Origin: an uncultured Oceanisphaera sp.
Lineage (GTDB): Bacteria; Pseudomonadota; Gammaproteobacteria; Enterobacterales; Aeromonadaceae
DNA length: 64,000 bases
Assembly (NCBI RefSeq): GCF_947495715.1
Contig: NZ_CANLZU010000014.1
Span: forward strand, 1-64,000
Direction of reading: 5' to 3'
Positions within the stretch are counted from its first letter, which is position 1. Every line of letters starts with the position of its first letter. The notes beneath the pieces are model-generated. The model did no database searches, was not told the origin of the DNA, and saw only the letters and a program-made list of their open reading frames with translations. Shown here in pieces: positions 1-64,000 of the stretch. The translations under genes were made by a program, and so were the position numbers.

Positions 1-187
1 TTCGTCAGCCGTTCAGTTAAGGGCGGAAAGCCCTGTAGGGACAGGCTGTCTCGGCTCTGATTTGATCAACAACGCCGCACTCAGGCCGAAGGAAGAGAGC
101 ATATTTATTGCTCGCATGACTCATCGATGAGTAAGCACAGAGCACCGGTAAGCACCGAATAACATAAAAAACCAGGGATAGAATTTA
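1..187. other. Leader region upstream of the autotransporter gene
   Basis: No gene is seen here. The only translation signal I can point to is a purine-rich AGGGA about ten bases before the autotransporter ATG at 188. No convincing sigma-70 promoter pair was identified. The far left may be the end of a neighbouring intergenic region. Confidence 0.4.
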
Positions 188-3100
188 ATGACGTTTAAAA
201 AATCACAACTGGCCATGGCTGTTGCTATGGCTGTTTCCATGTCCACTCCAGCACTGGCCGTCACCGATACTAACGCAGGGATCATCACACTGGAGGGAAC
301 AGGCGCCATTACCATTGGTAACCAGCCTCAATCAGATGTAAGTCATACAGAAACCGTCACGGTTGGTAATGAAACTTACATAGAAACCAGCTCACTTTTT
401 AGAAACAGCCTTGCTAGTGACCTTAATGGCGATACATTAAACAACCCCTTCTCAGATGGTGCCCTCTACTACAGTAAAGACAGTTCTTTACTAGAATTGA
501 AAGAGGCTGATCTAAGCAGAATAGATCTGGATCTACGAGATGCGAACAGTGACGACAATATTGGCCCTACCGAAGAATTTCTGACCGTTGGTAATAAAAG
601 TACCTTTGTTTTTGATGACGTCAATGCAACCAATACCATCATCGAAACCAACGGTGCTCATATCGAGCATGATGACACTCCCGCATCAACACCCAATGCC
701 TCCACTGCCGACGCAAGTGCGGCCACCATCAAAATCAGCAATAGCACCCTGACCGGTGTCGAGTTCGACGACCCCGAAGAAAGCTACGACCCCATTTGGG
801 CTGGCAGTAAGGAAATGTTGACCAACAACGGCGGCGAAATCGTATCCATGGGTCTTGGCAATGCCATCGATATCAGCAACAACAGCACTATCAATGGTCT
901 GATTATCAATGAGGACTGGAGCGATTCTGAAGATCCAATGAAAGGCGGCTTTATCGTTGCAACCAAAGGCGCAGGCATCAGCCTGACCGACAGTACCCTG
1001 AACGGTGGTATTCATAATGTGTCACGCCAGGATGCGGCCAAAATTGTCGGCGGCCGGGCCGCCATCGAACTGAACAACAGCACCCTGAATGGCTACATCG
1101 TCAACGAACATTCGGGTGAAAATCAGCCAGTAGGGTCACAACCCATCATTCTTGGCAAAGATGTGGCCATTGCCTTCAACAACAGTCAGATCAACGGTGG
1201 CATCAAGAATGAAGGTATCATCGTTGCCGAAGGAACCGCCTGGTATGACGAAGCCACAGGTAACAGTACCGATGAGCAGTTTGACACACTACTCGACAGC
1301 AAACTGAACGGCGACACTCCATTCGATGCCCAAGGCAACGCCGCCATTCAGCTGAAAGACGGTACCGTATTTAATGGCAATATCGACAACAGCGGCCGAA
1401 TTGCCGGTCTCTATGGCATTGCGTTATACAATTCTACACCTGAAAGCAAAGCCAATAACTATACCGGCAACATTAACAACACCGGAAAAATTGTAGGAAA
1501 ATCTACCGGCATCAGCTTGGGCAATACTCACTTTAATGGTGAAATCAACAACAGCGGCACAATTAATGGTGGAACTAATTTTGATCACCATTATGGTATT
1601 GATATTACCGACAGCGTAACTGGAAAAATAGTCATCAACCAAATAGCTGGTGAGCTAATTGGTAAAACCGCCCTAAAAATGAACAACATTACAACCACCA
1701 ACCTTACTGGCGGTGCTATTAAAGGCAATGTAGTAAACAACGGTGGCTCCTTTAACTACAAAGGCGGTAGCATTGCCGGTAACGTGGCCAACCACGGCGG
1801 TACCTTCTATGTGGAAGGCAACCGGTCCATCGCCGGCGATTATATGCAGACTGCCGGTTCGACTCTTGCCATGGGCCTGCACAAGCAAACCAGCCTGACT
1901 GCTGACAACATTGACCTTAAAGCAGGCAGCCGTGTGCTGATCGACCTGACCAAAGGCGATCTGTATGTACAGAATGGCACCAAGGTCGAGATACTGAAGG
2001 CCAATGGCACTCTTACCAATGCTGATGTTGATTATGTCGTAAATTCCAAGCTGGTTACCGCCAAGGCAGAGCGCAATGCTGCTGGCAACTTAGAACTGAC
2101 TTTTGAACGCGGCTCTTACAACGAAACTATCAAGGAGGATCTGAAAAAAAATGTTGGAGGCATCAGCTCAACCAAAGCCAAAAACCTTAATGGCTTGACA
2201 AATGTTTTCGACAAGCTTGATCGACTGCCAAATACACCAGTAGTTGAAAAGTTAAAACTAATGATTCAAAAGAGCTTCTCGAATAATTCAGATTCTGTTG
2301 GAGCACTCAACGAATACTTACCCGACACCTCCGGTGCCAGCGTAGCCGGTGCCATGAACGCCAGCAGCCAGTCCGGCACTCAGATTTCGGTACGCGCTCG
2401 AGGCCTGGCCTCCGGTGATGCCTTTGCCAACAGCGGCCTCTGGATTCAGGGTCTGGTATCCAACGGCAAGCAGGATAATCGCTACGGTGATGGTTACGAT
2501 GCCGACAGCAGTGGTTTCGTGCTGGGTGCCGACACCGAGCTGAACAGCGGTCTGGTACTGGGTGCCGCCTACAGCTTCATCAACTCACAAAGCGATACCG
2601 CCAACAGCAGCACCGACTCCGACTACCACATGGCTACCGCCTACGCGGCTCAGGCGCTGGGTCAGGTACTGCTGGATGGTCAGGCTTACTACGCCTGGGG
2701 TGATAACGACAGCCATCGTACTCTTACCAACGGCGGTGCCAGCGCTAATTATGACAGCAGCCTGGTTGGTGCTCGCGTCGGTGCCGGCTATCAGTTCGAA
2801 CTGGGCCAGGCCACCCGCTTCGTGCCGAGCCTGTCACTGGAAGCGTCCCGCCTGTCTGTGGACGGTTATACCGAAAATGGTTCTCCAGCTGCTCTCACCA
2901 TCGGCAGCCAGGATTTTGATCGCCTGGAACTGGGCCTGAGCACCGAGCTGAGCAAGGATTATCAGCTGACCCATGCCATGGTCACCCCCAGCCTGACCCT
3001 GGGTGCCTTCCGCGACTTTAAAGCCGAGGCCCAGGGCAGCACGGTTGCCTTCGCAGCAGCTCCGGCCGAAACCTTTACCATCACCGGTCGCGATCCCGAG

Positions 3101-3241
3101 AAAAACCGCTACGTGGCCGGTGTTGGCCTCGACATCATGAGCGGTGAAAACCTGACCGTCAGCGCCGAATACAACTACAACTGGAACGGTGACGGCTTCG
3201 ATGCCAACGCCGGTGCCCTGAAGTTCCGCTGGGACTTCTAG
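188..3241 (+). CDS. Type V (classical) autotransporter with beta-helix-like passenger
   Basis: A 1017-residue secreted surface protein. A Sec signal peptide covers about residues 1-24 (MTFKK..., ending ALA). The passenger, about 25-750, is rich in Asn, Ser, Thr and Gly and has recurring NNSxINGGIxN-like motifs about 40-60 residues apart, typical of parallel beta-helix adhesins. Residues about 751-1017 form the C-terminal beta-barrel, starting GLWIQGLVSNGKQDN and ending in the usual aromatic tail FRWDF. The family inserts the barrel in the outer membrane and displays the passenger outside. No protease or lipase motif was recognised, so an adhesin or biofilm role is inferred. Stretches near nt 340-500, 1420-1760 and 2100-2310 are more AT-rich than the barrel, suggesting variable passenger segments. 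Confidence 0.85.
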   Translation: MTFKKSQLAMAVAMAVSMSTPALAVTDTNAGIITLEGTGAITIGNQPQSDVSHTETVTVGNETYIETSSLFRNSLASDLNGDTLNNPFSDGALYYSKDSSLLELKEADLSRIDLDLRDANSDDNIGPTEEFLTVGNKSTFVFDDVNATNTIIETNGAHIEHDDTPASTPNASTADASAATIKISNSTLTGVEFDDPEESYDPIWAGSKEMLTNNGGEIVSMGLGNAIDISNNSTINGLIINEDWSDSEDPMKGGFIVATKGAGISLTDSTLNGGIHNVSRQDAAKIVGGRAAIELNNSTLNGYIVNEHSGENQPVGSQPIILGKDVAIAFNNSQINGGIKNEGIIVAEGTAWYDEATGNSTDEQFDTLLDSKLNGDTPFDAQGNAAIQLKDGTVFNGNIDNSGRIAGLYGIALYNSTPESKANNYTGNINNTGKIVGKSTGISLGNTHFNGEINNSGTINGGTNFDHHYGIDITDSVTGKIVINQIAGELIGKTALKMNNITTTNLTGGAIKGNVVNNGGSFNYKGGSIAGNVANHGGTFYVEGNRSIAGDYMQTAGSTLAMGLHKQTSLTADNIDLKAGSRVLIDLTKGDLYVQNGTKVEILKANGTLTNADVDYVVNSKLVTAKAERNAAGNLELTFERGSYNETIKEDLKKNVGGISSTKAKNLNGLTNVFDKLDRLPNTPVVEKLKLMIQKSFSNNSDSVGALNEYLPDTSGASVAGAMNASSQSGTQISVRARGLASGDAFANSGLWIQGLVSNGKQDNRYGDGYDADSSGFVLGADTELNSGLVLGAAYSFINSQSDTANSSTDSDYHMATAYAAQALGQVLLDGQAYYAWGDNDSHRTLTNGGASANYDSSLVGARVGAGYQFELGQATRFVPSLSLEASRLSVDGYTENGSPAALTIGSQDFDRLELGLSTELSKDYQLTHAMVTPSLTLGAFRDFKAEAQGSTVAFAAAPAETFTITGRDPEKNRYVAGVGLDIMSGENLTVSAEYNYNWNGDGFDANAGALKFRWDF

Positions 3242-3276
3242 GCAACAGTACAACCGGTAATAACCGGAGCAAACAA

Positions 3277-3308
3277 AAGGCGAACCCTCGGGTTCGCCTT
3301 TTTATTTA
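3277..3308 (+). terminator. Rho-independent terminator of the autotransporter gene
   Basis: The stem AAGGCGAACCC pairs with GGGTTCGCCTT across a two-base loop and runs into a T-rich tail, 36 bases after the stop codon. The flanking A-run may let it also serve the convergent hydrolase gene, which ends at 3306. Confidence 0.85.
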
Positions 3309-4127
3309 GATGCCGCAGCGGCGCTGCACCTCGGCAAAGGCCGACCAGTCTATGCGCCAGGGGCCGTGATGATCGGCGGACTTTACTTCCTCGATCTGCA
3401 CACAGTCTATGTGCTCGATAACTTCCTTCAATTGCAATCGGGTCAGCTCGGGTGGTATCACCGCGTCGTTAACGCCGGTGTAATACAGCTGAGGCAAGCC
3501 GGACAGGGTTGGCAAGATGGCGGCGTTATGGCCGTAGGCTTCATTCGCCAGCCGATGAAAACGGGTAAAACTGTTCGTATCCAGATTGCCGGCCACCGTC
3601 ACCATCCCCTTCACATTCGGCAGCCGTGCTGCGAGCTGTACGGCAATATTGGCACCGCCGGAAAAGCCGATGAGGATGATATCGGTATCCGCCGCAATAC
3701 GCTGCCGCAGTGCGGCTTCCATATCGTCTATTTCGGCAAAACGGCGCTCGGTCCAGATGCTGAAGTGACAACCTCGCGCTATATCCACCTGATACTGACA
3801 GGGGCGGCCAAGATACAAGACGGAAGCATGCGTATCTGCCGCCGCCAGCTTTAGCGCCACCGGATCATGTGGCGTCGGGTCGAATGAAGGGCGCCCACTG
3901 CTGCGCCAGGCATGACCATCCCCTTCCAGATACAGGTGCACCGGCTGGCCCGGCGATAACCGCCCCCATACCGCCACTGGCAACCGGGTATCCACACTCA
4001 TAGCGGTCAAGCTGCCTTGCCTGGCAAGCTGTTCGGCGTGTAAACGCCGTTCACTTCCCGATTGAGCAGTGCAAGCCGTCAGCAGGGCAGCAACCAAACA
4101 GACTCCGACTTTGACGGTCGCTTTCAT
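3306..4127 (-). CDS. Alpha/beta-hydrolase-fold lipoprotein
   Basis: A predicted 273-residue exported lipoprotein. The chosen ATG at 4127 gives a lipoprotein signal with lipobox LLTAC and acceptor Cys19. A longer open frame upstream to 4262 overlaps the previous gene and has no signal character, so it was rejected. The nucleophile elbow GFSGG (ILIGFSGGANIAVQLA) is in the middle and a possible catalytic His lies in the C-terminal SADHHGPW. The start overlaps the stop of the BtuF-like gene as ATGA, so translation is probably coupled. The substrate is unknown; a serine esterase or peptidase-like hydrolase anchored in the envelope is the most that can be said. Confidence 0.75.
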   Translation of the reverse strand: MKATVKVGVCLVAALLTACTAQSGSERRLHAEQLARQGSLTAMSVDTRLPVAVWGRLSPGQPVHLYLEGDGHAWRSSGRPSFDPTPHDPVALKLAAADTHASVLYLGRPCQYQVDIARGCHFSIWTERRFAEIDDMEAALRQRIAADTDIILIGFSGGANIAVQLAARLPNVKGMVTVAGNLDTNSFTRFHRLANEAYGHNAAILPTLSGLPQLYYTGVNDAVIPPELTRLQLKEVIEHIDCVQIEEVKSADHHGPWRIDWSAFAEVQRRCGI

Positions 4128-4864
4128 ATCGACTCCAGATAGCGCAGCGAGCGGATGTCGTACCAGCACAAGGGCTCGCCGTCGATCAAGACCGCGTCCA
4201 GCTTCAGCTCTTCTCTGGTCTGTTCCAGCTTGCCGGCGAAGGGATAAGGCTCGCTGGAGCAAAGCAGTACGGGGTTATGTTGCCGCAGCCAGGCTTCGTC
4301 CACCACCGGATAGCGATCGCCCGGGGTGAGGAGCTGATGACCCAGATGCGCAAACAGGGAGTGGATAAAGGTATCCTTCCCCACCGTCATATAGGGCTTG
4401 CGCCAGATAAGGTAGATCCAGGGACGCTTCTCATCGAGCACCGAGAGATCACTGGCCTGGTCGTCGGGCAGCAGCGGCAAGGCCTCTGGCGTACAGGCCG
4501 AGGTCCGGCCCAGCACAGCCCGGTAGCGATAACTCAATTGCTGCAGGGCTTCGCAGTCCAATACCTGCGCCAGCTGCTCCAGGGCCTGAGGCATACCCGG
4601 CACCGATTTCACCTCGGTGGCGAAATAGGGAAACGGGCAGGTCTCTGCCATTTTCCGGGTGTTTTCTTCCTTGTCGAAAATCACCATATCCGGCGCCAGC
4701 GCCGCCACTTTGCTCCATTGTACATCCTTGGTGCCCCCGACCACGGGTAACGAAGCCACTCTGTCGGCCGGGTGCACGCAATATCGGGTACGCCCCACCA
4801 CATTAACACCGCACTCGATCAGGGTTTCGGTCCATGACGGCACCAGACACACTATTCTCATCAC
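4124..4864 (-). CDS. BtuF-like helical-backbone metal/cobalamin-binding protein
   Basis: 246 residues resembling class III periplasmic binding proteins (BtuF/FhuD fold): an N-terminal IVCLVPSWTETL segment, then GGTKDVQW and a P-D-M-V-I-F strand typical of this fold. There is no signal peptide, so it may act in the cytosol or reach the periplasm by another route. That is odd for a transport receptor. No ABC permease or ATPase is adjacent. It is the first gene of a two-gene unit with the lipoprotein hydrolase (ATGA overlap). The start could be the first or the second Met (MMRIV). Confidence 0.65.
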   Translation of the reverse strand: MMRIVCLVPSWTETLIECGVNVVGRTRYCVHPADRVASLPVVGGTKDVQWSKVAALAPDMVIFDKEENTRKMAETCPFPYFATEVKSVPGMPQALEQLAQVLDCEALQQLSYRYRAVLGRTSACTPEALPLLPDDQASDLSVLDEKRPWIYLIWRKPYMTVGKDTFIHSLFAHLGHQLLTPGDRYPVVDEAWLRQHNPVLLCSSEPYPFAGKLEQTREELKLDAVLIDGEPLCWYDIRSLRYLESI

Positions 4865-4880
4865 ACTTCCTTGTTTTTAA

Positions 4881-4918
4881 AATAATAAAGGGGAGGCGTA
4901 ACATTCACGCCTCCCCTT
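4881..4918 (-). terminator. Terminator downstream of gshA
   Basis: On the minus strand AAGGGGAGGCGT pairs with ACGCCTCCCCTT and is followed by TTATTATTTT. It sits between the gshA stop (4937) and the start of the BtuF-like gene (4864), so it separates the two transcripts. Confidence 0.85.
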
Positions 4919-4936
4919 CACTTTTCTCTGGACGGC

Positions 4937-6520
4937 TTACTGGCCGAAGTAGTTCTGCAGAAATTCGTCGAAGCCGATGGTGTCGGATCTTTCTATCTTG
5001 CGCTGACGCATCTCGGAGCGGGCACCTTCTTCATCGAAGTAGCTGTCTTCCCAGTAGCGCGGGCGGCTTTGCTGCAACTGTTGCTGGTAACGCTTCGACA
5101 GCGCCAGGCCGAAGGGCAGTATGTCCTGACCGCTCTGCTGCAGTTCGTCGAGCACCCGGGCCGACAGGGTCAGGCTCGGATCCTGAATTGCCGCCAGCTG
5201 CTGGGCGTGGGCCTTGCCGTAGCAGCCACGGCCACAACAGGCATCCAGCAGCGCCGCTACCTCTTTCAGCTCGCCGAAGTAACGTTCGCCCAGCGCCTTG
5301 AGGGTGAGGGTCTCGCCGCCAAAGATTTCCAGCTCCAGGCCGGGCTTGCGCCCTTCCAGCACCACCTTGTTGAAATTGCGCCGGTTGAGCGCGATCTCGT
5401 CTTCCGCCAACGGGGCCGACGGCGTCAGCAGACACCAGAGCAGAAAAGTATCCAGGAAACGGATCTGGCCCGCATCGATGCCCACCGCCGAAAACGGATT
5501 AACATCGACCGAGCGCACTTCGATATATTCGATACCCCGTGTGGCCAGGGCTTCCGACGGCTTTTCGCCGCTTTCGGCGGTACGCTTGGGCCGGATAGGC
5601 GCATAGAGTTCGTTTTCTATCTGCAAGACATTGTCGTTGAGCTGACGGTATTCCCCGTCCACCTTGACGCCGATTTTGGCAAATTCCGGCGCATGGGTGC
5701 CAATGGCCCGGCGCAGCGAAGACACATATTCGTCCAGGCTGTTGAGTGAAATCCCCAAGTCGGCCTGTGCATTGTTGGTATAGCCCAGGTCCGACAAGCG
5801 CAGCGAGGTGGCATAAGGCAGATAAAGCGTGCCCTTGCCAAGCCGTTCGAACGGCAATTGGTGCTCGCGCCCGGCGAGAAAAGAGCCACACAGCGCCGGC
5901 GAGGCACCGAACAGATAGGGGATCAGCCAGCCGAAGCGATAAACGTTGCGGATTAACCCCAGATACTTGTCGGACACAAAGTCCTGCAGGCAACCGCCGT
6001 TGCCTTCAAGCTGGTGCCACTCACTCCAGAAGCTGTCGGGCATGGAGAAGTTGAAGTGCACCCCCGAGATCACCTGCATGCGGCTGCCGTAACGATGATG
6101 CAGCCCCTGTCGATAGAGGGTTTTCATGCGGCCCACGTTGGAGCTGCCGTACCGAGCCAGCGGAATATGATCGTCGCCCTTGAGCAAACAGGGCATGCTC
6201 AGCGGCCACAACTGCTCTTCGCCCAAATGGCGCATGGTATAGCCGTGAATATCACTCAGCTGCGCCAGCAATATCTCTACCGAATCCGATACCGGTGTGA
6301 TGAACTCCATCAAGGATTCGGAGAAGTCGGTGGTGATGTTGGCATGGGTCAGTGCCGAGCCCAGCACACCGGGGTGGCCGGTCTGGGCCAGGTGACCGTC
6401 CGGCGTGATGCGCAGGCTTTCGCGCTCTATGCCACGACGAATGCCCTTGATGGCTGGCAGGCGCGCCGGCGTCTGCCAGGCCTGGAGTCGTTCGGCCAGT
6501 GTTAACGTTGTTTTGGTCAT
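4937..6520 (-). CDS. gshA: Glutamate--cysteine ligase (gamma-glutamylcysteine synthetase)
   Basis: 527 residues, close to the E. coli enzyme (about 518). It catalyses the ATP-dependent first step of glutathione synthesis in the cytosol. Family signatures include GIERESLRI near the N terminus, TDFSESLMEFITP around residues 55-70, HFNFSMPDSFW in the middle and GIEYIEVRSVDVNPFSAVGI in the C-terminal half. This is the proteobacterial type without a fused GshB domain. It is probably transcribed alone: a strong terminator follows it, and a perfect 16-bp hairpin separates it from the M16 protease gene upstream. Confidence 0.96.
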   Translation of the reverse strand: MTKTTLTLAERLQAWQTPARLPAIKGIRRGIERESLRITPDGHLAQTGHPGVLGSALTHANITTDFSESLMEFITPVSDSVEILLAQLSDIHGYTMRHLGEEQLWPLSMPCLLKGDDHIPLARYGSSNVGRMKTLYRQGLHHRYGSRMQVISGVHFNFSMPDSFWSEWHQLEGNGGCLQDFVSDKYLGLIRNVYRFGWLIPYLFGASPALCGSFLAGREHQLPFERLGKGTLYLPYATSLRLSDLGYTNNAQADLGISLNSLDEYVSSLRRAIGTHAPEFAKIGVKVDGEYRQLNDNVLQIENELYAPIRPKRTAESGEKPSEALATRGIEYIEVRSVDVNPFSAVGIDAGQIRFLDTFLLWCLLTPSAPLAEDEIALNRRNFNKVVLEGRKPGLELEIFGGETLTLKALGERYFGELKEVAALLDACCGRGCYGKAHAQQLAAIQDPSLTLSARVLDELQQSGQDILPFGLALSKRYQQQLQQSRPRYWEDSYFDEEGARSEMRQRKIERSDTIGFDEFLQNYFGQ

Positions 6521-6540
6521 TATTGGTTACTCTTTGGCAC

Positions 6541-6576
6541 GGGATCATCATTCCCCCGAAGGGGAATGATGATCCC
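6541..6576. repeat. Perfect 16-bp stem hairpin between the M16 protease gene and gshA
   Basis: Arms 6541-6556 and 6561-6576 are exact reverse complements (GGGATCATCATTCCCC) around a CGAA loop. It lies 19 bases after the protease stop and 21 bases before the gshA start. There is no T-run on either side, so it is more likely an mRNA-stabilising or processing structure than a classical terminator. Confidence 0.75.
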
Positions 6577-6594
6577 GCGAGAGGTCTGGCCTCG

Positions 6595-9402
6595 TTACTC
6601 AATGGTAAAGTCGTGTAACGGAAGATGGAGCTGCGCCAACGATTTTTCAAGCTTTTCCTTGTCGCCGACCACTACTACCACCATATCGTTGGGATCCAGC
6701 CACTGCTCGGCGAGCCCGGTCAGCGCCTCGCTGTCGATGCCCGCCACGATCTGCTGCTGTTTGTTGAGGTAGTCCGGCGACAACTGCATCATCGCCAGCT
6801 GCAGCAAAAAACCCGCCTTGTTGCCCAGGGTCTCGTAAGACAGCGCATCCTGCTGGGAATAGCTGCTGCGCAGATAACTCAGCTCCTCCTGACTCGGCCC
6901 CTGCTCCCGGAAACGACTGAACTCCGCCAGAATGTTCTCGATGGCCGGCACCGTGGCATCGCCACGCACATCGGTAGCCACCACGAACACGCCTGCATCG
7001 CGATTACCGGTAAAGTAGGAATGGGCACCATAGGTAAAGCCCTTGTCTTCACGCAGGTTCTGGTTGATGCGACTGTTGAAGTTGCCACCCAGGTTGAAGT
7101 TCATCAGGTTGGCATGGAAAAAAGGCCCGGTGGCATCCAGCGGCAGGGCGCGTCGGCCGATACGCAGCACCGACTGCACGGCACCCGGTACATCCACCAC
7201 GTAAATGCCCGCCGCCGCCGGCTGCGGTACCACCTGTACTTCGGGCACGGGTGCCGCCTCTCCCTGCCAGCGAGTCAGAAAACCGAATGCCGTTTTGGCC
7301 TGTTCGGGAGCCAGATCGCCGGCCACCAGCACATGGCCATTGGCCGGGTTGTAATAACGCCGATAGTAATCACGCACCTGCTGCAGCGTGATGGCACCGA
7401 TTTGCTCGGCACGGCCCTCGTCCGGCAAGCCCATCCGGGTATTGCCGTACATCAGCTGGCGAAATGCCTGCTGGGCCAGCCAGGCGGGTCTGTGCCGATT
7501 CTGGGCCATGGACTCCAACAGCCGGGATTTAACCTGTTCGAAATCCTGCTCACGCAACCCCGGGTGAAACAGCAGCTCTTCCACCAATGCCAGGGTTTGC
7601 GGCAGGGTCTCTGTCATGCTGGTGATTTCAATCAGATTGGTATAGAAACCGCTGCGCACGCTGATGCTGGCACCGAGTCGCTCCAGCGCTTCGCTGAAGG
7701 CGCCGGCTTTCAACCGTTCCGAGCCCTGATTCATCATCGCCGCCGTCAGGGTAGCCAGCCCGATGTCGGCCGGGCTTTCGGCTCGCTGGCCGCCGGGCAA
7801 CGCCAGGATCACCGATACCGCCGGTATCTCGTCGTTTACCGTGCCCAGCAGCTGAATGTTGTCGCCCAGGGTATCCTGCCACAGCGGTGGCACCTTGATG
7901 TGTACCGGCTCTGCCGCCGCCGGCATTTGGCTGCGATCGAAGGTGTCTGTTACCTTGCGATCCGGTAAGGACGCAAGTAGCTCATCGGAGGCCGGCAAGG
8001 TCCGCTCGGCTACTTCAAAGTTAGGTGCGGCAGCCTGCCAGTCGTTTTTGTCGGTCGGCACCACGCTCAACGCCGCCACCGGCTTGTTCTGCAGATATCG
8101 ACGATATACCGCCGTTACCTGCTCGGGCGTGGTCTCGGCCAGTTGACGCCAGGCGTTGATCGCATAGAGCGGGTCGTCTTTCAACACCTGGCCCAGTGCC
8201 AGTTGCCGGGATTTGCCCTTGGTGCTGTCGAGCCCGAGGATCAGCTCGGCACGCAATTCGGTCACCGCCTTGTCGACGTCGTCGGACTTGATGCCCCGCT
8301 CAGCAAGTTCGGCCACGATGCGATCGATCTCCTGCTTGAGTGGTGCCAGGGATCCGTCTTTCGACGGGTTGCTATAGGCCCAGACGCTCAGGGTGCAGGC
8401 CAGCTCGGCGCAGTAATGGCTGGCCCCGGCACTGACGGCCTTGCCGGTTTCCACCAACTGCTGATACAGCAGCGAGCTTTTGCCCCCACCCAGCACATTG
8501 GACAGCACATCCAGCGCCGCCTCGTCTTTATGGCCCAGATAAACGGTAGGATAAGACAGATACAGCATCGGCATGCGAATACGGCTATCGACCAGGGTCT
8601 GATAACGACTCTGTTCCAGTTTGGCCGGCTGCGGCTCGGCCGGGGTCACGGTTGGGCCGGCGGGAATGGGGCCGAAGTACTTGTCCACCCACTCCAGCGT
8701 CTGCTCGGTCTCAAAATCACCGGAGATCACCAGGGTGGCATTGTTGGGGCCATACCAGCGTTTGAAAAACGCCTTGAGATGCTCCACGTTGACCCGGTCC
8801 AGATCTTCCACATAACCGATGGGTTGCCAGCTGTATGGATGCTCCCGCGGATAAAGCAGTTCACCCATACGCTCGCCTACCAGCCCATAGGGCTGGTTAT
8901 CGATGCGCTGACCGCGTTCGTTCTTGACGGTGTCGCGCTGAATTTCAAACTTGCGCTGACTCACCGCTTCCAGCAGAAACCCCATGCGATCCGCCTCCAG
9001 CCACAGCATTTTTTCCAGATGGTTGGCGGGGACCGTCTCGAAGTAATTGGTTCTGTCCTGATTGGTGGTGCCGTTCATGGTGCCACCGGCCTCGTTGACC
9101 AGACGAAAATGCTCCTGATCACCCACGTGCTTGGAGCCCTGAAACATCATGTGCTCGAAGAAGTGGGCAAAACCGGTCTGGCCCGGCTCTTCCCGGGCCG
9201 AGCCAACGTGGTAGGTCATCTCCACATGCACCAGCGGATCGGACTTGTCGGCATTCAGCAGCACCGTCAGGCCATTATCCAGCCGATACATTCGGTAGGG
9301 GATCACCAGCCCGTCTTCTGCCTGCTCCACCTCCTGCACCAACACGGGGGCAGCCGGTGCCAGCAAGGGGCACAACAACAATAACAGGGACCAATACTTC
9401 AT
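6595..9402 (-). CDS. Periplasmic M16 family zinc metallopeptidase (pitrilysin/insulinase type)
   Basis: 935 residues with an N-terminal signal peptide (MKYWSLLLLLCPLLAPAA). The N-terminal M16 domain has the inverted zinc motif HFFEH (His80, Glu83, His84) and a distal Glu about residue 162 in VKNERGQR, so it should be active. The second half is a further M16 pair (PALSVV..., then VSVILALPGGQRAES...) that lacks HxxEH. This is the usual active plus inactive clamshell in one chain. It probably degrades peptides in the periplasm. No partner gene is adjacent, and it is likely monocistronic. Confidence 0.88.
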   Translation of the reverse strand: MKYWSLLLLLCPLLAPAAPVLVQEVEQAEDGLVIPYRMYRLDNGLTVLLNADKSDPLVHVEMTYHVGSAREEPGQTGFAHFFEHMMFQGSKHVGDQEHFRLVNEAGGTMNGTTNQDRTNYFETVPANHLEKMLWLEADRMGFLLEAVSQRKFEIQRDTVKNERGQRIDNQPYGLVGERMGELLYPREHPYSWQPIGYVEDLDRVNVEHLKAFFKRWYGPNNATLVISGDFETEQTLEWVDKYFGPIPAGPTVTPAEPQPAKLEQSRYQTLVDSRIRMPMLYLSYPTVYLGHKDEAALDVLSNVLGGGKSSLLYQQLVETGKAVSAGASHYCAELACTLSVWAYSNPSKDGSLAPLKQEIDRIVAELAERGIKSDDVDKAVTELRAELILGLDSTKGKSRQLALGQVLKDDPLYAINAWRQLAETTPEQVTAVYRRYLQNKPVAALSVVPTDKNDWQAAAPNFEVAERTLPASDELLASLPDRKVTDTFDRSQMPAAAEPVHIKVPPLWQDTLGDNIQLLGTVNDEIPAVSVILALPGGQRAESPADIGLATLTAAMMNQGSERLKAGAFSEALERLGASISVRSGFYTNLIEITSMTETLPQTLALVEELLFHPGLREQDFEQVKSRLLESMAQNRHRPAWLAQQAFRQLMYGNTRMGLPDEGRAEQIGAITLQQVRDYYRRYYNPANGHVLVAGDLAPEQAKTAFGFLTRWQGEAAPVPEVQVVPQPAAAGIYVVDVPGAVQSVLRIGRRALPLDATGPFFHANLMNFNLGGNFNSRINQNLREDKGFTYGAHSYFTGNRDAGVFVVATDVRGDATVPAIENILAEFSRFREQGPSQEELSYLRSSYSQQDALSYETLGNKAGFLLQLAMMQLSPDYLNKQQQIVAGIDSEALTGLAEQWLDPNDMVVVVVGDKEKLEKSLAQLHLPLHDFTIE

Positions 9403-9432
9403 GGGGTTTCCTTATATCAAGTCGCTAACCGG

Positions 9433-10365
9433 TTATCCCTGCAGCAGTATCTTGCCGCGGGTATGACCGGTTTCAATCTGGCGATGGGCCGCCACACCGT
9501 CGGCCAGCGGGAATACCTGGCTGACTTCCACCTTGAGCCGGCCTTCGGCCACCGCCTGCACCAACTGCTCCAGCTGCTCGATGTCGTTAGTCTTGAGCAT
9601 GCCGCTGGCCGTCAGCCCCTGCCGCCTGGCAGCCGCCATCACCTCGTCGGCGGTAATGGTCGGTACCGTTACCACCCGACCACCGGATTTAACATGAGAC
9701 AGAAGTGAGCATCCGGAAGTTCCGCCCACCAGGTCGAACAATAAATCCACCGGCGCCAGGGCGTTGAGGGCGGCTTCATCGCGATAGTCGATCACCTCAT
9801 CGGCCCCCAGACTGCGCAGAAAGTCATGATTGGCGGGCGAGCCCAGTGCCACGACCGTGGCCCCCATATCCTTGGCCAGCTGCACCGCCAGATGCCCCAC
9901 TCCACCGGCGGCGGCGGCAATCAACACCCGCTCACCGGCCTTGAGGCCACCGTGTTCGGTCAGCCCCTGCCAGGCGGTCAGCCCGGCCAGCGCCAGACCG
10001 GCGGCCATTTCATCGCTGACGGCTTCGGGCACCGGTAGCATCTCGTTACAGTCCACCACCAGCTCCTCGCCATAGCCTCCACCGGAGACCAGTCCGAACA
10101 CCCGATCACCGGACATGAAGCGGCACACCTCGGAACCGACTTCCTGCACTTCCCCCATCACCTCGAAGCCCGGCGACCAGGGCAGCCGGTCCTTGACGGC
10201 CTTCGCTCCCCAGCCCAGTCCGGCGCGGGTTTTGGCATCGACGGGATTCACGCCGGCAAAGTGCATTTTGAGCCGTATCTGGCTGGCCGTCAGCGGAGGA
10301 TGTTCGGTCTCGACCAGCGTCAGCTGCTCCGGGCCGCCAAATGCTTCAATTACCAATTGCTTCAT
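9433..10365 (-). CDS. Zinc-independent NADPH:quinone oxidoreductase-like MDR protein
   Basis: 310 residues of the medium-chain dehydrogenase/reductase superfamily. An N-terminal GroES-like domain (KMHFAGVNPVDAKTR) is followed by a Rossmann domain with GGVGHLAVQLAKDMGATVVA. The cysteine and histidine ligands for catalytic or structural zinc are absent, which fits the quinone-oxidoreductase branch. The start at 10365 was chosen because AAGGAGCAAGAG lies just upstream; a longer frame reaches 10530 but would overlap the opposite-strand small gene. The substrate is unknown. Confidence 0.82.
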   Translation of the reverse strand: MKQLVIEAFGGPEQLTLVETEHPPLTASQIRLKMHFAGVNPVDAKTRAGLGWGAKAVKDRLPWSPGFEVMGEVQEVGSEVCRFMSGDRVFGLVSGGGYGEELVVDCNEMLPVPEAVSDEMAAGLALAGLTAWQGLTEHGGLKAGERVLIAAAAGGVGHLAVQLAKDMGATVVALGSPANHDFLRSLGADEVIDYRDEAALNALAPVDLLFDLVGGTSGCSLLSHVKSGGRVVTVPTITADEVMAAARRQGLTASGMLKTNDIEQLEQLVQAVAEGRLKVEVSQVFPLADGVAAHRQIETGHTRGKILLQG

Positions 10366-10528
10366 CTCTTGCTCCTTATCCATCATCGATAAACCGACAT
10401 CAGACCCGCAACATAGCACGGCCTCACCTGACCCTGAATGATCATTGGCCCAATGCCGCTCCCGTTGATACAGTGACAGAGGGATAAAAGCCATCCCCAC
10501 CGGATCTCGTTCACATAAGGCCTTTGTC

Positions 10529-10696
10529 ATGACCCGACTGTTTTTGCTACCGCTGATCCCGGCCCTGTTCTGGTATCTGTTTTTACTCTATAACCGTATT
10601 CCCATCAAACAGGGTGCCCGGGTGTTTTACTGGATTATAGGCCTGGGCTGGGGACTGGCGGCTTTTCTGAGTCTGATGATAGTCTTAACCCGTTAA
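10529..10696 (+). CDS. Small two-helix membrane protein (55 aa)
   Basis: ATG at 10529 to TAA at 10694-10696 encodes MTRLFLLPLIPALFWYLFLL, then a short basic loop with YNRIPIKQGARV, then a second hydrophobic helix FYWIIGLGWGLAAFLSLMIV ending LTR. Two predicted membrane spans with a positively charged connector suggest an inner-membrane protein with both ends on the same side. AAGG about ten bases upstream may be the ribosome-binding site. It is divergent from the oxidoreductase gene and convergent with fpr. Function unknown; I do not recognise a named family. Confidence 0.65.
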   Translation: MTRLFLLPLIPALFWYLFLLYNRIPIKQGARVFYWIIGLGWGLAAFLSLMIVLTR

Positions 10697-10698
10697 CC

Positions 10699-10785
10699 CC
10701 GGGGGATTAGGGACTCGGGATTAGGGAATTAGCGGCTCCAGTCCCTATTCCCCAGTCCCCAGTCCCCAGTCCCGAATCCCTTTGT
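10699..10785 (-). repeat. G-rich degenerate heptamer repeat cluster R1 (after fpr)
   Basis: On the minus strand, directly after the fpr stop, units such as GGGACTG and GGGAATA repeat about five times. A short spacer then leads to the C-rich complement (CCCTAAT, CCCGAGT), so the whole can fold as an imperfect stem. Related clusters lie near 12875, 13868, 14696, 17844 and 33116. Confidence 0.8.
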
Positions 10786-11523
10786 TTACCAATAATTTTC
10801 CATCAGGATCTGACCGGGCTTGCGCCGCAGATGTTTCGCCAGCCCCTTGTGCTTGAGCTCGGTCACGGTGTCGCGCACCATTTGCGGATTACCACAGAGT
10901 AACACCCGGCTGTGCTCCGGGGTGAGCGTCAGGCCGACTCTTTGTTCCAGGCTGCCATCGGCAATGGCGTGGGTGATACGGCCCGGCTCGGCACCGGCCA
11001 CCGTCTCTCGGGAGACAAAGGGGACATAGTGAAAACGGGGCTGGCCTTGCGTCAGCGCGATGATCTGCTCTCGGTAGCTCAGCTCTTCGCCCAGGCGCAC
11101 CCCGTGCACCAGCACGATATTATCAAACTGCTGCCAGCAATGACCTTCTGCCAAGATGGATACAAACGGACCTACCCCGGTGCCGGTGGCCATCAGCCAC
11201 AAATCACGGCCCGGCGGTACTTCATCCAGAGTCAGAAAGCCGGCCGCCGTGCGCTGCACCAACAGTTCGTCCCCCACCTCGAGTCCGGCCAGATAAGGCG
11301 TGAGCTGACCTTCGGGAATGGTCACCAGATAAAACTCGCAGTCCTGCCCCGGCGGATTGACGTAGGAATAGGCCCTGGCCACTTTTTTATCTTCGCCGTG
11401 CCAGGCCAGCTTGGTGAACTGCCCGGCCTTGAATGGCTCGACGTCGGCATCCACCACCAGAGAAAACAGCGTATCCGACCATTGCTTGCGGGCCTTGACC
11501 CGGCCTGTGATCCAGTCTGCCAT
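10786..11523 (-). CDS. fpr: Ferredoxin/flavodoxin--NADP+ reductase
   Basis: 245 residues, matching the E. coli Fpr length. It moves electrons between NADPH and ferredoxin or flavodoxin using FAD. Visible motifs are the FAD-binding RAYSYVNPP (about residue 50), the NADP-binding ATGTGVGPFVSIL (about 110) and the C-terminal aromatic end MENYW, which stacks on the flavin in this family. It is a cytosolic single gene between the convergent small membrane-protein gene and the ribosomal-protein operon terminator. In relatives it is induced by superoxide; no SoxS-type site was assessed here. Confidence 0.93.
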   Translation of the reverse strand: MADWITGRVKARKQWSDTLFSLVVDADVEPFKAGQFTKLAWHGEDKKVARAYSYVNPPGQDCEFYLVTIPEGQLTPYLAGLEVGDELLVQRTAAGFLTLDEVPPGRDLWLMATGTGVGPFVSILAEGHCWQQFDNIVLVHGVRLGEELSYREQIIALTQGQPRFHYVPFVSRETVAGAEPGRITHAIADGSLEQRVGLTLTPEHSRVLLCGNPQMVRDTVTELKHKGLAKHLRRKPGQILMENYW

Positions 11524-11576
11524 GCAGTGCTCTCCCTCGTTAGACCCATCCCCACTGTAGCCTTATTGCAGGCAAT

Positions 11577-11606
11577 AAAAAACCCGCGACAAGCGCGGGT
11601 TTTTTT
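11577..11606. terminator. Bidirectional terminator after rplI
   Basis: ACCCGCG pairs with CGCGGGT around ACAAG, with an A-run on the left and seven T on the right. On the minus strand it lies 15 bases after the rplI stop and ends the rpsF-rpsR-rplI transcript. Confidence 0.88.
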
Positions 11607-11621
11607 AACGAGCGGCCTGAT

Positions 11622-12071
11622 TTAGGCAGCAACGACCTGAATTTTAACGATCGCTTTAACGTCGGCGTGCAGCTGCACACCCACTTCGTACTCACCAGTG
11701 TTACGCAGAACACCGTCGTACAGGCGAACTTCGCTCTTGGCAACGGCAACACCGGCAGCGGTGATGGCGTCGGCCACGTCGCGGGCACCGATGGAGCCGA
11801 ACAGCTTGCCTTCGTCACCGGACTTGGATTCGATAACCACGTTTTCCAGACCAGAAAGTTGGTCGGCACGGGCTTGCGCAGCAGCCAGTTGCTCGGCCAG
11901 TTTGGCTTCCAGTTCGGCGCGGCGAGCTTCAAAAGTCGCTACGTTGTCTTTGGAGGCCAGAACGGCTTTGCCCTTGGGCAGCAGGAAGTTACGAGCATAA
12001 CCGGACTTAACGGTTACCTGGTCGCCCAGGTCGCCCAGTTTGGCGATTTTATCAAGCAGAATAACTTGCAT
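11622..12071 (-). CDS. rplI: 50S ribosomal protein bL9
   Basis: 149 residues, the standard length. The N-terminal rRNA-binding domain ([19 protein letters not shown], then [15 protein letters not shown]) leads into the long connecting helix and a C-terminal domain. It is the last gene of the rpsF-rpsR-rplI operon and is followed by a strong terminator. Confidence 0.98.
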
Positions 12072-12110
12072 TACCTTTCCTCTATAAATATTGGCGAGTT
12101 AGGCCGCTGC

Positions 12111-12338
12111 TTACTTGTGCAGATCGGTGTAAGGCAGCAGGGCCAGGTAACGAGCGCGTTTGATCGCACGAGCCAGCTGACGCTGAAACTTAGCGCAGGT
12201 GCCGGTGATGCGGCTCGGTACAATTTTACCGGACTCGGTAACGTAGTTTTTCAGGGTTGCGATGTCTTTGTAATCGATCTCGGTAACACCATCAGCGGTG
12301 AAACGGCAGAACTTACGACGACGGAAAAAACGTGCCAT
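12111..12338 (-). CDS. rpsR: 30S ribosomal protein bS18
   Basis: 75 residues, standard for bS18, with N-terminal [13 protein letters not shown] and the conserved DYKD and [25 protein letters not shown] core. It binds 16S rRNA with bS6. It is only 27 bases downstream of rpsF: the priB gene that lies between rpsF and rpsR in E. coli is absent. Confidence 0.98.
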
Positions 12339-12365
12339 GATTCTATTCCTCAGCTAAAACGTGGA

Positions 12366-12734
12366 TTACTCTGCAGCTTCTGCACGAGCGTCGTCACGAC
12401 GGGGTTGACGCTCTTCTCTGACCTTGGCCATTTCAGAAGGCTCAGTGACCGCATGCTTGGTGCGCATAATCATGTTACGCAGCACGGCATCGTTGAAGCG
12501 GAAGTTAGTTTCCAGCTCATCGATAACAGTCTGGTCGGCTTCTACGTTCATCAGAACATAGTGAGCTTTGTGCAGCTTGTTGATCGGGTAAGCCAGCTGG
12601 CGACGGCCCCAGTCTTCCATGCGGTGAACTTGACCGCCTGAAGTGGTGATGGCGCTGGTGTAACGCTCGATCATACCGGGAACCTGTTCACTCTGGTCAG
12701 GGTGAACCATAAATACGATTTCGTAATGACGCAT
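12366..12734 (-). CDS. rpsF: 30S ribosomal protein bS6
   Basis: 122 residues from the ATG at 12734 ([19 protein letters not shown]), which has TAAGGAG at the proper distance. The open frame extends upstream to 12932 through the heptamer repeat, but that part is not protein-like. The C terminus is acidic and basic mixed ([17 protein letters not shown]), as in gammaproteobacterial bS6. It is the first gene of the operon, and its leader holds a candidate S6:S18 autoregulatory hairpin and a good promoter. Confidence 0.97.
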
Positions 12735-12757
12735 GGATTGCTCCTTACGGGTTAATA

Positions 12758-12791
12758 GCCTCTGCGTGGGCTCAGTCACACCATCGGAGGC
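12758..12791 (-). promoter_or_regulatory. Candidate S6:S18-binding leader hairpin of rpsF mRNA
   Basis: In the rpsF leader, GCCTC pairs with GAGGC around a CCGATGG...CCCA internal segment, 23 bases before the start codon. The S6:S18 complex is known to bind a CCG-containing stem in rpsF leaders that mimics its 16S site. The location and the CCG fit; the exact consensus was not checked. Confidence 0.45.
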
Positions 12792-12832
12792 AAGGAACTT
12801 GTAGCTAAAAACGACTGATTTTAAGGTGGCGC

Positions 12833-12861
12833 AGTATAAGGGATAACCAATCGGGCGGCAA
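12833..12861 (-). promoter_or_regulatory. Sigma-70 promoter of the rpsF operon
   Basis: Minus-strand -35 TTGCCG (12861-12856), a 17-base spacer and -10 TATACT (12838-12833). Transcription would begin near 12826 and give a leader of about 90 bases that includes the candidate S6:S18 hairpin. Confidence 0.65.
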
Positions 12862-12874
12862 GAAATTAAATGCT

Positions 12875-12965
12875 GGGGAATGGGGAATGGGGAATGGGGA
12901 ATGGGGAATGGGGAATGGGGAGATTTTACCAATCCCTAATCCCTAATCCCTAATCCCCAATTCCG
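12875..12965 (-). repeat. G-rich heptamer repeat cluster R2 (after the EamA gene), telomere-like
   Basis: On the minus strand, behind the exporter stop, come four units of GGGATTA/GGGATTG, then a short loop, then six to seven exact CCCCATT units. This is the most regular of the six clusters. The G-rich arm has four G-tracts with four-base loops and could form a quadruplex, or pair with the C-rich arm. Confidence 0.85.
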
Positions 12966-12969
12966 GCGT

Positions 12970-13833
12970 TTACCGCAACCTGCGTTGCAGGCCGATGGCG
13001 ATGATCACCACGGCGGCGCCGAGGTAGACATTGAGCGCCGGAAACTCCGCAAACAGCACCATGCCCATCAGGGTCACGAAGATAAGGCCGGAATATTCGC
13101 TGGCGGCAATCTTGCTGGCATCGGCCATGGCGTAGGCCAGGATACAGATGCCCTGATAGATGATGCCGATAAGACTGGCGCCAATCAGCAGCAACCACAC
13201 CTCACCCGCCACCGGCTGCCAGCCGGGCAAGGCCAGGGCAAAGCTCACCGGTATGGCCAGCGCCTGGGTCAGAAACAGCGTCGCCAGTACAGAGCGCCCC
13301 TGGGGCAGCCGACGTACCAGCACGTTGCTGGCCGCCATGGAAAAGGCGGTCAACAGCGCTACCCAGCCGGCCCAGTGCCATTCGGCCGGGTTCAGCACTA
13401 TCAGTATGCCGCCAAAACCGAGCAGACTGATAACATAGGCCGGCAGCCGTACCTGCTCCTTGCTCAGCAGTGCGGCCAGCGGCAGTGTCATCAGCGGCGA
13501 GGCATAAAACACCGCGTTGGCGGTAGCCAGCGGCAGGTAGATCAAACTGATAAACACACAGGCCGATCCCATCAGCAGCAGGTGACCGCGCAACAGGTGG
13601 ATTTTCCATTGGCCCCAGCCCTTCTTCTCGCGCGGCAGCCGCCACCAGAACGGCAGCAGCAACGCCGAGGTCATCAAAAAGCGCAGCGCCACATACTGAT
13701 ACGGCGTCGCCTCGGTCTGGCCCAGCAATTTGACCAGCACATCGCCGAACGAGATCATCAGATTGCCCAGCACCAGCAGCAATATCGCCAGCATCTGCCG
13801 ATCGGCCGCCAGACGGCCCATTATGCGCTGCAT
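12970..13833 (-). CDS. DMT superfamily exporter (EamA family)
   Basis: 287 residues with about ten hydrophobic segments arranged as two EamA repeats (roughly 15-135 and 145-285), typical of inner-membrane drug/metabolite exporters. A short cytosolic N terminus (MQRIMGRLAADRQ) precedes the first span ILLLVLGNLMISFGDVLVKLL. The C-terminal end is basic (LQRRLR), consistent with a cytosolic tail. The substrate cannot be told from sequence. It lies between rlmB and the ribosomal operon with heptamer repeats on both sides, probably monocistronic. Confidence 0.85.
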   Translation of the reverse strand: MQRIMGRLAADRQMLAILLLVLGNLMISFGDVLVKLLGQTEATPYQYVALRFLMTSALLLPFWWRLPREKKGWGQWKIHLLRGHLLLMGSACVFISLIYLPLATANAVFYASPLMTLPLAALLSKEQVRLPAYVISLLGFGGILIVLNPAEWHWAGWVALLTAFSMAASNVLVRRLPQGRSVLATLFLTQALAIPVSFALALPGWQPVAGEVWLLLIGASLIGIIYQGICILAYAMADASKIAASEYSGLIFVTLMGMVLFAEFPALNVYLGAAVVIIAIGLQRRLR

Positions 13834-13867
13834 GTAAATTCCACCGCCCGATTAACCGATTTACTGT

Positions 13868-13946
13868 GAGGAGTGAGGAGTGAGGTGTCACCCCTTACCC
13901 CTTACCCCTTACCCCTTACCCCTCACCCCTTACCCCTCACCCCTCA
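13868..13946 (-). repeat. G-rich heptamer repeat cluster R3 (after rlmB)
   Basis: Directly after the rlmB stop, the minus strand reads GGGGTGA and GGGGTAA units in series (about nine), then CACCTCACTCCTCACTCCTCA as the complementary arm. The units differ from R1 and R2 (GGGGTAA against GGGATTA), but the period and arrangement are the same. Confidence 0.8.
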
Positions 13947-13949
13947 CAA

Positions 13950-14687
13950 TCATTGCCCGCGCTGACGCACCATTTCGAACAGGCAGACACCGGTGGCGAC
14001 CGACACATTCAGGCTGGATACGGACCCGCCCATGGGAATGCTGACCAGCTCGTCACAGTGTTCCCGGGTCAGGCGACGCATGCCCTTGCCTTCGGCCCCC
14101 ATCACCAGCGCCAGGGCGCCGCTGAGCTTGGCCTGATACAGGCTGTGATCGGCCTCACCGGCGGTACCGACCACCCAGACACCTTTGTCCTGCAGCTGAC
14201 GCAGGGTGCGCGACAGATTGGTTACCTGAAACAACGGCACCACTTCGGCGGCACCACAGGCCACCTTGCGCACCACAGGGCCCAGGCTGGCTGACTTGTC
14301 TTTGGGTACGATGACGCCATGCACACCGGCGGCATCGGCGGTACGCAGGCAGGCCCCCAGGTTGTGCGGGTCGGTCACGCCGTCCAGCACCAGCAACAAG
14401 GGATTGCTCTGGGTGGCGAGCAGCTGGTCCAGATCCGTCTCGTTCAACACCGGCTGAGCCTTGACCTTGGCCACCACACCCTGGTGCTGACCACCCTTGG
14501 CCTTGTTATCCAGCGCCGAGCGGCTCGCCGGCTGGGCCTTGACACCGACCGCCAGTAAGCGGGCCTGCAGTGCGTTCAGCCGCTCGTCTTCACGGCCCTT
14601 GAGCAGCCACACTTCCAATACCTGCTCCGGATGAGTTTCCAGCAGGGCATCGAGGGCGTGAATACCAAAAATCAGTTCATTACTCAT
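13950..14687 (-). CDS. rlmB: 23S rRNA (guanosine-2'-O-)-methyltransferase RlmB
   Basis: 245 residues (E. coli 243). It methylates the ribose of G2251 in 23S rRNA using SAM. The N-terminal substrate-binding domain ([27 protein letters not shown]) is followed by a SPOUT knot: motif 1 [21 protein letters not shown], motif 2 [13 protein letters not shown] and motif 3 [18 protein letters not shown]. It follows rnr, as in E. coli, with heptamer repeat R4 between them, and is probably co-transcribed. Confidence 0.97.
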
Positions 14688-14695
14688 TTAAATTC

Positions 14696-14792
14696 TCGGG
14701 ATTGGGGATTAGGGAATGGGGAATCGGGACCAGGGATTAGGGATTGGGGAATAGGGCGGGATGAGTTCACCAGTCCCTATTCCCAGGTTTTA
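14696..14792 (-). repeat. G-rich heptamer repeat cluster R4 (after rnr)
   Basis: Lies between the rnr stop and the rlmB start. On the minus strand a short G-rich part (GGGAATAGGGACTGG) is followed by a longer C-rich part with CCCTAAT, CCCCAAT and CCCCATT units. It is more degenerate than R2. Confidence 0.75.
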
Positions 14793-14793
14793 A

Positions 14794-17142
14794 TTAACGG
14801 CGCTTTCTGCCGCCTTTGGGCTTGTTACCGCTCTTGCCTTCAACCGGCTTGGCCTCGGGCTTGGCACCGCTCTTCGGCTTGGCGCCGCTTTTCGGCTTGG
14901 CACGCTGGCGCGACTTCAGGTTCTTGGCACCCTTGCCGCTTTTGGCCCCGGCCGGCAGTGGCTCTTCCACGGTTTCGAAGTCGATTTTGCGATCGTCCAG
15001 GTTCACCGCCATCACCTTGACCTTGATCTTGTCACCCAGACGATAGCGGCGACGGAAGTTCTCGCCGATCAGGGTCTGACGCGCCGGATCAAACTGGTAG
15101 TAATCGTTCTGCAGGCTGGAAATATGCACCAGACCGTCGATATGGATCTCGTCCAGCCGCACGAAGAAACCGAAGCCGGTCACGTTGGCGATGGTGCCGC
15201 CAAATTCGCTGCCCACATGGTCGAGCATGTATTCGCACTTGAGCCAGTCGGCCACATCGCGGGTGGCGTCATCGGCCCGGCGCTCTGTGGTGGAGCAATG
15301 ATCGCCCATGGGAGCGACTTCATCATACTGATAAGGCACGCCGCCGGTCTTGCTGCCGCCGTTACCCTGTATCTTGCTCAGCTGGGCCTTGATGGCACGG
15401 TGCAACACCAGATCCGGATAACGGCGAATGGGCGAGGTAAAGTGGGCATAAGACTTCAGCGCCAGGCCAAAGTGACCCATGTTGTCGGCCTGATAAATCG
15501 CCTGCTTCATGGAGCGCAGCAGCATGGTCTGGATCAGCTCCGCATCGGGTCTGTCCTTGATCTGCTCGGCCAGCAAGGCGTAATCCGCCGGCTCCGGCTC
15601 CAGGCCGCCTTTCAGCTCCAGACCCAGCTCGCCGAGGAAACTGCGAAAACCGGTCAGTTTCTCTTCACCGGGCTTGTCGTGCACCCGGAACAGGGCATGG
15701 GCATCCTGCTTTTCGATAAAGCGGGCGGCCGCCACGTTGGCCATGATCATGCATTCTTCGATGATCTTGTGGGCGTCGTTGCGCACCACCGGCACGATTT
15801 GCTCGATCTTGCGCTGAGGGTTGAACACGAAGCGGGTTTCTTCGCTCTCGAACTCTACCGCGCCGCGCTGATGGCGTGCCGCCTTCATCGCATGATACAT
15901 CTCGTTCAGCGCTTCCAGATGCGGCACCAGCGGAGCATAACGCTCGCGCAGGGTTTCGTCTCCCTTCAGCATGGCCGCCACCTTGTTGTAGGTCAGACGG
16001 GCATGGGAGTTCATCACCGCTTCATAGAACGTGAAGTCGGACAACTTGCCGGAGGCAGACACTGTCATCTCGGCCACCATGCACAGTCGATCAACCTGCG
16101 GGTTGAGCGAGCACAGGCCGTTGGACAGCACCTCGGGCAGCATGGGAATCACCTGCTCGGGGAAGTAAACCGAGTTGCCGCGCAGATAGCCTTCGTTGTC
16201 CAGTGCCGTGCCGGGACGCACATAGTAGGACACATCGGCAATGGCCACCCACAGCCGCCAGCCGCCGGAAGCCTGGGGCTGACAGTAGACCGCATCATCA
16301 AAGTCGCGGGCATCTTCGCCATCGATGGTCACCAATGGCAGATCACGCAGATCCTTACGGCCCAACTTGGCTTCTTCCGGCACCTGTTCGGTCAGCTTGG
16401 CAATTTCCTGCTTCACTTCTTGTGGCCACACATGGGGAATACCGTGGGTGCGCAGGGCAATGTCGATTTCCATGCCCGGATCCATGGTTTCACCCAGCAC
16501 TTCAATCACTTTACCCACACCAGTCATGCGCTTGGTGGGGCGCTGGCTGATGGCAATCACTACCACCTGGCCCATGCGTGCGCCCATGGTCTCGCCCTGC
16601 GGGATCAGAATATCCTGAGCGATACGGCTGTCGTCCGGTACCACATAGCTGACGCCGTTTTCCACAAAATAGCGGCCAACCACTTCCAGATCGCGGGACT
16701 CCAGCAGGCGCACCACCCGCGCCTCGCGTCGGCCCTTGGAGTCAAAACGCAGCGGCTGCACCAAAGCGTGGTCACCGTGCATCAGGGCGTCCATCTCACG
16801 CTGGGAAAGGAACAGATCGTCGCCGCCATCTTCCGGGCGCAGAAAACCGAAGCCTTCACGGTGACCGATGACACGGCCCTTGATCAGATTCAGCTTGTCG
16901 GGCAGGGCGTAACTCTTGTTACGGGTGAATACCAGCTGGCCATCGCGCTCCATGGCGCGCAACCGGCGGCGCAGGGCTTCGGCCTGCTCTTCACCATCCA
17001 GCGCCAGCTCGGCAAAGATATCGTCCCGGGAAACCGGGCCTTGTTTGGTTTTAATAAGCTCGAGAATAAACTCCCGGCTGGGAATGGGGTTTTCGTATTT
17101 TTCGGCTTCCCGCTTGAGGAAGGGGTCTTGTTGTTCTGACAT
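14794..17142 (-). CDS. rnr: Exoribonuclease R
   Basis: About 782 residues from the ATG at 17142 ([25 protein letters not shown]), which aligns with the E. coli start; an in-frame ATG at 17154 is also possible, and neither has a strong Shine-Dalgarno sequence. Order: a helix-turn-helix-like N terminus, cold-shock domains ([21 protein letters not shown]), the RNB catalytic domain with the acidic [10 protein letters not shown] motif (about 275-285), an S1 domain ([22 protein letters not shown]), and a Lys/Arg/Gly-rich tail with AKPKSG repeats. It is a 3'-5' processive RNase that degrades structured RNA. rlmB follows it. Confidence 0.97.
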
Positions 17143-17201
17143 AAAGTGGTCCATTTGAGCACTGTAATAAGGGAAGTATATCTACAGGATAAGAATAACA
17201 A

Positions 17202-17253
17202 GTGACAAAGCGCCCGGTTAAGCCAGTGCTGCTTAAACGGGCGCTTTTGTCAC
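17202..17253 (-). terminator. Hairpin terminator-like structure after luxS
   Basis: Near-complementary arms (GTGACAAAAGCGCCCG... and ...CGGGCGCTTTGTCAC on the minus strand) lie 20 bases after the luxS stop. They are followed by TTGTTATTCTT, a moderate T-rich tail. The stem is unusually long, about 22 bases with a bulge. Confidence 0.65.
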
Positions 17254-17272
17254 GAGGGGAAGCCGCTTGTCA

Positions 17273-17782
17273 TTACAGTGATTTCAGCATCTCTTCCGGC
17301 AATGCCAGTGTCTGGTTGCTATTCACACCGATGCCACGCTCGATAATATTGCGCGCGATGGCCTTGGCCTCGTCCAGCGAATGCATCACATAGGTGCCAC
17401 ACTGGTATTCGTTCAGCTCAGGGATCTGCGACTGGTTTTCCACCTTCAGTACATCTTCCATCGCCGCCTGCCAGGCCGCCGCTACGCGTTGCTCGTCGGG
17501 TTCACCTACCAGGCTCATGTAAAAACCGGTACGGCAGCCCATGGGCGACAGATCGATGATTTCGACGCCGTCACCATTGAGATGATTGCGCATAAAGCCG
17601 GCGAACAGGTGCTCCAGAGTATGGATGCCCTTCTCGGACAGGATTTCCTGGTTCGGCAGGCAGAAGCGCAGATCGAACACGGTAATGGTGTCGTTATGGG
17701 GCGTGGCCATGGTTTTGGCTACCCGCACCGCCGGTGCTTCCATTCGGGTATGGTCGACGGTAAAACTGTCCAGCAGTGGCAT
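17273..17782 (-). CDS. luxS: S-ribosylhomocysteine lyase (autoinducer-2 synthase)
   Basis: 169 residues, standard length. It cleaves S-ribosylhomocysteine to homocysteine and DPD, the AI-2 precursor, closing the activated methyl cycle. Metal ligands are visible as His54 and His58 in HTLEH and Cys128 in EYQCGTY. The catalytic Cys is at about 83 (PMGCRTGF), with Glu57 as base. Monocistronic between rnr and glnB. No AI-2 receptor or Lsr genes are nearby. Confidence 0.98.
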
Positions 17783-17843
17783 ATGTTATTCCTTGATTCG
17801 ATGTTAATAAGCAATTGTGACAAAAAAGCCGGTCTGTTGAAAC

Positions 17844-17926
17844 CAGGGATTGGTGATTGGGGAATAGGGATTGGGGAAGAGCACACCACTCCCTATTCCC
17901 TGTTCCCTAGTCCCCAGTCCCGGTCC
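17844..17926 (-). repeat. G-rich heptamer repeat cluster R5 (after glnB)
   Basis: Minus strand, directly after the glnB stop: GGGACTG, GGGGACTA, GGGAACA and GGGAATA units, a spacer, then CCCCAAT/CCCTATT/CCCCAAT. Same orientation relative to the preceding gene as the other clusters. Confidence 0.8.
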
Positions 17927-19895
<1,969 letters not shown>

Positions 19896-19931
19896 GGATT
19901 GCCTGTAAGCTCATGGAGTTGCAAGCATGAT

Positions 19932-19963
19932 AAAAAAAAGGCGCCGGGGTTACCAGCGCCGGT
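19932..19963 (-). terminator. Terminator of the minor-pilin operon
   Basis: On the minus strand GGCGCTGGTAACCCCGGCGCC is followed by eight T, starting a few bases after the stop of the large PilV-like gene (19968). It separates the pilin operon from nadE. Confidence 0.88.
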
Positions 19964-19967
19964 TGTT

Positions 19968-21974
19968 TCAGTCATCCTCGGAGGTGCAGCTCATCTGGTC
20001 ATAATTCGCGATGCCGTTGTGAACCTGCAGGATGCAGGGGATATTACCGTTGCTGATATTATCCTTGGTCAGGTTAATGGTCTGAGGTTTAGCGCTACTG
20101 GCACCGTTATTGAAAACGAAGTTACTGTTATTGGGTGTTTCATCGAAGGTCACAATGGTCGTTGACTGAGTGCTGGGCACGGTACATTGATAAGTGGCGG
20201 TAGCGACATCTGCTTCTTTATTGATAGTACAGCTGCCATTGCTGGCGGTGACCGTGGTTTTATTGAAGTCACTTTTAGTACAGCCTTTGCTTGCCGTGGA
20301 CTTATTACTCTCTACCGTTAGACATTCGATGACTCCGCCAAAGCTCACCGTTGTTGGAGAGCCACTTTGCACAACAAATGACAGGCTGGCGCTATAGGTG
20401 TTACTGCCATCGAAAGTGGAAATCTGAGGCTGCCCTGTCAGACCGGTATTATAGCGCTTCATGGTTGCCGTTACGGGTTTGGGAACAAGTAAGGAGGTCT
20501 TGATCCCCTTGACGGCGCCACGTCGATAGGTACCAAAATAGTTATTATCCGGATCGACAATGGTCTCGATCTCCTGACTCAACACATCGATATAATCACT
20601 TGCACCTTCACTCACCGACCAATCAGCCAGCATGGTGACATTCACCTCATTGAAAGACACCCGGGTCAGCCAGTCAGCGTCGTTTGTCGGGTCAATCTTG
20701 TCCAGCAGCTCCTGCGGTAATAAATCCACGTAAATAGCGCGAGCCACAAATTGATTGGAATAAGTTGAAGATACATAGATGGAATTATAAGCAACGAATA
20801 CCGCCTTTTCGTCCACAGTGCCATTTGCATTCAACCATGCTTCGAAACTATACGTCGGCTTATAGCTTGCCGTTTGCATTCCTGCCTTTAGTTTCTCCAC
20901 ATAATCCTTGATCACGTACTTAACATACTTCTGATACAAAGCAACATTACTGGCGTCGGCTAAGTAACCGGGAGGGAACACATTCAAGGCCACCAGATTC
21001 CAGTCCGGCATCACCTGATAATATCCATCGATCCGTAACATGCGGCAGGATTCATAATACTTCCCTGTATGTGTATGGTTTTTATTAAATTGGTTATAGT
21101 TGTCGGAAAAGTCCGAACTGAAAGGCATATCATAATGATCGTTACAGCAAACCTCACAGTCATCATTATCGTTCTCACTTACTCCCCTGCCTTTGTCTAC
21201 TGTAGTACCACCATTTTTCCAGTAAATACTCTGTGACAAGACAACGGGAACCGCCGGCTTACTGGTTGGCTCGGTACTACTCTTGTTTTCGCAGGAACAA
21301 TAGACGGTTTGACTGTCTCCTTTAATCAGACTTTTATTGCTCGGGTTGTAAACAATCGTTTCGAAGCTGACGACAACATCCCCGGAATCCTTACCTTTTT
21401 TAATGTCGGGCGCCGGTTTGCTGGTTTCCTGCTTGATGCCGGTATTGGGATCAAGTTCGATGGATACTATATCCGGAATCGCGCCCGGCGTATGAGCCAC
21501 CGTGGGCCCGCCCAATCCCAATCCGTTATTGGGAGCACCGGTGCCGAAGGGGCCGCCACTGGTGGACAGGTTGGGGGACACCACAGACGCCAGGGTAAAG
21601 CTTTGCGGCACTCCGGTATCGTTCCAGTCGACGGTCACCGCTACTTCTTTTTTACCCGAGATAGTGGGATTCTTAACCCAGGCTGTGCCATCCCAGCCAA
21701 CATCATCCACCGTCCAGCCCAGATCGTAGGTCACTCCATCCAGAATCGTCGATTCGGTGCCACCGGTGATATCCTGGTATCCCTGCTGGTCCTTGAAGTA
21801 TCTGATCTCGTCCAGCTTGGACTCGGCCAGCCGCAGAGCCACTTCCCGGCTACGGCCGTCCCGGCTGTACTCCAGGTAGCTCTTGTTCAGCTGCAGCAGC
21901 GAACCCGCCGTGACCGCCACCACGATAAAGGCAAGCAACACCTCGATCAGGCCAAACCCTTGTTGCCGTTTCAT
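19968..21974 (-). CDS. Large PilV-like minor pilin with long C-terminal extension
   Basis: 668 residues, far above the 130-200 usual for PilV. The N terminus is a type IV prepilin: MKRQQG followed by FGLIEVLLAFIVVAVTAG, with cleavage after Gly6 and Glu at +5. Residues about 40-150 look PilV-like (REVALRLAESKLDEIRYF). The rest is not recognised. It has Cys clusters near 225 (CSCENK) and 270 (CEVCC), and more Cys pairs near the C terminus that could form disulfides. Last gene of fimT-pilW-pilX-pilV; a long distal domain suggests a tip adhesin. The coding sequence after about nt 21450 becomes AT-rich. No pilY1 is present in the operon. Confidence 0.75.
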   Translation of the reverse strand: MKRQQGFGLIEVLLAFIVVAVTAGSLLQLNKSYLEYSRDGRSREVALRLAESKLDEIRYFKDQQGYQDITGGTESTILDGVTYDLGWTVDDVGWDGTAWVKNPTISGKKEVAVTVDWNDTGVPQSFTLASVVSPNLSTSGGPFGTGAPNNGLGLGGPTVAHTPGAIPDIVSIELDPNTGIKQETSKPAPDIKKGKDSGDVVVSFETIVYNPSNKSLIKGDSQTVYCSCENKSSTEPTSKPAVPVVLSQSIYWKNGGTTVDKGRGVSENDNDDCEVCCNDHYDMPFSSDFSDNYNQFNKNHTHTGKYYESCRMLRIDGYYQVMPDWNLVALNVFPPGYLADASNVALYQKYVKYVIKDYVEKLKAGMQTASYKPTYSFEAWLNANGTVDEKAVFVAYNSIYVSSTYSNQFVARAIYVDLLPQELLDKIDPTNDADWLTRVSFNEVNVTMLADWSVSEGASDYIDVLSQEIETIVDPDNNYFGTYRRGAVKGIKTSLLVPKPVTATMKRYNTGLTGQPQISTFDGSNTYSASLSFVVQSGSPTTVSFGGVIECLTVESNKSTASKGCTKSDFNKTTVTASNGSCTINKEADVATATYQCTVPSTQSTTIVTFDETPNNSNFVFNNGASSAKPQTINLTKDNISNGNIPCILQVHNGIANYDQMSCTSEDD

Positions 21975-21985
21975 CCTTCCTCCTG

Positions 21986-23122
21986 TTACCAGTCTTTCCA
22001 GCTGCCGGGAATTGTGCTCAGGCTGACGAAGGGACTATTTCCGCCTCCATTTCCATTACAATTATTTAAGGTGCACATGACATCCTCATCATAAATGGAG
22101 TCATAGTTCCCTGTCGGCAGATCAACTTTATTATGATTAGCCAACATGGAACCATAAAATTTGGCACCACCATTTATTTTTATTGTGTGATCTGGACCAC
22201 TCGCAGGATCAGAATCATAAGCAAACAAGAGCCCGTACACTTCACTGTTTCCATTAATACTTAGACCACCATCTTTTACAATAATAATAACAGGTGACGC
22301 CTTGCTGCCGATGACACCATTAATATCACAGGTTGTTTTTGACATCCCTTCTATAACAAAAAAACCACCGCCATCTTTTATTCTTTGATCATTACAGTCT
22401 GTGACCAAAGTGGCCCTGGCCTCTATATTCTTCCAGCCTTCAGGGGTATCCGGCTCGCCGAAAATATAATCCACGATATCACTGGGAAAACTGGAATCAT
22501 TGGCGACAACATCAGGTCCTGCCTTGACTTTGTTGCTGTAGGAGTTGTCATCAGTACAGCCATCCAGATAGGCTTGCTGGCTGCAAGTCTTCGCGTTGCC
22601 ATCCAAAGTAATTGCATCATTCGACCAGACCGATACCGGCACCCCGGGGCCACCGCCATTGGGGTTGCCCACTATGGTGATAGTGCCATTGGCCGGCAGT
22701 GTACCGGCAACCACCAGCGGCGCCGCCGGCCCGGAGTTGCTGGGGTTGAGGATGCTGCGCTCGGCCACCTGTACGCTGATACGGGTCTCGCCACCATTGG
22801 GCAGGGTGGCAACAGAGACGATTTCTTTGGTTCCAGGCACTGGAACATTCTGAGCTATCGACACTTGGTAAGATGCGGTAGCCGCCGAGGTGCTGATCGA
22901 ACCCGAGGGGATGGTAGTCGCGGCTCCGCTGATCTTGAGCATGGCCATGGCCTCGGCCACACCTTTTTCGGCGGCGGCATAGGCCACCCGATACTCGATT
23001 TCGTTGAGGGCGATGCGCTTTTCCGACACCAGTGCCTTGCCGATAAATACCGACACCGATATCAGAATCGATACCAGCATCAGCGTCACGGTAAGTGTGG
23101 TAAATCCGTTTACCTTGTGCAT
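21986..23122 (-). CDS. PilX-like minor pilin assembly protein
   Basis: 378 residues. The N terminus, MHKVNG then FTTLTVTLMLVSILISVSVFIGKALV, resembles a prepilin with a long hydrophobic helix, but it has Thr rather than Glu at +5, as in many PilX and GspK proteins. It continues with a PilX-type EYRVAYAAAEKGVAEAM segment. The C-terminal half has Gly/Asn-rich repeats (IIIVKDGGLSINGNSEVYGLLFAYD), like a beta-helix fold, and ends NGNGGGNSPFVSLSTIPGSWKDW. Three bases separate it from pilW. In type IV pili PilX primes pilus assembly in the inner membrane. Confidence 0.75.
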   Translation of the reverse strand: MHKVNGFTTLTVTLMLVSILISVSVFIGKALVSEKRIALNEIEYRVAYAAAEKGVAEAMAMLKISGAATTIPSGSISTSAATASYQVSIAQNVPVPGTKEIVSVATLPNGGETRISVQVAERSILNPSNSGPAAPLVVAGTLPANGTITIVGNPNGGGPGVPVSVWSNDAITLDGNAKTCSQQAYLDGCTDDNSYSNKVKAGPDVVANDSSFPSDIVDYIFGEPDTPEGWKNIEARATLVTDCNDQRIKDGGGFFVIEGMSKTTCDINGVIGSKASPVIIIVKDGGLSINGNSEVYGLLFAYDSDPASGPDHTIKINGGAKFYGSMLANHNKVDLPTGNYDSIYDEDVMCTLNNCNGNGGGNSPFVSLSTIPGSWKDW

Positions 23123-23125
23123 GGC

Positions 23126-23803
23126 CTAATACCCGTCGTTGCGTAATTTTATCTGCCGCTGCAGGCTCATGGACAACGCCGGCCTGGTGGCATGCGAAGC
23201 GGAAATAGCCAGATCGATGGCGCGCATGCCGGTAGCACTGGCGCCGGAGGCCAGCGTAAAGCTCAGACTGTCGACCGAAATTTCCTGATCCGCAATCAGG
23301 TTGTACCATTTACTGGTGCTGTTACTGGACTTGGTGCATGCATTCGATATCGTATCAGTAATATCAGCGCCTTCAGGATCGCAACCATTTTTTCCCCAAC
23401 ACTTAAGCTCCCGACTTGCTTGATCAAAGCGATAAATCCTGGTCACGGGCTCATCGTCCCAGTACCTGATACGGATACAATCAGGAGCAGAGGCACCGCT
23501 GGACGTATATAAATCATCGGTAGTAGAAAACAAAACAGCCTGCGCAGCGGAGGCTGCCGATGCATTCCCATCCATCCCCTGGGCAGCGCTGGGGTGATAA
23601 CCCGCCCGCTGAATGTCCCGCACCATGATGTCGGTGATGCTTTGCACATCCTGATTGAGACGAGACAGCATCAGGGTGGTGTTGCCGGACACCATGACGC
23701 TGGTGAACAGGGAAATGGCCCCCGCCACCACCACCAGCCCGGCCACCAGCGACACCAGCATTTCCACCACCGAAAAGCCGCTCTGTTGATTCCGCTTCAG
23801 CAT
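23126..23803 (-). CDS. pilW: PilW-like minor pilin
   Basis: 225 residues. Prepilin leader MLKRNQQSG, then FSVVEMLVSLVAGLVVVAG: cleavage after Gly9 and Glu at +5. The following LMLSRLNQDVQSITDIMVRDIQRAGY is the helical stalk typical of PilW/GspJ proteins. The start overlaps the end of fimT by seven bases, indicating translational coupling. It belongs to the minor-pilin initiation complex in the inner membrane and pilus tip. Confidence 0.82.
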   Translation of the reverse strand: MLKRNQQSGFSVVEMLVSLVAGLVVVAGAISLFTSVMVSGNTTLMLSRLNQDVQSITDIMVRDIQRAGYHPSAAQGMDGNASAASAAQAVLFSTTDDLYTSSGASAPDCIRIRYWDDEPVTRIYRFDQASRELKCWGKNGCDPEGADITDTISNACTKSSNSTSKWYNLIADQEISVDSLSFTLASGASATGMRAIDLAISASHATRPALSMSLQRQIKLRNDGY

Positions 23804-24300
23804 GCAGGCACCCCCATCAGATCATCGTCCGAGCAGGTTCTGGTGATACCGTTATTCCAGGTTTTGACTTCCATCGCCTGGCTGCCATTGGAAAGCGTCA
23901 CATTGCCCGAGGTCAGAGTATTTCTTCTGGGCTTGAAGGTCAGCTGAGGAGGAGAGTAAGAGGCTGTCAGGGTAACCTTCGGGTAATCCTGGCTGTTGGA
24001 CGTTTCAATGGTTTCGTTAATGCCTGCCGTACAATCGGTCGAATCGACCAGATCATTGATCTGAAAGCTCCAGTTGGCAGTCCCCGAGCCGCTGAAACAG
24101 ACGGTAATGTCTTTATTGCGCTTGATCGCCTCGCTGCGCGCCAACTGCAAGTCCGCATAAATGGCCATGCCGGCACTGCGCACCGTGTACTGCTGGCGCA
24201 GGGTCTGAAAGCTGGGCACGGCAATGGATAACAGCACCGCCATCACCACCAGGCCGATCAACAGCTCAATCAGGGTCAGCCCTGCCTGACGCTTTTTCAT
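23797..24300 (-). CDS. fimT: FimT/GspH-type minor pilin
   Basis: 167 residues from the ATG at 24300 (MKKRQAG then LTLIELLIGLVVMAVLLSIAVPSF), which has a strong GGAGG seven bases upstream; the frame extends to 24321, but that start has no such signal. Gly7/Leu8 is the prepilin cleavage site and Glu is at +5. It continues with the GspH-like LQLARSEAIKRNKDITVCFSGSG pattern. First gene of the minor-pilin operon, divergent from the pilE-like gene with about 90 bases between. Confidence 0.85.
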   Translation of the reverse strand: MKKRQAGLTLIELLIGLVVMAVLLSIAVPSFQTLRQQYTVRSAGMAIYADLQLARSEAIKRNKDITVCFSGSGTANWSFQINDLVDSTDCTAGINETIETSNSQDYPKVTLTASYSPPQLTFKPRRNTLTSGNVTLSNGSQAMEVKTWNNGITRTCSDDDLMGVPAC

Positions 24301-24392
24301 TGGCTTCCTCCCTGAAGACAAAATCCCGCGACAAGCGCATTTGCAGTGACTAAGCTTCGTTCATATCTGGCGTTTAGACAAGGATGTTCTGG

Positions 24393-24791
24393 ATGCAAAA
24401 GAGTACCGGTTTTACCCTGATTGAACTGATGATCGCGGTCGCCATCGTGGCTATTCTGGCCACGGTCGCCTACCCCTCCTTCAGCGGCTACCTGTTAAAA
24501 AGCAAGCGGATAGAAGCGATTCAGAGTCTGTACGGCATGCAATTGAAGCAGGAAGACTGGCGTATTTCTCATGCCACCTATGCCACTACCAGCCAGGCGA
24601 GCGGCACCTTTCTCCCCACCCATACCGATTACACCTTTGAAGTCAGTGGCGCCAGCGCCAGCAATTATGAGCTGATTGCCACCGCCAAGACCGGTTCCAG
24701 CCAGTTGAACGACAAGGAAGGCGCCACCAGCTGCAGTCCGCTGAAGCTGGGCAGAGATAACAGCAAGGAGCCGGCGGCCTGCTGGCAGTAA
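24393..24791 (+). CDS. pilE: Type IV pilin PilE-like
   Basis: 132 residues from the ATG at 24393, with AAGGA eight bases upstream; an in-frame ATG at 24384 sits on that motif, so it is less likely. Leader MQKSTG, then FTLIELMIAVAIVAILATVAYPSF, with cleavage after Gly6 and Glu at +5. The mature part is short and carries two C-terminal Cys (SCSPL and ACWQ) that may form the D-loop disulfide. PilE-type pilins form part of the fibre or act as minor components. It is divergently transcribed from fimT, and repeat element A starts directly after its stop. Confidence 0.85.
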   Translation: MQKSTGFTLIELMIAVAIVAILATVAYPSFSGYLLKSKRIEAIQSLYGMQLKQEDWRISHATYATTSQASGTFLPTHTDYTFEVSGASASNYELIATAKTGSSQLNDKEGATSCSPLKLGRDNSKEPAACWQ

Positions 24792-24795
24792 TAGC

Positions 24796-25151
24796 AAGGC
24801 CAGTAAACAAATGATCTATTTCATTTCTGTGTAAACGTCGGACAAAGGGCCCGCTCCCCCGACTCGCCGTGAATCCCTCCCTGGAGGCTCAGCCGTGCCA
24901 TCCGTGGCGCGGATGGTCGGCTGAGCAGATCCCTTTGTCCTCCTTGATGCTCCGCGTGGACTGTTGACGTCGTCTTCGGGCCACTCGGTGCTCAAGAAGA
25001 GGCAACAGAGAACGGCTTCCACGACCGTGAAATGCCATGGACGGCATTTCCGAGCCTCCAGGGATGGGTTCATGGCGTGTCGTGGAAGACGGCTGTGTTG
25101 CCTCTGATCTGAGGCCTCAATATGATCAGATAATTAATGTGATGATATAAG
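24796..25151 (+). repeat. Structured intergenic repeat element, copy A
   Basis: A 500-base gap (24792-25292) holds this element plus the ispH terminator; no credible gene is present. It shares blocks with the region 50331-50776 read on the other strand: GTCGGACAAAGGGCC, GAGCAGATCCCTTTGTCCTCC with near match, AGAAGAGGCAACAGAG, CCACGACCGTGAAATGCC and the adjacent half of a palindrome around CCATGG, and CATGGCGTGTCGTGG. Between blocks are hairpins (GCTCAGCCG against CGGCTGAGC; GAAATGCC against GGCATTTC). A near-perfect 21-bp inverted repeat also frames it (24837-24857 and 25166-25186, one mismatch). The open frames inside are not protein-like. Confidence 0.85.
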
Positions 25152-25226
25152 CAACAGGCGACGGCGGAGCGGGCCCTTTGTTCGACCCGGGAATCACCGC
25201 CTCATAAAACAACACTTTGAGGGATA

Positions 25227-25256
25227 CAAGAAGGCCTCCGATATCGGAGGCCTTGT
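25227..25256 (-). terminator. Hairpin after ispH
   Basis: AAGGCCTCCGATATCGGAGGCCTT (in two halves around GATATC) is a 12-base perfect stem lying 37 bases after the ispH stop. The minus-strand tail CTTGTATCCC is only weakly T-rich, so efficiency is uncertain. Confidence 0.6.
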
Positions 25257-25292
25257 CAGTCAATCAAGTACCATGTCAGATCAGGTGCCGTG

Positions 25293-26237
25293 TCAGGATA
25301 CCTGTTTGACCTTGAGCTCGGCCGGTACTTCAAAGACGATGTTTTCTTCCCGCCCCGGGTGCTCGGTGACAGTATGGCCGCCTAAAGACTGCAGGTGGCT
25401 GATCACTTCCTGCACCAGTACTTCCGGTGCCGAGGCCCCGGCGGTCACGCCGATGCGCTGTGCCCCTTCCAGCCAGTCCGCCTCGATCATTTCCACGCAG
25501 TCGATCAGATAGGCTCGGGTGCCGATCTTCTCGGCCAGCTCGCGCAGCCGGTTGGAGTTGGAGGAGTTCTTGGAGCCCACCACCAGCATCACGTCCACCT
25601 TGGCCGCCAGCTCGCGTACCGCATCCTGCCGGTTTTGCGTGGCGTAACAGATGTCGTCCTTGCGCGGCCCCTCTATGGTGGGGAAACGCGCGCGCAGGGC
25701 GTCAATCACGTCCGAGGTTTCATCCACGCTCAGGGTAGTCTGGGTCACGAAGGTCAGGTTGTCGGGGTTGTTCACCTGCAGGCTGGCCACGTCTTCCGGG
25801 TTTTCCACCAGATACATGCCGCCCTCGGCGCTTTCGTACTGACCCATGGTGCCTTCCACTTCCGGGTGACCCGCATGACCGATAAGAATGGTCTCTATGC
25901 CCTTCTTGCTGGCACGGTGTACTTCCATGTGTACCTTGGTCACCAGCGGACAGGTGGCGTCAAACACCTTGAGGCCCCGGCGCTTGGCTTCTTCCCGTAC
26001 CGCCTTCGACACGCCGTGGGCGGAGAAGATAACGATATTGTCGTCCGGCACCTGATCCAGCTCTTCCACAAACACGGCGCCCGCGTTCTTGAGCCTGTTG
26101 ACCACATAGCGGTTGTGCACCACTTCGTGACGCACGTAGATGGGCGCCTCGAATTTTTCCAGCGCGCTCTGCACTATGCTGATGGCCCGGTCGACCCCGG
26201 CGCAAAAGCCGCGCGGGTTGGCGAGTAGAATATCCAT
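25293..26237 (-). CDS. ispH: 4-hydroxy-3-methylbut-2-enyl diphosphate reductase
   Basis: 314 residues from the ATG at 26237, preceded by AAGGAG. It makes IPP and DMAPP in the last MEP-pathway step. The three iron-sulfur ligands are visible: Cys12 in [10 protein letters not shown], a Cys near 96 in [10 protein letters not shown] and one near 197 in [10 protein letters not shown]. The substrate-binding [13 protein letters not shown] and SxN motif SSNSNRL are intact. It follows fkpB by ten bases as the last gene of the ribF-ileS-lspA-fkpB-ispH operon, the order found in E. coli. Confidence 0.98.
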
Positions 26238-26247
26238 GTCAGGCTCC

Positions 26248-26700
26248 TTATTTATCAACAGCCTGTTGCTCGACGGCCAGGATCTCCACCTCGAAGGTGA
26301 CCTGACAACCGGCCAGCGGATGGTTGAAGTCGACGGTGACCGAGTCGCCGGCCACGCCGCGCACTATGCCGGGGATCTCGGCGCCATTAGGCTGGGTAAA
26401 GGACAAAATAGCCCCTTCTTCCAGACTCATGTCGGCGGCGAAGCGGCTGCGCTCCATATGATGAATATTGTCCGGATTGACCGGCCCGAAGGCATCATCC
26501 GGCCCCAGCTCAAAGCTGTGGCTGGAGCCTTCGGTCAGGCCCAGCAAACAGGCCTCGAAACTCGGCGTCAGGCTGCCGTCTCCCATCTTCAGCTTGGCGG
26601 GTTTGCCGTGCAGCTGGGTGCTGTCGGCCACCGAGCCGTCTTGCAGCTTGATGGTGAAGTGAAACAGGACTTCGCTCTGCGGGCCTATCTGTTTGCTCAT
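26248..26700 (-). CDS. fkpB: FKBP-type peptidyl-prolyl isomerase SlpA/FkpB
   Basis: 150 residues, matching the E. coli SlpA/FkpB family. FKBP core: [20 protein letters not shown] start, then [19 protein letters not shown], an inserted IF domain ([26 protein letters not shown]) and DFNHPLAG near the C terminus. It catalyses prolyl isomerisation in the cytosol and has chaperone activity. Its start overlaps the lspA stop by four bases. Confidence 0.95.
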
Positions 26701-27185
26701 TGGGGGCTGTCCTTCTTGAAGCTGTCGATAATGATCATGGCGGCACCGACGAAGATGAAGCTGTCGGCCAGGTTGAACGCCGGCCAGTGCCAGTTGCCGA
26801 CGTAAAAGTCGAGAAAGTCCACCACGTGGCCCAACATCAACCGGTCGATCACGTTGCCGATGGCCCCGCCGATGATCAATGCATAGGCCACCGGTAACCA
26901 GCGCGCGGCTCTGGGCAGCTTGTGCATCCAGACACTCAGCAGCACGGTCACCGCAAAGGCCAGACCGGCAAAGAACCAGCGCTGCCAGCCGCCCTGGTCG
27001 GCCAGAAAGCTGAACGCCGCGCCCGGGTTATAAACGTGCACCAGGTTGAAGAAGGGGGTGATCTCCACCCCCGGGTAGCCATAGGCCAGGTTGGATACGG
27101 TGAGCCATTTGCTCAGCTGATCCACCGCTATGGCCACTATCGCCAACCACCACCAGCGCAGGCCGGTTTCCCGCAGCATCGCCAT
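26697..27185 (-). CDS. lspA: Lipoprotein signal peptidase II
   Basis: 162 residues with four membrane spans. It removes signal peptides from diacylated prolipoproteins in the inner membrane. The catalytic aspartates are in GNVIDRLMLG and FNLADSFIF, as in all LspA enzymes; VDQLSKW near the N terminus is also conserved. The start overlaps the ileS stop by one base and the stop overlaps the fkpB start, so the four genes from ileS to ispH are tightly packed. Confidence 0.97.
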   Translation of the reverse strand: MAMLRETGLRWWWLAIVAIAVDQLSKWLTVSNLAYGYPGVEITPFFNLVHVYNPGAAFSFLADQGGWQRWFFAGLAFAVTVLLSVWMHKLPRAARWLPVAYALIIGGAIGNVIDRLMLGHVVDFLDFYVGNWHWPAFNLADSFIFVGAAMIIIDSFKKDSPQ

Positions 27186-30010
27186 CAGGCAAACCGGCGA
27201 ACTTCGCCGTCTCCGGCCACGTTGGATACGCAGCGACCACAGATACCCTCGTGGCCCTCATGGCTGTTGACGTCATCCACATGGTGCCAGCAACGAGCAC
27301 ACTTTTCGGCGTCACTCTTGGCAACCTTCACCTTGAGTCCGGCCAGCTCGGTGTCGGCGGCGTCACCGGCCTCACTCAGCGGCTGCACCGTCACGCTGGA
27401 GGTCAGCATCACGAAGCGCAACTCGTCACCCAGTTGCTTCAGCTTGGCTGCCAAAGAGTCTTCCACATAAAGGGTGATGTCGGCTTCCAGTGCGGCGCCA
27501 ATCACCTTGTCTTTACGGGCGGCTTCCAGCGCCTTGTTCACCGCCTGGCGCATCTTGAGCAGCTCGGCCCAGTAGCCATCGTTCAGTTGCTCGTCACCGG
27601 CCAGACCGAACAGCCCGTCGTAGAACTCTTCGGTGAACACGAATTGTGACCGCTCGCCGGGCAGCAGGTTCCAGATTTCGTCGGCGGTAAAGCTCATGAT
27701 CGGCGCCATCCAGCGCACCAGTGCTTCGACGATATGATAAAGCGCGGTCTGACAGGAGCGACGGGCCAGGCTGTCGGCCTTGGCGGTGTACTGACGGTCC
27801 TTGATTACATCCAGATAGAAGGAGCCCATTTCCACCGAGCAGAACTGCATCAGCTTCTGGGTCACCAGATGGAAGTTGTATTCATCAAAGGCGGTGGTGA
27901 TTTCCTGCTGAATGGCCTGAGCACGGCCCACGGCCCAACGGTCGATCAACACCATGTCATCGGCGGCGACCATGTCGGTGGCCGGATTGAAACCGTTCAG
28001 GTTGGCCAGCAGGAAGCGAGCGGTATTGCGAATACGGCGGTAGGCATCGGCGCTACGCTTGAGGATCTCGTCGGACACCGTCATCTCGCCGGAATAATCG
28101 GTGCTGGTGACCCACAGACGCAGAATGTCGGCACCCAGCTTGTTCATCACCTGCTGCGGGCTGACCACGTTGCCGATGGACTTGGACATCTTGCGGCCAT
28201 TGCCGTCCACGGTAAAGCCGTGTGTCAGCACCTGCCGGTAAGGGGCATGGCCCTTCATGGCGGTGGAGATCATCAGGGATGACATGAACCAGCCGCGATG
28301 CTGATCCGAGCCTTCCAGATACATGTCGGCCGGGTGGCCCTTGAATTCGGAACGCACATCCACTACCGAGGAATGGGTCGAGCCGGAGTCAAACCACACA
28401 TCCAGGGTATCCAGCACTTTTTCGTACTGGTCGGCGTCGTCGCCCAGCAACTCGGCCGGGTCCAGATCCCACCAGGCCTGAATGCCGGCTTCTTCCACCC
28501 GCTTGGCCACGGCTTCCATCAGCTCGGTGGCACGGGGGTGCAGCGCCTGGGTTTCCTTGTGCACGAACAGGGCGATGGGCACGCCCCAGGTGCGCTGGCG
28601 GGAGATACACCAGTCCGGGCGGTTCTCTACCATGGCCTCGATGCGGTTCTGCCCCCACTCGGGCACCCACTGCACCTTCTTGATTTCCGCCAGCGCCTGA
28701 GCGCGCAGACCGGCCTGATCCATGCTGATAAACCACTGGGGGGTGGCACGGAAGATAATCGGCGTCTTGTGGCGCCAGCAATGCGGGTAGGAGTGCATAA
28801 TGGCCTGATGGTGCAACAGGGCGCCACGCGCTTTCAGCGCTTCTACCACGGCGTCGTTGGCCTTGAATACATGCTGACCGGCAAACAGCTCGGTATCGGG
28901 CAGGTAAACACCGTTGCCCCCCACCGGGTTGGCCACTTCCAGACCGTATTGTTGACCGACCACGAAATCTTCCTGGCCGTGGCCGGGGGCGGTATGCACG
29001 GCGCCGGTACCGGATTCGGTGGTGACGTGCTCGCCCAGTATGGCCGGCACATCGAAGTCGTAGAAGGGATGCTGGAAGCGCTTCAGCTCAAGCGCCGCGC
29101 CCTGGCAATAGCCCAGGTTGTGATAATGGCTGATGCCGGCCCTGTCCATTACGTCCTTGACCAGATCGGCGGCCAGGATCAGACGTTCCGGATTGTCCCC
29201 TTCCACCTGTACCAGGGCGTAGCTCAGCTCCGCATGCAGCGCCACCGCACGGTTGGCGGGCAGCGTCCAGGGAGTGGTGGTCCAGATGGCGACAGACAGC
29301 GGGCCCTGACCGGTATGGCCGTCGGCACAGTCGAAACTCGCCGCCACGGCCGCTTCGTCTACCGCCTTGAAGCGCACGTCGATGGCCGGCGAGCGCTTGT
29401 CTTCATATTCCACTTCGGCTTCTGCCAGCGCAGAGCCACAATCGGTACACCAGTGCACTGGCTTGGAGCCCTTGTGCAGATGGCCGTTGTCGATGATCTT
29501 GCCGAGGGCACGGATGATGTTGGCTTCGGTATCGAAGTTCATGGTGAGGTAGGGATTTTCCCAGTCACCCAGCACGCCGAGACGGATGAAGTCGGTTTTC
29601 TGCGCTTCAATCTGCTCTTTGGCGTAGGTTCGGCAGGCTTCGCGGAATTCGGCGGCAGACACCTTGACACCGGGCTTGCCGATCTTGCCTTCCACTTTCA
29701 GTTCGATGGGCAGACCGTGGCAGTCCCAGCCCGGAATGTAGGGCGAGTCGTAACCCAGCAGTCCCTTGGACTTGACGATCACGTCTTTCAGGATCTTGTT
29801 GACCGAGTGACCGATGTGAATGCTGCCGTTGGCGTAGGGAGGGCCGTCGTGCAGAATAAACGGCTGCTTGCCGGCCTTGGCCTGACGCACGGCGCCGTAC
29901 AAATCCTGCTCAATCCAGCGTTTCAGCATCTCCGGCTCGCGTTGAGCCAGGTTACCGCGCATGGGAAACTCCGTTTCGGGCAAATTCAGGGTGTTTTTAT
30001 AATCGGTCAT
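27185..30010 (-). CDS. ileS: Isoleucyl-tRNA synthetase
   Basis: 941 residues from the ATG at 30010 ([20 protein letters not shown]), which matches the E. coli start; a longer frame into ribF was rejected. Class I motifs: HIGH at about 65-68 and KMSKS at about 607-611. An editing CP1 domain lies between, and a C-terminal zinc site uses CARCWHH and CGRC. This is the eubacterial, mupirocin-sensitive-type architecture. It follows ribF by five bases in the ribF-ileS-lspA-fkpB-ispH operon. Confidence 0.98.
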
Positions 30011-30015
30011 GAATC

Positions 30016-30963
30016 CTACATTCCGTTCGGTTCTGATGTCGCCAGCCCGAACCATTGTCGGGCCTGGGCGGCATCGCGTTGAATTTGCTCCTTCAGCAGC
30101 GCAAAGGAAGCGAATTTTTGCTCGTTCCGCAATTTATGGCGGAGCTCTACTTCCACCTGTTTGCCGTACAGATCGCCGGAAAAATCAAACAGGTGGACTT
30201 CCAACAGGGCACGGGTGCCGCAGACCGTGGGCTTGTCACCGATATTGGCGACCCCGGGGTAACGCCGGCCGTTCAATAACAGCTCCACCACATACACGCC
30301 GGACACCGGTATCACCTGCCGCTTAAGCGCCACATTGGCGGTGGGAAAACCGATAGTCCTCCCCAGCTTGGCGCCGTGGGCCACTCGACCACAAAGGGCG
30401 AAGGGGCGCCCCAGCATATTGGCCGCATCATCCAGCCGGTCTGCCGCCAGCGCCTCGCGGATCAGGGTACTGCTGACCCGCCGGCTGTTCATGCGCCAGC
30501 TCTGGGTGCTGACCACCTCGAAGTCGAAGGCCTTGCCGGCTCGGGTCAGCAGTTCGAAGTCTCCGCCCCGGTTCTGGCCGAAACGAAAATCATCTCCCAC
30601 CACCAGAAAGCGCACCCCCAGCTTGTCTACCAGCAGGCCACGAATAAATTCATCCGGAGACTGGGCGGCAAAGTCGGCATTGAAGCGCACGCACAACAGA
30701 CGATCGATACCGAGACGCGTCAATTGCTGATATTTCTCTCGCAGCCGGGTTAGTCGCGGAGGCGCCTCGGCACCGGTAAACAGCTCCTGCGGCTGTGGCT
30801 CGAATACCATGACACAGGCCGGGACCTTGAGCCGACGAGCCTGCTCGACCAGACGGCTTAATACGGCCTGGTGCCCCAGGTGCACCCCATCAAAATTACC
30901 AATGGTAAGCACACAGCCGCGATGCCATGGTTTGATGTTGTGAATCCCGCGAATAAGCTCCAT
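30016..30963 (-). CDS. ribF: Bifunctional riboflavin kinase / FAD synthetase
   Basis: 315 residues (E. coli 313). The N-terminal nucleotidyltransferase domain has [17 protein letters not shown] (about 20-36) and [10 protein letters not shown]; the C-terminal flavokinase domain has [11 protein letters not shown] and [11 protein letters not shown]. It converts riboflavin to FMN and then FAD in the cytosol. First gene of the operon leading to ileS. murJ ends 67 bases upstream on the same strand and may be co-transcribed. Confidence 0.97.
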
Positions 30964-31030
30964 AGACTCCGATACCGGCCTCTGTAAATCGGCGGATTAT
31001 ACCCCAGCCGGCCCTCGGGATCAGCCTTTG

Positions 31031-32587
31031 CTATGCGGTTTTAAGATGCTTTATGCGCACGCCACTCACCAGCAGCAAGGCACCGTAACACAAGGCACCG
31101 GCCCCGATATAGCTCAGCAGGTGCAAACTGCTGCTCAGCAGACTCCACTCGGCCCACACGGCCAGTGGCGGTGACAGCCACCACAACAGTGCCGCCATGC
31201 CGCTACTGGCCAGCGTCACCTTGAGCGCGAAACCCAGGGTCTGCCGACTGGGATGATAGATATCGCGCCGGCTCAGGCCCCAGGCCAGCAGGCCGGCATT
31301 GAGCATACCCGACATCGCCGTGGCCAGCGCCAGCCCCACATAGCCGAGCGGAAAAATCAGCAGCGCATTGAACACCATATTCGCCACCATGGCGATAATG
31401 CCGAAACGCACCGGCGTCCTGGTATCCTGTCGGGCGTAGTAGCCCGGTGCCAGCACCTTGATCAGCATAAAGGCCTGCAGTCCCACTGCATAGGCCACCA
31501 GGCTTCTGCCCGCCGCCGTCACTTCGATCACACCGAACTCGCCGCGCATGAACAATACCCGCAGCATGGGCTCGCTCAGTACAATCAACCCCAGCATGGC
31601 GGGAAAGCCCATCAGCAAGACCATGCGCACGCCCCAGTCCATGGTGGCGGCAAAACCGTCTTTGGACTGATCCACATGGCGGCTCGACAACGCCGGCAAA
31701 ATCACGGTCGCAATGGCGATGCCGAACAGGCCGAGCGGAAATTCCAGCAGTCGATCGGAGTAATACAGATAACTGATGGAGCCGGTGGCCAGAAACGACG
31801 CCAGCATGGTATCGAACAACAGGTTAACCTGACTGACCGAGACCCCGAACAGGGCCGGAATCATCAGGGTGCGAATTTTCACCACCCCGGGGTGGTGCCA
31901 GGCCCAGCGCGGCCTTACCAGCAGATGGAGCTTCGCCAGAAAGGGAAACTGAAACAGAAACTGGATCAAACCGCCGGCAAACACCCCGATGGCCAGCCCC
32001 ATTTCCGGTTGTGCCAGTCGCGGCGACAGCCAGAGCGCGGCGGCAATCAAGGCTACATTGAGAAACACCGGCGTAAAGGACGACACCGCAAACTTGCCGT
32101 AGGTATTGAGTATGGCGCCGGCCATGGCGGTGAAGCTGATAAACCACAGGTAGGGAAAGGTGATTTTCAGCAATAACGAGGCCAACTCGAATTTGTAGGC
32201 CTCGGGACCCTCGTTAACCCACTCCATGAACCAGCCCATACCGAACAGCGCCGTGACCACCCCGGAACCAATCATCCCGATCAGCGTCACCAGGGTCACA
32301 ATTCCTCCCAGGGTGCCGGATACCGCGGCCAGCAGATCCTGAGTGTCCTTGAAGCTCCGGGTTTGCTTGTATTCGGTCATCACCGGCACAAAGGCCTGAT
32401 TGAAGGCGCCTTCGGCAAACAGCCGGCGCAGAAAATTGGGAATACGGTTGGCAAAAAAGAACACGTCGGCCGCGGCTCCTGCCCCCAATAAGTTGGCGAT
32501 TACCACGTCGCGTACCAGCCCCAGCACCCGGGATACCAGGGTCATGGCGGACACAATCAGGCCCGATCGCAAAAGCGCCTTGCTCAA
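31031..32587 (-). CDS. murJ: Lipid II flippase MurJ
   Basis: 518 residues with about 14 membrane spans. It flips lipid II across the inner membrane for peptidoglycan synthesis. The N-terminal signature SRVLGLVRDVVIANLLGAGAAADVFF and NFLRRLFAEGAFNQAFVPV are typical and hold the essential Arg residues. It is divergent from rpsT, the same arrangement as in Vibrio and relatives, and lies upstream of ribF in the same direction. Confidence 0.97.
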   Translation of the reverse strand: MSKALLRSGLIVSAMTLVSRVLGLVRDVVIANLLGAGAAADVFFFANRIPNFLRRLFAEGAFNQAFVPVMTEYKQTRSFKDTQDLLAAVSGTLGGIVTLVTLIGMIGSGVVTALFGMGWFMEWVNEGPEAYKFELASLLLKITFPYLWFISFTAMAGAILNTYGKFAVSSFTPVFLNVALIAAALWLSPRLAQPEMGLAIGVFAGGLIQFLFQFPFLAKLHLLVRPRWAWHHPGVVKIRTLMIPALFGVSVSQVNLLFDTMLASFLATGSISYLYYSDRLLEFPLGLFGIAIATVILPALSSRHVDQSKDGFAATMDWGVRMVLLMGFPAMLGLIVLSEPMLRVLFMRGEFGVIEVTAAGRSLVAYAVGLQAFMLIKVLAPGYYARQDTRTPVRFGIIAMVANMVFNALLIFPLGYVGLALATAMSGMLNAGLLAWGLSRRDIYHPSRQTLGFALKVTLASSGMAALLWWLSPPLAVWAEWSLLSSSLHLLSYIGAGALCYGALLLVSGVRIKHLKTA

Positions 32588-32784
32588 AATGAAAACCTCG
32601 CGGTAAGAAAATTGCTGAATGCAGGGGAATGCTGCTAGAATCCGGCCGACAGTTTAACCCCCCGCCCTGTATCTGACCACAGGGCGGTGTTTATTTGCAC
32701 AAATCAATTGACAATCTGCGGTGAAAAAGGCATATTCCTCGGCCTTTTATTAACACTCGCTAAGACAGTTTCAGGAGTTTTACC
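32588..32784. promoter_or_regulatory. Divergent murJ/rpsT control region with rpsT promoter
   Basis: A sigma-70 promoter for rpsT is clear: TTGACA at 32708-32713, a 17-base spacer and CATATT at 32731-32736. Upstream, CCGCCCTG (32662-32669) pairs with CAGGGCGG (32680-32687) and is followed by TGTTTATTT, a terminator-like stem that may insulate the promoter. The rpsT leader would be about 45 bases. Confidence 0.65.
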
Positions 32785-33045
32785 TTGGCTAATATCAAGT
32801 CTGCTAAGAAACGCGCGATTCAAGCAGAGAAACGCCGTAAGCACAACGCCAGCCGCCGTTCCATGGTTCGCACCTACGTGAAAAAAGTAGTTGCAGCCAT
32901 CGCCAGCGGTGACAAGGCGAACGCACAGAAAGCTTTCGACGTCGCTCAGCCTCTGCTGGATCGTATGGCCACCAAAGGTCTGATCCACAAGAACAAAGCT
33001 GCTCGTCACAAGAGCCGCCTGAACGCCAAGATCAAGGCTCTGTAA
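32785..33045 (+). CDS. rpsT: 30S ribosomal protein bS20
   Basis: 86 residues ([21 protein letters not shown]...), standard for bS20. It starts with TTG, as E. coli rpsT does; the rare start is known there to take part in autogenous control. GGAG lies about eight bases before it. It binds 16S rRNA early in assembly. A dedicated promoter and terminator make it monocistronic. Confidence 0.98.
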
Positions 33046-33068
33046 TTCAGAGACTTATCCGCAGCGTC

Positions 33069-33097
33069 AAAAAAACCGGCTTAATGCCGGTTTTTTA
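33069..33097 (+). terminator. rpsT terminator
   Basis: AAAACCGGC pairs with GCCGGTTTT around TTAAT and continues into a T-run, 24 bases after the stop codon. Confidence 0.9.
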
Positions 33098-33115
33098 TTG
33101 CCTGTCTGTTTGAAA

Positions 33116-33233
33116 AAGTGAGGGGTGAGGGGTTAAGAGTAAGGGGTGAAGGGTTAAAGATAGAGCAACCCCGCTTGCAGACAGCACTTTGGATTTTGAA
33201 CCAACCCCTCACGCCTGACACCTCACGCTTTCA
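33116..33233 (-). repeat. Heptamer repeat cluster R6 (after the ArsR gene)
   Basis: Minus strand: GTGAGGT...GTGAGGGGTT near the ArsR stop, an unrelated 50-base spacer, then AACCCTTCACCCCTTACTC-like units in the C-rich arm. This cluster has the GGGGTGA/GGGGTTA flavour of R3 and a much longer loop than the others. Confidence 0.7.
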
Positions 33234-33548
33234 CTCCTCCCGGCAGTAAAGCTTGTGCAGCAGGGCGATCACTTCCCGTACTTCCTCGCTTTTCAGCGAA
33301 TAATATACCGTCTGTGCTTCTTTGCGGGTGCGTACCAGGTCGTCGTTACGCAACAGGGCCAGGTGTTGCGACAACGCCGACTGGCTCAGCCCCAGATGCT
33401 GGTTCATTTCTCCGACAGACAGCTCCTTGTCGAGCAAATAGCACAGGATAAACAGCCTTCGCTCGTTGGCCAGCGCCTTCAACAGCTTGACCGCCTGACT
33501 CGCACTAGCTTCCATTGCTTCCATATTCAATGCCATCATGATGTCCAC
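33231..33548 (-). CDS. ArsR/SmtB-family regulator of the YgaV/BigR/SqrR type
   Basis: 105 residues forming a winged helix-turn-helix: recognition helix LSQSALSQHLALLRNDDLV (about 54-72) and wing TRKEAQTVYYSL. The metal-binding ELCVCD box of classical ArsR is missing. Instead, two lone cysteines stand at 36 (FILCYLLD) and 102 (KLYCREE), the positions that form a sulfide- or persulfide-responsive disulfide in BigR, SqrR and YgaV. A reactive-sulfur sensor is therefore inferred. Its target is not evident: no sulfide oxidase or rhodanese gene is adjacent. It follows nhaR, with 26 bases between. Confidence 0.75.
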   Translation of the reverse strand: MDIMMALNMEAMEASASQAVKLLKALANERRLFILCYLLDKELSVGEMNQHLGLSQSALSQHLALLRNDDLVRTRKEAQTVYYSLKSEEVREVIALLHKLYCREE

Positions 33549-33574
33549 GTTCCAGGGTCTGTTAACCCTAATGT

Positions 33575-34519
33575 TTAACTAAATTCATCGTCAAAGGTGA
33601 CGGGCGGTGTGACCGCAGAAAAATCGTCCAGACCGGAAAACAGCGAGCTGAAATCACTTTCACATAATCGCTTTACCGCCGGATGCTGGATCATCCGCTC
33701 GGCAAAAATGACGTAGTACTCTTCTTTCAGCTCTTCGACCCGGCCAATCTCGACCACCGGCTGATATTGCAGAATGGCGTCGCGATAAATCGCCGGGGCC
33801 ACGAAGATTCCCTGATTGAAAAAACCAAACGCCTTCATCAGTGCCGCGTCGTCGAATTCACCCAGGATCTGTGGCTTGAGCCCCTGCACCTCCAGCCAGT
33901 GCCGCAGCTGCCGGCCCATGGCGGTGCGCCGCCCCGGGATCAGCAGCCGTCGTTCTTCCAGACACTCGGGAAAAGGCCGGGTCGGTAGCGGTTCACGGCA
34001 ATAAAAGCCGATCTCGCACTCCCCCAGTTTTTTCGACAGCAGCCCCGCATGCTGGGCCGAGTCTACCGGACAGTCCGACAGAATCATGTCCAGCTTGTGC
34101 TCACTGAGCTGCTCAAGCAGCATTTCGTGGGTCGACTCGTAGCAGCGCAGATGAATGGAGCCATCGTTGGGGATCACCGACAGCAGCACCCGGCTCGCCA
34201 GTCGCTTCGACAAGGCATCGGCAATGCCGACGTCGAAAACAAGGTGATCTTCCTTGCGGTAATGCACGATATCCAGCATCTCGTACGACAGGCTGAACAT
34301 GCGGTCTGCATACTTGAACACCAGCTGCCCCAGCTCGCTGGCCTCCAGCTGGCGTCCCTTGCGCTTGAACAACTTGCCACCGAGCCGCTGTTCCAATTGA
34401 CGGATCTGACCGGTGACCGTCTGAGGTGTCAGAAACAGCGCCTCGGCCGCCTTGGTGACCGAACCTTTCTTCTGCGTCATCCAGAAATAATACAGGTGGT
34501 TGTAGTTAAGGTGTGACAA
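33575..34519 (-). CDS. nhaR: LysR-family transcriptional activator NhaR
   Basis: 314 residues. The N-terminal helix-turn-helix ([39 protein letters not shown]) matches NhaR closely, and a LysR substrate domain follows. In E. coli NhaR senses Na+ and activates nhaA. Here it lies downstream of nhaA on the same strand, as in E. coli, so the two probably share regulation, although a hairpin lies between them. Confidence 0.94.
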
Positions 34520-34557
34520 AGGCCATCTCCAATGCGTATTGGCTCCATCATAATGAA

Positions 34558-34585
34558 AGCGGCCGGGTTTGAATACCCGACCGCT
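34558..34585 (-). terminator. Hairpin between nhaA and nhaR
   Basis: AGCGGTCGGGTATTCAAACC and the continuing GGCCGCT form an imperfect stem (one T-G pair) followed by TTCATTAT, 44 bases after the nhaA stop. It could attenuate rather than fully stop transcription into nhaR. Confidence 0.55.
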
Positions 34586-34628
34586 CTGTTGAGGACCACA
34601 ATTGCCATAGAGATGATCACATCGCCGA

Positions 34629-35810
34629 CTACAGCTGCAGCACCGGCCTTGATTGCTGGCGGGGCAGAATATAATTCAGCATGCCATAACCCGCCAGCGC
34701 CGCGACTGTCGAGCCCATCAGGATGCCGAGCCGGGACAGGTTAGCCAGTTCGGCATTCCCGGTAAAGGCCAGCGATGCGATGAAAATCGACATGGTGAAA
34801 CCGATGCCACAGAGCACGGACACCGCAAATATCTGCTTCAGGCACACGCCGGCGGGCAGCTGCGCAATACCCAGCCGTACCGCCCCCCAGCTGAACAGGA
34901 AGATCCCCATGGGTTTACCAAGCAGCAAGCCGGTCATGATGCCCAGCGGCAATGCCGACGACAGATCGGCAAACGAGAGTCCTTCCAGCGAAACGCCCGC
35001 GTTCACGAAGGCAAACAACGGCAGAATAAAAAAGGCACACCAGGGATGCAGGAAATTTTCGAGTTCACGGGCCGGTGAAAACCGGCGGCCATACAGCGGG
35101 ATCAGAAAGCCCAGTATTACCCCGGCCAGGGTCGCGTGTACGCCCGACATGAGTACGGCCACCCACACTATCCATCCCAGAATAAGATAAGGCACCAGAC
35201 TGTGAACCTGGGCCCGGTTCAGCCAGTACAGGCCGGCAATACCGATAACGGCCACCGACATGGCAGGCAGCGACATGCCGTGGTTGTAGAACAGGGCGAT
35301 GATGATGATAGCCCCCAGATCGTCGATGATCGCCAGCGCCAGCAGAAACACCTTGAGGCTGAGCGGCACCCGATTGCCAAGCAGGGCCATGACCCCCAGA
35401 GCGAAGGCAATATCGGTAGCGGTAGGAATGGCCCAGCCATTCAGGCTGGAGGCTTCGCCGGCGTTGAACAGTAAAAACCACAGGGCGGGAAACAGCATGC
35501 CACCCACAGCAGCCAGGGCCGGAAACATGGCTTTTTCCCGGCAGGAAAGCGCGCCGGACACCAGCTCGCGTTTCACTTCCAGGCCGATCACCAGAAAGAA
35601 CACCGCCATCATGCCGTCATTGACCCAATGGAACAGCGTCTTGTCCAGATCCAGGCTGCTGATCCGCAGCTGGATACGAGTACTAAGCAGTTCCTGATAA
35701 AGATCCACCAGACCGGTGTTGGCCATCACCATGGCGACGATCGCCGCCACTATCAGTAAAATACCGCCGGCAGATTCCATTGCCAGAAAGCGTTTCAGTA
35801 CATCCGTCAT
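34629..35810 (-). CDS. nhaA: Na+/H+ antiporter NhaA
   Basis: 393 residues from the ATG at 35810 ([19 protein letters not shown]), with GGGAG ten bases upstream; a start at 35834 is possible but would use up that signal. Twelve membrane spans. The ion-binding aspartates are in [13 protein letters not shown] (about 162-163), and the unwound-helix motif [10 protein letters not shown] is present. It is an inner-membrane electrogenic antiporter for sodium and pH homeostasis, which suits a saline habitat. Its regulator nhaR follows. Confidence 0.97.
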
Positions 35811-35997
35811 ACGATTGAGGCTCCCTCTCATCAACTAGATGCTCGAGTGTAATCAGGCCCTCCGCCGGCGAGTAATCGATTGTTTCTGCTTAATACCTCG
35901 GTAAAACCGAGCATTAACAGGCTAATTGGCTTATATCGTCACCCCGAAAATAAAACTTAACACCAACGCAAAATAAAAATTACATTTTAAATGCTTT

Positions 35998-36792
35998 TTA
36001 AATCGCGACCGGCGCCTTGATATGCGGATGCGCCTGGTAGTTTTCCAGCACAAAATCCTCGAAGGCATAATCAAACAGAGAGTCGGGTGTACGCACCAGC
36101 CGCAGCGTCGGCAGAGCGAGTGGTTCTCTACCCAATTGTAGCCGAGCCTGCTCCAGATGGTTGCGATAAAGGTGTACATCGCCACCGGTCCAGACAAAGT
36201 CGCCCACCTCGAGTCCCGCCTGCTGGGCCAGCATATGAGTCAGCAACGCATAGCTGGCAATATTGAAGGGCAGGCCCAGAAACACATCACAGCTGCGCTG
36301 ATAGAGCTGGCAAGACAACTTGCCGTCGACCACGTAGAACTGGAACAGGGCATGACAGGGGGCCAGCGCCATTTGATCCAGCTCGCCCACATTCCAGGCC
36401 GAGACGATGATACGACGGCTGTCCGGATTGGTCTTGATGGTGTCCAGCGCCTGGCTTATCTGATCGATGGTGCGACCGTCCGCCCCTTGCCAGCTGCGCC
36501 ACTGATGGCCGTATACCGGGCCCAGATCACCGTTCTCATCGGCCCATTCGTCCCAGATCCGTACCCCGTGCTGCTTCAGATAGCCGATGTTGGTGTCACC
36601 GTTCAGAAACCACAACAGCTCATGAATAATCGACTTCAAATGACACTTTTTGGTGGTGATCAGCGGAAAGCCCTCACTCAGATCGAAGCGCATCTGATGG
36701 CCGAATACCGACAGGGTGCCGGTGCCGGTTCTGTCTTCTTTGACGGCACCCTTGTCCAGGATATGTTGCATCAGCTCCAGATAGGCTTTCAT
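35998..36792 (-). CDS. thyA: Thymidylate synthase
   Basis: 264 residues, the same as E. coli ThyA. It converts dUMP to dTMP with methylene-tetrahydrofolate. The active-site Cys146 is in [13 protein letters not shown], and [24 protein letters not shown] is the substrate-binding stretch. The end is [20 protein letters not shown], as expected. It overlaps lgt by four bases (ATGA) in the rppH-ptsP-lgt-thyA cluster. Confidence 0.99.
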
Positions 36793-37607
36793 GCTGTTTT
36801 TTCTCCATTACCAAACCATTGGGGGCGACGACAGGCCGCCCATAACATCAGTGCACCGGCCAGCATCATCGGCATCGACAACAGCTGCCCCATGCTGAAC
36901 AAATCGAGGTAGAGCCCAAGCTGGGCATCCGGCTCCCGTACAAATTCCACCATGAAACGAAACAGGCCGTAGCACAGCAGGAAGAGGCCGGAAATCACGC
37001 CGCGAGGCGGACGCGCTCGCCAGGCCAGATTCAGGATAATCAACAAGGCCACCCCTTCGAGGGCAAACTGGTACAGCTGGGAAGGGTGACGTGGCAGCAT
37101 GCCCGCCGCCGGAAAAATAATGCCCCAGGGCACCTCCGTCACCCGGCCCCAGAGCTCGCCGTTAATGAAGTTGCCGATGCGACCGGCCCCCAGCCCGAAG
37201 GGGATCAGCGGTGCGATAAAATCGGATACCGCAAAGAAGGTTTTGTGCTGCTTGCGGGCAAACAGCCAGAGTGCGGTGATCACCCCGACCAGGCCGCCGT
37301 GAAACGACATGCCACCGGTCCAGATCTTGACGAGATAAAGCGGGTCGGCGAGAAAGGTGTCGAACTGGTAGAAAAATACGTAACCGAGGCGGCCACCGAG
37401 GATCACCCCGAGAAAGCCATAGAACAGCACGTCGGAAACCTGATCCCGGGTCCAGTCCGAGCCCGGTTGTGCCGCGCGGCGATTGGCCATCAGCCAGGCA
37501 AACAGAAAGCCCAGCAGATACATCAAACCATACCAATGCACCGCGAGGGGACCGATTTGTATGGCAATGGGATCGAAACCGGGAAACACCCAGTGGCTCT
37601 GAGACAT
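36789..37607 (-). CDS. lgt: Prolipoprotein diacylglyceryl transferase
   Basis: 272 residues with seven membrane spans. It transfers diacylglycerol from phosphatidylglycerol to the lipobox Cys, the step before LspA. The signature [18 protein letters not shown] holds the essential Arg, Asn and Glu residues; the N-terminal [11 protein letters not shown] and SFHGGLVG motifs are intact. It is coupled to thyA by an ATGA overlap. Confidence 0.98.
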
Positions 37608-37682
37608 GCACTTACCCCGTCAGCAATAAAAGCGGGTATTGTGCAATTCGACAGGAATAAATACCAGAGTTTAACTCCGAGC

Positions 37683-39941
37683 TTAACGTCCGGCGCGCAG
37701 CAGTCCGCCCAGTCCACGCTCTTCCAGATAACGGCCGAACAGCCCCTTGAACAGGCCGGTATTCTGGTGACTCAGGGCTTCCTGCAACAATTTCTGCAAC
37801 TCATCGGCGCGCGACTGACGCACGATATATTTAATGCGCATCAGGTTGCTGTTGTTCATGCTGAAACGCCGATAGCCCATGGCCAGCAACACCAGCACCC
37901 CGATGGGGTCACCGGCCAGCTCGCCACAAATGGACACGGGTTTGGCATGGCGGCGAGCCGCATCGATGATCTGCTGCAAGGCACGCAATACCGCCGGATG
38001 CAGAGCATCGTAAATATCGGCCACCCGGCCGTTGTTTCTGTCTACCGCCAGCAGATACTGGGTCAGATCGTTGGTACCTACCGACCAGAAGTCCACCAGC
38101 GGGGCCATGTCCTGTAACTGGTAGAGCAGTGCCGGCACCTCTATCATCACCCCCAGGCTGGGGTAACGGATGATGCCCTGCTGGTCGGCGGTTTCGGCCG
38201 ACACCTCACGCCAGGCGCGATCCAGCATTCTGCGCGCGACCCGTATCTCATCGAGACTGGTCACCATCGGCAACATGATGGACAGGTTGTCCAGCCCCTG
38301 ACTGGCCCGCAGCATGGCCTTCAGCTGTACCAGAAAGATTTCGGGGTGGTCCAGGGTCAGGCGAATACCCCGCCAGCCGAGAAAGGGGTTTTCTTCCACG
38401 ATGGGGAAATAAGGCAGCTGCTTGTCACCGCCCACATCCAGGGTACGCATGCACACCGGCTTGCCGACATAACTGCTCATGACCCGGCGATAGCTGATGA
38501 CCTGCTCCTGCTCGGAGGGAAAGCGATCACGCATCATGAAGGGAATTTCGGTACGGAACAGCCCTACCCCATCGGCGGTGTCGTTCATGGCAATATCGGT
38601 ATCCGCACTCAGACCCGCATTCAGCAGCAAGGACACGGTAACCCCGTCCAGGGTAACGGAGCTTTCATTGCGCACCGTATCGAAGAGCTCGTCCATCTGC
38701 TCTTCTTCGGCCATCAGGCGGCGGTACTCGCGCAGGACCGAAGGCACCGGCTCCACCAGCAGGTCACCGTTGTAGCCATCGACGATCAGGGTGCGATCTT
38801 CCAGCAGCTCGAAGGAATGATCGATGCCCATCACCGCCGGAATGCCCATGGCACGAGCCAGAATGGCGGCGTGAGAGTTGATGGAGCCCTTGGCGGAGAC
38901 GATGCCCTTGAGCTTGCTGCGGGGGATTTCCGCAATCAGGGTAGCGCTGATTTCATCCGCCACCAGAATGATGGGCTCATCCAGGGTCAGCAGCCCATCA
39001 TCTTCGTGGATTAGCCGGGTCAGCAATCGCTGGCCCAGATCACGAATGTCCGCCGCCCGCTCGCGCAGATAGGGATCCGACATCACCGAAAACTGGGCTA
39101 TCTGTTTTTCACAGACCCGCTTGACCGCACTGCCGGCAATCCAGCCCCGCTCGATTTGCTCCCGGATCAGCCCGATGAACACCGGATCCTTGAGGATATA
39201 CTGATACACCTCGAACACCGCCACCGACTCGCTGGCCTGCGACTCCTTGAAGCGCAGCGCCATGCCGTTCAGCTCGTCTTCTACCTGCACCAGCACCCGG
39301 TCGAGCCGCTCGTGCTGCACGGCGGCATTATCCGCCTTGCGCTCCTTCACCTGGCTCAGCTCGACGCGAGGGCGCCACACCCAGGCTCGACCAATCGCCA
39401 CACCGGGAGAGCCCGCCAGGCCACGCAGCATGCCGTGCCAATTGGGCGAACGCAGGTTACCCTTGGCCTCGGCATGAGCGATGACGGTAGCCAGCTGAGA
39501 AGCCAGTGTCACCAGAAACGATTCTTCTCCCTCTTCAAACAGTCGCACCTGTTTCTGCTGCACCACCAGCACCCCCAGGGTTTTACGCTGATGAATGATG
39601 GGAGCACCGAGAAAGGATTTGAAAGCGTCTTCGCGCGCTTCGGGCAGATACTTGAATTTGGGATGCAGCTGGGCATCGGCCAGGTTGATCAGTTCTTCCT
39701 TTTCCCCGATCAGGCCGACGATGCCCTCGCCCAGCGGAATGCGTGCGTGACCGACGGCCTTGGCAGCCAGACCATCGGTCGCCGCCAGCAGGTAATTCTG
39801 CTCATGCTCCTGGCGCAGATAAATGGAGCAGCAGTCCACCCGCATGGCATGACGGGTCTGGCGAACCAGTTCACTCATGGCGCCATTGAGGTCAGAGCTG
39901 GCCGTTACCTGCTGAACGATTTCCCGCAATTCCTTTAACAC
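37683..39941 (-). CDS. ptsP: Nitrogen PTS enzyme I (PtsP, EI-Ntr)
   Basis: 752 residues. An N-terminal GAF domain (about 15-165) is followed by the enzyme I phosphohistidine domain with the PEP-accepting His at about 357 in GSINSHAAILARAMG, then the C-terminal PEP-binding barrel (EENPFLGWRGIRLTLD, DFWSVGTNDLTQYLLAVDR). It phosphorylates NPr, which controls EIIA-Ntr and links nitrogen status to potassium and other regulation. It follows rppH by 25 bases and precedes lgt, as in E. coli. Confidence 0.97.
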   Translation of the reverse strand: MLKELREIVQQVTASSDLNGAMSELVRQTRHAMRVDCCSIYLRQEHEQNYLLAATDGLAAKAVGHARIPLGEGIVGLIGEKEELINLADAQLHPKFKYLPEAREDAFKSFLGAPIIHQRKTLGVLVVQQKQVRLFEEGEESFLVTLASQLATVIAHAEAKGNLRSPNWHGMLRGLAGSPGVAIGRAWVWRPRVELSQVKERKADNAAVQHERLDRVLVQVEDELNGMALRFKESQASESVAVFEVYQYILKDPVFIGLIREQIERGWIAGSAVKRVCEKQIAQFSVMSDPYLRERAADIRDLGQRLLTRLIHEDDGLLTLDEPIILVADEISATLIAEIPRSKLKGIVSAKGSINSHAAILARAMGIPAVMGIDHSFELLEDRTLIVDGYNGDLLVEPVPSVLREYRRLMAEEEQMDELFDTVRNESSVTLDGVTVSLLLNAGLSADTDIAMNDTADGVGLFRTEIPFMMRDRFPSEQEQVISYRRVMSSYVGKPVCMRTLDVGGDKQLPYFPIVEENPFLGWRGIRLTLDHPEIFLVQLKAMLRASQGLDNLSIMLPMVTSLDEIRVARRMLDRAWREVSAETADQQGIIRYPSLGVMIEVPALLYQLQDMAPLVDFWSVGTNDLTQYLLAVDRNNGRVADIYDALHPAVLRALQQIIDAARRHAKPVSICGELAGDPIGVLVLLAMGYRRFSMNNSNLMRIKYIVRQSRADELQKLLQEALSHQNTGLFKGLFGRYLEERGLGGLLRAGR

Positions 39942-39966
39942 TGCCGCCTACTCCTGTGTCGATGGG

Positions 39967-40479
39967 TTACCGATGTCGCTTGCGACCGTCTCGGCGGCCT
40001 TGCTCTGCCATCACAATAGGCGCAAATTCCCTCAGCACCCGTCGATATACTTCCCGTTTGAAAGAAACCACCTGGCGTACCGGGTACCAATAGCTGACCC
40101 AGCGCCAGTCATCAAACTCCGGATGCCCATGACAACCAAACTCGATGTGTGATTCATGATCCGATTCCAACCGCAGCAGAAACCATTTCTGCTTTTGACC
40201 GATGCAGACGGGATTACTGTCCCATCTCACCAGACGCTTGGGTAGCTTGTACTTCAGCCAGTGGCGGGTAACCGCCAGCAAGGTGACATTTTCGGGCCTG
40301 AGCCCGATCTCTTCGTACAGCTCCCGGTACATGGACTGCTCCGGCGTTTCGCCATCGTCCACCCCGCCCTGGGGGAACTGCCAGGAATGTTGCCCGTAGC
40401 GTCTGGCCCATAACACCTGGCCTTTGCGATTGCAGATCACTATGCCTACATTGGGACGAAAACCGTCGCCATCTATCAC
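39967..40479 (-). CDS. rppH: RNA pyrophosphohydrolase
   Basis: 170 residues starting with GTG at 40479 ([22 protein letters not shown]). The Nudix box [20 protein letters not shown] lies at about 38-57 with the metal-binding glutamates. It removes pyrophosphate from mRNA 5' ends and so starts RNase E-dependent decay. First gene of rppH-ptsP-lgt-thyA. The DnaA-box-rich region lies immediately upstream. Confidence 0.97.
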
Positions 40480-41154
40480 GCAATCACCAGACTAAAAAAA
40501 TAACATAAAGACGATTGTTCCATATTCCCCTATTCCCGGCAAATGATGCTGTCGGCGCCAGCGTGATAATCGATGTTGAATAACTTGTGTTCTTGTCAAT
40601 AGTTATGAACAGAAAAAGGATCGTCGCGGGATCGCTTTCCCCCAATTTATGTGGATAAGCTTGTGATAAAGGCTGTATAGCTTGAGATCAGCTCTTTCTT
40701 CCAGCTTGAACAACAGGGTGATCAAAACATAAGACCGGATTAAAAACACTAAAAAATCAGACAATTAACTTCAAAAAAAAGGATCGAGCTGGATCTTTTC
40801 ACAGTCCGACTCAAATTGACTATCGTGTTAGTAAGTCTCGGTGCTCAAAGATCGAACAACGGCAACTTATCCACAAACACCAGGTAAACAAAGCGTTAAC
40901 GGTAAGAAAAAAAAGCCGTTTTTTGTCGTTTTGAGCGCCGTAAAATCGTCGGACGGCAGCGGTAGGCAGTTATCCAGAATTTCTGTGGATAAGGCTGTGC
41001 AACAGCATGTTTATACTCGGGTAAAACCGGTATATCATGCGGCCGCTGAAAAGAGCAATAACATGCCACCGATAAGCCATTTTGAATCATGTGGTTATAA
41101 CAATTACTGGCTCACTGGTCAGATTTTTTCCTACCTGTGGAGGGCGGTTATATT
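40480..41154. promoter_or_regulatory. Putative DARS2-like DnaA-reactivating region (rppH-mutH gap)
   Basis: A 675-base AT-rich gap without a gene. DnaA boxes: TGTGGATAA at 40650-40658, TTATCCACA at 40867-40875, and a facing pair TTATCCAGA at 40970-40978 and TGTGGATAA at 40984-40992, five bases apart. Several GATC sites lie at about 40619-40633, 40686, 40719, 40782 and 40792, and an A-rich tract is at 40739-40780. In E. coli the mutH-rppH (ygdP) gap is DARS2, where clustered DnaA boxes with IHF and Fis sites convert ADP-DnaA to ATP-DnaA. Position and boxes match. IHF and Fis sites were not firmly located. The promoters of rppH and mutH must also lie here. Confidence 0.75.
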
Positions 41155-41832
41155 TTGAACAATCCTGATTGCCGTCCTGAATCGATTCCGGCGCTGCTGC
41201 TGCGCGCCGAGCAACTGGCCGGTCTGTCACTGAGAGAGCTGGCCCAATCATTTGATATTCCGGTGCCTTCCAATCTGCGGCGAGACAAGGGCTGGGTGGG
41301 CCAGCTGCTTGAACTGGCGCTGGGCGCCAGCGCCGGATCCAAGCCGGAGCAGGACTTTCCCGAGCTGGGGGTCGAGTTGAAAACGATTCCCATAGACGGT
41401 CGTGGCAAGCCACTGGAGACTACCTTTGTCAGCGTGGCACCGCTGACGAACATCGGCGGCCTGCGCTGGGAAGACTCCAACGTGCGCAACAAGTTATCCC
41501 GGGTACTATGGATACCGGTGCTGGGTGAACGCAGTCTGGCCCCCGGCGACAGGATCATCGGTCAGCCGTTGCTGTGGAGCCCGAGCGAGCAGGAAGAGCG
41601 GTTATTACGCCAGGACTGGGAAGAGATCATGGAGCTGATAAGCCTGGGGGAAGTGCAGAACATCAGCGCCCGTCACGGCCAGGTACTGCAGCTCAGGCCC
41701 AAGGCCGCCAACGGCCGGGCATTGACCGAGGCGGTGGGTCAACAGGGCCAGCCCATCATGACCTTGCCACGCGGCTTTTATCTTAAAACCGGCTTCACCG
41801 CGGCCCTGCTGGCCCGGCATTTCATGCTGTAA
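41155..41832 (+). CDS. mutH: DNA mismatch repair endonuclease MutH
   Basis: 225 residues if the TTG at 41155 is used, which has GGAGG eleven bases upstream; a GTG at 41137 would add six residues and place GGAGG inside the gene. The catalytic triad is visible as Asp67, Glu74 and Lys76 ([12 protein letters not shown]), at the same spacing as E. coli Asp70, Glu77 and Lys79. It nicks the unmethylated strand at hemimethylated GATC under MutL control, so the organism should have Dam. Divergent from rppH across the DnaA-box region. Confidence 0.95.
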
Positions 41833-42987
41833 GCGGCTCCGGCTCCCTTAACCGCCAGATCAACAGTGCCACCAGCAGGATCCAGGGGATCGCAAACAGG
41901 TTAAGCCAGGCCCAGCCCAGCATCACCAACCCCTGACCGGCAAACAGACTGCCCATCGCCGCCGCCGAGAACACCATAAATTCGTTGATCCCCTGCACCT
42001 TGGCTTTTTCCACCGGCTGATAACTGAAGGTCAGCAGGTGGGTAGCGCCGATAAAGGTAAAGTTCCAGCCGATGCCCAACCACAGCAAGCCCCACCAGTA
42101 ATTCCAGAACCCCTGCCCCGACAGGTTGATCATCACACTCAGCAGCAAGGCCGAGCAGCCCCAGAGGATCACCCGTCTGGTAGAAAAGCGGCGGATCAGG
42201 GCGCCGGTGAAAAAAGCCGGCACAAACATGCCCAGCACGTGCCACTGGATCACCTGAGCGGTAGCGAAAAAATCATGCTGATGATGATTCATCGCCAACG
42301 GCGTGGCGGTCATGATCAGCACCATGATGCCGTAGCCAATCATGCCCGACGCCACCGCCGCCAGCAGTAACGGCTGGCGGAACAGTTCCCGATAACTTCT
42401 TACCCGCTCATGCCGGTTCACCGGTACCGCCCTGGGCAATGGCAACAGCAGGATCAGCAGCAAGGCCACCACATAGAGCCCGAACAGACCATAGAAGGCA
42501 CCGGCATAGGGATTACCCTGGTACCATTGCTGGGACCAGATAGCCAGGTTGGGCCCGATTACCGCCGCCAGCACGCCACCGGCCATCACCATACTAATGG
42601 CTCTGGGATGAAATTCGACGCCGCAGGACTCCAGCGCCGCAAACCGATACTGCTGACCCACGCCGATGGCGATACCGATCAGAAAGGTCCCCGGGTGAAC
42701 ATCCCCAGGCTCGACTGCAGCAGCCCCTGCATCGCTACCCAGGTACCAGAGAGTCCCACCAGATTACCGATTACAAAGCCGACCTTCCTGCCCAGCTTCT
42801 GCATCAGATGTGCGGCAGGCAGTGTCGAGATAATAAGGCCGAGAAACTGGCAGGCTATCGGCAGGGTGATCAATGACGGATGCGCCGCCAGTTGCTGGCC
42901 GATCAGCGCCGAGATCGACACCAGCAGAATATTGCCCGACATCAACAGCGCCTGAGCCACGGCCAGACCCCAAACGGAAATAGGCAT
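41822..42987 (-). pseudogene. MFS transporter broken by a frameshift (or sequencing error)
   Basis: Two frames together make one 12-span major facilitator transporter of about 388 residues. The N-terminal part (42679-42987, MPISVWGLAVAQALLMSGN...QSSLGMFTRGPF) runs into a TGA. Shifting by one base near the CCCCGGG run at 42689-42695 continues as TFLIGIAIGVGQQYRFAALESCG into the second part (41822-42661). Insertion of one base restores the reading frame. The substrate is unknown; the LMQKLGRKVGF motif between spans 2 and 3 is MFS-typical. The 3' end overlaps the mutH 3' end by eleven bases. Confidence 0.8.
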
Positions 42988-43051
42988 GAGGCCCCCGAAT
43001 CAAATAGAAAACACCATGCTAGCCCCTTTCCGGTAGCCTGTCTAAAGCGGT

Positions 43052-43084
43052 AAAAACAAAAAGGCCCGCAAATGCGGGCCTTTT
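43052..43084. terminator. Bidirectional terminator after rplS
   Basis: AAAGGCCCGCA pairs with TGCGGGCCTTT around AA, with an A-run on the left and T on the right. It lies about 20 bases after the rplS stop and ends the rpsP-rimM-trmD-rplS transcript. Confidence 0.88.
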
Positions 43085-43103
43085 GACACAACCGGTCGGC
43101 TTA

Positions 43104-43466
43104 TTACTTGCTGCCGCGGGGAGTAAGGCGCTCTTTGATACGAGCAGACTTACCAGCACGGTCACGCAGATAGTAAAGCTTGGCACGACGCACGGCGCCA
43201 CGACGCTTCACTTCCACGCTGCCGATCAGCGGGCTGTGAGTCTGGAAGGCACGCTCAACGCCTTCACCGTTGGAGATTTTACGCACGGTGAATGCAGAGT
43301 GCAGGCCGCGGTTACGCTTGGCGATAACAACGCCTTCGTAAGCCTGCAGACGCTCTTTGCCGCCTTCGGCAACGCGTACCATTACACGCACGGTGTCACC
43401 CGGACCGAAGTCGGGGATATCGGTGCGCAATTGTTCGTCTTCAAGCTGCTTAATGATGTTGCTCAT
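43104..43466 (-). CDS. rplS: 50S ribosomal protein bL19
   Basis: 120 residues (E. coli 115): [20 protein letters not shown], then [30 protein letters not shown] and a C-terminal [21 protein letters not shown]. It sits at the 30S-50S interface. Last gene of the rpsP operon and followed by a strong terminator. Confidence 0.98.
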
Positions 43467-43498
43467 GATATTTCCTTACCTAGGGTAAACTGAAAACT

Positions 43499-44248
43499 CT
43501 ACTGTTCCGGCTCGCGATAATCGCGAACAAATTGGGCAAGAAGCTGCTCTTGCTCGTCAGTCAGAGCTAGGTTGTTCAAGAGTTCCGGCCTTCTTAACCA
43601 GGTCCGGCCCAATGACTGCTGCATTCTCCAGCTGGCTACCTCGGCGTGGTTGCCACTCAACAACACTTTGGGAACGGCCATTCCCGCCAGTTGTTCAGGG
43701 CGTGTGTAGTGAGGATGATCCAGAAGTCCTTCGCTGAAGGAGTCCTGCTCCGCACTCGCCATGTCACCGAGAACGCCGGGCACCAAACGGGCCACCGCAT
43801 CCACCAGCACCATGGCCGGCAATTCGCCGCCACTAAGCACGTAATCTCCGACCGACCACTCTTCGTCGACATCGGCCTGAATCACGCGCTCATCCACTCC
43901 TTCATACCGCCCGGCCACCAGAATCAACTTCTCGTGTTTTGCCAGTTCGGTCACGCCTTGCTGATCCAGCTTGCGGCCCTGAGGAGACAGGTAAATGACC
44001 CGTGCTCCCTCGCCGGCTGCCTGTCGCGCCGCCGCTATGGCATCGCGCAGTGGCTGAACCATCATCAGCATCCCGGGTCCGCCCCCGTAGGGTCTGTCAT
44101 CGACAGTGCGGTGTTTGTCCCGGGTGAAATCCCGCGGATTCCAGCATTCAAATGTCAGCAGGCCATCTTTAACGGCCCGCCCGGTTACACCAAAGTCGGA
44201 TACTGCCCGGAACATCTCCGGGAAGAGGCTAACGACCCCTATCCACAT
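43499..44248 (-). CDS. trmD: tRNA (guanine-N1-)-methyltransferase TrmD
   Basis: 249 residues. It methylates G37 of tRNAs that read CNN codons, using SAM in a trefoil knot. Motifs: [20 protein letters not shown] at the N terminus, [25 protein letters not shown] and [20 protein letters not shown] at the knot; [10 protein letters not shown] follows. Third gene of the operon, 27 bases after rimM. Confidence 0.98.
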
Positions 44249-44275
44249 GATTCTCTCCGCGCGGTTCGACTCGGG

Positions 44276-44797
44276 TTAAAAATCCGGATCCCAATCAATT
44301 TCGATGATGCTGTCCTGAATATTCACGGACTTTATTACCTGGTCTTCCACAAACGGAATCAACCGCTCGCGTTGACCAAAAGCATCCTTGGCATTGGCTT
44401 TTACTACCAGCACGTCGTTGGAGCCGGTTTCCATCAGCTGAGTCACCAGACCAAAATCATAGCCTTTGGTGTTCTTCACCCGACAACCGATCAAATCGCG
44501 CCAATAGAATTCGTCATCCGGCAGGGCAGAAAACAATTCTGCACTTACCGCGATGTCGGCACCGGTCAGCATTTGTGCCTGCTCGCGCTCATCAATATCG
44601 ATAAGCTTGCAAATCAGACCCTTGCCATGACGTTTCCATCCAGTTACCTGAATTTCACGCCAGTTGCTGCCGTTCTTTATCAGCCAGGGCCGATATTCGA
44701 AAATGCCTTCTGGTTGGTCGGTAAAGGAGTTGACCTTCAACCAACCTTTAATGCCGTACACGGCGCCCAGTTGGCCTACTACTACAGGTTCGCTCAC
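44276..44797 (-). CDS. rimM: Ribosome maturation factor RimM
   Basis: 173 residues. The N-terminal RimM barrel has [23 protein letters not shown]; the C-terminal PRC-barrel has [12 protein letters not shown] and [24 protein letters not shown]. It helps 30S head assembly through bS19. It lies 23 bases after rpsP. Confidence 0.97.
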
Positions 44798-44820
44798 TTT
44801 AATTCCCTACCTGTCAAGAC

Positions 44821-45072
44821 TTAGGCCGCTGCTTTGGCTGCGTCTTTGATCAATTTGGCTACGCGCTCGGATACAGTTGCACCCTGGCCAACCCAGTGAT
44901 TAACACGCTCCAGGTCCAGACGCAGTTTTTCTGCCTGACCGGCGGCGATCGGGTTGAAGAAACCCACTTTCTCGATGAAACGACCATCACGAGCATAGCG
45001 GCTGTCTGCAACTACTACCTGGTAAAACGGACGCTTCTTAGCGCCACCACGTTGTAAACGAATGGTTACCAT
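44821..45072 (-). CDS. rpsP: 30S ribosomal protein bS16
   Basis: 83 residues from the ATG at 45072 ([25 protein letters not shown]), matching E. coli (82). The extra residues of the longer frame, up to 45096, are not conserved in the family. First gene of rpsP-rimM-trmD-rplS. Confidence 0.98.
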
Positions 45073-45143
45073 ATCGTCCTCTATATACTGAAACAAACAA
45101 GGCCCGCAGACAATGCGAACCCTGGCTTAAAATAAGCTGCGCA

Positions 45144-45171
45144 ATTGTACTCTGATGCGGTGAGAATGCAA
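45144..45171 (-). promoter_or_regulatory. Sigma-70 promoter of the rpsP operon
   Basis: On the minus strand TTGCAT (45171-45166), a 16-base spacer and TACAAT (45149-45144). Transcription would begin near 45137, giving a leader of about 65 bases that contains a short GCTTATTTTAAGC hairpin. Confidence 0.65.
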
Positions 45172-45291
45172 CCAAATTGGCATTCGACAGCAAGGGGCAT
45201 TCGCGCAGCAATCAGGCGGTTACCCTCACCGCAAGAGATTCAGGACCACCCATTATCAGGCAGCCACCGCCGCCTACCCGTGGTCTTTGCT

Positions 45292-46677
45292 TCAGAAGGG
45301 ACCGTGCCGACCGCCACCGCCCATGCCACCCGGCCCCATCATGCCCTTCATCTGGCTCATCATCTTGCGCATGCCGCCCTTGCCGGACATTTTTTTCATC
45401 ATTTTCTGCATCTGGGTAAACTGCTTGAGCAGCTTGTTGACTTCCTGCACCTCGGTACCGGAACCCAGCGCAATACGCCGCTTGCGTGAGCCCTTGATCA
45501 GATCCGGATGACGACGCTCTTTCGCGGTCATGGAGCCGATAATGGCTTCCATGCGAACCGTCAGCTTGTCGTTGACCTGATCCTTGACGTTGTCCGGCAG
45601 CTGGTTCATACCGGGCAGCTTGTCCATCAGGCTCATCATGCCGCCCATGTTGCGCATCTGCGCCAGCTGATCGCGAAAGTCTTCCAGATCGAAGCCCTTG
45701 CCCTTCTTCAGCTTCTGGGTCATTTCGGCGGCTTTGTCTTTGTCGACCGAACGTTCCATCTGATCGATCAGCGACAGCATGTCCCCCATGCCCAGAATAC
45801 GCGAGGCGATACGGTCCGGATGGAAGGGCTCGAGGGCGTCCACTTTTTCGCCCATACCGATAAACTTGATCGGCTTGCCGGTAATATGACGTACAGAAAG
45901 CGCGGCACCACCCCGGGCATCACCGTCGGCCTTGGTGAGGATCACCCCGGTCAGCGGCAGCGCTTCGCTGAACGCCTTGGCGGTGTTGGCCGCATCCTGA
46001 CCGGTCATGGCATCCACCACGAACAGGGTTTCGACGGGGTTGATGGCCTCGTGCAGTTGCTGAATTTCGGTCATCATGTCTTCATCGACATGCAGACGGC
46101 CGGCGGTATCCACCAGCACCACATCGAAGAATTGCTTGCGGCCGTACTCCAGCGCATTACGACCTATGTCTACCGGCTTCTGCTCTATGTTACTGGGAAA
46201 GCACTCGACCTCCAGATCCGCCGCCAGGGTTTCGAGCTGCTTGATCGCCGCCGGACGATAAACGTCGGCACTGACCACCAGCACTTTTTTCTTGTGTCGT
46301 TCCTTGAGGAACTTGGCCAGCTTGCCAACCGAGGTGGTTTTACCCGCCCCCTGCAGGCCCGCCATCAGGATCACCGCCGGCGGGGTCACCGACAGGTTGA
46401 GTTCCTCGTTGGCCTCGCCCATCACCGACACCAGTTCGGCGTTGACGATTTTGATGAAGGCCTGGCCCGGACTCAGGGATTTGGACACTTCCTGGCCAAC
46501 CGCCCGCTCCTTGACCCGGTTGACGAATTCACGCACCACCGGCAGGGCCACGTCGGCCTCCAGCAGTGCCATGCGTACTTCACGCAATGTTTCCTTGATG
46601 TTTTCTTCGGTCAGCCGACCGCGGCCACTGATGTTTTTCAGCGTACGCGACAGTCTTTCGGTGAGATTTTCAAACAT
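45292..46677 (-). CDS. ffh: Signal recognition particle protein Ffh
   Basis: 461 residues. N domain, then the SRP GTPase G domain with GLQGAGKTTSVGKLAKF (about 105-120), DTAGRLHVD and TKADGDARGG. A Met-rich M domain follows, and the C-terminal tail is Met/Gly-rich, ending GGMGGGGRHGPF. It binds 4.5S RNA and signal sequences and targets membrane proteins to FtsY. It is divergent from ypjD, as in E. coli. About 220 bases separate its 3' end from rpsP. Confidence 0.98.
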   Translation of the reverse strand: MFENLTERLSRTLKNISGRGRLTEENIKETLREVRMALLEADVALPVVREFVNRVKERAVGQEVSKSLSPGQAFIKIVNAELVSVMGEANEELNLSVTPPAVILMAGLQGAGKTTSVGKLAKFLKERHKKKVLVVSADVYRPAAIKQLETLAADLEVECFPSNIEQKPVDIGRNALEYGRKQFFDVVLVDTAGRLHVDEDMMTEIQQLHEAINPVETLFVVDAMTGQDAANTAKAFSEALPLTGVILTKADGDARGGAALSVRHITGKPIKFIGMGEKVDALEPFHPDRIASRILGMGDMLSLIDQMERSVDKDKAAEMTQKLKKGKGFDLEDFRDQLAQMRNMGGMMSLMDKLPGMNQLPDNVKDQVNDKLTVRMEAIIGSMTAKERRHPDLIKGSRKRRIALGSGTEVQEVNKLLKQFTQMQKMMKKMSGKGGMRKMMSQMKGMMGPGGMGGGGRHGPF

Positions 46678-46821
46678 GATGTGGTCCGCAGTTGGCGAAA
46701 ATTACCACCAGTATACCCAAGTTATCGGCCGAACTTAAGCGAGGCCGGGTAGCGATGTGCTTTGTCTTAGGGGTATACTGGCCGTTCTTATCTATTCACC
46801 GGTTAATGGCTTAAATTCATT

Positions 46822-47610
46822 ATGGAATTGCTTGCTGTTTTGGCGATGGCATTTTATCTGTTGGCGGCCTTCGCCTGTGTGCATAATCTGCTCAACCCCC
46901 AGAACAAAGGGCGCAGCTACGGCCTGCTTGCTGCGCTGTGTGCTCTGCTGCTGCATGGCCTCTGGTTGTTCAACACCGTGGTGCAGGTGCCGGGGCAAAA
47001 CCTGAGTATGCTGAATGTGGCCTCGGTGGTCAGCCTGATTATTTCAGCCTTGATGACGCTGCTGGTCACGCGCTTCAGGGTGTGGCTGTTGATGCCGCTG
47101 GTATATGGCTTTGCCGGTCTGCTGCTGGCGACAGATCTGCTGTTGCCCGGTTATTACAGCATGCACCTGGAAACCCGCCCCGAGGTATTGCTGCATATCG
47201 GCCTGGGACTGATGTCTTATTCGTTGCTGGTGATCGCCAGCCTGCTGGCGATTCTGCTGGGTTTTCTCAATCACCGGTTGAAAACACACAAATTATCCAA
47301 TCTGCCGGCCATGCCGCCACTGATGACCATAGAACGCTATCTGTTCCGGCTGATTGTGGTCGGTGTGGTATTGCTGACGCTGTCTATTTCGACCGGCCTG
47401 TTCTTTCTGCAGGAAATGTTCAGCCCCGGCAAGGCCCATAAAGCCATTCTTACCATTCTGGCCTGGTGTGTCTATGTGGGCCTGCTCTGGGGTCATCATC
47501 GCCTGGGCTGGCGTGGCCGCAAGGTGATCTGGACCAGCGTGGCCGGCAGCATACTGCTGACCCTTGCCTATTTCGGCAGTCGCTTCGTGCGCGAGGTATT
47601 GCTGGGCTAA
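46822..47610 (+). CDS. ypjD: YpjD, CcsA-like inner membrane protein
   Basis: 262 residues with about eight membrane spans. It belongs to the cytochrome c assembly (CcsA/CcmC-like) family, but lacks the extended heme-binding WWD region visible in true CcmC. The gene order ffh, ypjD (divergent), then the CorB-like gene is conserved with E. coli. Its own role is not established; a part in heme or membrane protein handling is only inferred from the family. A TATACT -10-like box is at 46774-46779. Confidence 0.85.
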   Translation: MELLAVLAMAFYLLAAFACVHNLLNPQNKGRSYGLLAALCALLLHGLWLFNTVVQVPGQNLSMLNVASVVSLIISALMTLLVTRFRVWLLMPLVYGFAGLLLATDLLLPGYYSMHLETRPEVLLHIGLGLMSYSLLVIASLLAILLGFLNHRLKTHKLSNLPAMPPLMTIERYLFRLIVVGVVLLTLSISTGLFFLQEMFSPGKAHKAILTILAWCVYVGLLWGHHRLGWRGRKVIWTSVAGSILLTLAYFGSRFVREVLLG

Positions 47611-47675
47611 CCGACTTGACAGCACCCGGTCAAACCCTTAGTAATTGATCAGTTTCATGACACAGGACGGTCTGC

Positions 47676-48944
47676 TTGGACGACATATCCACGGGTACCC
47701 TTACGGGCATCCTGATAGCTTTACTCTTTATTTCCGCTTTTTTTTCGAGTTCCGAAACCGGCATGATGTCGCTGAACCGCTATCGGCTGCGTCATCTGGC
47801 TCAAGGTGGCCACACCTCTGCCACCCGGGTTGAAAAGCTGCTGTCTCGTCCCGACAGGCTGATCGGCCTGATCCTGATCGGCAACAACCTGGTCAATATT
47901 CTCGCCTCGGCCATCGCCACCCTGATCGCCATCCGCCTGTACGGTGACTATGGCGTGGCCATCGCCACCGTGGCCCTGACCGTGGTGGTACTGATTTTTG
48001 CCGAGGTCACGCCCAAGACCCTGGCGGCGCTGTATCCGGAACGGGTGGCCTTTCCGGCTTCCTTTATTCTTCGGCCCCTGATGGTGTTGCTGTATCCGGC
48101 GGTATGGACCATCAACGCCATTTCCAACGGCCTGCTGGCGCTGCTTCGCATCAATCCCCATGGCGGTGAAGACACCGCCATCAGCTCGGAAGAACTGCGC
48201 ACCATCGTCAACGAAGCCGGCGCCCTGATCCCGCGCCGACATCAGGACATGCTGGTGTCCATTCTGGATCTGGAAAAAGTGACCGTCGATGACATCATGG
48301 TGCCGCGCAACGAGATTTATGGCATCGATGTGACCCAGGACTGGAAAACCATCAGCCGCCGCCTGATGCAGAGCCCGCATACCAAGGTACTGCTGTACCG
48401 GGACAATATCGACGATGCGCTGGGCTTTATTCACGCCCGGGATGCCCTGCGGCTGCTGGCCAAGGACGAATTAAGCAAGTCCAGCCTGATGCGGGCGCTG
48501 CGCGAGCTGTACTATATTCCCGAGGCGACGCCACTGAACGTGCAGCTGGTCAAGTTTCAGCGCAACAAGGAGCGTATCGGGTTAATCGTCGATGAATACG
48601 GCGATATTCAGGGGCTGGTCACGCTGGATGATATTCTGGAAGAAATAGTGGGTGACTTCACCACCACCATCAGCCCGACCCTGAGCGACGAAATCAAGCC
48701 GCAGGATGATGGCTCCTATCTGATTGAAGGCTCGGCCAGTATTCGGGACCTCAACAAGGAGCTGGGCTGGGAACTGCCGAACGACGGCCCACGCTCCCTC
48801 AACGGCCTGATCCTCGAGTATCTGGAAGACATTCCCGAGGCCAATATCGGCCTGCGCCTGGCGGGTTATCCGATTGAAATTCTGGAAGTGGAAAACAACA
48901 TGGTAAAACTGGTGCGGGTGCTGCCGCACTATTACCAGGGGTAG
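47676..48944 (+). CDS. CorB/HlyC-CorC family transporter with CBS domains (YfjD-like)
   Basis: 422 residues starting with TTG at 47676, with AGGA about nine bases upstream. An N-terminal DUF21 membrane domain of four spans (LTGILIALLFISAFFSSSETG, then LIGLILIGNNLVNILAS) is followed by two CBS domains (VDDIMVPRNEIYGID; DEYGDIQGLVTLDDILEEIVGDF) and a C-terminal CorC_HlyC domain. Relatives (CorB, CNNM-like) are involved in Mg2+ or Co2+ efflux. It lies 65 bases after ypjD and may be co-transcribed. Confidence 0.9.
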   Translation: MDDISTGTLTGILIALLFISAFFSSSETGMMSLNRYRLRHLAQGGHTSATRVEKLLSRPDRLIGLILIGNNLVNILASAIATLIAIRLYGDYGVAIATVALTVVVLIFAEVTPKTLAALYPERVAFPASFILRPLMVLLYPAVWTINAISNGLLALLRINPHGGEDTAISSEELRTIVNEAGALIPRRHQDMLVSILDLEKVTVDDIMVPRNEIYGIDVTQDWKTISRRLMQSPHTKVLLYRDNIDDALGFIHARDALRLLAKDELSKSSLMRALRELYYIPEATPLNVQLVKFQRNKERIGLIVDEYGDIQGLVTLDDILEEIVGDFTTTISPTLSDEIKPQDDGSYLIEGSASIRDLNKELGWELPNDGPRSLNGLILEYLEDIPEANIGLRLAGYPIEILEVENNMVKLVRVLPHYYQG

Positions 48945-49000
48945 TGATCAGGGTTGGATAGCAGAGTTGAGTACCAGGGCCCGGTCTCTGAATCCGGCTT

Positions 49001-49456
49001 TCAGGATGACGAGTTGCCGGCCTGCAGTTCCAGCTGGCTGAAAATGACCATCAGCTCTTCCCGGTTACCGGTCAGATCCGCCAGCGTATACCCTTCCATG
49101 ACCTGCAGAAAAGCATCCATCGCCAGCCTGAGCGCATCACGCAACCGACAGGCCGGCACCAGATAACAGGCCGGGCTGCCGCAGTCGATCCCCTTCAGAT
49201 TGTTTTCCAGCGCACGAATGACCTTTCCGACGTTGATATCTTCCGGCGCCCTGGCCAGTCGAATCCCCCCGTGCTTGCCACGCACCGCATGAAGATAGCC
49301 TTCCCGCGCCAGCTGATTCACCACCTTGACCAGGTGATTGCGCGAGATGTCGTATAGCCTGGATACCTGAGCCACACTGGTCAACTCCCCTTCCGGCAGG
49401 GTGGCCAGATACATCAGGGTTCTCAAGCCGAAATCGGTATAGGTAGTCAGCTTCAT
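49001..49456 (-). CDS. nsrR: Rrf2-family nitric oxide-sensing repressor NsrR
   Basis: 151 residues from the ATG at 49456 (MKLTTYTDFGLRTLMYLATLP). The winged helix SRNHLVKVVNQLAREGYL is followed by the iron-sulfur ligands Cys92, Cys97 and Cys103 (CGSPACYLVPAC), in line with E. coli 91, 96 and 102. It represses NO-detoxifying genes such as hmp until NO destroys its cluster. No target gene lies in this window, so it acts at a distance. A palindrome GACATTAAATGTC lies about 60 bases upstream. Confidence 0.93.
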   Translation of the reverse strand: MKLTTYTDFGLRTLMYLATLPEGELTSVAQVSRLYDISRNHLVKVVNQLAREGYLHAVRGKHGGIRLARAPEDINVGKVIRALENNLKGIDCGSPACYLVPACRLRDALRLAMDAFLQVMEGYTLADLTGNREELMVIFSQLELQAGNSSS

Positions 49457-49517
49457 GCTGCGGGTATCCTGAACGCGAAAGAATATATATACATGATACA
49501 CATTAGCGGCGAAAGGT

Positions 49518-49530
49518 GACATTAAATGTC
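49518..49530. promoter_or_regulatory. Palindrome upstream of nsrR, possible autoregulatory operator
   Basis: GACATTAAATGTC is a perfect 13-base palindrome with an AT-rich core, in the nsrR/motX gap. NsrR operators are AT-rich inverted repeats, so a link is plausible but unproven; it is short enough to arise by chance. Confidence 0.3.
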
Positions 49531-49600
49531 AATCCGTCCCGCCGGTATCTGCCGTGAGCAGCAAGAGCCGGTTCGGAACACGGATGCAAAACACCGGAAT

Positions 49601-50272
49601 TCAGAACAACAGGCGCTGATCCAGCTCCCTGACCTTGCTGGTCGGCATTCTGGCTGCCAGCGCGGTACTCAGCCGCTGCGCTTCCTGATGCAGTTGCTTG
49701 TCGGCAAGCACCATCTGCTTCAGCCACAGATAGGCCTGAGGATAGTCGAGCGGACTACCGGTGCCGTCCAGCAGCCAGCGCGCCCAGATGAATTGTGCCT
49801 TTTCCAGCCCCAGGCTGGCGGCCTCCTGCATCAGCGGTGCCGCCCGCTCCCGGTTTTGCTGCACCAGGGTTCCGTCGTAGTAGTAACGCCCCAGCTGTTC
49901 CAGCGCCGCCGGCAGTCCCTGCTCCGCCGCCTTCCAGATCATGCCCAGCCCTCGGCGCGATTGCTGGGGCACGCATACTCCCCAGGCCAGCATGTCGCCC
50001 CATAAAAACTGATAAGCCGGCAGACGCAGCACCTCGGCTCTGGCCTCGATATCCTGCACCAGCTGACACTGATCCCGATCGCGCACCTGTTGCAGATGAC
50101 GATTGGCATTGATCCACTCGATCAGCTCGTATTCTTCATACAAAGGCACCGCCTGCAGCTCGCTGATATCCGACGGCGTCGGCGCGGCCGGCGGCTCCGG
50201 AGTCGCGGTTTCCTCTTCTGCCACTACCTGCAGGCTACAGCACAACAGTAACAACCCGAACAGACGCTTCAT
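49601..50272 (-). CDS. motX: Sodium-driven polar flagellar motor protein MotX
   Basis: 223 residues from the ATG at 50272, which gives a signal peptide (MKRLFGLLLLCCSLQVVA); the frame extends to 50353, but that part is not conserved. After a Pro-rich linker it reads YEEYELIEWINANRHLQ and then LPAYQFLWGDMLAWGVCV, then Sel1-like repeats (AAEQGLPAALEQLGRYYYDGTLVQQ), closely like Vibrio MotX. With MotY it forms the T ring around the basal body and is needed for PomAB sodium stators. It lies alone, as usual for motX. Confidence 0.85.
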   Translation of the reverse strand: MKRLFGLLLLCCSLQVVAEEETATPEPPAAPTPSDISELQAVPLYEEYELIEWINANRHLQQVRDRDQCQLVQDIEARAEVLRLPAYQFLWGDMLAWGVCVPQQSRRGLGMIWKAAEQGLPAALEQLGRYYYDGTLVQQNRERAAPLMQEAASLGLEKAQFIWARWLLDGTGSPLDYPQAYLWLKQMVLADKQLHQEAQRLSTALAARMPTSKVRELDQRLLF

Positions 50273-50330
50273 AGGTGATCCTCCCGTGCTGTTTATCGGC
50301 ACGGCAATATAAAAATTGAGCTGACAGACC

Positions 50331-50776
50331 CTTATACCAATTTGAATAAACATCTGATCATTTTAACCCCGAGATCAGAGGCAACACAGCCGTCTCCCAC
50401 GACACGCCATGGGCTAAGGCCATCTGCGCTTGGCGATGGCTGCAAACATTCACTGGATGTTTGGTCCATCACCAAACTTGATGCAGTCAGCAAGCTGCCC
50501 CCTGAGGGATCGGGAAATGCCGTCCATGGCATTTCACGGTCGTGGTAGTCGATCTCTGTTGCCTCTTCTCGAGCACCGAGTTGCCTGTAGACGATGCCAA
50601 CAGGAAACTCCCTGGCATCAGGGAGGATAAAGGGATCTGCTCCGCCGACCATCACATGACAGGGATGTCATGTGTTGAGCGTCACATGGAAGTGCTTGAA
50701 GCGTGTCGGCGAAGCTGGCCCTTTGTCCGACCTTTGCAGAGCAAGCAAATAGATCAGTTATTTAATCTGTTTGGTA
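50331..50776 (-). repeat. Structured intergenic repeat element, copy B
   Basis: The second copy of the element at 24796, read on the minus strand, fills the gap between mazG and motX. It begins one base after the mazG stop. Its ends are imperfect inverted repeats (CTTATACCAATTTGAATAAA and, at the other end on the opposite strand, TACCAAACAGATTAAATAA), each running on to CTGATC. It has about 75 bases not in copy A, and its hairpin tips differ (CACATGACATCCCTGTCATG here, GCTCAGCCG stem there) while the shared blocks are conserved. No credible gene is inside. Confidence 0.85.
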
Positions 50777-51577
50777 TTATTCGCCGGCCTTTATCTGTCG
50801 CCAGTAAGCGTCCAGCTCGTCCAGACTGCAATCCCGGCTGTCTTTGCCATCGGCCTGCAATGCCTGCTCTACGCCGCGATAACGCCGTTCGAACTTGTCG
50901 TTGGCCCGGCGCAGTACCGCCTCCGGGTCCTGCCTGAGATGGCGCACCAGGTTGACACAGGCGAACAACAGATCGCCCAGTTCATCGGCCACCCGATCCG
51001 GGTCCTGCTCGGGCTGGTCAAGCTCGGCCATCACTTCGTCCAGCTCTTCATGGATCTTGTCCACCACCGGCGGCAACTCGCGCCAGTCGAAGCCCACTGC
51101 CGAGCAGCGTTTCTGAATCTTGTTGGCCCGGCTCAACGCCGGCAGGTTGCGGGGAATATCATCGAGTGCGCTGGTCGCGGTCGCGTCCTTGCTGCGCCGC
51201 TCGACGGCCTTGGTTTGCTCCCAGTTGGCCTTGACCTGCTCTTCGCCGTCGAGTTCGGCGTTGCCGAACACATGCGGGTGACGGCGCACCAGCTTGTGGC
51301 TGATGGACTGCACCACATCGCCGAAGTTGAACAGCGACTGCTCTTCCCCCAGCCGGGAATAAAACACCACCTGAAACAACAGATCACCCAGCTCGCCCGG
51401 CAGCTCGTTCAGGGCGCCCCGCTCTATGGTGTCGGCCACCTCATAGGCTTCTTCCAGGGTGTGCGGCACTATGCTGGCAAAGTCCTGTTTCAGATCCCAG
51501 GGGCAGCCGTTTTCCGGATCCCGCAGGGCCGCCATGATGGCCAGCAAGTCGCCGAGTGAGTAGTTATAGTGCTCCAT
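50777..51577 (-). CDS. mazG: Nucleoside triphosphate pyrophosphohydrolase MazG
   Basis: 266 residues (E. coli 263), two MazG folds. Motifs CPWDLKQDFASIVPHTLEEAYEVADTIE and GELGDLLFQVVFYSRL in the first, ELGDLLFACVNLVRHL in the second hold the metal-binding glutamates and aspartates. It hydrolyses NTPs to NMP and PPi and limits ppGpp-linked effects. It follows relA with 11 bases between and is the last gene of rlmD-relA-mazG. Confidence 0.96.
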   Translation of the reverse strand: MEHYNYSLGDLLAIMAALRDPENGCPWDLKQDFASIVPHTLEEAYEVADTIERGALNELPGELGDLLFQVVFYSRLGEEQSLFNFGDVVQSISHKLVRRHPHVFGNAELDGEEQVKANWEQTKAVERRSKDATATSALDDIPRNLPALSRANKIQKRCSAVGFDWRELPPVVDKIHEELDEVMAELDQPEQDPDRVADELGDLLFACVNLVRHLRQDPEAVLRRANDKFERRYRGVEQALQADGKDSRDCSLDELDAYWRQIKAGE

Positions 51578-51588
51578 CCGTGCTCCCG

Positions 51589-53802
51589 TTACAGCCGCTT
51601 GGCTTCCAGTATGTCCGGCAACTGACCTATCTTGGCCAGGGTCCGGCTCAGGGTATCGATATTGTATATTTCCAGCTGCATGTCGATGGTCGCCGTCTGC
51701 TGCTTGTGATTGGAGCGGCTGTTGACGCCCATCACATTGATTCTTTCGTTGGCCAGAATGGTGGTGATATCACGCAACAGGCCGGAGCGGTCGTTGGCCA
51801 CCACCCGCAGGGTCAGCCGATAACCGCCGGCGTTGTTTTCGCCCCACACCGCATCGACCACCCGTTCCGGATGCTGCACCACCAGTTCCTTCAACTGCTC
51901 GCAGTCGGAGCGATGAATCGAGATACCCCGCCCCTGGGTGATGAAGCCGACGATCTCGTCGCCCGGTATCGGCTGGCAGCAACGGGCGGTGCTGGTCAGC
52001 AGGTTGCCCACGCCCTGCACCACTATGTGCCCCTGTCCCTTGGCGTTGGGGGCCTTTTTCGCCGCCTTCAGCTCCAGCTGACGCAGCACCGCTTCGTCCT
52101 GCTCCTCGCTGGTCGGCTTCTTGTACAGTCCCTGCAGGTAGTTAAGCAGCTGATTGATGCGCAGATCGCCGCCACCGATACCGGCAAGCAGGTCGTCGAG
52201 ATGGCTGACGTTGAAGCGTTCCAGCACCGCCTTGTCGATCTGGGAAAAGCTCAGTCCCAGTCGGTCCAGCTCTTTATCCAGCACATCACGACCGGCGAGA
52301 ATGTTCTTGTCCCTGTCCTGCTTCTTGAACCAGGTCGCCACCTTGGAGCGCGCCCGGCTGGTCCGCAGAAACCCCTGATGGGGGTTCATCCAGTCCCGGT
52401 TGGGGTTGGGCTGTTTCTGGGTGATGATCTCCACCTGATCGCCGGTTTGCAGCTGATAGGTGAACGGCACTATGCGACCGTCGATCTTGGCGCCGATGCA
52501 GCGATGGCCGATCTGGCTGTGCACGTAGTAGGCAAAGTCGAGCGGGGTGGCGCCCAACGGCAAGTCGACCACTTCGCCCTTGGGGGTAAACACATAGACT
52601 CTGTCTTCAAACACCTGGCTGCGCAACTCGTCGACCAGGGAGCCACTTTCGGCCATGTCTTCCTGCCAGGCCAGCAGCTTTCTGAGCCAGGCAATCTTGT
52701 CTTCAAAGCCGCTCTGTTTGGTGGTGCCGGCGCCTTCCTTGTATTTCCAGTGGGCCGCCACGCCCAGCTCCGCATCCTGATGCATCTGATCGGTACGGAT
52801 CTGTATTTCGACCGTCTTGCCCTCGGGGCCAATCACCACGGTGTGAATGGACTGATAACCGTTGGGCTTGGGGTTGGCGACGTAGTCGTCGAACTCGCGC
52901 GGAATATGCCGCCATTGAGTGTGCACCACACCCAGGGCGCCGTAACAGTCCTGCAGGTGCCGGGTGACCACCCGTACCGCGCGCACATCGAACAACTCGT
53001 CGAAGTCCAGATTCTTCTTCTGCATCTTGCGCCAGATGCTGTAGATATGTTTGGGGCGGCCATACACCTCGGCCTCGACCCCGGCTTCCTGCAGCGCCGT
53101 CCTGAGCCCGGACACGAAATCGTCGATATAGAGCTCCCGCGCCCGCCGCTTTTCGTCCAGCAGCTGCGCGATGCGCTTGTAGGTATCCGGGTGCAGATAG
53201 CGGAACGACAGATCCTCCAGCTCCCATTTGAGCTGGCCGATGCCCAGTCGATTGGCGAGCGGGGCATAGATGTTGGCGATCTCCTTGGCCACCAGCACCC
53301 GGGTTTCTTCGTCGGCGTTCTTGACCTCGCGCAGGCAGGTGATGCGCTCGGCCAGCTTGATCACCACGGCCCGCACGTCTTCCACCATCGCCAGCAGCAT
53401 GCGGCGCACCCGATCGACCTGCACTTCCGAGCTCTTGTCGCCGTGCACATGCTGCAGCGAGCGAATGGCTTCCATATCCGCCACCCCTCGCAGCAGGCGC
53501 GCTATGGTGTCACCAAAATCCTCCCGTACCCGCTCCGCATCCAGGTGACCGAACTCGAGAAACGGATACAGCAGCGCCGCCGTCAGGGTATCCAGATCCA
53601 TGCTCAGGGTAAGCAGGATCCCGACCATCTCCACCCCTTCAGCCTGCAGCCGGTGTTGCGCCTCGGGCGGCACCTTCAACCCCAGGCAATACTCGTACAC
53701 CGCTTTCAGTTGCTCCTGCTCATGAGCATCGAGCGGCAGGCCCGATGCCCACTCGGTCAGGCTGAAGCTTGTTTGAAGGTGAGTATCGCGCACGGCAACC
53801 AT
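51589..53802 (-). CDS. relA: GTP pyrophosphokinase RelA
   Basis: 737 residues (E. coli 744). Layout: inactive HD-like hydrolase domain, synthetase domain (about 230-400, with YSIWRKMQKKNLDFDELFDVRAVRV), TGS domain (VYVFTPKGEVVDLPLGATPLDFAYYVH), helical and zinc-finger region (LLTSTARCCQPIPGDEIVGF), and a C-terminal ACT domain. The HD motif of bifunctional SpoT is not seen in the N-terminal 150 residues, supporting RelA. It makes (p)ppGpp on stalled ribosomes. Nine bases after rlmD. Confidence 0.97.
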   Translation of the reverse strand: MVAVRDTHLQTSFSLTEWASGLPLDAHEQEQLKAVYEYCLGLKVPPEAQHRLQAEGVEMVGILLTLSMDLDTLTAALLYPFLEFGHLDAERVREDFGDTIARLLRGVADMEAIRSLQHVHGDKSSEVQVDRVRRMLLAMVEDVRAVVIKLAERITCLREVKNADEETRVLVAKEIANIYAPLANRLGIGQLKWELEDLSFRYLHPDTYKRIAQLLDEKRRARELYIDDFVSGLRTALQEAGVEAEVYGRPKHIYSIWRKMQKKNLDFDELFDVRAVRVVTRHLQDCYGALGVVHTQWRHIPREFDDYVANPKPNGYQSIHTVVIGPEGKTVEIQIRTDQMHQDAELGVAAHWKYKEGAGTTKQSGFEDKIAWLRKLLAWQEDMAESGSLVDELRSQVFEDRVYVFTPKGEVVDLPLGATPLDFAYYVHSQIGHRCIGAKIDGRIVPFTYQLQTGDQVEIITQKQPNPNRDWMNPHQGFLRTSRARSKVATWFKKQDRDKNILAGRDVLDKELDRLGLSFSQIDKAVLERFNVSHLDDLLAGIGGGDLRINQLLNYLQGLYKKPTSEEQDEAVLRQLELKAAKKAPNAKGQGHIVVQGVGNLLTSTARCCQPIPGDEIVGFITQGRGISIHRSDCEQLKELVVQHPERVVDAVWGENNAGGYRLTLRVVANDRSGLLRDITTILANERINVMGVNSRSNHKQQTATIDMQLEIYNIDTLSRTLAKIGQLPDILEAKRL

Positions 53803-53811
53803 AAGTATCCC

Positions 53812-55128
53812 TTAATTTAATTCGAACAAGGCCATCGCTTCGCAATGCACCGTATGGGGGAACATATCAATCAGGCAGAGGCGGCTGAGCCGGTAACCCG
53901 CCGCCAGCAGTGCCTCGCTGTCTCTGGCAAGGGTCGCCGGATTACAGGACACATACAGCAACCGCTCGGGCGATAACTGCTGCAGGTAAGGCATGACCTG
54001 CTCGGCGCCAGCCCGGCCCGGGTCCAGCAATACCCGCTCAAAGCCCTGTCGCGCCCAGGATTCCCGAGTAAAGTCGGCGGCCAGATCGGCACGATAAAAC
54101 TGCGCCAGCGGCAGAGCGTTATCTTCCGCATTGCCCCGGGCCTGCTCGACCATCTCCATCACCCCTTCCACTCCAGCCACCGGATGCCCGGCCGCCGCCA
54201 GCGGGAGCGAGAAGTTGCCGACCCCGCAGAACAGATCCAGAACCGGCTGGCCCGGCTCGGCGGCCAGCCACTGCTGCGCCAGGCGCACCATTCGCTCGTT
54301 AAGCCCGGCGTTAATCTGGATAAAGTCACCGGGGGTAAAGGCCAGCCTGATATTATCTATCTGATAGTAAAGTGAAAAAGGAACATGTAAAGGTCGTCGG
54401 GCGCTATCGTCCTGCAAAAACAGGGCAAGATGTCGCGTCTGGGCAAAGGTGAGTAATAGTTCCAGATCCCGAGGCGACAGGGATCCCGTGTGCCGCAGCA
54501 GAAGAGCCACCCCTTCGGCCGCATCATAGAGCTCGATATGCCCGAGCTGTTTCACCGCCTTCAGCCGGTTCAGCAACTGGCGCAAGGGGGCAATCAGCTC
54601 GGAAAGCGCGGGGCGCAACACCCCACAATGCTCGATTTCCACCAGATCGTGCGACTGGCCACGGCGAAAGCCGAGCGATACGCCCTTGCCCCGACGACGA
54701 ATCGCCAGTCGTGCCACCCGCCGATATCCCTGATGCTCGTCATCGTTCAGCCAGTGTGGCTCGGGCAGTTCATCGATGCCGTGGCGGGCAAACAGCTGCG
54801 CCACGGTACGCGCCTTCAGAGCACGCTGATTCGCAACCGGCATATGCTGCAACGAGCAGCCGCCACAGTCTGCACTGTAGGGACAAAACGGCTTTTTCCG
54901 TTCGGGCGATGGCGTCAGCACCTTGAGCAGGTCGGCGGTCCGGTATTTGTTGTTTTGCACCAGCAAGCGCACCCGTACCCGCTCGCCCTTGAGCGCGCCG
55001 GGCACAAACAGCGGCTTGTCCTGATACCGGGCCAGCCCCACCCCATGAGCATTCAGCTCGACAATGGTCACCTCCAGCGGCGGCTGTGCCTGAGCTTTGG
55101 GCTTGTTTTCCTTGAAGAACTGAACCAT
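53812..55128 (-). CDS. rlmD: 23S rRNA (uracil-1939-C5)-methyltransferase RlmD
   Basis: 438 residues from the ATG at 55128 (MVQFFKENKPKAQAQPPLEV). The open frame runs far beyond, to 57555, but that part is antisense to barA. An N-terminal TRAM domain (IVELNAHGVGLARYQDKPLFVPGAL) is followed by a 4Fe-4S cluster from CPYSADCGGCSLQH, then the SAM domain with VLDLFCGVGNFSLPLA and the catalytic Cys in LLYVSCNPATLARD. First gene of rlmD-relA-mazG and divergent from barA, as in E. coli. Confidence 0.97.
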   Translation of the reverse strand: MVQFFKENKPKAQAQPPLEVTIVELNAHGVGLARYQDKPLFVPGALKGERVRVRLLVQNNKYRTADLLKVLTPSPERKKPFCPYSADCGGCSLQHMPVANQRALKARTVAQLFARHGIDELPEPHWLNDDEHQGYRRVARLAIRRRGKGVSLGFRRGQSHDLVEIEHCGVLRPALSELIAPLRQLLNRLKAVKQLGHIELYDAAEGVALLLRHTGSLSPRDLELLLTFAQTRHLALFLQDDSARRPLHVPFSLYYQIDNIRLAFTPGDFIQINAGLNERMVRLAQQWLAAEPGQPVLDLFCGVGNFSLPLAAAGHPVAGVEGVMEMVEQARGNAEDNALPLAQFYRADLAADFTRESWARQGFERVLLDPGRAGAEQVMPYLQQLSPERLLYVSCNPATLARDSEALLAAGYRLSRLCLIDMFPHTVHCEAMALFELN

Positions 55129-55209
55129 AAAACGTGGAGCCCTCGAACCGGCTATGTCATCATAAGCGTCTGTTGATTTGATGCGCGCATTGTCCCACAT
55201 TAGCCCACT

Positions 55210-57906
<2,697 letters not shown>

Positions 57907-58065
57907 CAATAAGCGGTAAGCTATCAGCTATAAGCCATAAGAAAAACAACCAGGACAAGACCTGAGTTTGTTCGTCATACCGGACTTGTTCCGGTATCTT
58001 GCTGCAGGTAGCACCCAATCCAGATCCTGACGTTCGTCAGGATGACGGCTAAATCATCATCAATC

Positions 58066-58134
58066 GTAGGGTCGAATTTATTCGACCAAAAATGGTGGCA
58101 CGACCTACAAGAGGTCGAATAAATTCGACCCTAC
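58066..58134. repeat. 69-bp element with perfect 22-bp terminal inverted repeats
   Basis: Arms 58066-58087 and 58113-58134 are exact reverse complements, beginning GTAGGGTCGAATTTATTCGA. Each arm is itself nearly a palindrome (GGTCGAAT/ATTCGACC), so two small hairpins or one long one can form around a 25-base centre. It looks like a small non-autonomous repeat of the type spread in many gammaproteobacteria. Confidence 0.85.
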
Positions 58135-58167
58135 AAAAAACCCCGAGCGCGTCATGGCTCGGGGCTT
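58135..58167 (-). terminator. Terminator of the lepA-to-pdxJ operon
   Basis: CCCCGAGC pairs with GCTCGGGG around eight bases. The minus-strand T-run is six bases long. It lies 26 bases after the pdxJ stop. Confidence 0.85.
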
Positions 58168-58192
58168 TGTCTAAAAGCTTATAGCTTACGGC

Positions 58193-58930
58193 TCAAACGC
58201 CCTGGCGGGCTTCGCGCATCAACCGCTTCATGTCGCGAATGGCCTTTTCCAGGCCGTCGAAAGCGGCACGGGCGATGATGGCATGGCCGATGTTCAGCTC
58301 CAGCATCTCGGGAATGGCGGCAATCGGCTTGACGTTATGGTAATGCAGACCATGGCCGCCGTTGACCTTGAGGCCCTTATCGTGGGCATAGGAGGCGGAC
58401 GCCGAGATACGTTTCAGCTCGGCCAATCGTTCGGCTTCATTGGGCGCATCGGCGTAATGACCGGTATGGATCTCGATATAGGGGGCACCGGTGGCGACCA
58501 CCGCATCGATCTGCGCCCGATCGGCGTCGATAAACAGCGACACCTTGATACCGGCTTCGGTCAGGCGGGCCACGGCGGCTCCCACCTTGTCGAGCTGGCC
58601 GGCCACATCCAGGCCGCCTTCGGTGGTCACTTCTTCCCGCTTTTCCGGCACCAGACACACAAAGGCCGGCTTGATGCGACAGGCAATATCCACCATTTCA
58701 TCGGTGACCGCCATTTCCAGATTCATTCGGGTTTGGATGGTCTGGCTCAGAATCTCCACGTCCCGATCGATGATATGACGCCGGTCTTCACGCAGATGCA
58801 CGGTAATACCGTCGGCGCCCGCCTGCTCGGCCAGGGCCGCCGCCTGCACCGGATCCGGATAGCTGGTGCCCCGGGCATTACGCAAGGTGGCAATGTGATC
58901 GATATTAACGCCTAAATACAATTCACTCAC
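58193..58930 (-). CDS. pdxJ: Pyridoxine 5'-phosphate synthase
   Basis: 245 residues, standard length. It condenses 1-deoxyxylulose 5-phosphate with the PdxA product to give pyridoxine phosphate. The N-terminal [22 protein letters not shown] is the signature, with [18 protein letters not shown] and [12 protein letters not shown] following. It overlaps recO by eight bases. Last gene of the operon. Confidence 0.98.
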
Positions 58931-59630
58931 TGCGACTTCCTCTCTTTCCTTTGATAAACAGGGCGCGACTACGCAAGGCCCGGCCGCCGAGATAAGGCCC
59001 CAGCGCCTGTCGGCTGAAACGCTTGGCAGAGACCAGCACCTCGGGACGGGTTAAATCGAGCTCGGCCAGGGCATGAAGATGACGGCCCGAATAGGCCCCC
59101 GCCTCATCCCTTTCCAGGGCAATGAAACCGGACTCCGGCTGATATCGATACCAGCCCTCGGGCCGAATGGCCTCGCCGCTCAGGGCGTCCAGGGTAAAAT
59201 CGACGCCATAACCCAGTATGTTTAACATATAAAACTCGAAATGACGCAGGCAGGGTTCAATACCTTCGCCATTGGCCAGTTTTTTCAGGGTATTGTGATA
59301 GGCGTCAAACACTTCGTCGAAGGGGGTATGCGCTTCCAGCAGGTAGTAAATCAGCTCGTTGAGGTAGAGGCCGCTGTACAGGGCCGTTCCCGTCAACCGG
59401 ATGGCCGGGGCCGTGGCTTCCGCATGGTGCAGGTTCTTCAGCTCGCCCTTGCCGGCAAAGGTGAGCCTTAACGGCACAAAGGGCTGTAACAGCCCTTTGA
59501 GAGGTGAACGCGGCTGGCGGCTGCCCTTGGCCACCAGACTCTGGCGGCCAAGTTCCCGGGTGAATACCTCCACCAGCTGACTGGTTTCCCGGTAGGGCCG
59601 GCTATGAATGACGAAGGCGGCGTGCGCCAT
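58923..59630 (-). CDS. recO: DNA repair protein RecO
   Basis: 235 residues. An N-terminal OB fold ([28 protein letters not shown]) precedes a helical domain with a family-typical [12 protein letters not shown] and [14 protein letters not shown]. It helps RecR load RecA on SSB-coated gaps. It starts two bases after the era stop. Confidence 0.94.
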
Positions 59631-59632
59631 GA

Positions 59633-60538
59633 TCAGTCGTCACCATACCCCAGACTGCGCAAGGCCCGCTCGTCATCGGCCCAGCCGGATTTGACCTTGA
59701 CCCACAACTCCAGAAACACCTTCTGCTCCAGCAAGCGCTCCAGATCCAGTCGCGCTTCGGTACCGATCACCTTGAGCTTCTCGCCCTTGTTGCCGATGAC
59801 CATGCGCTTCTGGCCGCTGCGCTCGACCAGGATCAGGCCGTTGATGTGCACTATGCCCTGCTCGTTAACCTTGTAGTCTTCAATTTCTACCGTCACCGAG
59901 TAGGGCAGCTCGTCACCCATGAAGCGCATCAGCTTCTCGCGGATAATCTCCGCCGCCATGAAGCGTGAAGAGCGGTCGGTGATGTAATCTTCCGGAAAGT
60001 AATGCAATGACGGCTTCAATCGGGCACGGGCCAGCTTGGCGATGGTGTCGACATTGGTGCCCTTTTCCGCAGAAATCGGCACTATATCGGCGAAGTTCAA
60101 CTTGGTAGCCAGCCACTGCATGTGGGGCAGCAATTCTTCCTTGCTCTCGACGTTGTCGATCTTGTTGATCGCCAGTACCACCGGGCAGTCCATGCGGCGC
60201 AGCTTGTTCACCACCATGTCGTCGTCGGCGGTCCATTTGGTGCCTTCCACCATGAACACCACCATCTCCACGTCGCCCAGCGAGCTGCTTGCTGCCCGGT
60301 TCATCAGCCGGTTGATGACGCGCTTTTCCTCGATGTGCAGGCCCGGGGTGTCCACATAAATGGTCTGATAGGCCCCTTCTGTATCGATACCCATGATGCG
60401 GTGGCGCGTGGTCTGCGGCTTGCGCGAGGTAATGCTGACCTTCTGCCCCAGCAGATGGTTGATCAGGGTCGATTTGCCCACATTGGGTCGGCCGACAATG
60501 GCGATAAAGCCACAATAGGTTTGTTCTTGATCTGTCAT
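59633..60538 (-). CDS. era: GTPase Era
   Basis: 301 residues (E. coli 301). G1 [17 protein letters not shown]3 DTPGLH, G4 NKID; a C-terminal KH domain ([17 protein letters not shown]..., [15 protein letters not shown]) binds the 3' end of 16S rRNA. It has a role in 30S maturation. The start overlaps the rnc stop by four bases. Confidence 0.98.
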
Positions 60539-61203
60539 AGCAGCACTTCCAGGGCATGTTCGGCGGCAGATTGCTCGGCCTTGCGACGGCTGGTACCAAT
60601 ACCCACCACCGGCTCGGGTACACCATCAATCTGACAATGTACGGTAAATTTCTGATTGTGGGCTTCGCCAATCACGTCCACTACGGTGTAGGTCGGCAAC
60701 GACTTGCGCTTGCCCTGCAACAACTCCTGCAACCGGGTCTTGGGATCTTTCTGATCGATACCCGGCTGAATGTCGTTGAGTCGCTCTTCATACCAGGACA
60801 GCAGCATGGTGCGCATCTGCTCGATGTCCGTATCCAGATACACGGCGCCAATCAGGGCTTCCACCGCATCGGCCAGAATGGATTCTCGCCGAAAGCCGCC
60901 GCTTTTCAGCTCGCCCGGACCCAGGATCAAATAATCGCCCAGCTCGAATTCACGCGCCAGCTCGGCCAGGGTTTTTTCTCGCACCAGGGTGGCACGCATG
61001 CGTGACATGTCGCCTTCGTTCACCTTGGGGAAACGATGAAACAGGGCATCGGCAATCACCATGCTCAGCAGGGAATCACCCAGAAATTCCAGTCGCTCGT
61101 TATGGCGAGCGCCGGCGCTTCTGTGAGTGAGCGCCCGTACCAACATGGCTTCATCGTTGAAGGTATGGCCCAGTTTTTTTTGCAGAATATTCAGTTTTTT
61201 CAT
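60535..61203 (-). CDS. rnc: Ribonuclease III
   Basis: 222 residues (E. coli 226). The catalytic signature [20 protein letters not shown] lies at about 35-54, and [13 protein letters not shown] holds the second acidic pair. A C-terminal double-stranded RNA binding domain ([18 protein letters not shown]...) follows. It processes rRNA precursors and many mRNAs. It shares one base with the lepB stop. Confidence 0.98.
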
Positions 61204-62117
61204 TAACGAATTGCGCCTATACGGCTGAAACGCACATCGCTCGGCACCCAGGAGGGCAACCAGCTGTCGGCGTTACGTTCAAACTCAAAGCTAATCCAGA
61301 TAGCCACCGCCTTGCCCACCAGGTTCTCTTCGGGCACAAAGCCCCAGAACCGGCTGTCGGTACTGTTGTCCCGGTTGTCGCCCATGGTGAAATATTGACC
61401 TTCGGGTACGACCCATTCATTCCGTGCCGTGCCCGGCTGGCGGTAATACATGGATACCCGGTCGGGTAACAACGGGTTGCGCAGTATGTCGTGGGACTCG
61501 CCGGTCAGACGCTCGGCGAAATGCTCGAGCGGAATGCCCATCTGGGTAAACTCTCCACTTTTTTCATATTCAAGGTCCACCGGCGTAAAGTCGGGGCAGT
61601 TGTCACCGTCACAGGCCGGCTGGATAAACAGCTGCTTGTCCTGATAAACGATGCGATCGCCGGGCAGGCCGATCACCCGCTTGATGTAATCGATACGGGT
61701 ATCTTCCGGGTACTTGAACACCACCACATCGCCCCGCTCGGGCTTGCCGGTCGGGATCAGGGTGGTATTGCTGACCGGCTCTTTCAGGCCGTAGGCAAAC
61801 TTCTCCACCAGGATGAAATCCCCCACCAGCAGCGTCGGCATCATGGAGCCGGACGGGATCTGGAACGGCTCATAGATAAAAGAGCGCAATATCAGTACGG
61901 TCGCAATCACCGGAAAAATGGAGCGGGCCTGTTCTATCCAGCCGGGCACCTTTGCCGCCCGACTCAGTACCGCCGCATCCACTTTATTGCCATGAGCCAG
62001 CTGGGCCTCGGCAATTTTACGGGCGCGTTTCGGCGCCCATATCCACTTGTCACACGCCCAGACAATACCGGTGACCAGGGTCACCAGCACCAGTATCAGG
62101 GCAAAGTTACTCGCCAT
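61203..62117 (-). CDS. lepB: Signal peptidase I
   Basis: 304 residues. Two N-terminal membrane spans precede the periplasmic catalytic domain. The catalytic dyad Ser91 ([10 protein letters not shown]) and Lys146 ([11 protein letters not shown]) fall at the same numbers as in E. coli. The box [17 protein letters not shown] is intact. It removes signal peptides from exported proteins such as the M16 protease and autotransporter above. Two bases separate it from lepA. Confidence 0.98.
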
Positions 62118-62119
62118 GG

Positions 62120-63916
<1,797 letters not shown>

Positions 63917-64000
63917 GATGCGATAAGGAGTCCGTTGTCTGAAAGCGAGAGTCAAAGGCGGGATTCTACTGGATTAGCACTACCGTGGCCAATCCTTAGT
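63917..64000 (-). promoter_or_regulatory. Region upstream of lepA
   Basis: A ribosome-binding AAGGAG (minus-strand sense ACTCCTTATCGC complement) is close to the start codon. No promoter could be set with confidence in the 84 bases available before the window ends. Confidence 0.3.

Follow-up and report, generated by a model that had tools for sequence, protein, structure and literature searches.

The gap between rppH and mutH in this Oceanisphaera-type bacterium of the Aeromonadaceae carries a cluster of DnaA boxes, which raises the question of whether it is a counterpart of E. coli DARS2 and, if so, which of its boxes would do the work. According to published reports, DARS2 is a main route by which active DnaA is regenerated in E. 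coli, with the facing boxes I and II releasing ADP and with IHF and Fis activating the site, which was studied as a 455-bp fragment.

Within the window, the whole 64,000-nt stretch of DNA analysed here, the gap lies between divergent rppH and mutH genes, as in E. coli MG1655. The encoded MutH shares 64% identity with E. coli MutH, and among the matches listed (the best 80 of 514 relatives) its closest counterparts come from an unclassified gammaproteobacterial MAG (95%) and Oceanisphaera litoralis (94%). The original prediction of three perfect boxes, one near match and a facing pair five bases apart proved correct at every position: perfect boxes (TTATNCACA) lie at 40650 (−), 40867 (+) and 40984 (−), the near match TTATCCAGA lies at 40970 (+), and 40970–40978 and 40984–40992 face inward across a 5-base spacer. 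The many GATC sites and AT-rich tracts described there were also found: the gap has 7 GATC sites where 2.2 would be expected (P about 0.006), and its G+C content is 41.6% against 57.4% for the window. Four further sites came to light, namely a near box at 40603, a box I in degenerate form at 40636 and two sites of the box III type, at 40662 and 40996. From left to right, the locus reads as follows.

39967–40479, minus strand: rppH (RNA pyrophosphohydrolase), left border of the gap (ORF list, syntenic with E. coli rppH)
40576–40584, minus strand: weak DnaA-like box TTATTCAAC, two mismatches, inside a conserved TTGAATAACT element (Aeromonadaceae alignment and II-anchored footprint, also in E. 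coli)
40603–40611, plus strand: box 0, near box TTATGAACA, one mismatch, 47 bp before box II (box scan)
40636–40644, plus strand: degenerate box I, TTTCCCCCA, three mismatches, located where the published E. coli core has its box I (array alignment)
40650–40658, minus strand: box II, perfect TTATCCACA (box scan)
40662–40670, minus strand: box III, TTTATCACA, two mismatches, 3 bp from II (array alignment)
40755–40767, plus strand: IHF-like site AATCAGACAATTA, one mismatch, 105 bp after the start of II (consensus match)
40847–40858, plus strand: Fis-site-like motif AAAGATCGAACA, just before box V (alignment with the E. coli motif AAAGATCAACCA)
40867–40875, plus strand: box V, perfect TTATCCACA (box scan)
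40970–40978, plus strand: box I′, TTATCCAGA, one mismatch (box scan, array alignment)
40984–40992, minus strand: box II′, perfect TTATCCACA (box scan, array alignment)
40996–41004, minus strand: box III′, TGTTGCACA, two mismatches, 3 bp from II′ (array alignment)
41085–41097, plus strand: second IHF-like site AATCATGTGGTTA, one mismatch, 101 bp after the start of II′ (consensus match)
41155–41832 (start approximate), plus strand: mutH, right border of the gap (ORF list, with an inferred TTG start)

Boxes, GATC sites and AT-rich DNA look origin-like at first sight, and a chance cluster would be the other trivial reading. The whole window contained 4 perfect boxes against 1.17 expected, a number of at least four being reached in 6 of 100 window shuffles, and with one mismatch allowed it contained 33 boxes, about equal to the 30.3 in shuffles, so that the clustering rather than the total number of boxes is unusual. 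Among 20,000 first-order Markov copies of the 675-bp gap, at least one perfect box occurred in 2.9% and three in none, and 3,000 such copies contained no facing 9-5-9 pair whose two boxes together had one mismatch or none. When 675-bp stretches were slid along the real window, 13 of 2,533 held three boxes, and the starts among those listed, the first three (40325–40375), gave stretches overlapping the gap. Chance was dropped on the grounds that none of the 20,000 simulated gaps had three boxes and that order and spacing are conserved. A replication origin was dropped because the neighbours are rppH and mutH rather than an oriC gene neighbourhood, in agreement with the original prediction that the flanking genes are not origin-like. 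As arrangement, neighbours and the matching E. coli locus identify DARS2, we consider either trivial reading extremely improbable.

The corresponding E. coli gap (NC_000913.3, about 2969080–2969590) contains two arrays that agree in geometry and orientation, TTATTCACC-5-TGTGGATAG-3-TGTGAAGAA on the rppH side and TTATCCCAG-5-TGTGGATAA-3-GGTGTAAGA on the mutH side, and only two perfect boxes, II′ and one taken as box V. In the window, the rppH-side array (40636–40670) and the mutH-side array (40970–41004) share the same 9-5-9-3-9 geometry and orientation. The II-to-V distance is 20 bp longer than that of E. coli. Box order and orientation match E. coli DARS2, with IHF- and Fis-type motifs between the arrays, which together with the divergent rppH and mutH upholds the claim that this is the same intergenic gap as E. 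coli DARS2. With the gap as a DNA query against 5,426 E. coli genomes, 10 matched, and among the matches listed there were only 27-base ones at an E value of 9, indicating that the homology with E. coli consists of short sites and their spacing rather than alignable sequence. An Rfam search of 39900–41900 gave no match. In E. coli, the annotated ygdT (b4610; L003 5331–5477) overlaps box V and part of the mutH-side array, and this gene call looks doubtful because the conservation there is that of DnaA boxes.

The quality of the two arrays differs between the two organisms. Mismatches in boxes I/II/III are 3/0/2 on the rppH side and 1/0/2 on the mutH side of the window, as against 1/1/1 and 3/0/3 in E. 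coli, which places the intact facing pair on the opposite side from E. coli. Published primers deleting “DnaA box I-III” end directly at both edges of the E. coli rppH-side array (PMC4585315), and the published E. coli core is therefore taken to be the rppH-side array; the assumption that the facing pair 40970–40992 is the equivalent of that core did not survive this comparison. The mutH-side array of the window has the DARS2 arrangement of I and II head to head at 5 bp with III in tandem, and at the E. coli position of the core, on the rppH side of the IHF and Fis sites, boxes II and III are kept and box I has three mismatches. The site was accordingly filed as a DARS2 variant and not as an E. 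coli-type DARS2.

The conservation of this anatomy was surveyed in 142 mutH loci, at least three of them duplicates. Besides the window and E. coli, these were 80 named loci, the best 80 of 514 and hence skewed to close relatives, and 60 order-wide loci that we chose among the 286 genomes in which MutH was found, out of 295 in the order. The original prediction had made conserved box order in close relatives a check, and the order −, +, − of the perfect boxes was found in all 34 Aeromonadaceae loci, the window included. A perfect minus-strand box 90–420 bp before mutH was present in 80/80 named loci, 30/60 order-wide loci, the window and E. coli. The frame of box V followed by II′ 112–124 bp on, with at most one mismatch between the two boxes, was found in 100 of the 142 loci, including the window and E. 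coli, and was scarce beyond the closer relatives (20/60 order-wide against 78/80 named). The V–II′ distance was 116–120 in 99 of these framed loci and 119 in 66. II′ was perfect in 99/100 and V in 94/100, a quality that is partly built in since framed loci were chosen for at most one mismatch across V and II′; with up to two mismatches per box, the frame was found in 117 loci and II′ was perfect in 105. Of the 42 unframed loci, 24 had no array, nine had one and nine had two.

A tblastn search with the window rppH as query found rppH divergently upstream of mutH within 1.3 kb in 118/142 loci. Thirteen of these 118 had no perfect box, with gaps of 96–170 bp in six, 391 and 450 bp in two and 804–1041 bp in five, and 97 of the remaining 105 had gaps of 591–800 bp, suggesting that a long gap mostly, and not always, accompanies the boxes. 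The six box-less loci with gaps of 96–170 bp (L101, L103, L104, L130, L132 and L144), which we counted in favour of the DARS2 reading, look as if the site had been deleted cleanly. The original prediction further held that the site is kept with its neighbours, which stood for mutH and did not always stand for rppH: in Xenorhabdus and Photorhabdus, 0/11 loci (L040, L053, L061, L062, L069, L071, L073 and L081–L084) gave an rppH match in the sequence at the locus, while the controls L037 and L038 gave one, and the rppH-side pair was intact in 11/11, with one mismatch in each box. The open reading frames upstream in L040 and L083, named by eye, look like leu-type and other genes. The rearrangement in Xenorhabdus and Photorhabdus thus seems to have broken outside the boxes.

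Four E. coli proteins have homologues in the same genome as the window, at identities of 72% for Fis, 75% for IhfA, 65% for DiaA and 57% for Hda. A search for IHF sites, which the original prediction had proposed, found two IHF-like sequences at one mismatch each by sequence match, and the one at 40755 falls between the E. coli core position and box V. Its alignment column is conserved, and it has no mismatch in L008 and L011; in several Aeromonas and Oceanimonas loci scanned, no site with at most one mismatch was found at that place after II. For comparison, we took the E. coli IBS1-2 to be TAAAATATTCATT and AGTCAATGCATTA, 3 bp apart, which fits the published account (PMC4245941). The motif AAAGATCAACCA before box V is common to E. 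coli and to some Vibrio-type and Oceanisphaera loci, with variants elsewhere, and in E. coli it presumably lies in the FBS2-3 region. Neither the window motif AAAGATCGAACA nor the E. coli motif scored in a strict scan for the Fis consensus, though the two align. Separately, positions 40781–40796 of the window read GGATC...CTGGATC, with two GATC sites after an A-tract, and are conserved in most aligned Oceanisphaera, Zobellella and Oceanimonas loci. Judged by its position, its boxes and its motifs, the rppH–mutH gap is almost certainly the DARS2 locus and very probably the DARS2 version of this bacterium, and its DNA is likely to have nucleotide-exchange activity.

Which array would serve as the core? 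Box I has exactly three mismatches in all 34 Aeromonadaceae loci, whereas the 43 enteric loci average 1.02. With box II called at up to two mismatches, a box I of at most one mismatch accompanied it in 0/34 Aeromonadaceae, 42/43 enteric, 7/7 Vibrio-type, 6/6 Shewanella-type and 3/3 Plesiomonas-type loci, and in 2/5 other loci in which II was found. Box I′ has at most two mismatches in 33/34 Aeromonadaceae loci. That the intact facing pair has moved to the mutH side is a fact of sequence in the sampled members of the family, and the mutH-side half seems to hold their only intact core. Since the rppH-side box I has three mismatches, the mutH-side pair is probably the competent one here.

The rppH-side array may nevertheless still be the working core as in E. 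coli, its weak box I tolerated with the help of IHF, Fis and box 0 and the mutH-side array being accessory. This side does keep II, III, box 0, the IHF-like site, the Fis-type motif and box V, and a box 0 equivalent (plus strand, at most one mismatch, 45–48 bp before II) is present in 33/34 Aeromonadaceae (the exception, L005, ends too close to box II to tell), 43/43 enteric, 7/7 Vibrio-type, 6/6 Shewanella-type, 3/3 Plesiomonas-type and 2/5 other framed loci. The degenerate box I also shows fair conservation among loci of the Oceanisphaera group, and in the Aeromonas loci listed it reads TTGCCCACC or TTGCTCACC-like. In E. coli, however, boxes I and II are reported to be crucial, and two of the three mismatches of TTTCCCCCA fall in the TTAT half, and the same number of mismatches recurs throughout the Aeromonadaceae loci, making a working rppH-side core rather unlikely here. 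To the left of this array, at 40576–40611, two weak boxes (TTGAATAACT ... GTTATRAACA) are conserved, at a spacing that E. coli and the window share; they may represent a promoter of rppH or additional sites for DnaA. In L091–L094 (family f12), the rppH side has two perfect tandem boxes (TGTGCATAA-3-TGTGCATAA or TGTGTATAA) in place of the usual strong/weak pair.

When each box was allowed no more than two mismatches, the facing pair was found on the rppH side only in 37 of the 100 framed loci, on the mutH side only in 36, on both sides in 26 and on neither in one, a Zobellella locus, while about 14 with neither would be expected under independence; this is a pattern and not a test, as the loci share ancestry and the Aeromonadaceae may have lost box I only once. 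We counted in favour of a mutH-side core here that 99 of the 100 framed loci keep a facing pair on one side or both and that every named locus has a perfect II′-type box. Counted against it were the Zobellella locus, the scarcity of the frame and the box I′ of Aeromonas, which at two mismatches is no better than that of Shewanella-type loci, which also keep box I.

Published E. coli data bear on the mutH-side array from both sides. DnaA ChIP-seq (PMC11317965) reports three DARS2 regions with enrichments of 78, 199 and 213, the peak of 213 being assigned to a double box with the letters of II′ and its neighbour, at a 2-bp spacing as scored by the authors, and the remaining two to the rppH-side double box. 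The same table gives up to 218 for oriC and 213 for datA, which places the E. coli mutH-side box among the strongest DnaA sites listed, and this top peak was counted for a mutH-side core. On the other hand, a DARS2 plasmid without the DnaA-box core is reported no longer to stimulate initiation, and boxes IV–VI, the right half of E. coli DARS2, were dispensable under the conditions of PMC4245941, so the E. coli mutH-side array is insufficient alone.

A second IHF-like site beyond the mutH-side array gave a mixed result. With 35 genus labels equally weighted, a site with at most one mismatch at +99 to +107 from II′ was found in 60% of framed loci, against 0–7% in 19 control windows, and at +105 exactly in 36% of loci, against a mean of 0.6% per offset. 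At least one locus had it in 21/35 labels, which was counted for the mutH-side core, and no locus had it in the other 14, which was counted against; the latter include Aeromonas (0/22), Oceanimonas (0/3), Enterobacter (0/2), Mangrovibacter (0/2), Plesiomonas (0/1, with 1/2 in a matching second Plesiomonas-type label), Vibrio-type, Shewanella-type and other labels. We call the site IHF-like only, because the recurrent AATCATGCTATTAT can also be read as an extended −10 element, and it may be a mutH promoter element. The footprint also has an A-tract at +91 to +95, ahead of the site. In this it resembles a known IHF site, which favours IHF over a −10 element.

The locus could instead bind DnaA without nucleotide exchange, for titration or for cell-cycle control of mutH and rppH transcription. 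Several promoters are under DnaA control. In E. coli, DnaA is reported to bind in vivo mainly to tandem double boxes 2–3 bp apart (PMC11317965), and both double boxes are kept here. All seven Vibrio-type loci keep the rppH-side pair and a lone II′, with I′ and III′ decayed, which indicates that II′ could have a role of its own. A scan of 40450–41200 found two promoter-like matches (1.3 in shuffles) and two terminator-like matches (0.7 in shuffles). Tandem binding, however, needs no facing box five bases off, yet nearly every framed locus keeps such a pair, and the rppH-side pair of Xenorhabdus and Photorhabdus survives without an adjoining rppH; we therefore judge a pure binding role quite improbable.

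Taking these observations together, we lean, by a modest degree, towards a DARS2 with two alternative cores of which the active one here is probably on the mutH side. ADP-DnaA would be held head to head on the non-coding DNA of the gap, release its ADP and so be regenerated as ATP-DnaA. The exchange-competent facing pair would probably be 40970–40992, the mutH-side array thus performing ADP release, while the rppH-side double box II–III, IHF, Fis and box V would act as loading and timing parts, in a layout where the two arrays enclose an IHF-like site, a Fis-type motif and box V, and a second IHF-like site lies beyond the mutH-side array. More tentatively, and with somewhat more doubt than belief, we speculate that DARS2 in general is a two-core machine, in which equivalent arrays, each with an IHF site about 100 bp beyond box II, surround a shared Fis/box V switch, with lineages having kept one, the other or both, and in which DnaA of the Aeromonadaceae is recharged on the mutH-side core. 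If so, the core studied experimentally in E. coli would be only one of two. The right half reported as dispensable has a perfect box in all 80 named relatives, gives the top DARS2 peak in the published E. coli ChIP-seq and often has an IHF-like site, and the Aeromonadaceae case bears on the role of this second array and on how a replication-control site shifts its working part in place. Our literature search for a second core, box VI or DARS evolution found no second array named in titles or the openings of abstracts among the papers listed, and earlier notice of it is possible. No paper combining DARS2 and Aeromonas was found among those searched.

The same genome was searched for further facing pairs. 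At up to three mismatches to the window-derived pattern, only the window site and G000:C20:68008 were found, the latter (68008–68030; L002 1501–1523) being a complete array of the DARS1 type that lies upstream of uvrB, where E. coli has DARS1. In the uvrB upstream regions of 40 relatives, drawn from 55 genomes that gave a UvrB match out of 56, an array in the same orientation was present in 31 and absent from nine. By sequence, the genome therefore has both DARS sites, and the DARS1-type array was counted, with the factor homologues, for the DARS2 reading of the gap. A looser search gave further pairs at one to three mismatches in ten places, against three for the reversed control. One facing 9-5-9 pair at G000:C9:5631–5653 (L145) has one mismatch (TTATCCACA, five bases, TGTGAGTAA) and is a possible third DARS-like site.

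Compared with known systems, the mutH-side array of the window resembles the core of E. coli DARS1 (TTATCCA.., five bases, TGTGGATAA), which lies at another locus, the bioD–uvrB gap, and is contrasted with DARS2 in published work as independent of IHF and Fis. The datA locus is likewise described as a DnaA-box cluster with an IHF site, and differs in its locus, its neighbours and its opposite function, ATP hydrolysis. The original prediction that the site is older than the enteric lineage agrees with what is already in print: DARS2 homologues with conserved sequences are reported from V. cholerae and Shewanella denitrificans, outside the enterics (PMC8682772), the DARS2 core is described as common to gammaproteobacteria related to E. 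coli (PMC4245941), and a review describes DARS1- and DARS2-like sequences as conserved in many proteobacteria (PMC10380432). The seven sampled Vibrio-type loci, none of them V. cholerae by name, are the opposite of the Aeromonadaceae in having only the rppH-side facing pair. With E. coli DARS2 itself, the window shares the position, the divergent neighbours, two same-orientation 9-5-9-3-9 arrays, box V and the IHF- and Fis-type motifs between them, and departs from it in the side on which the facing pair is intact.
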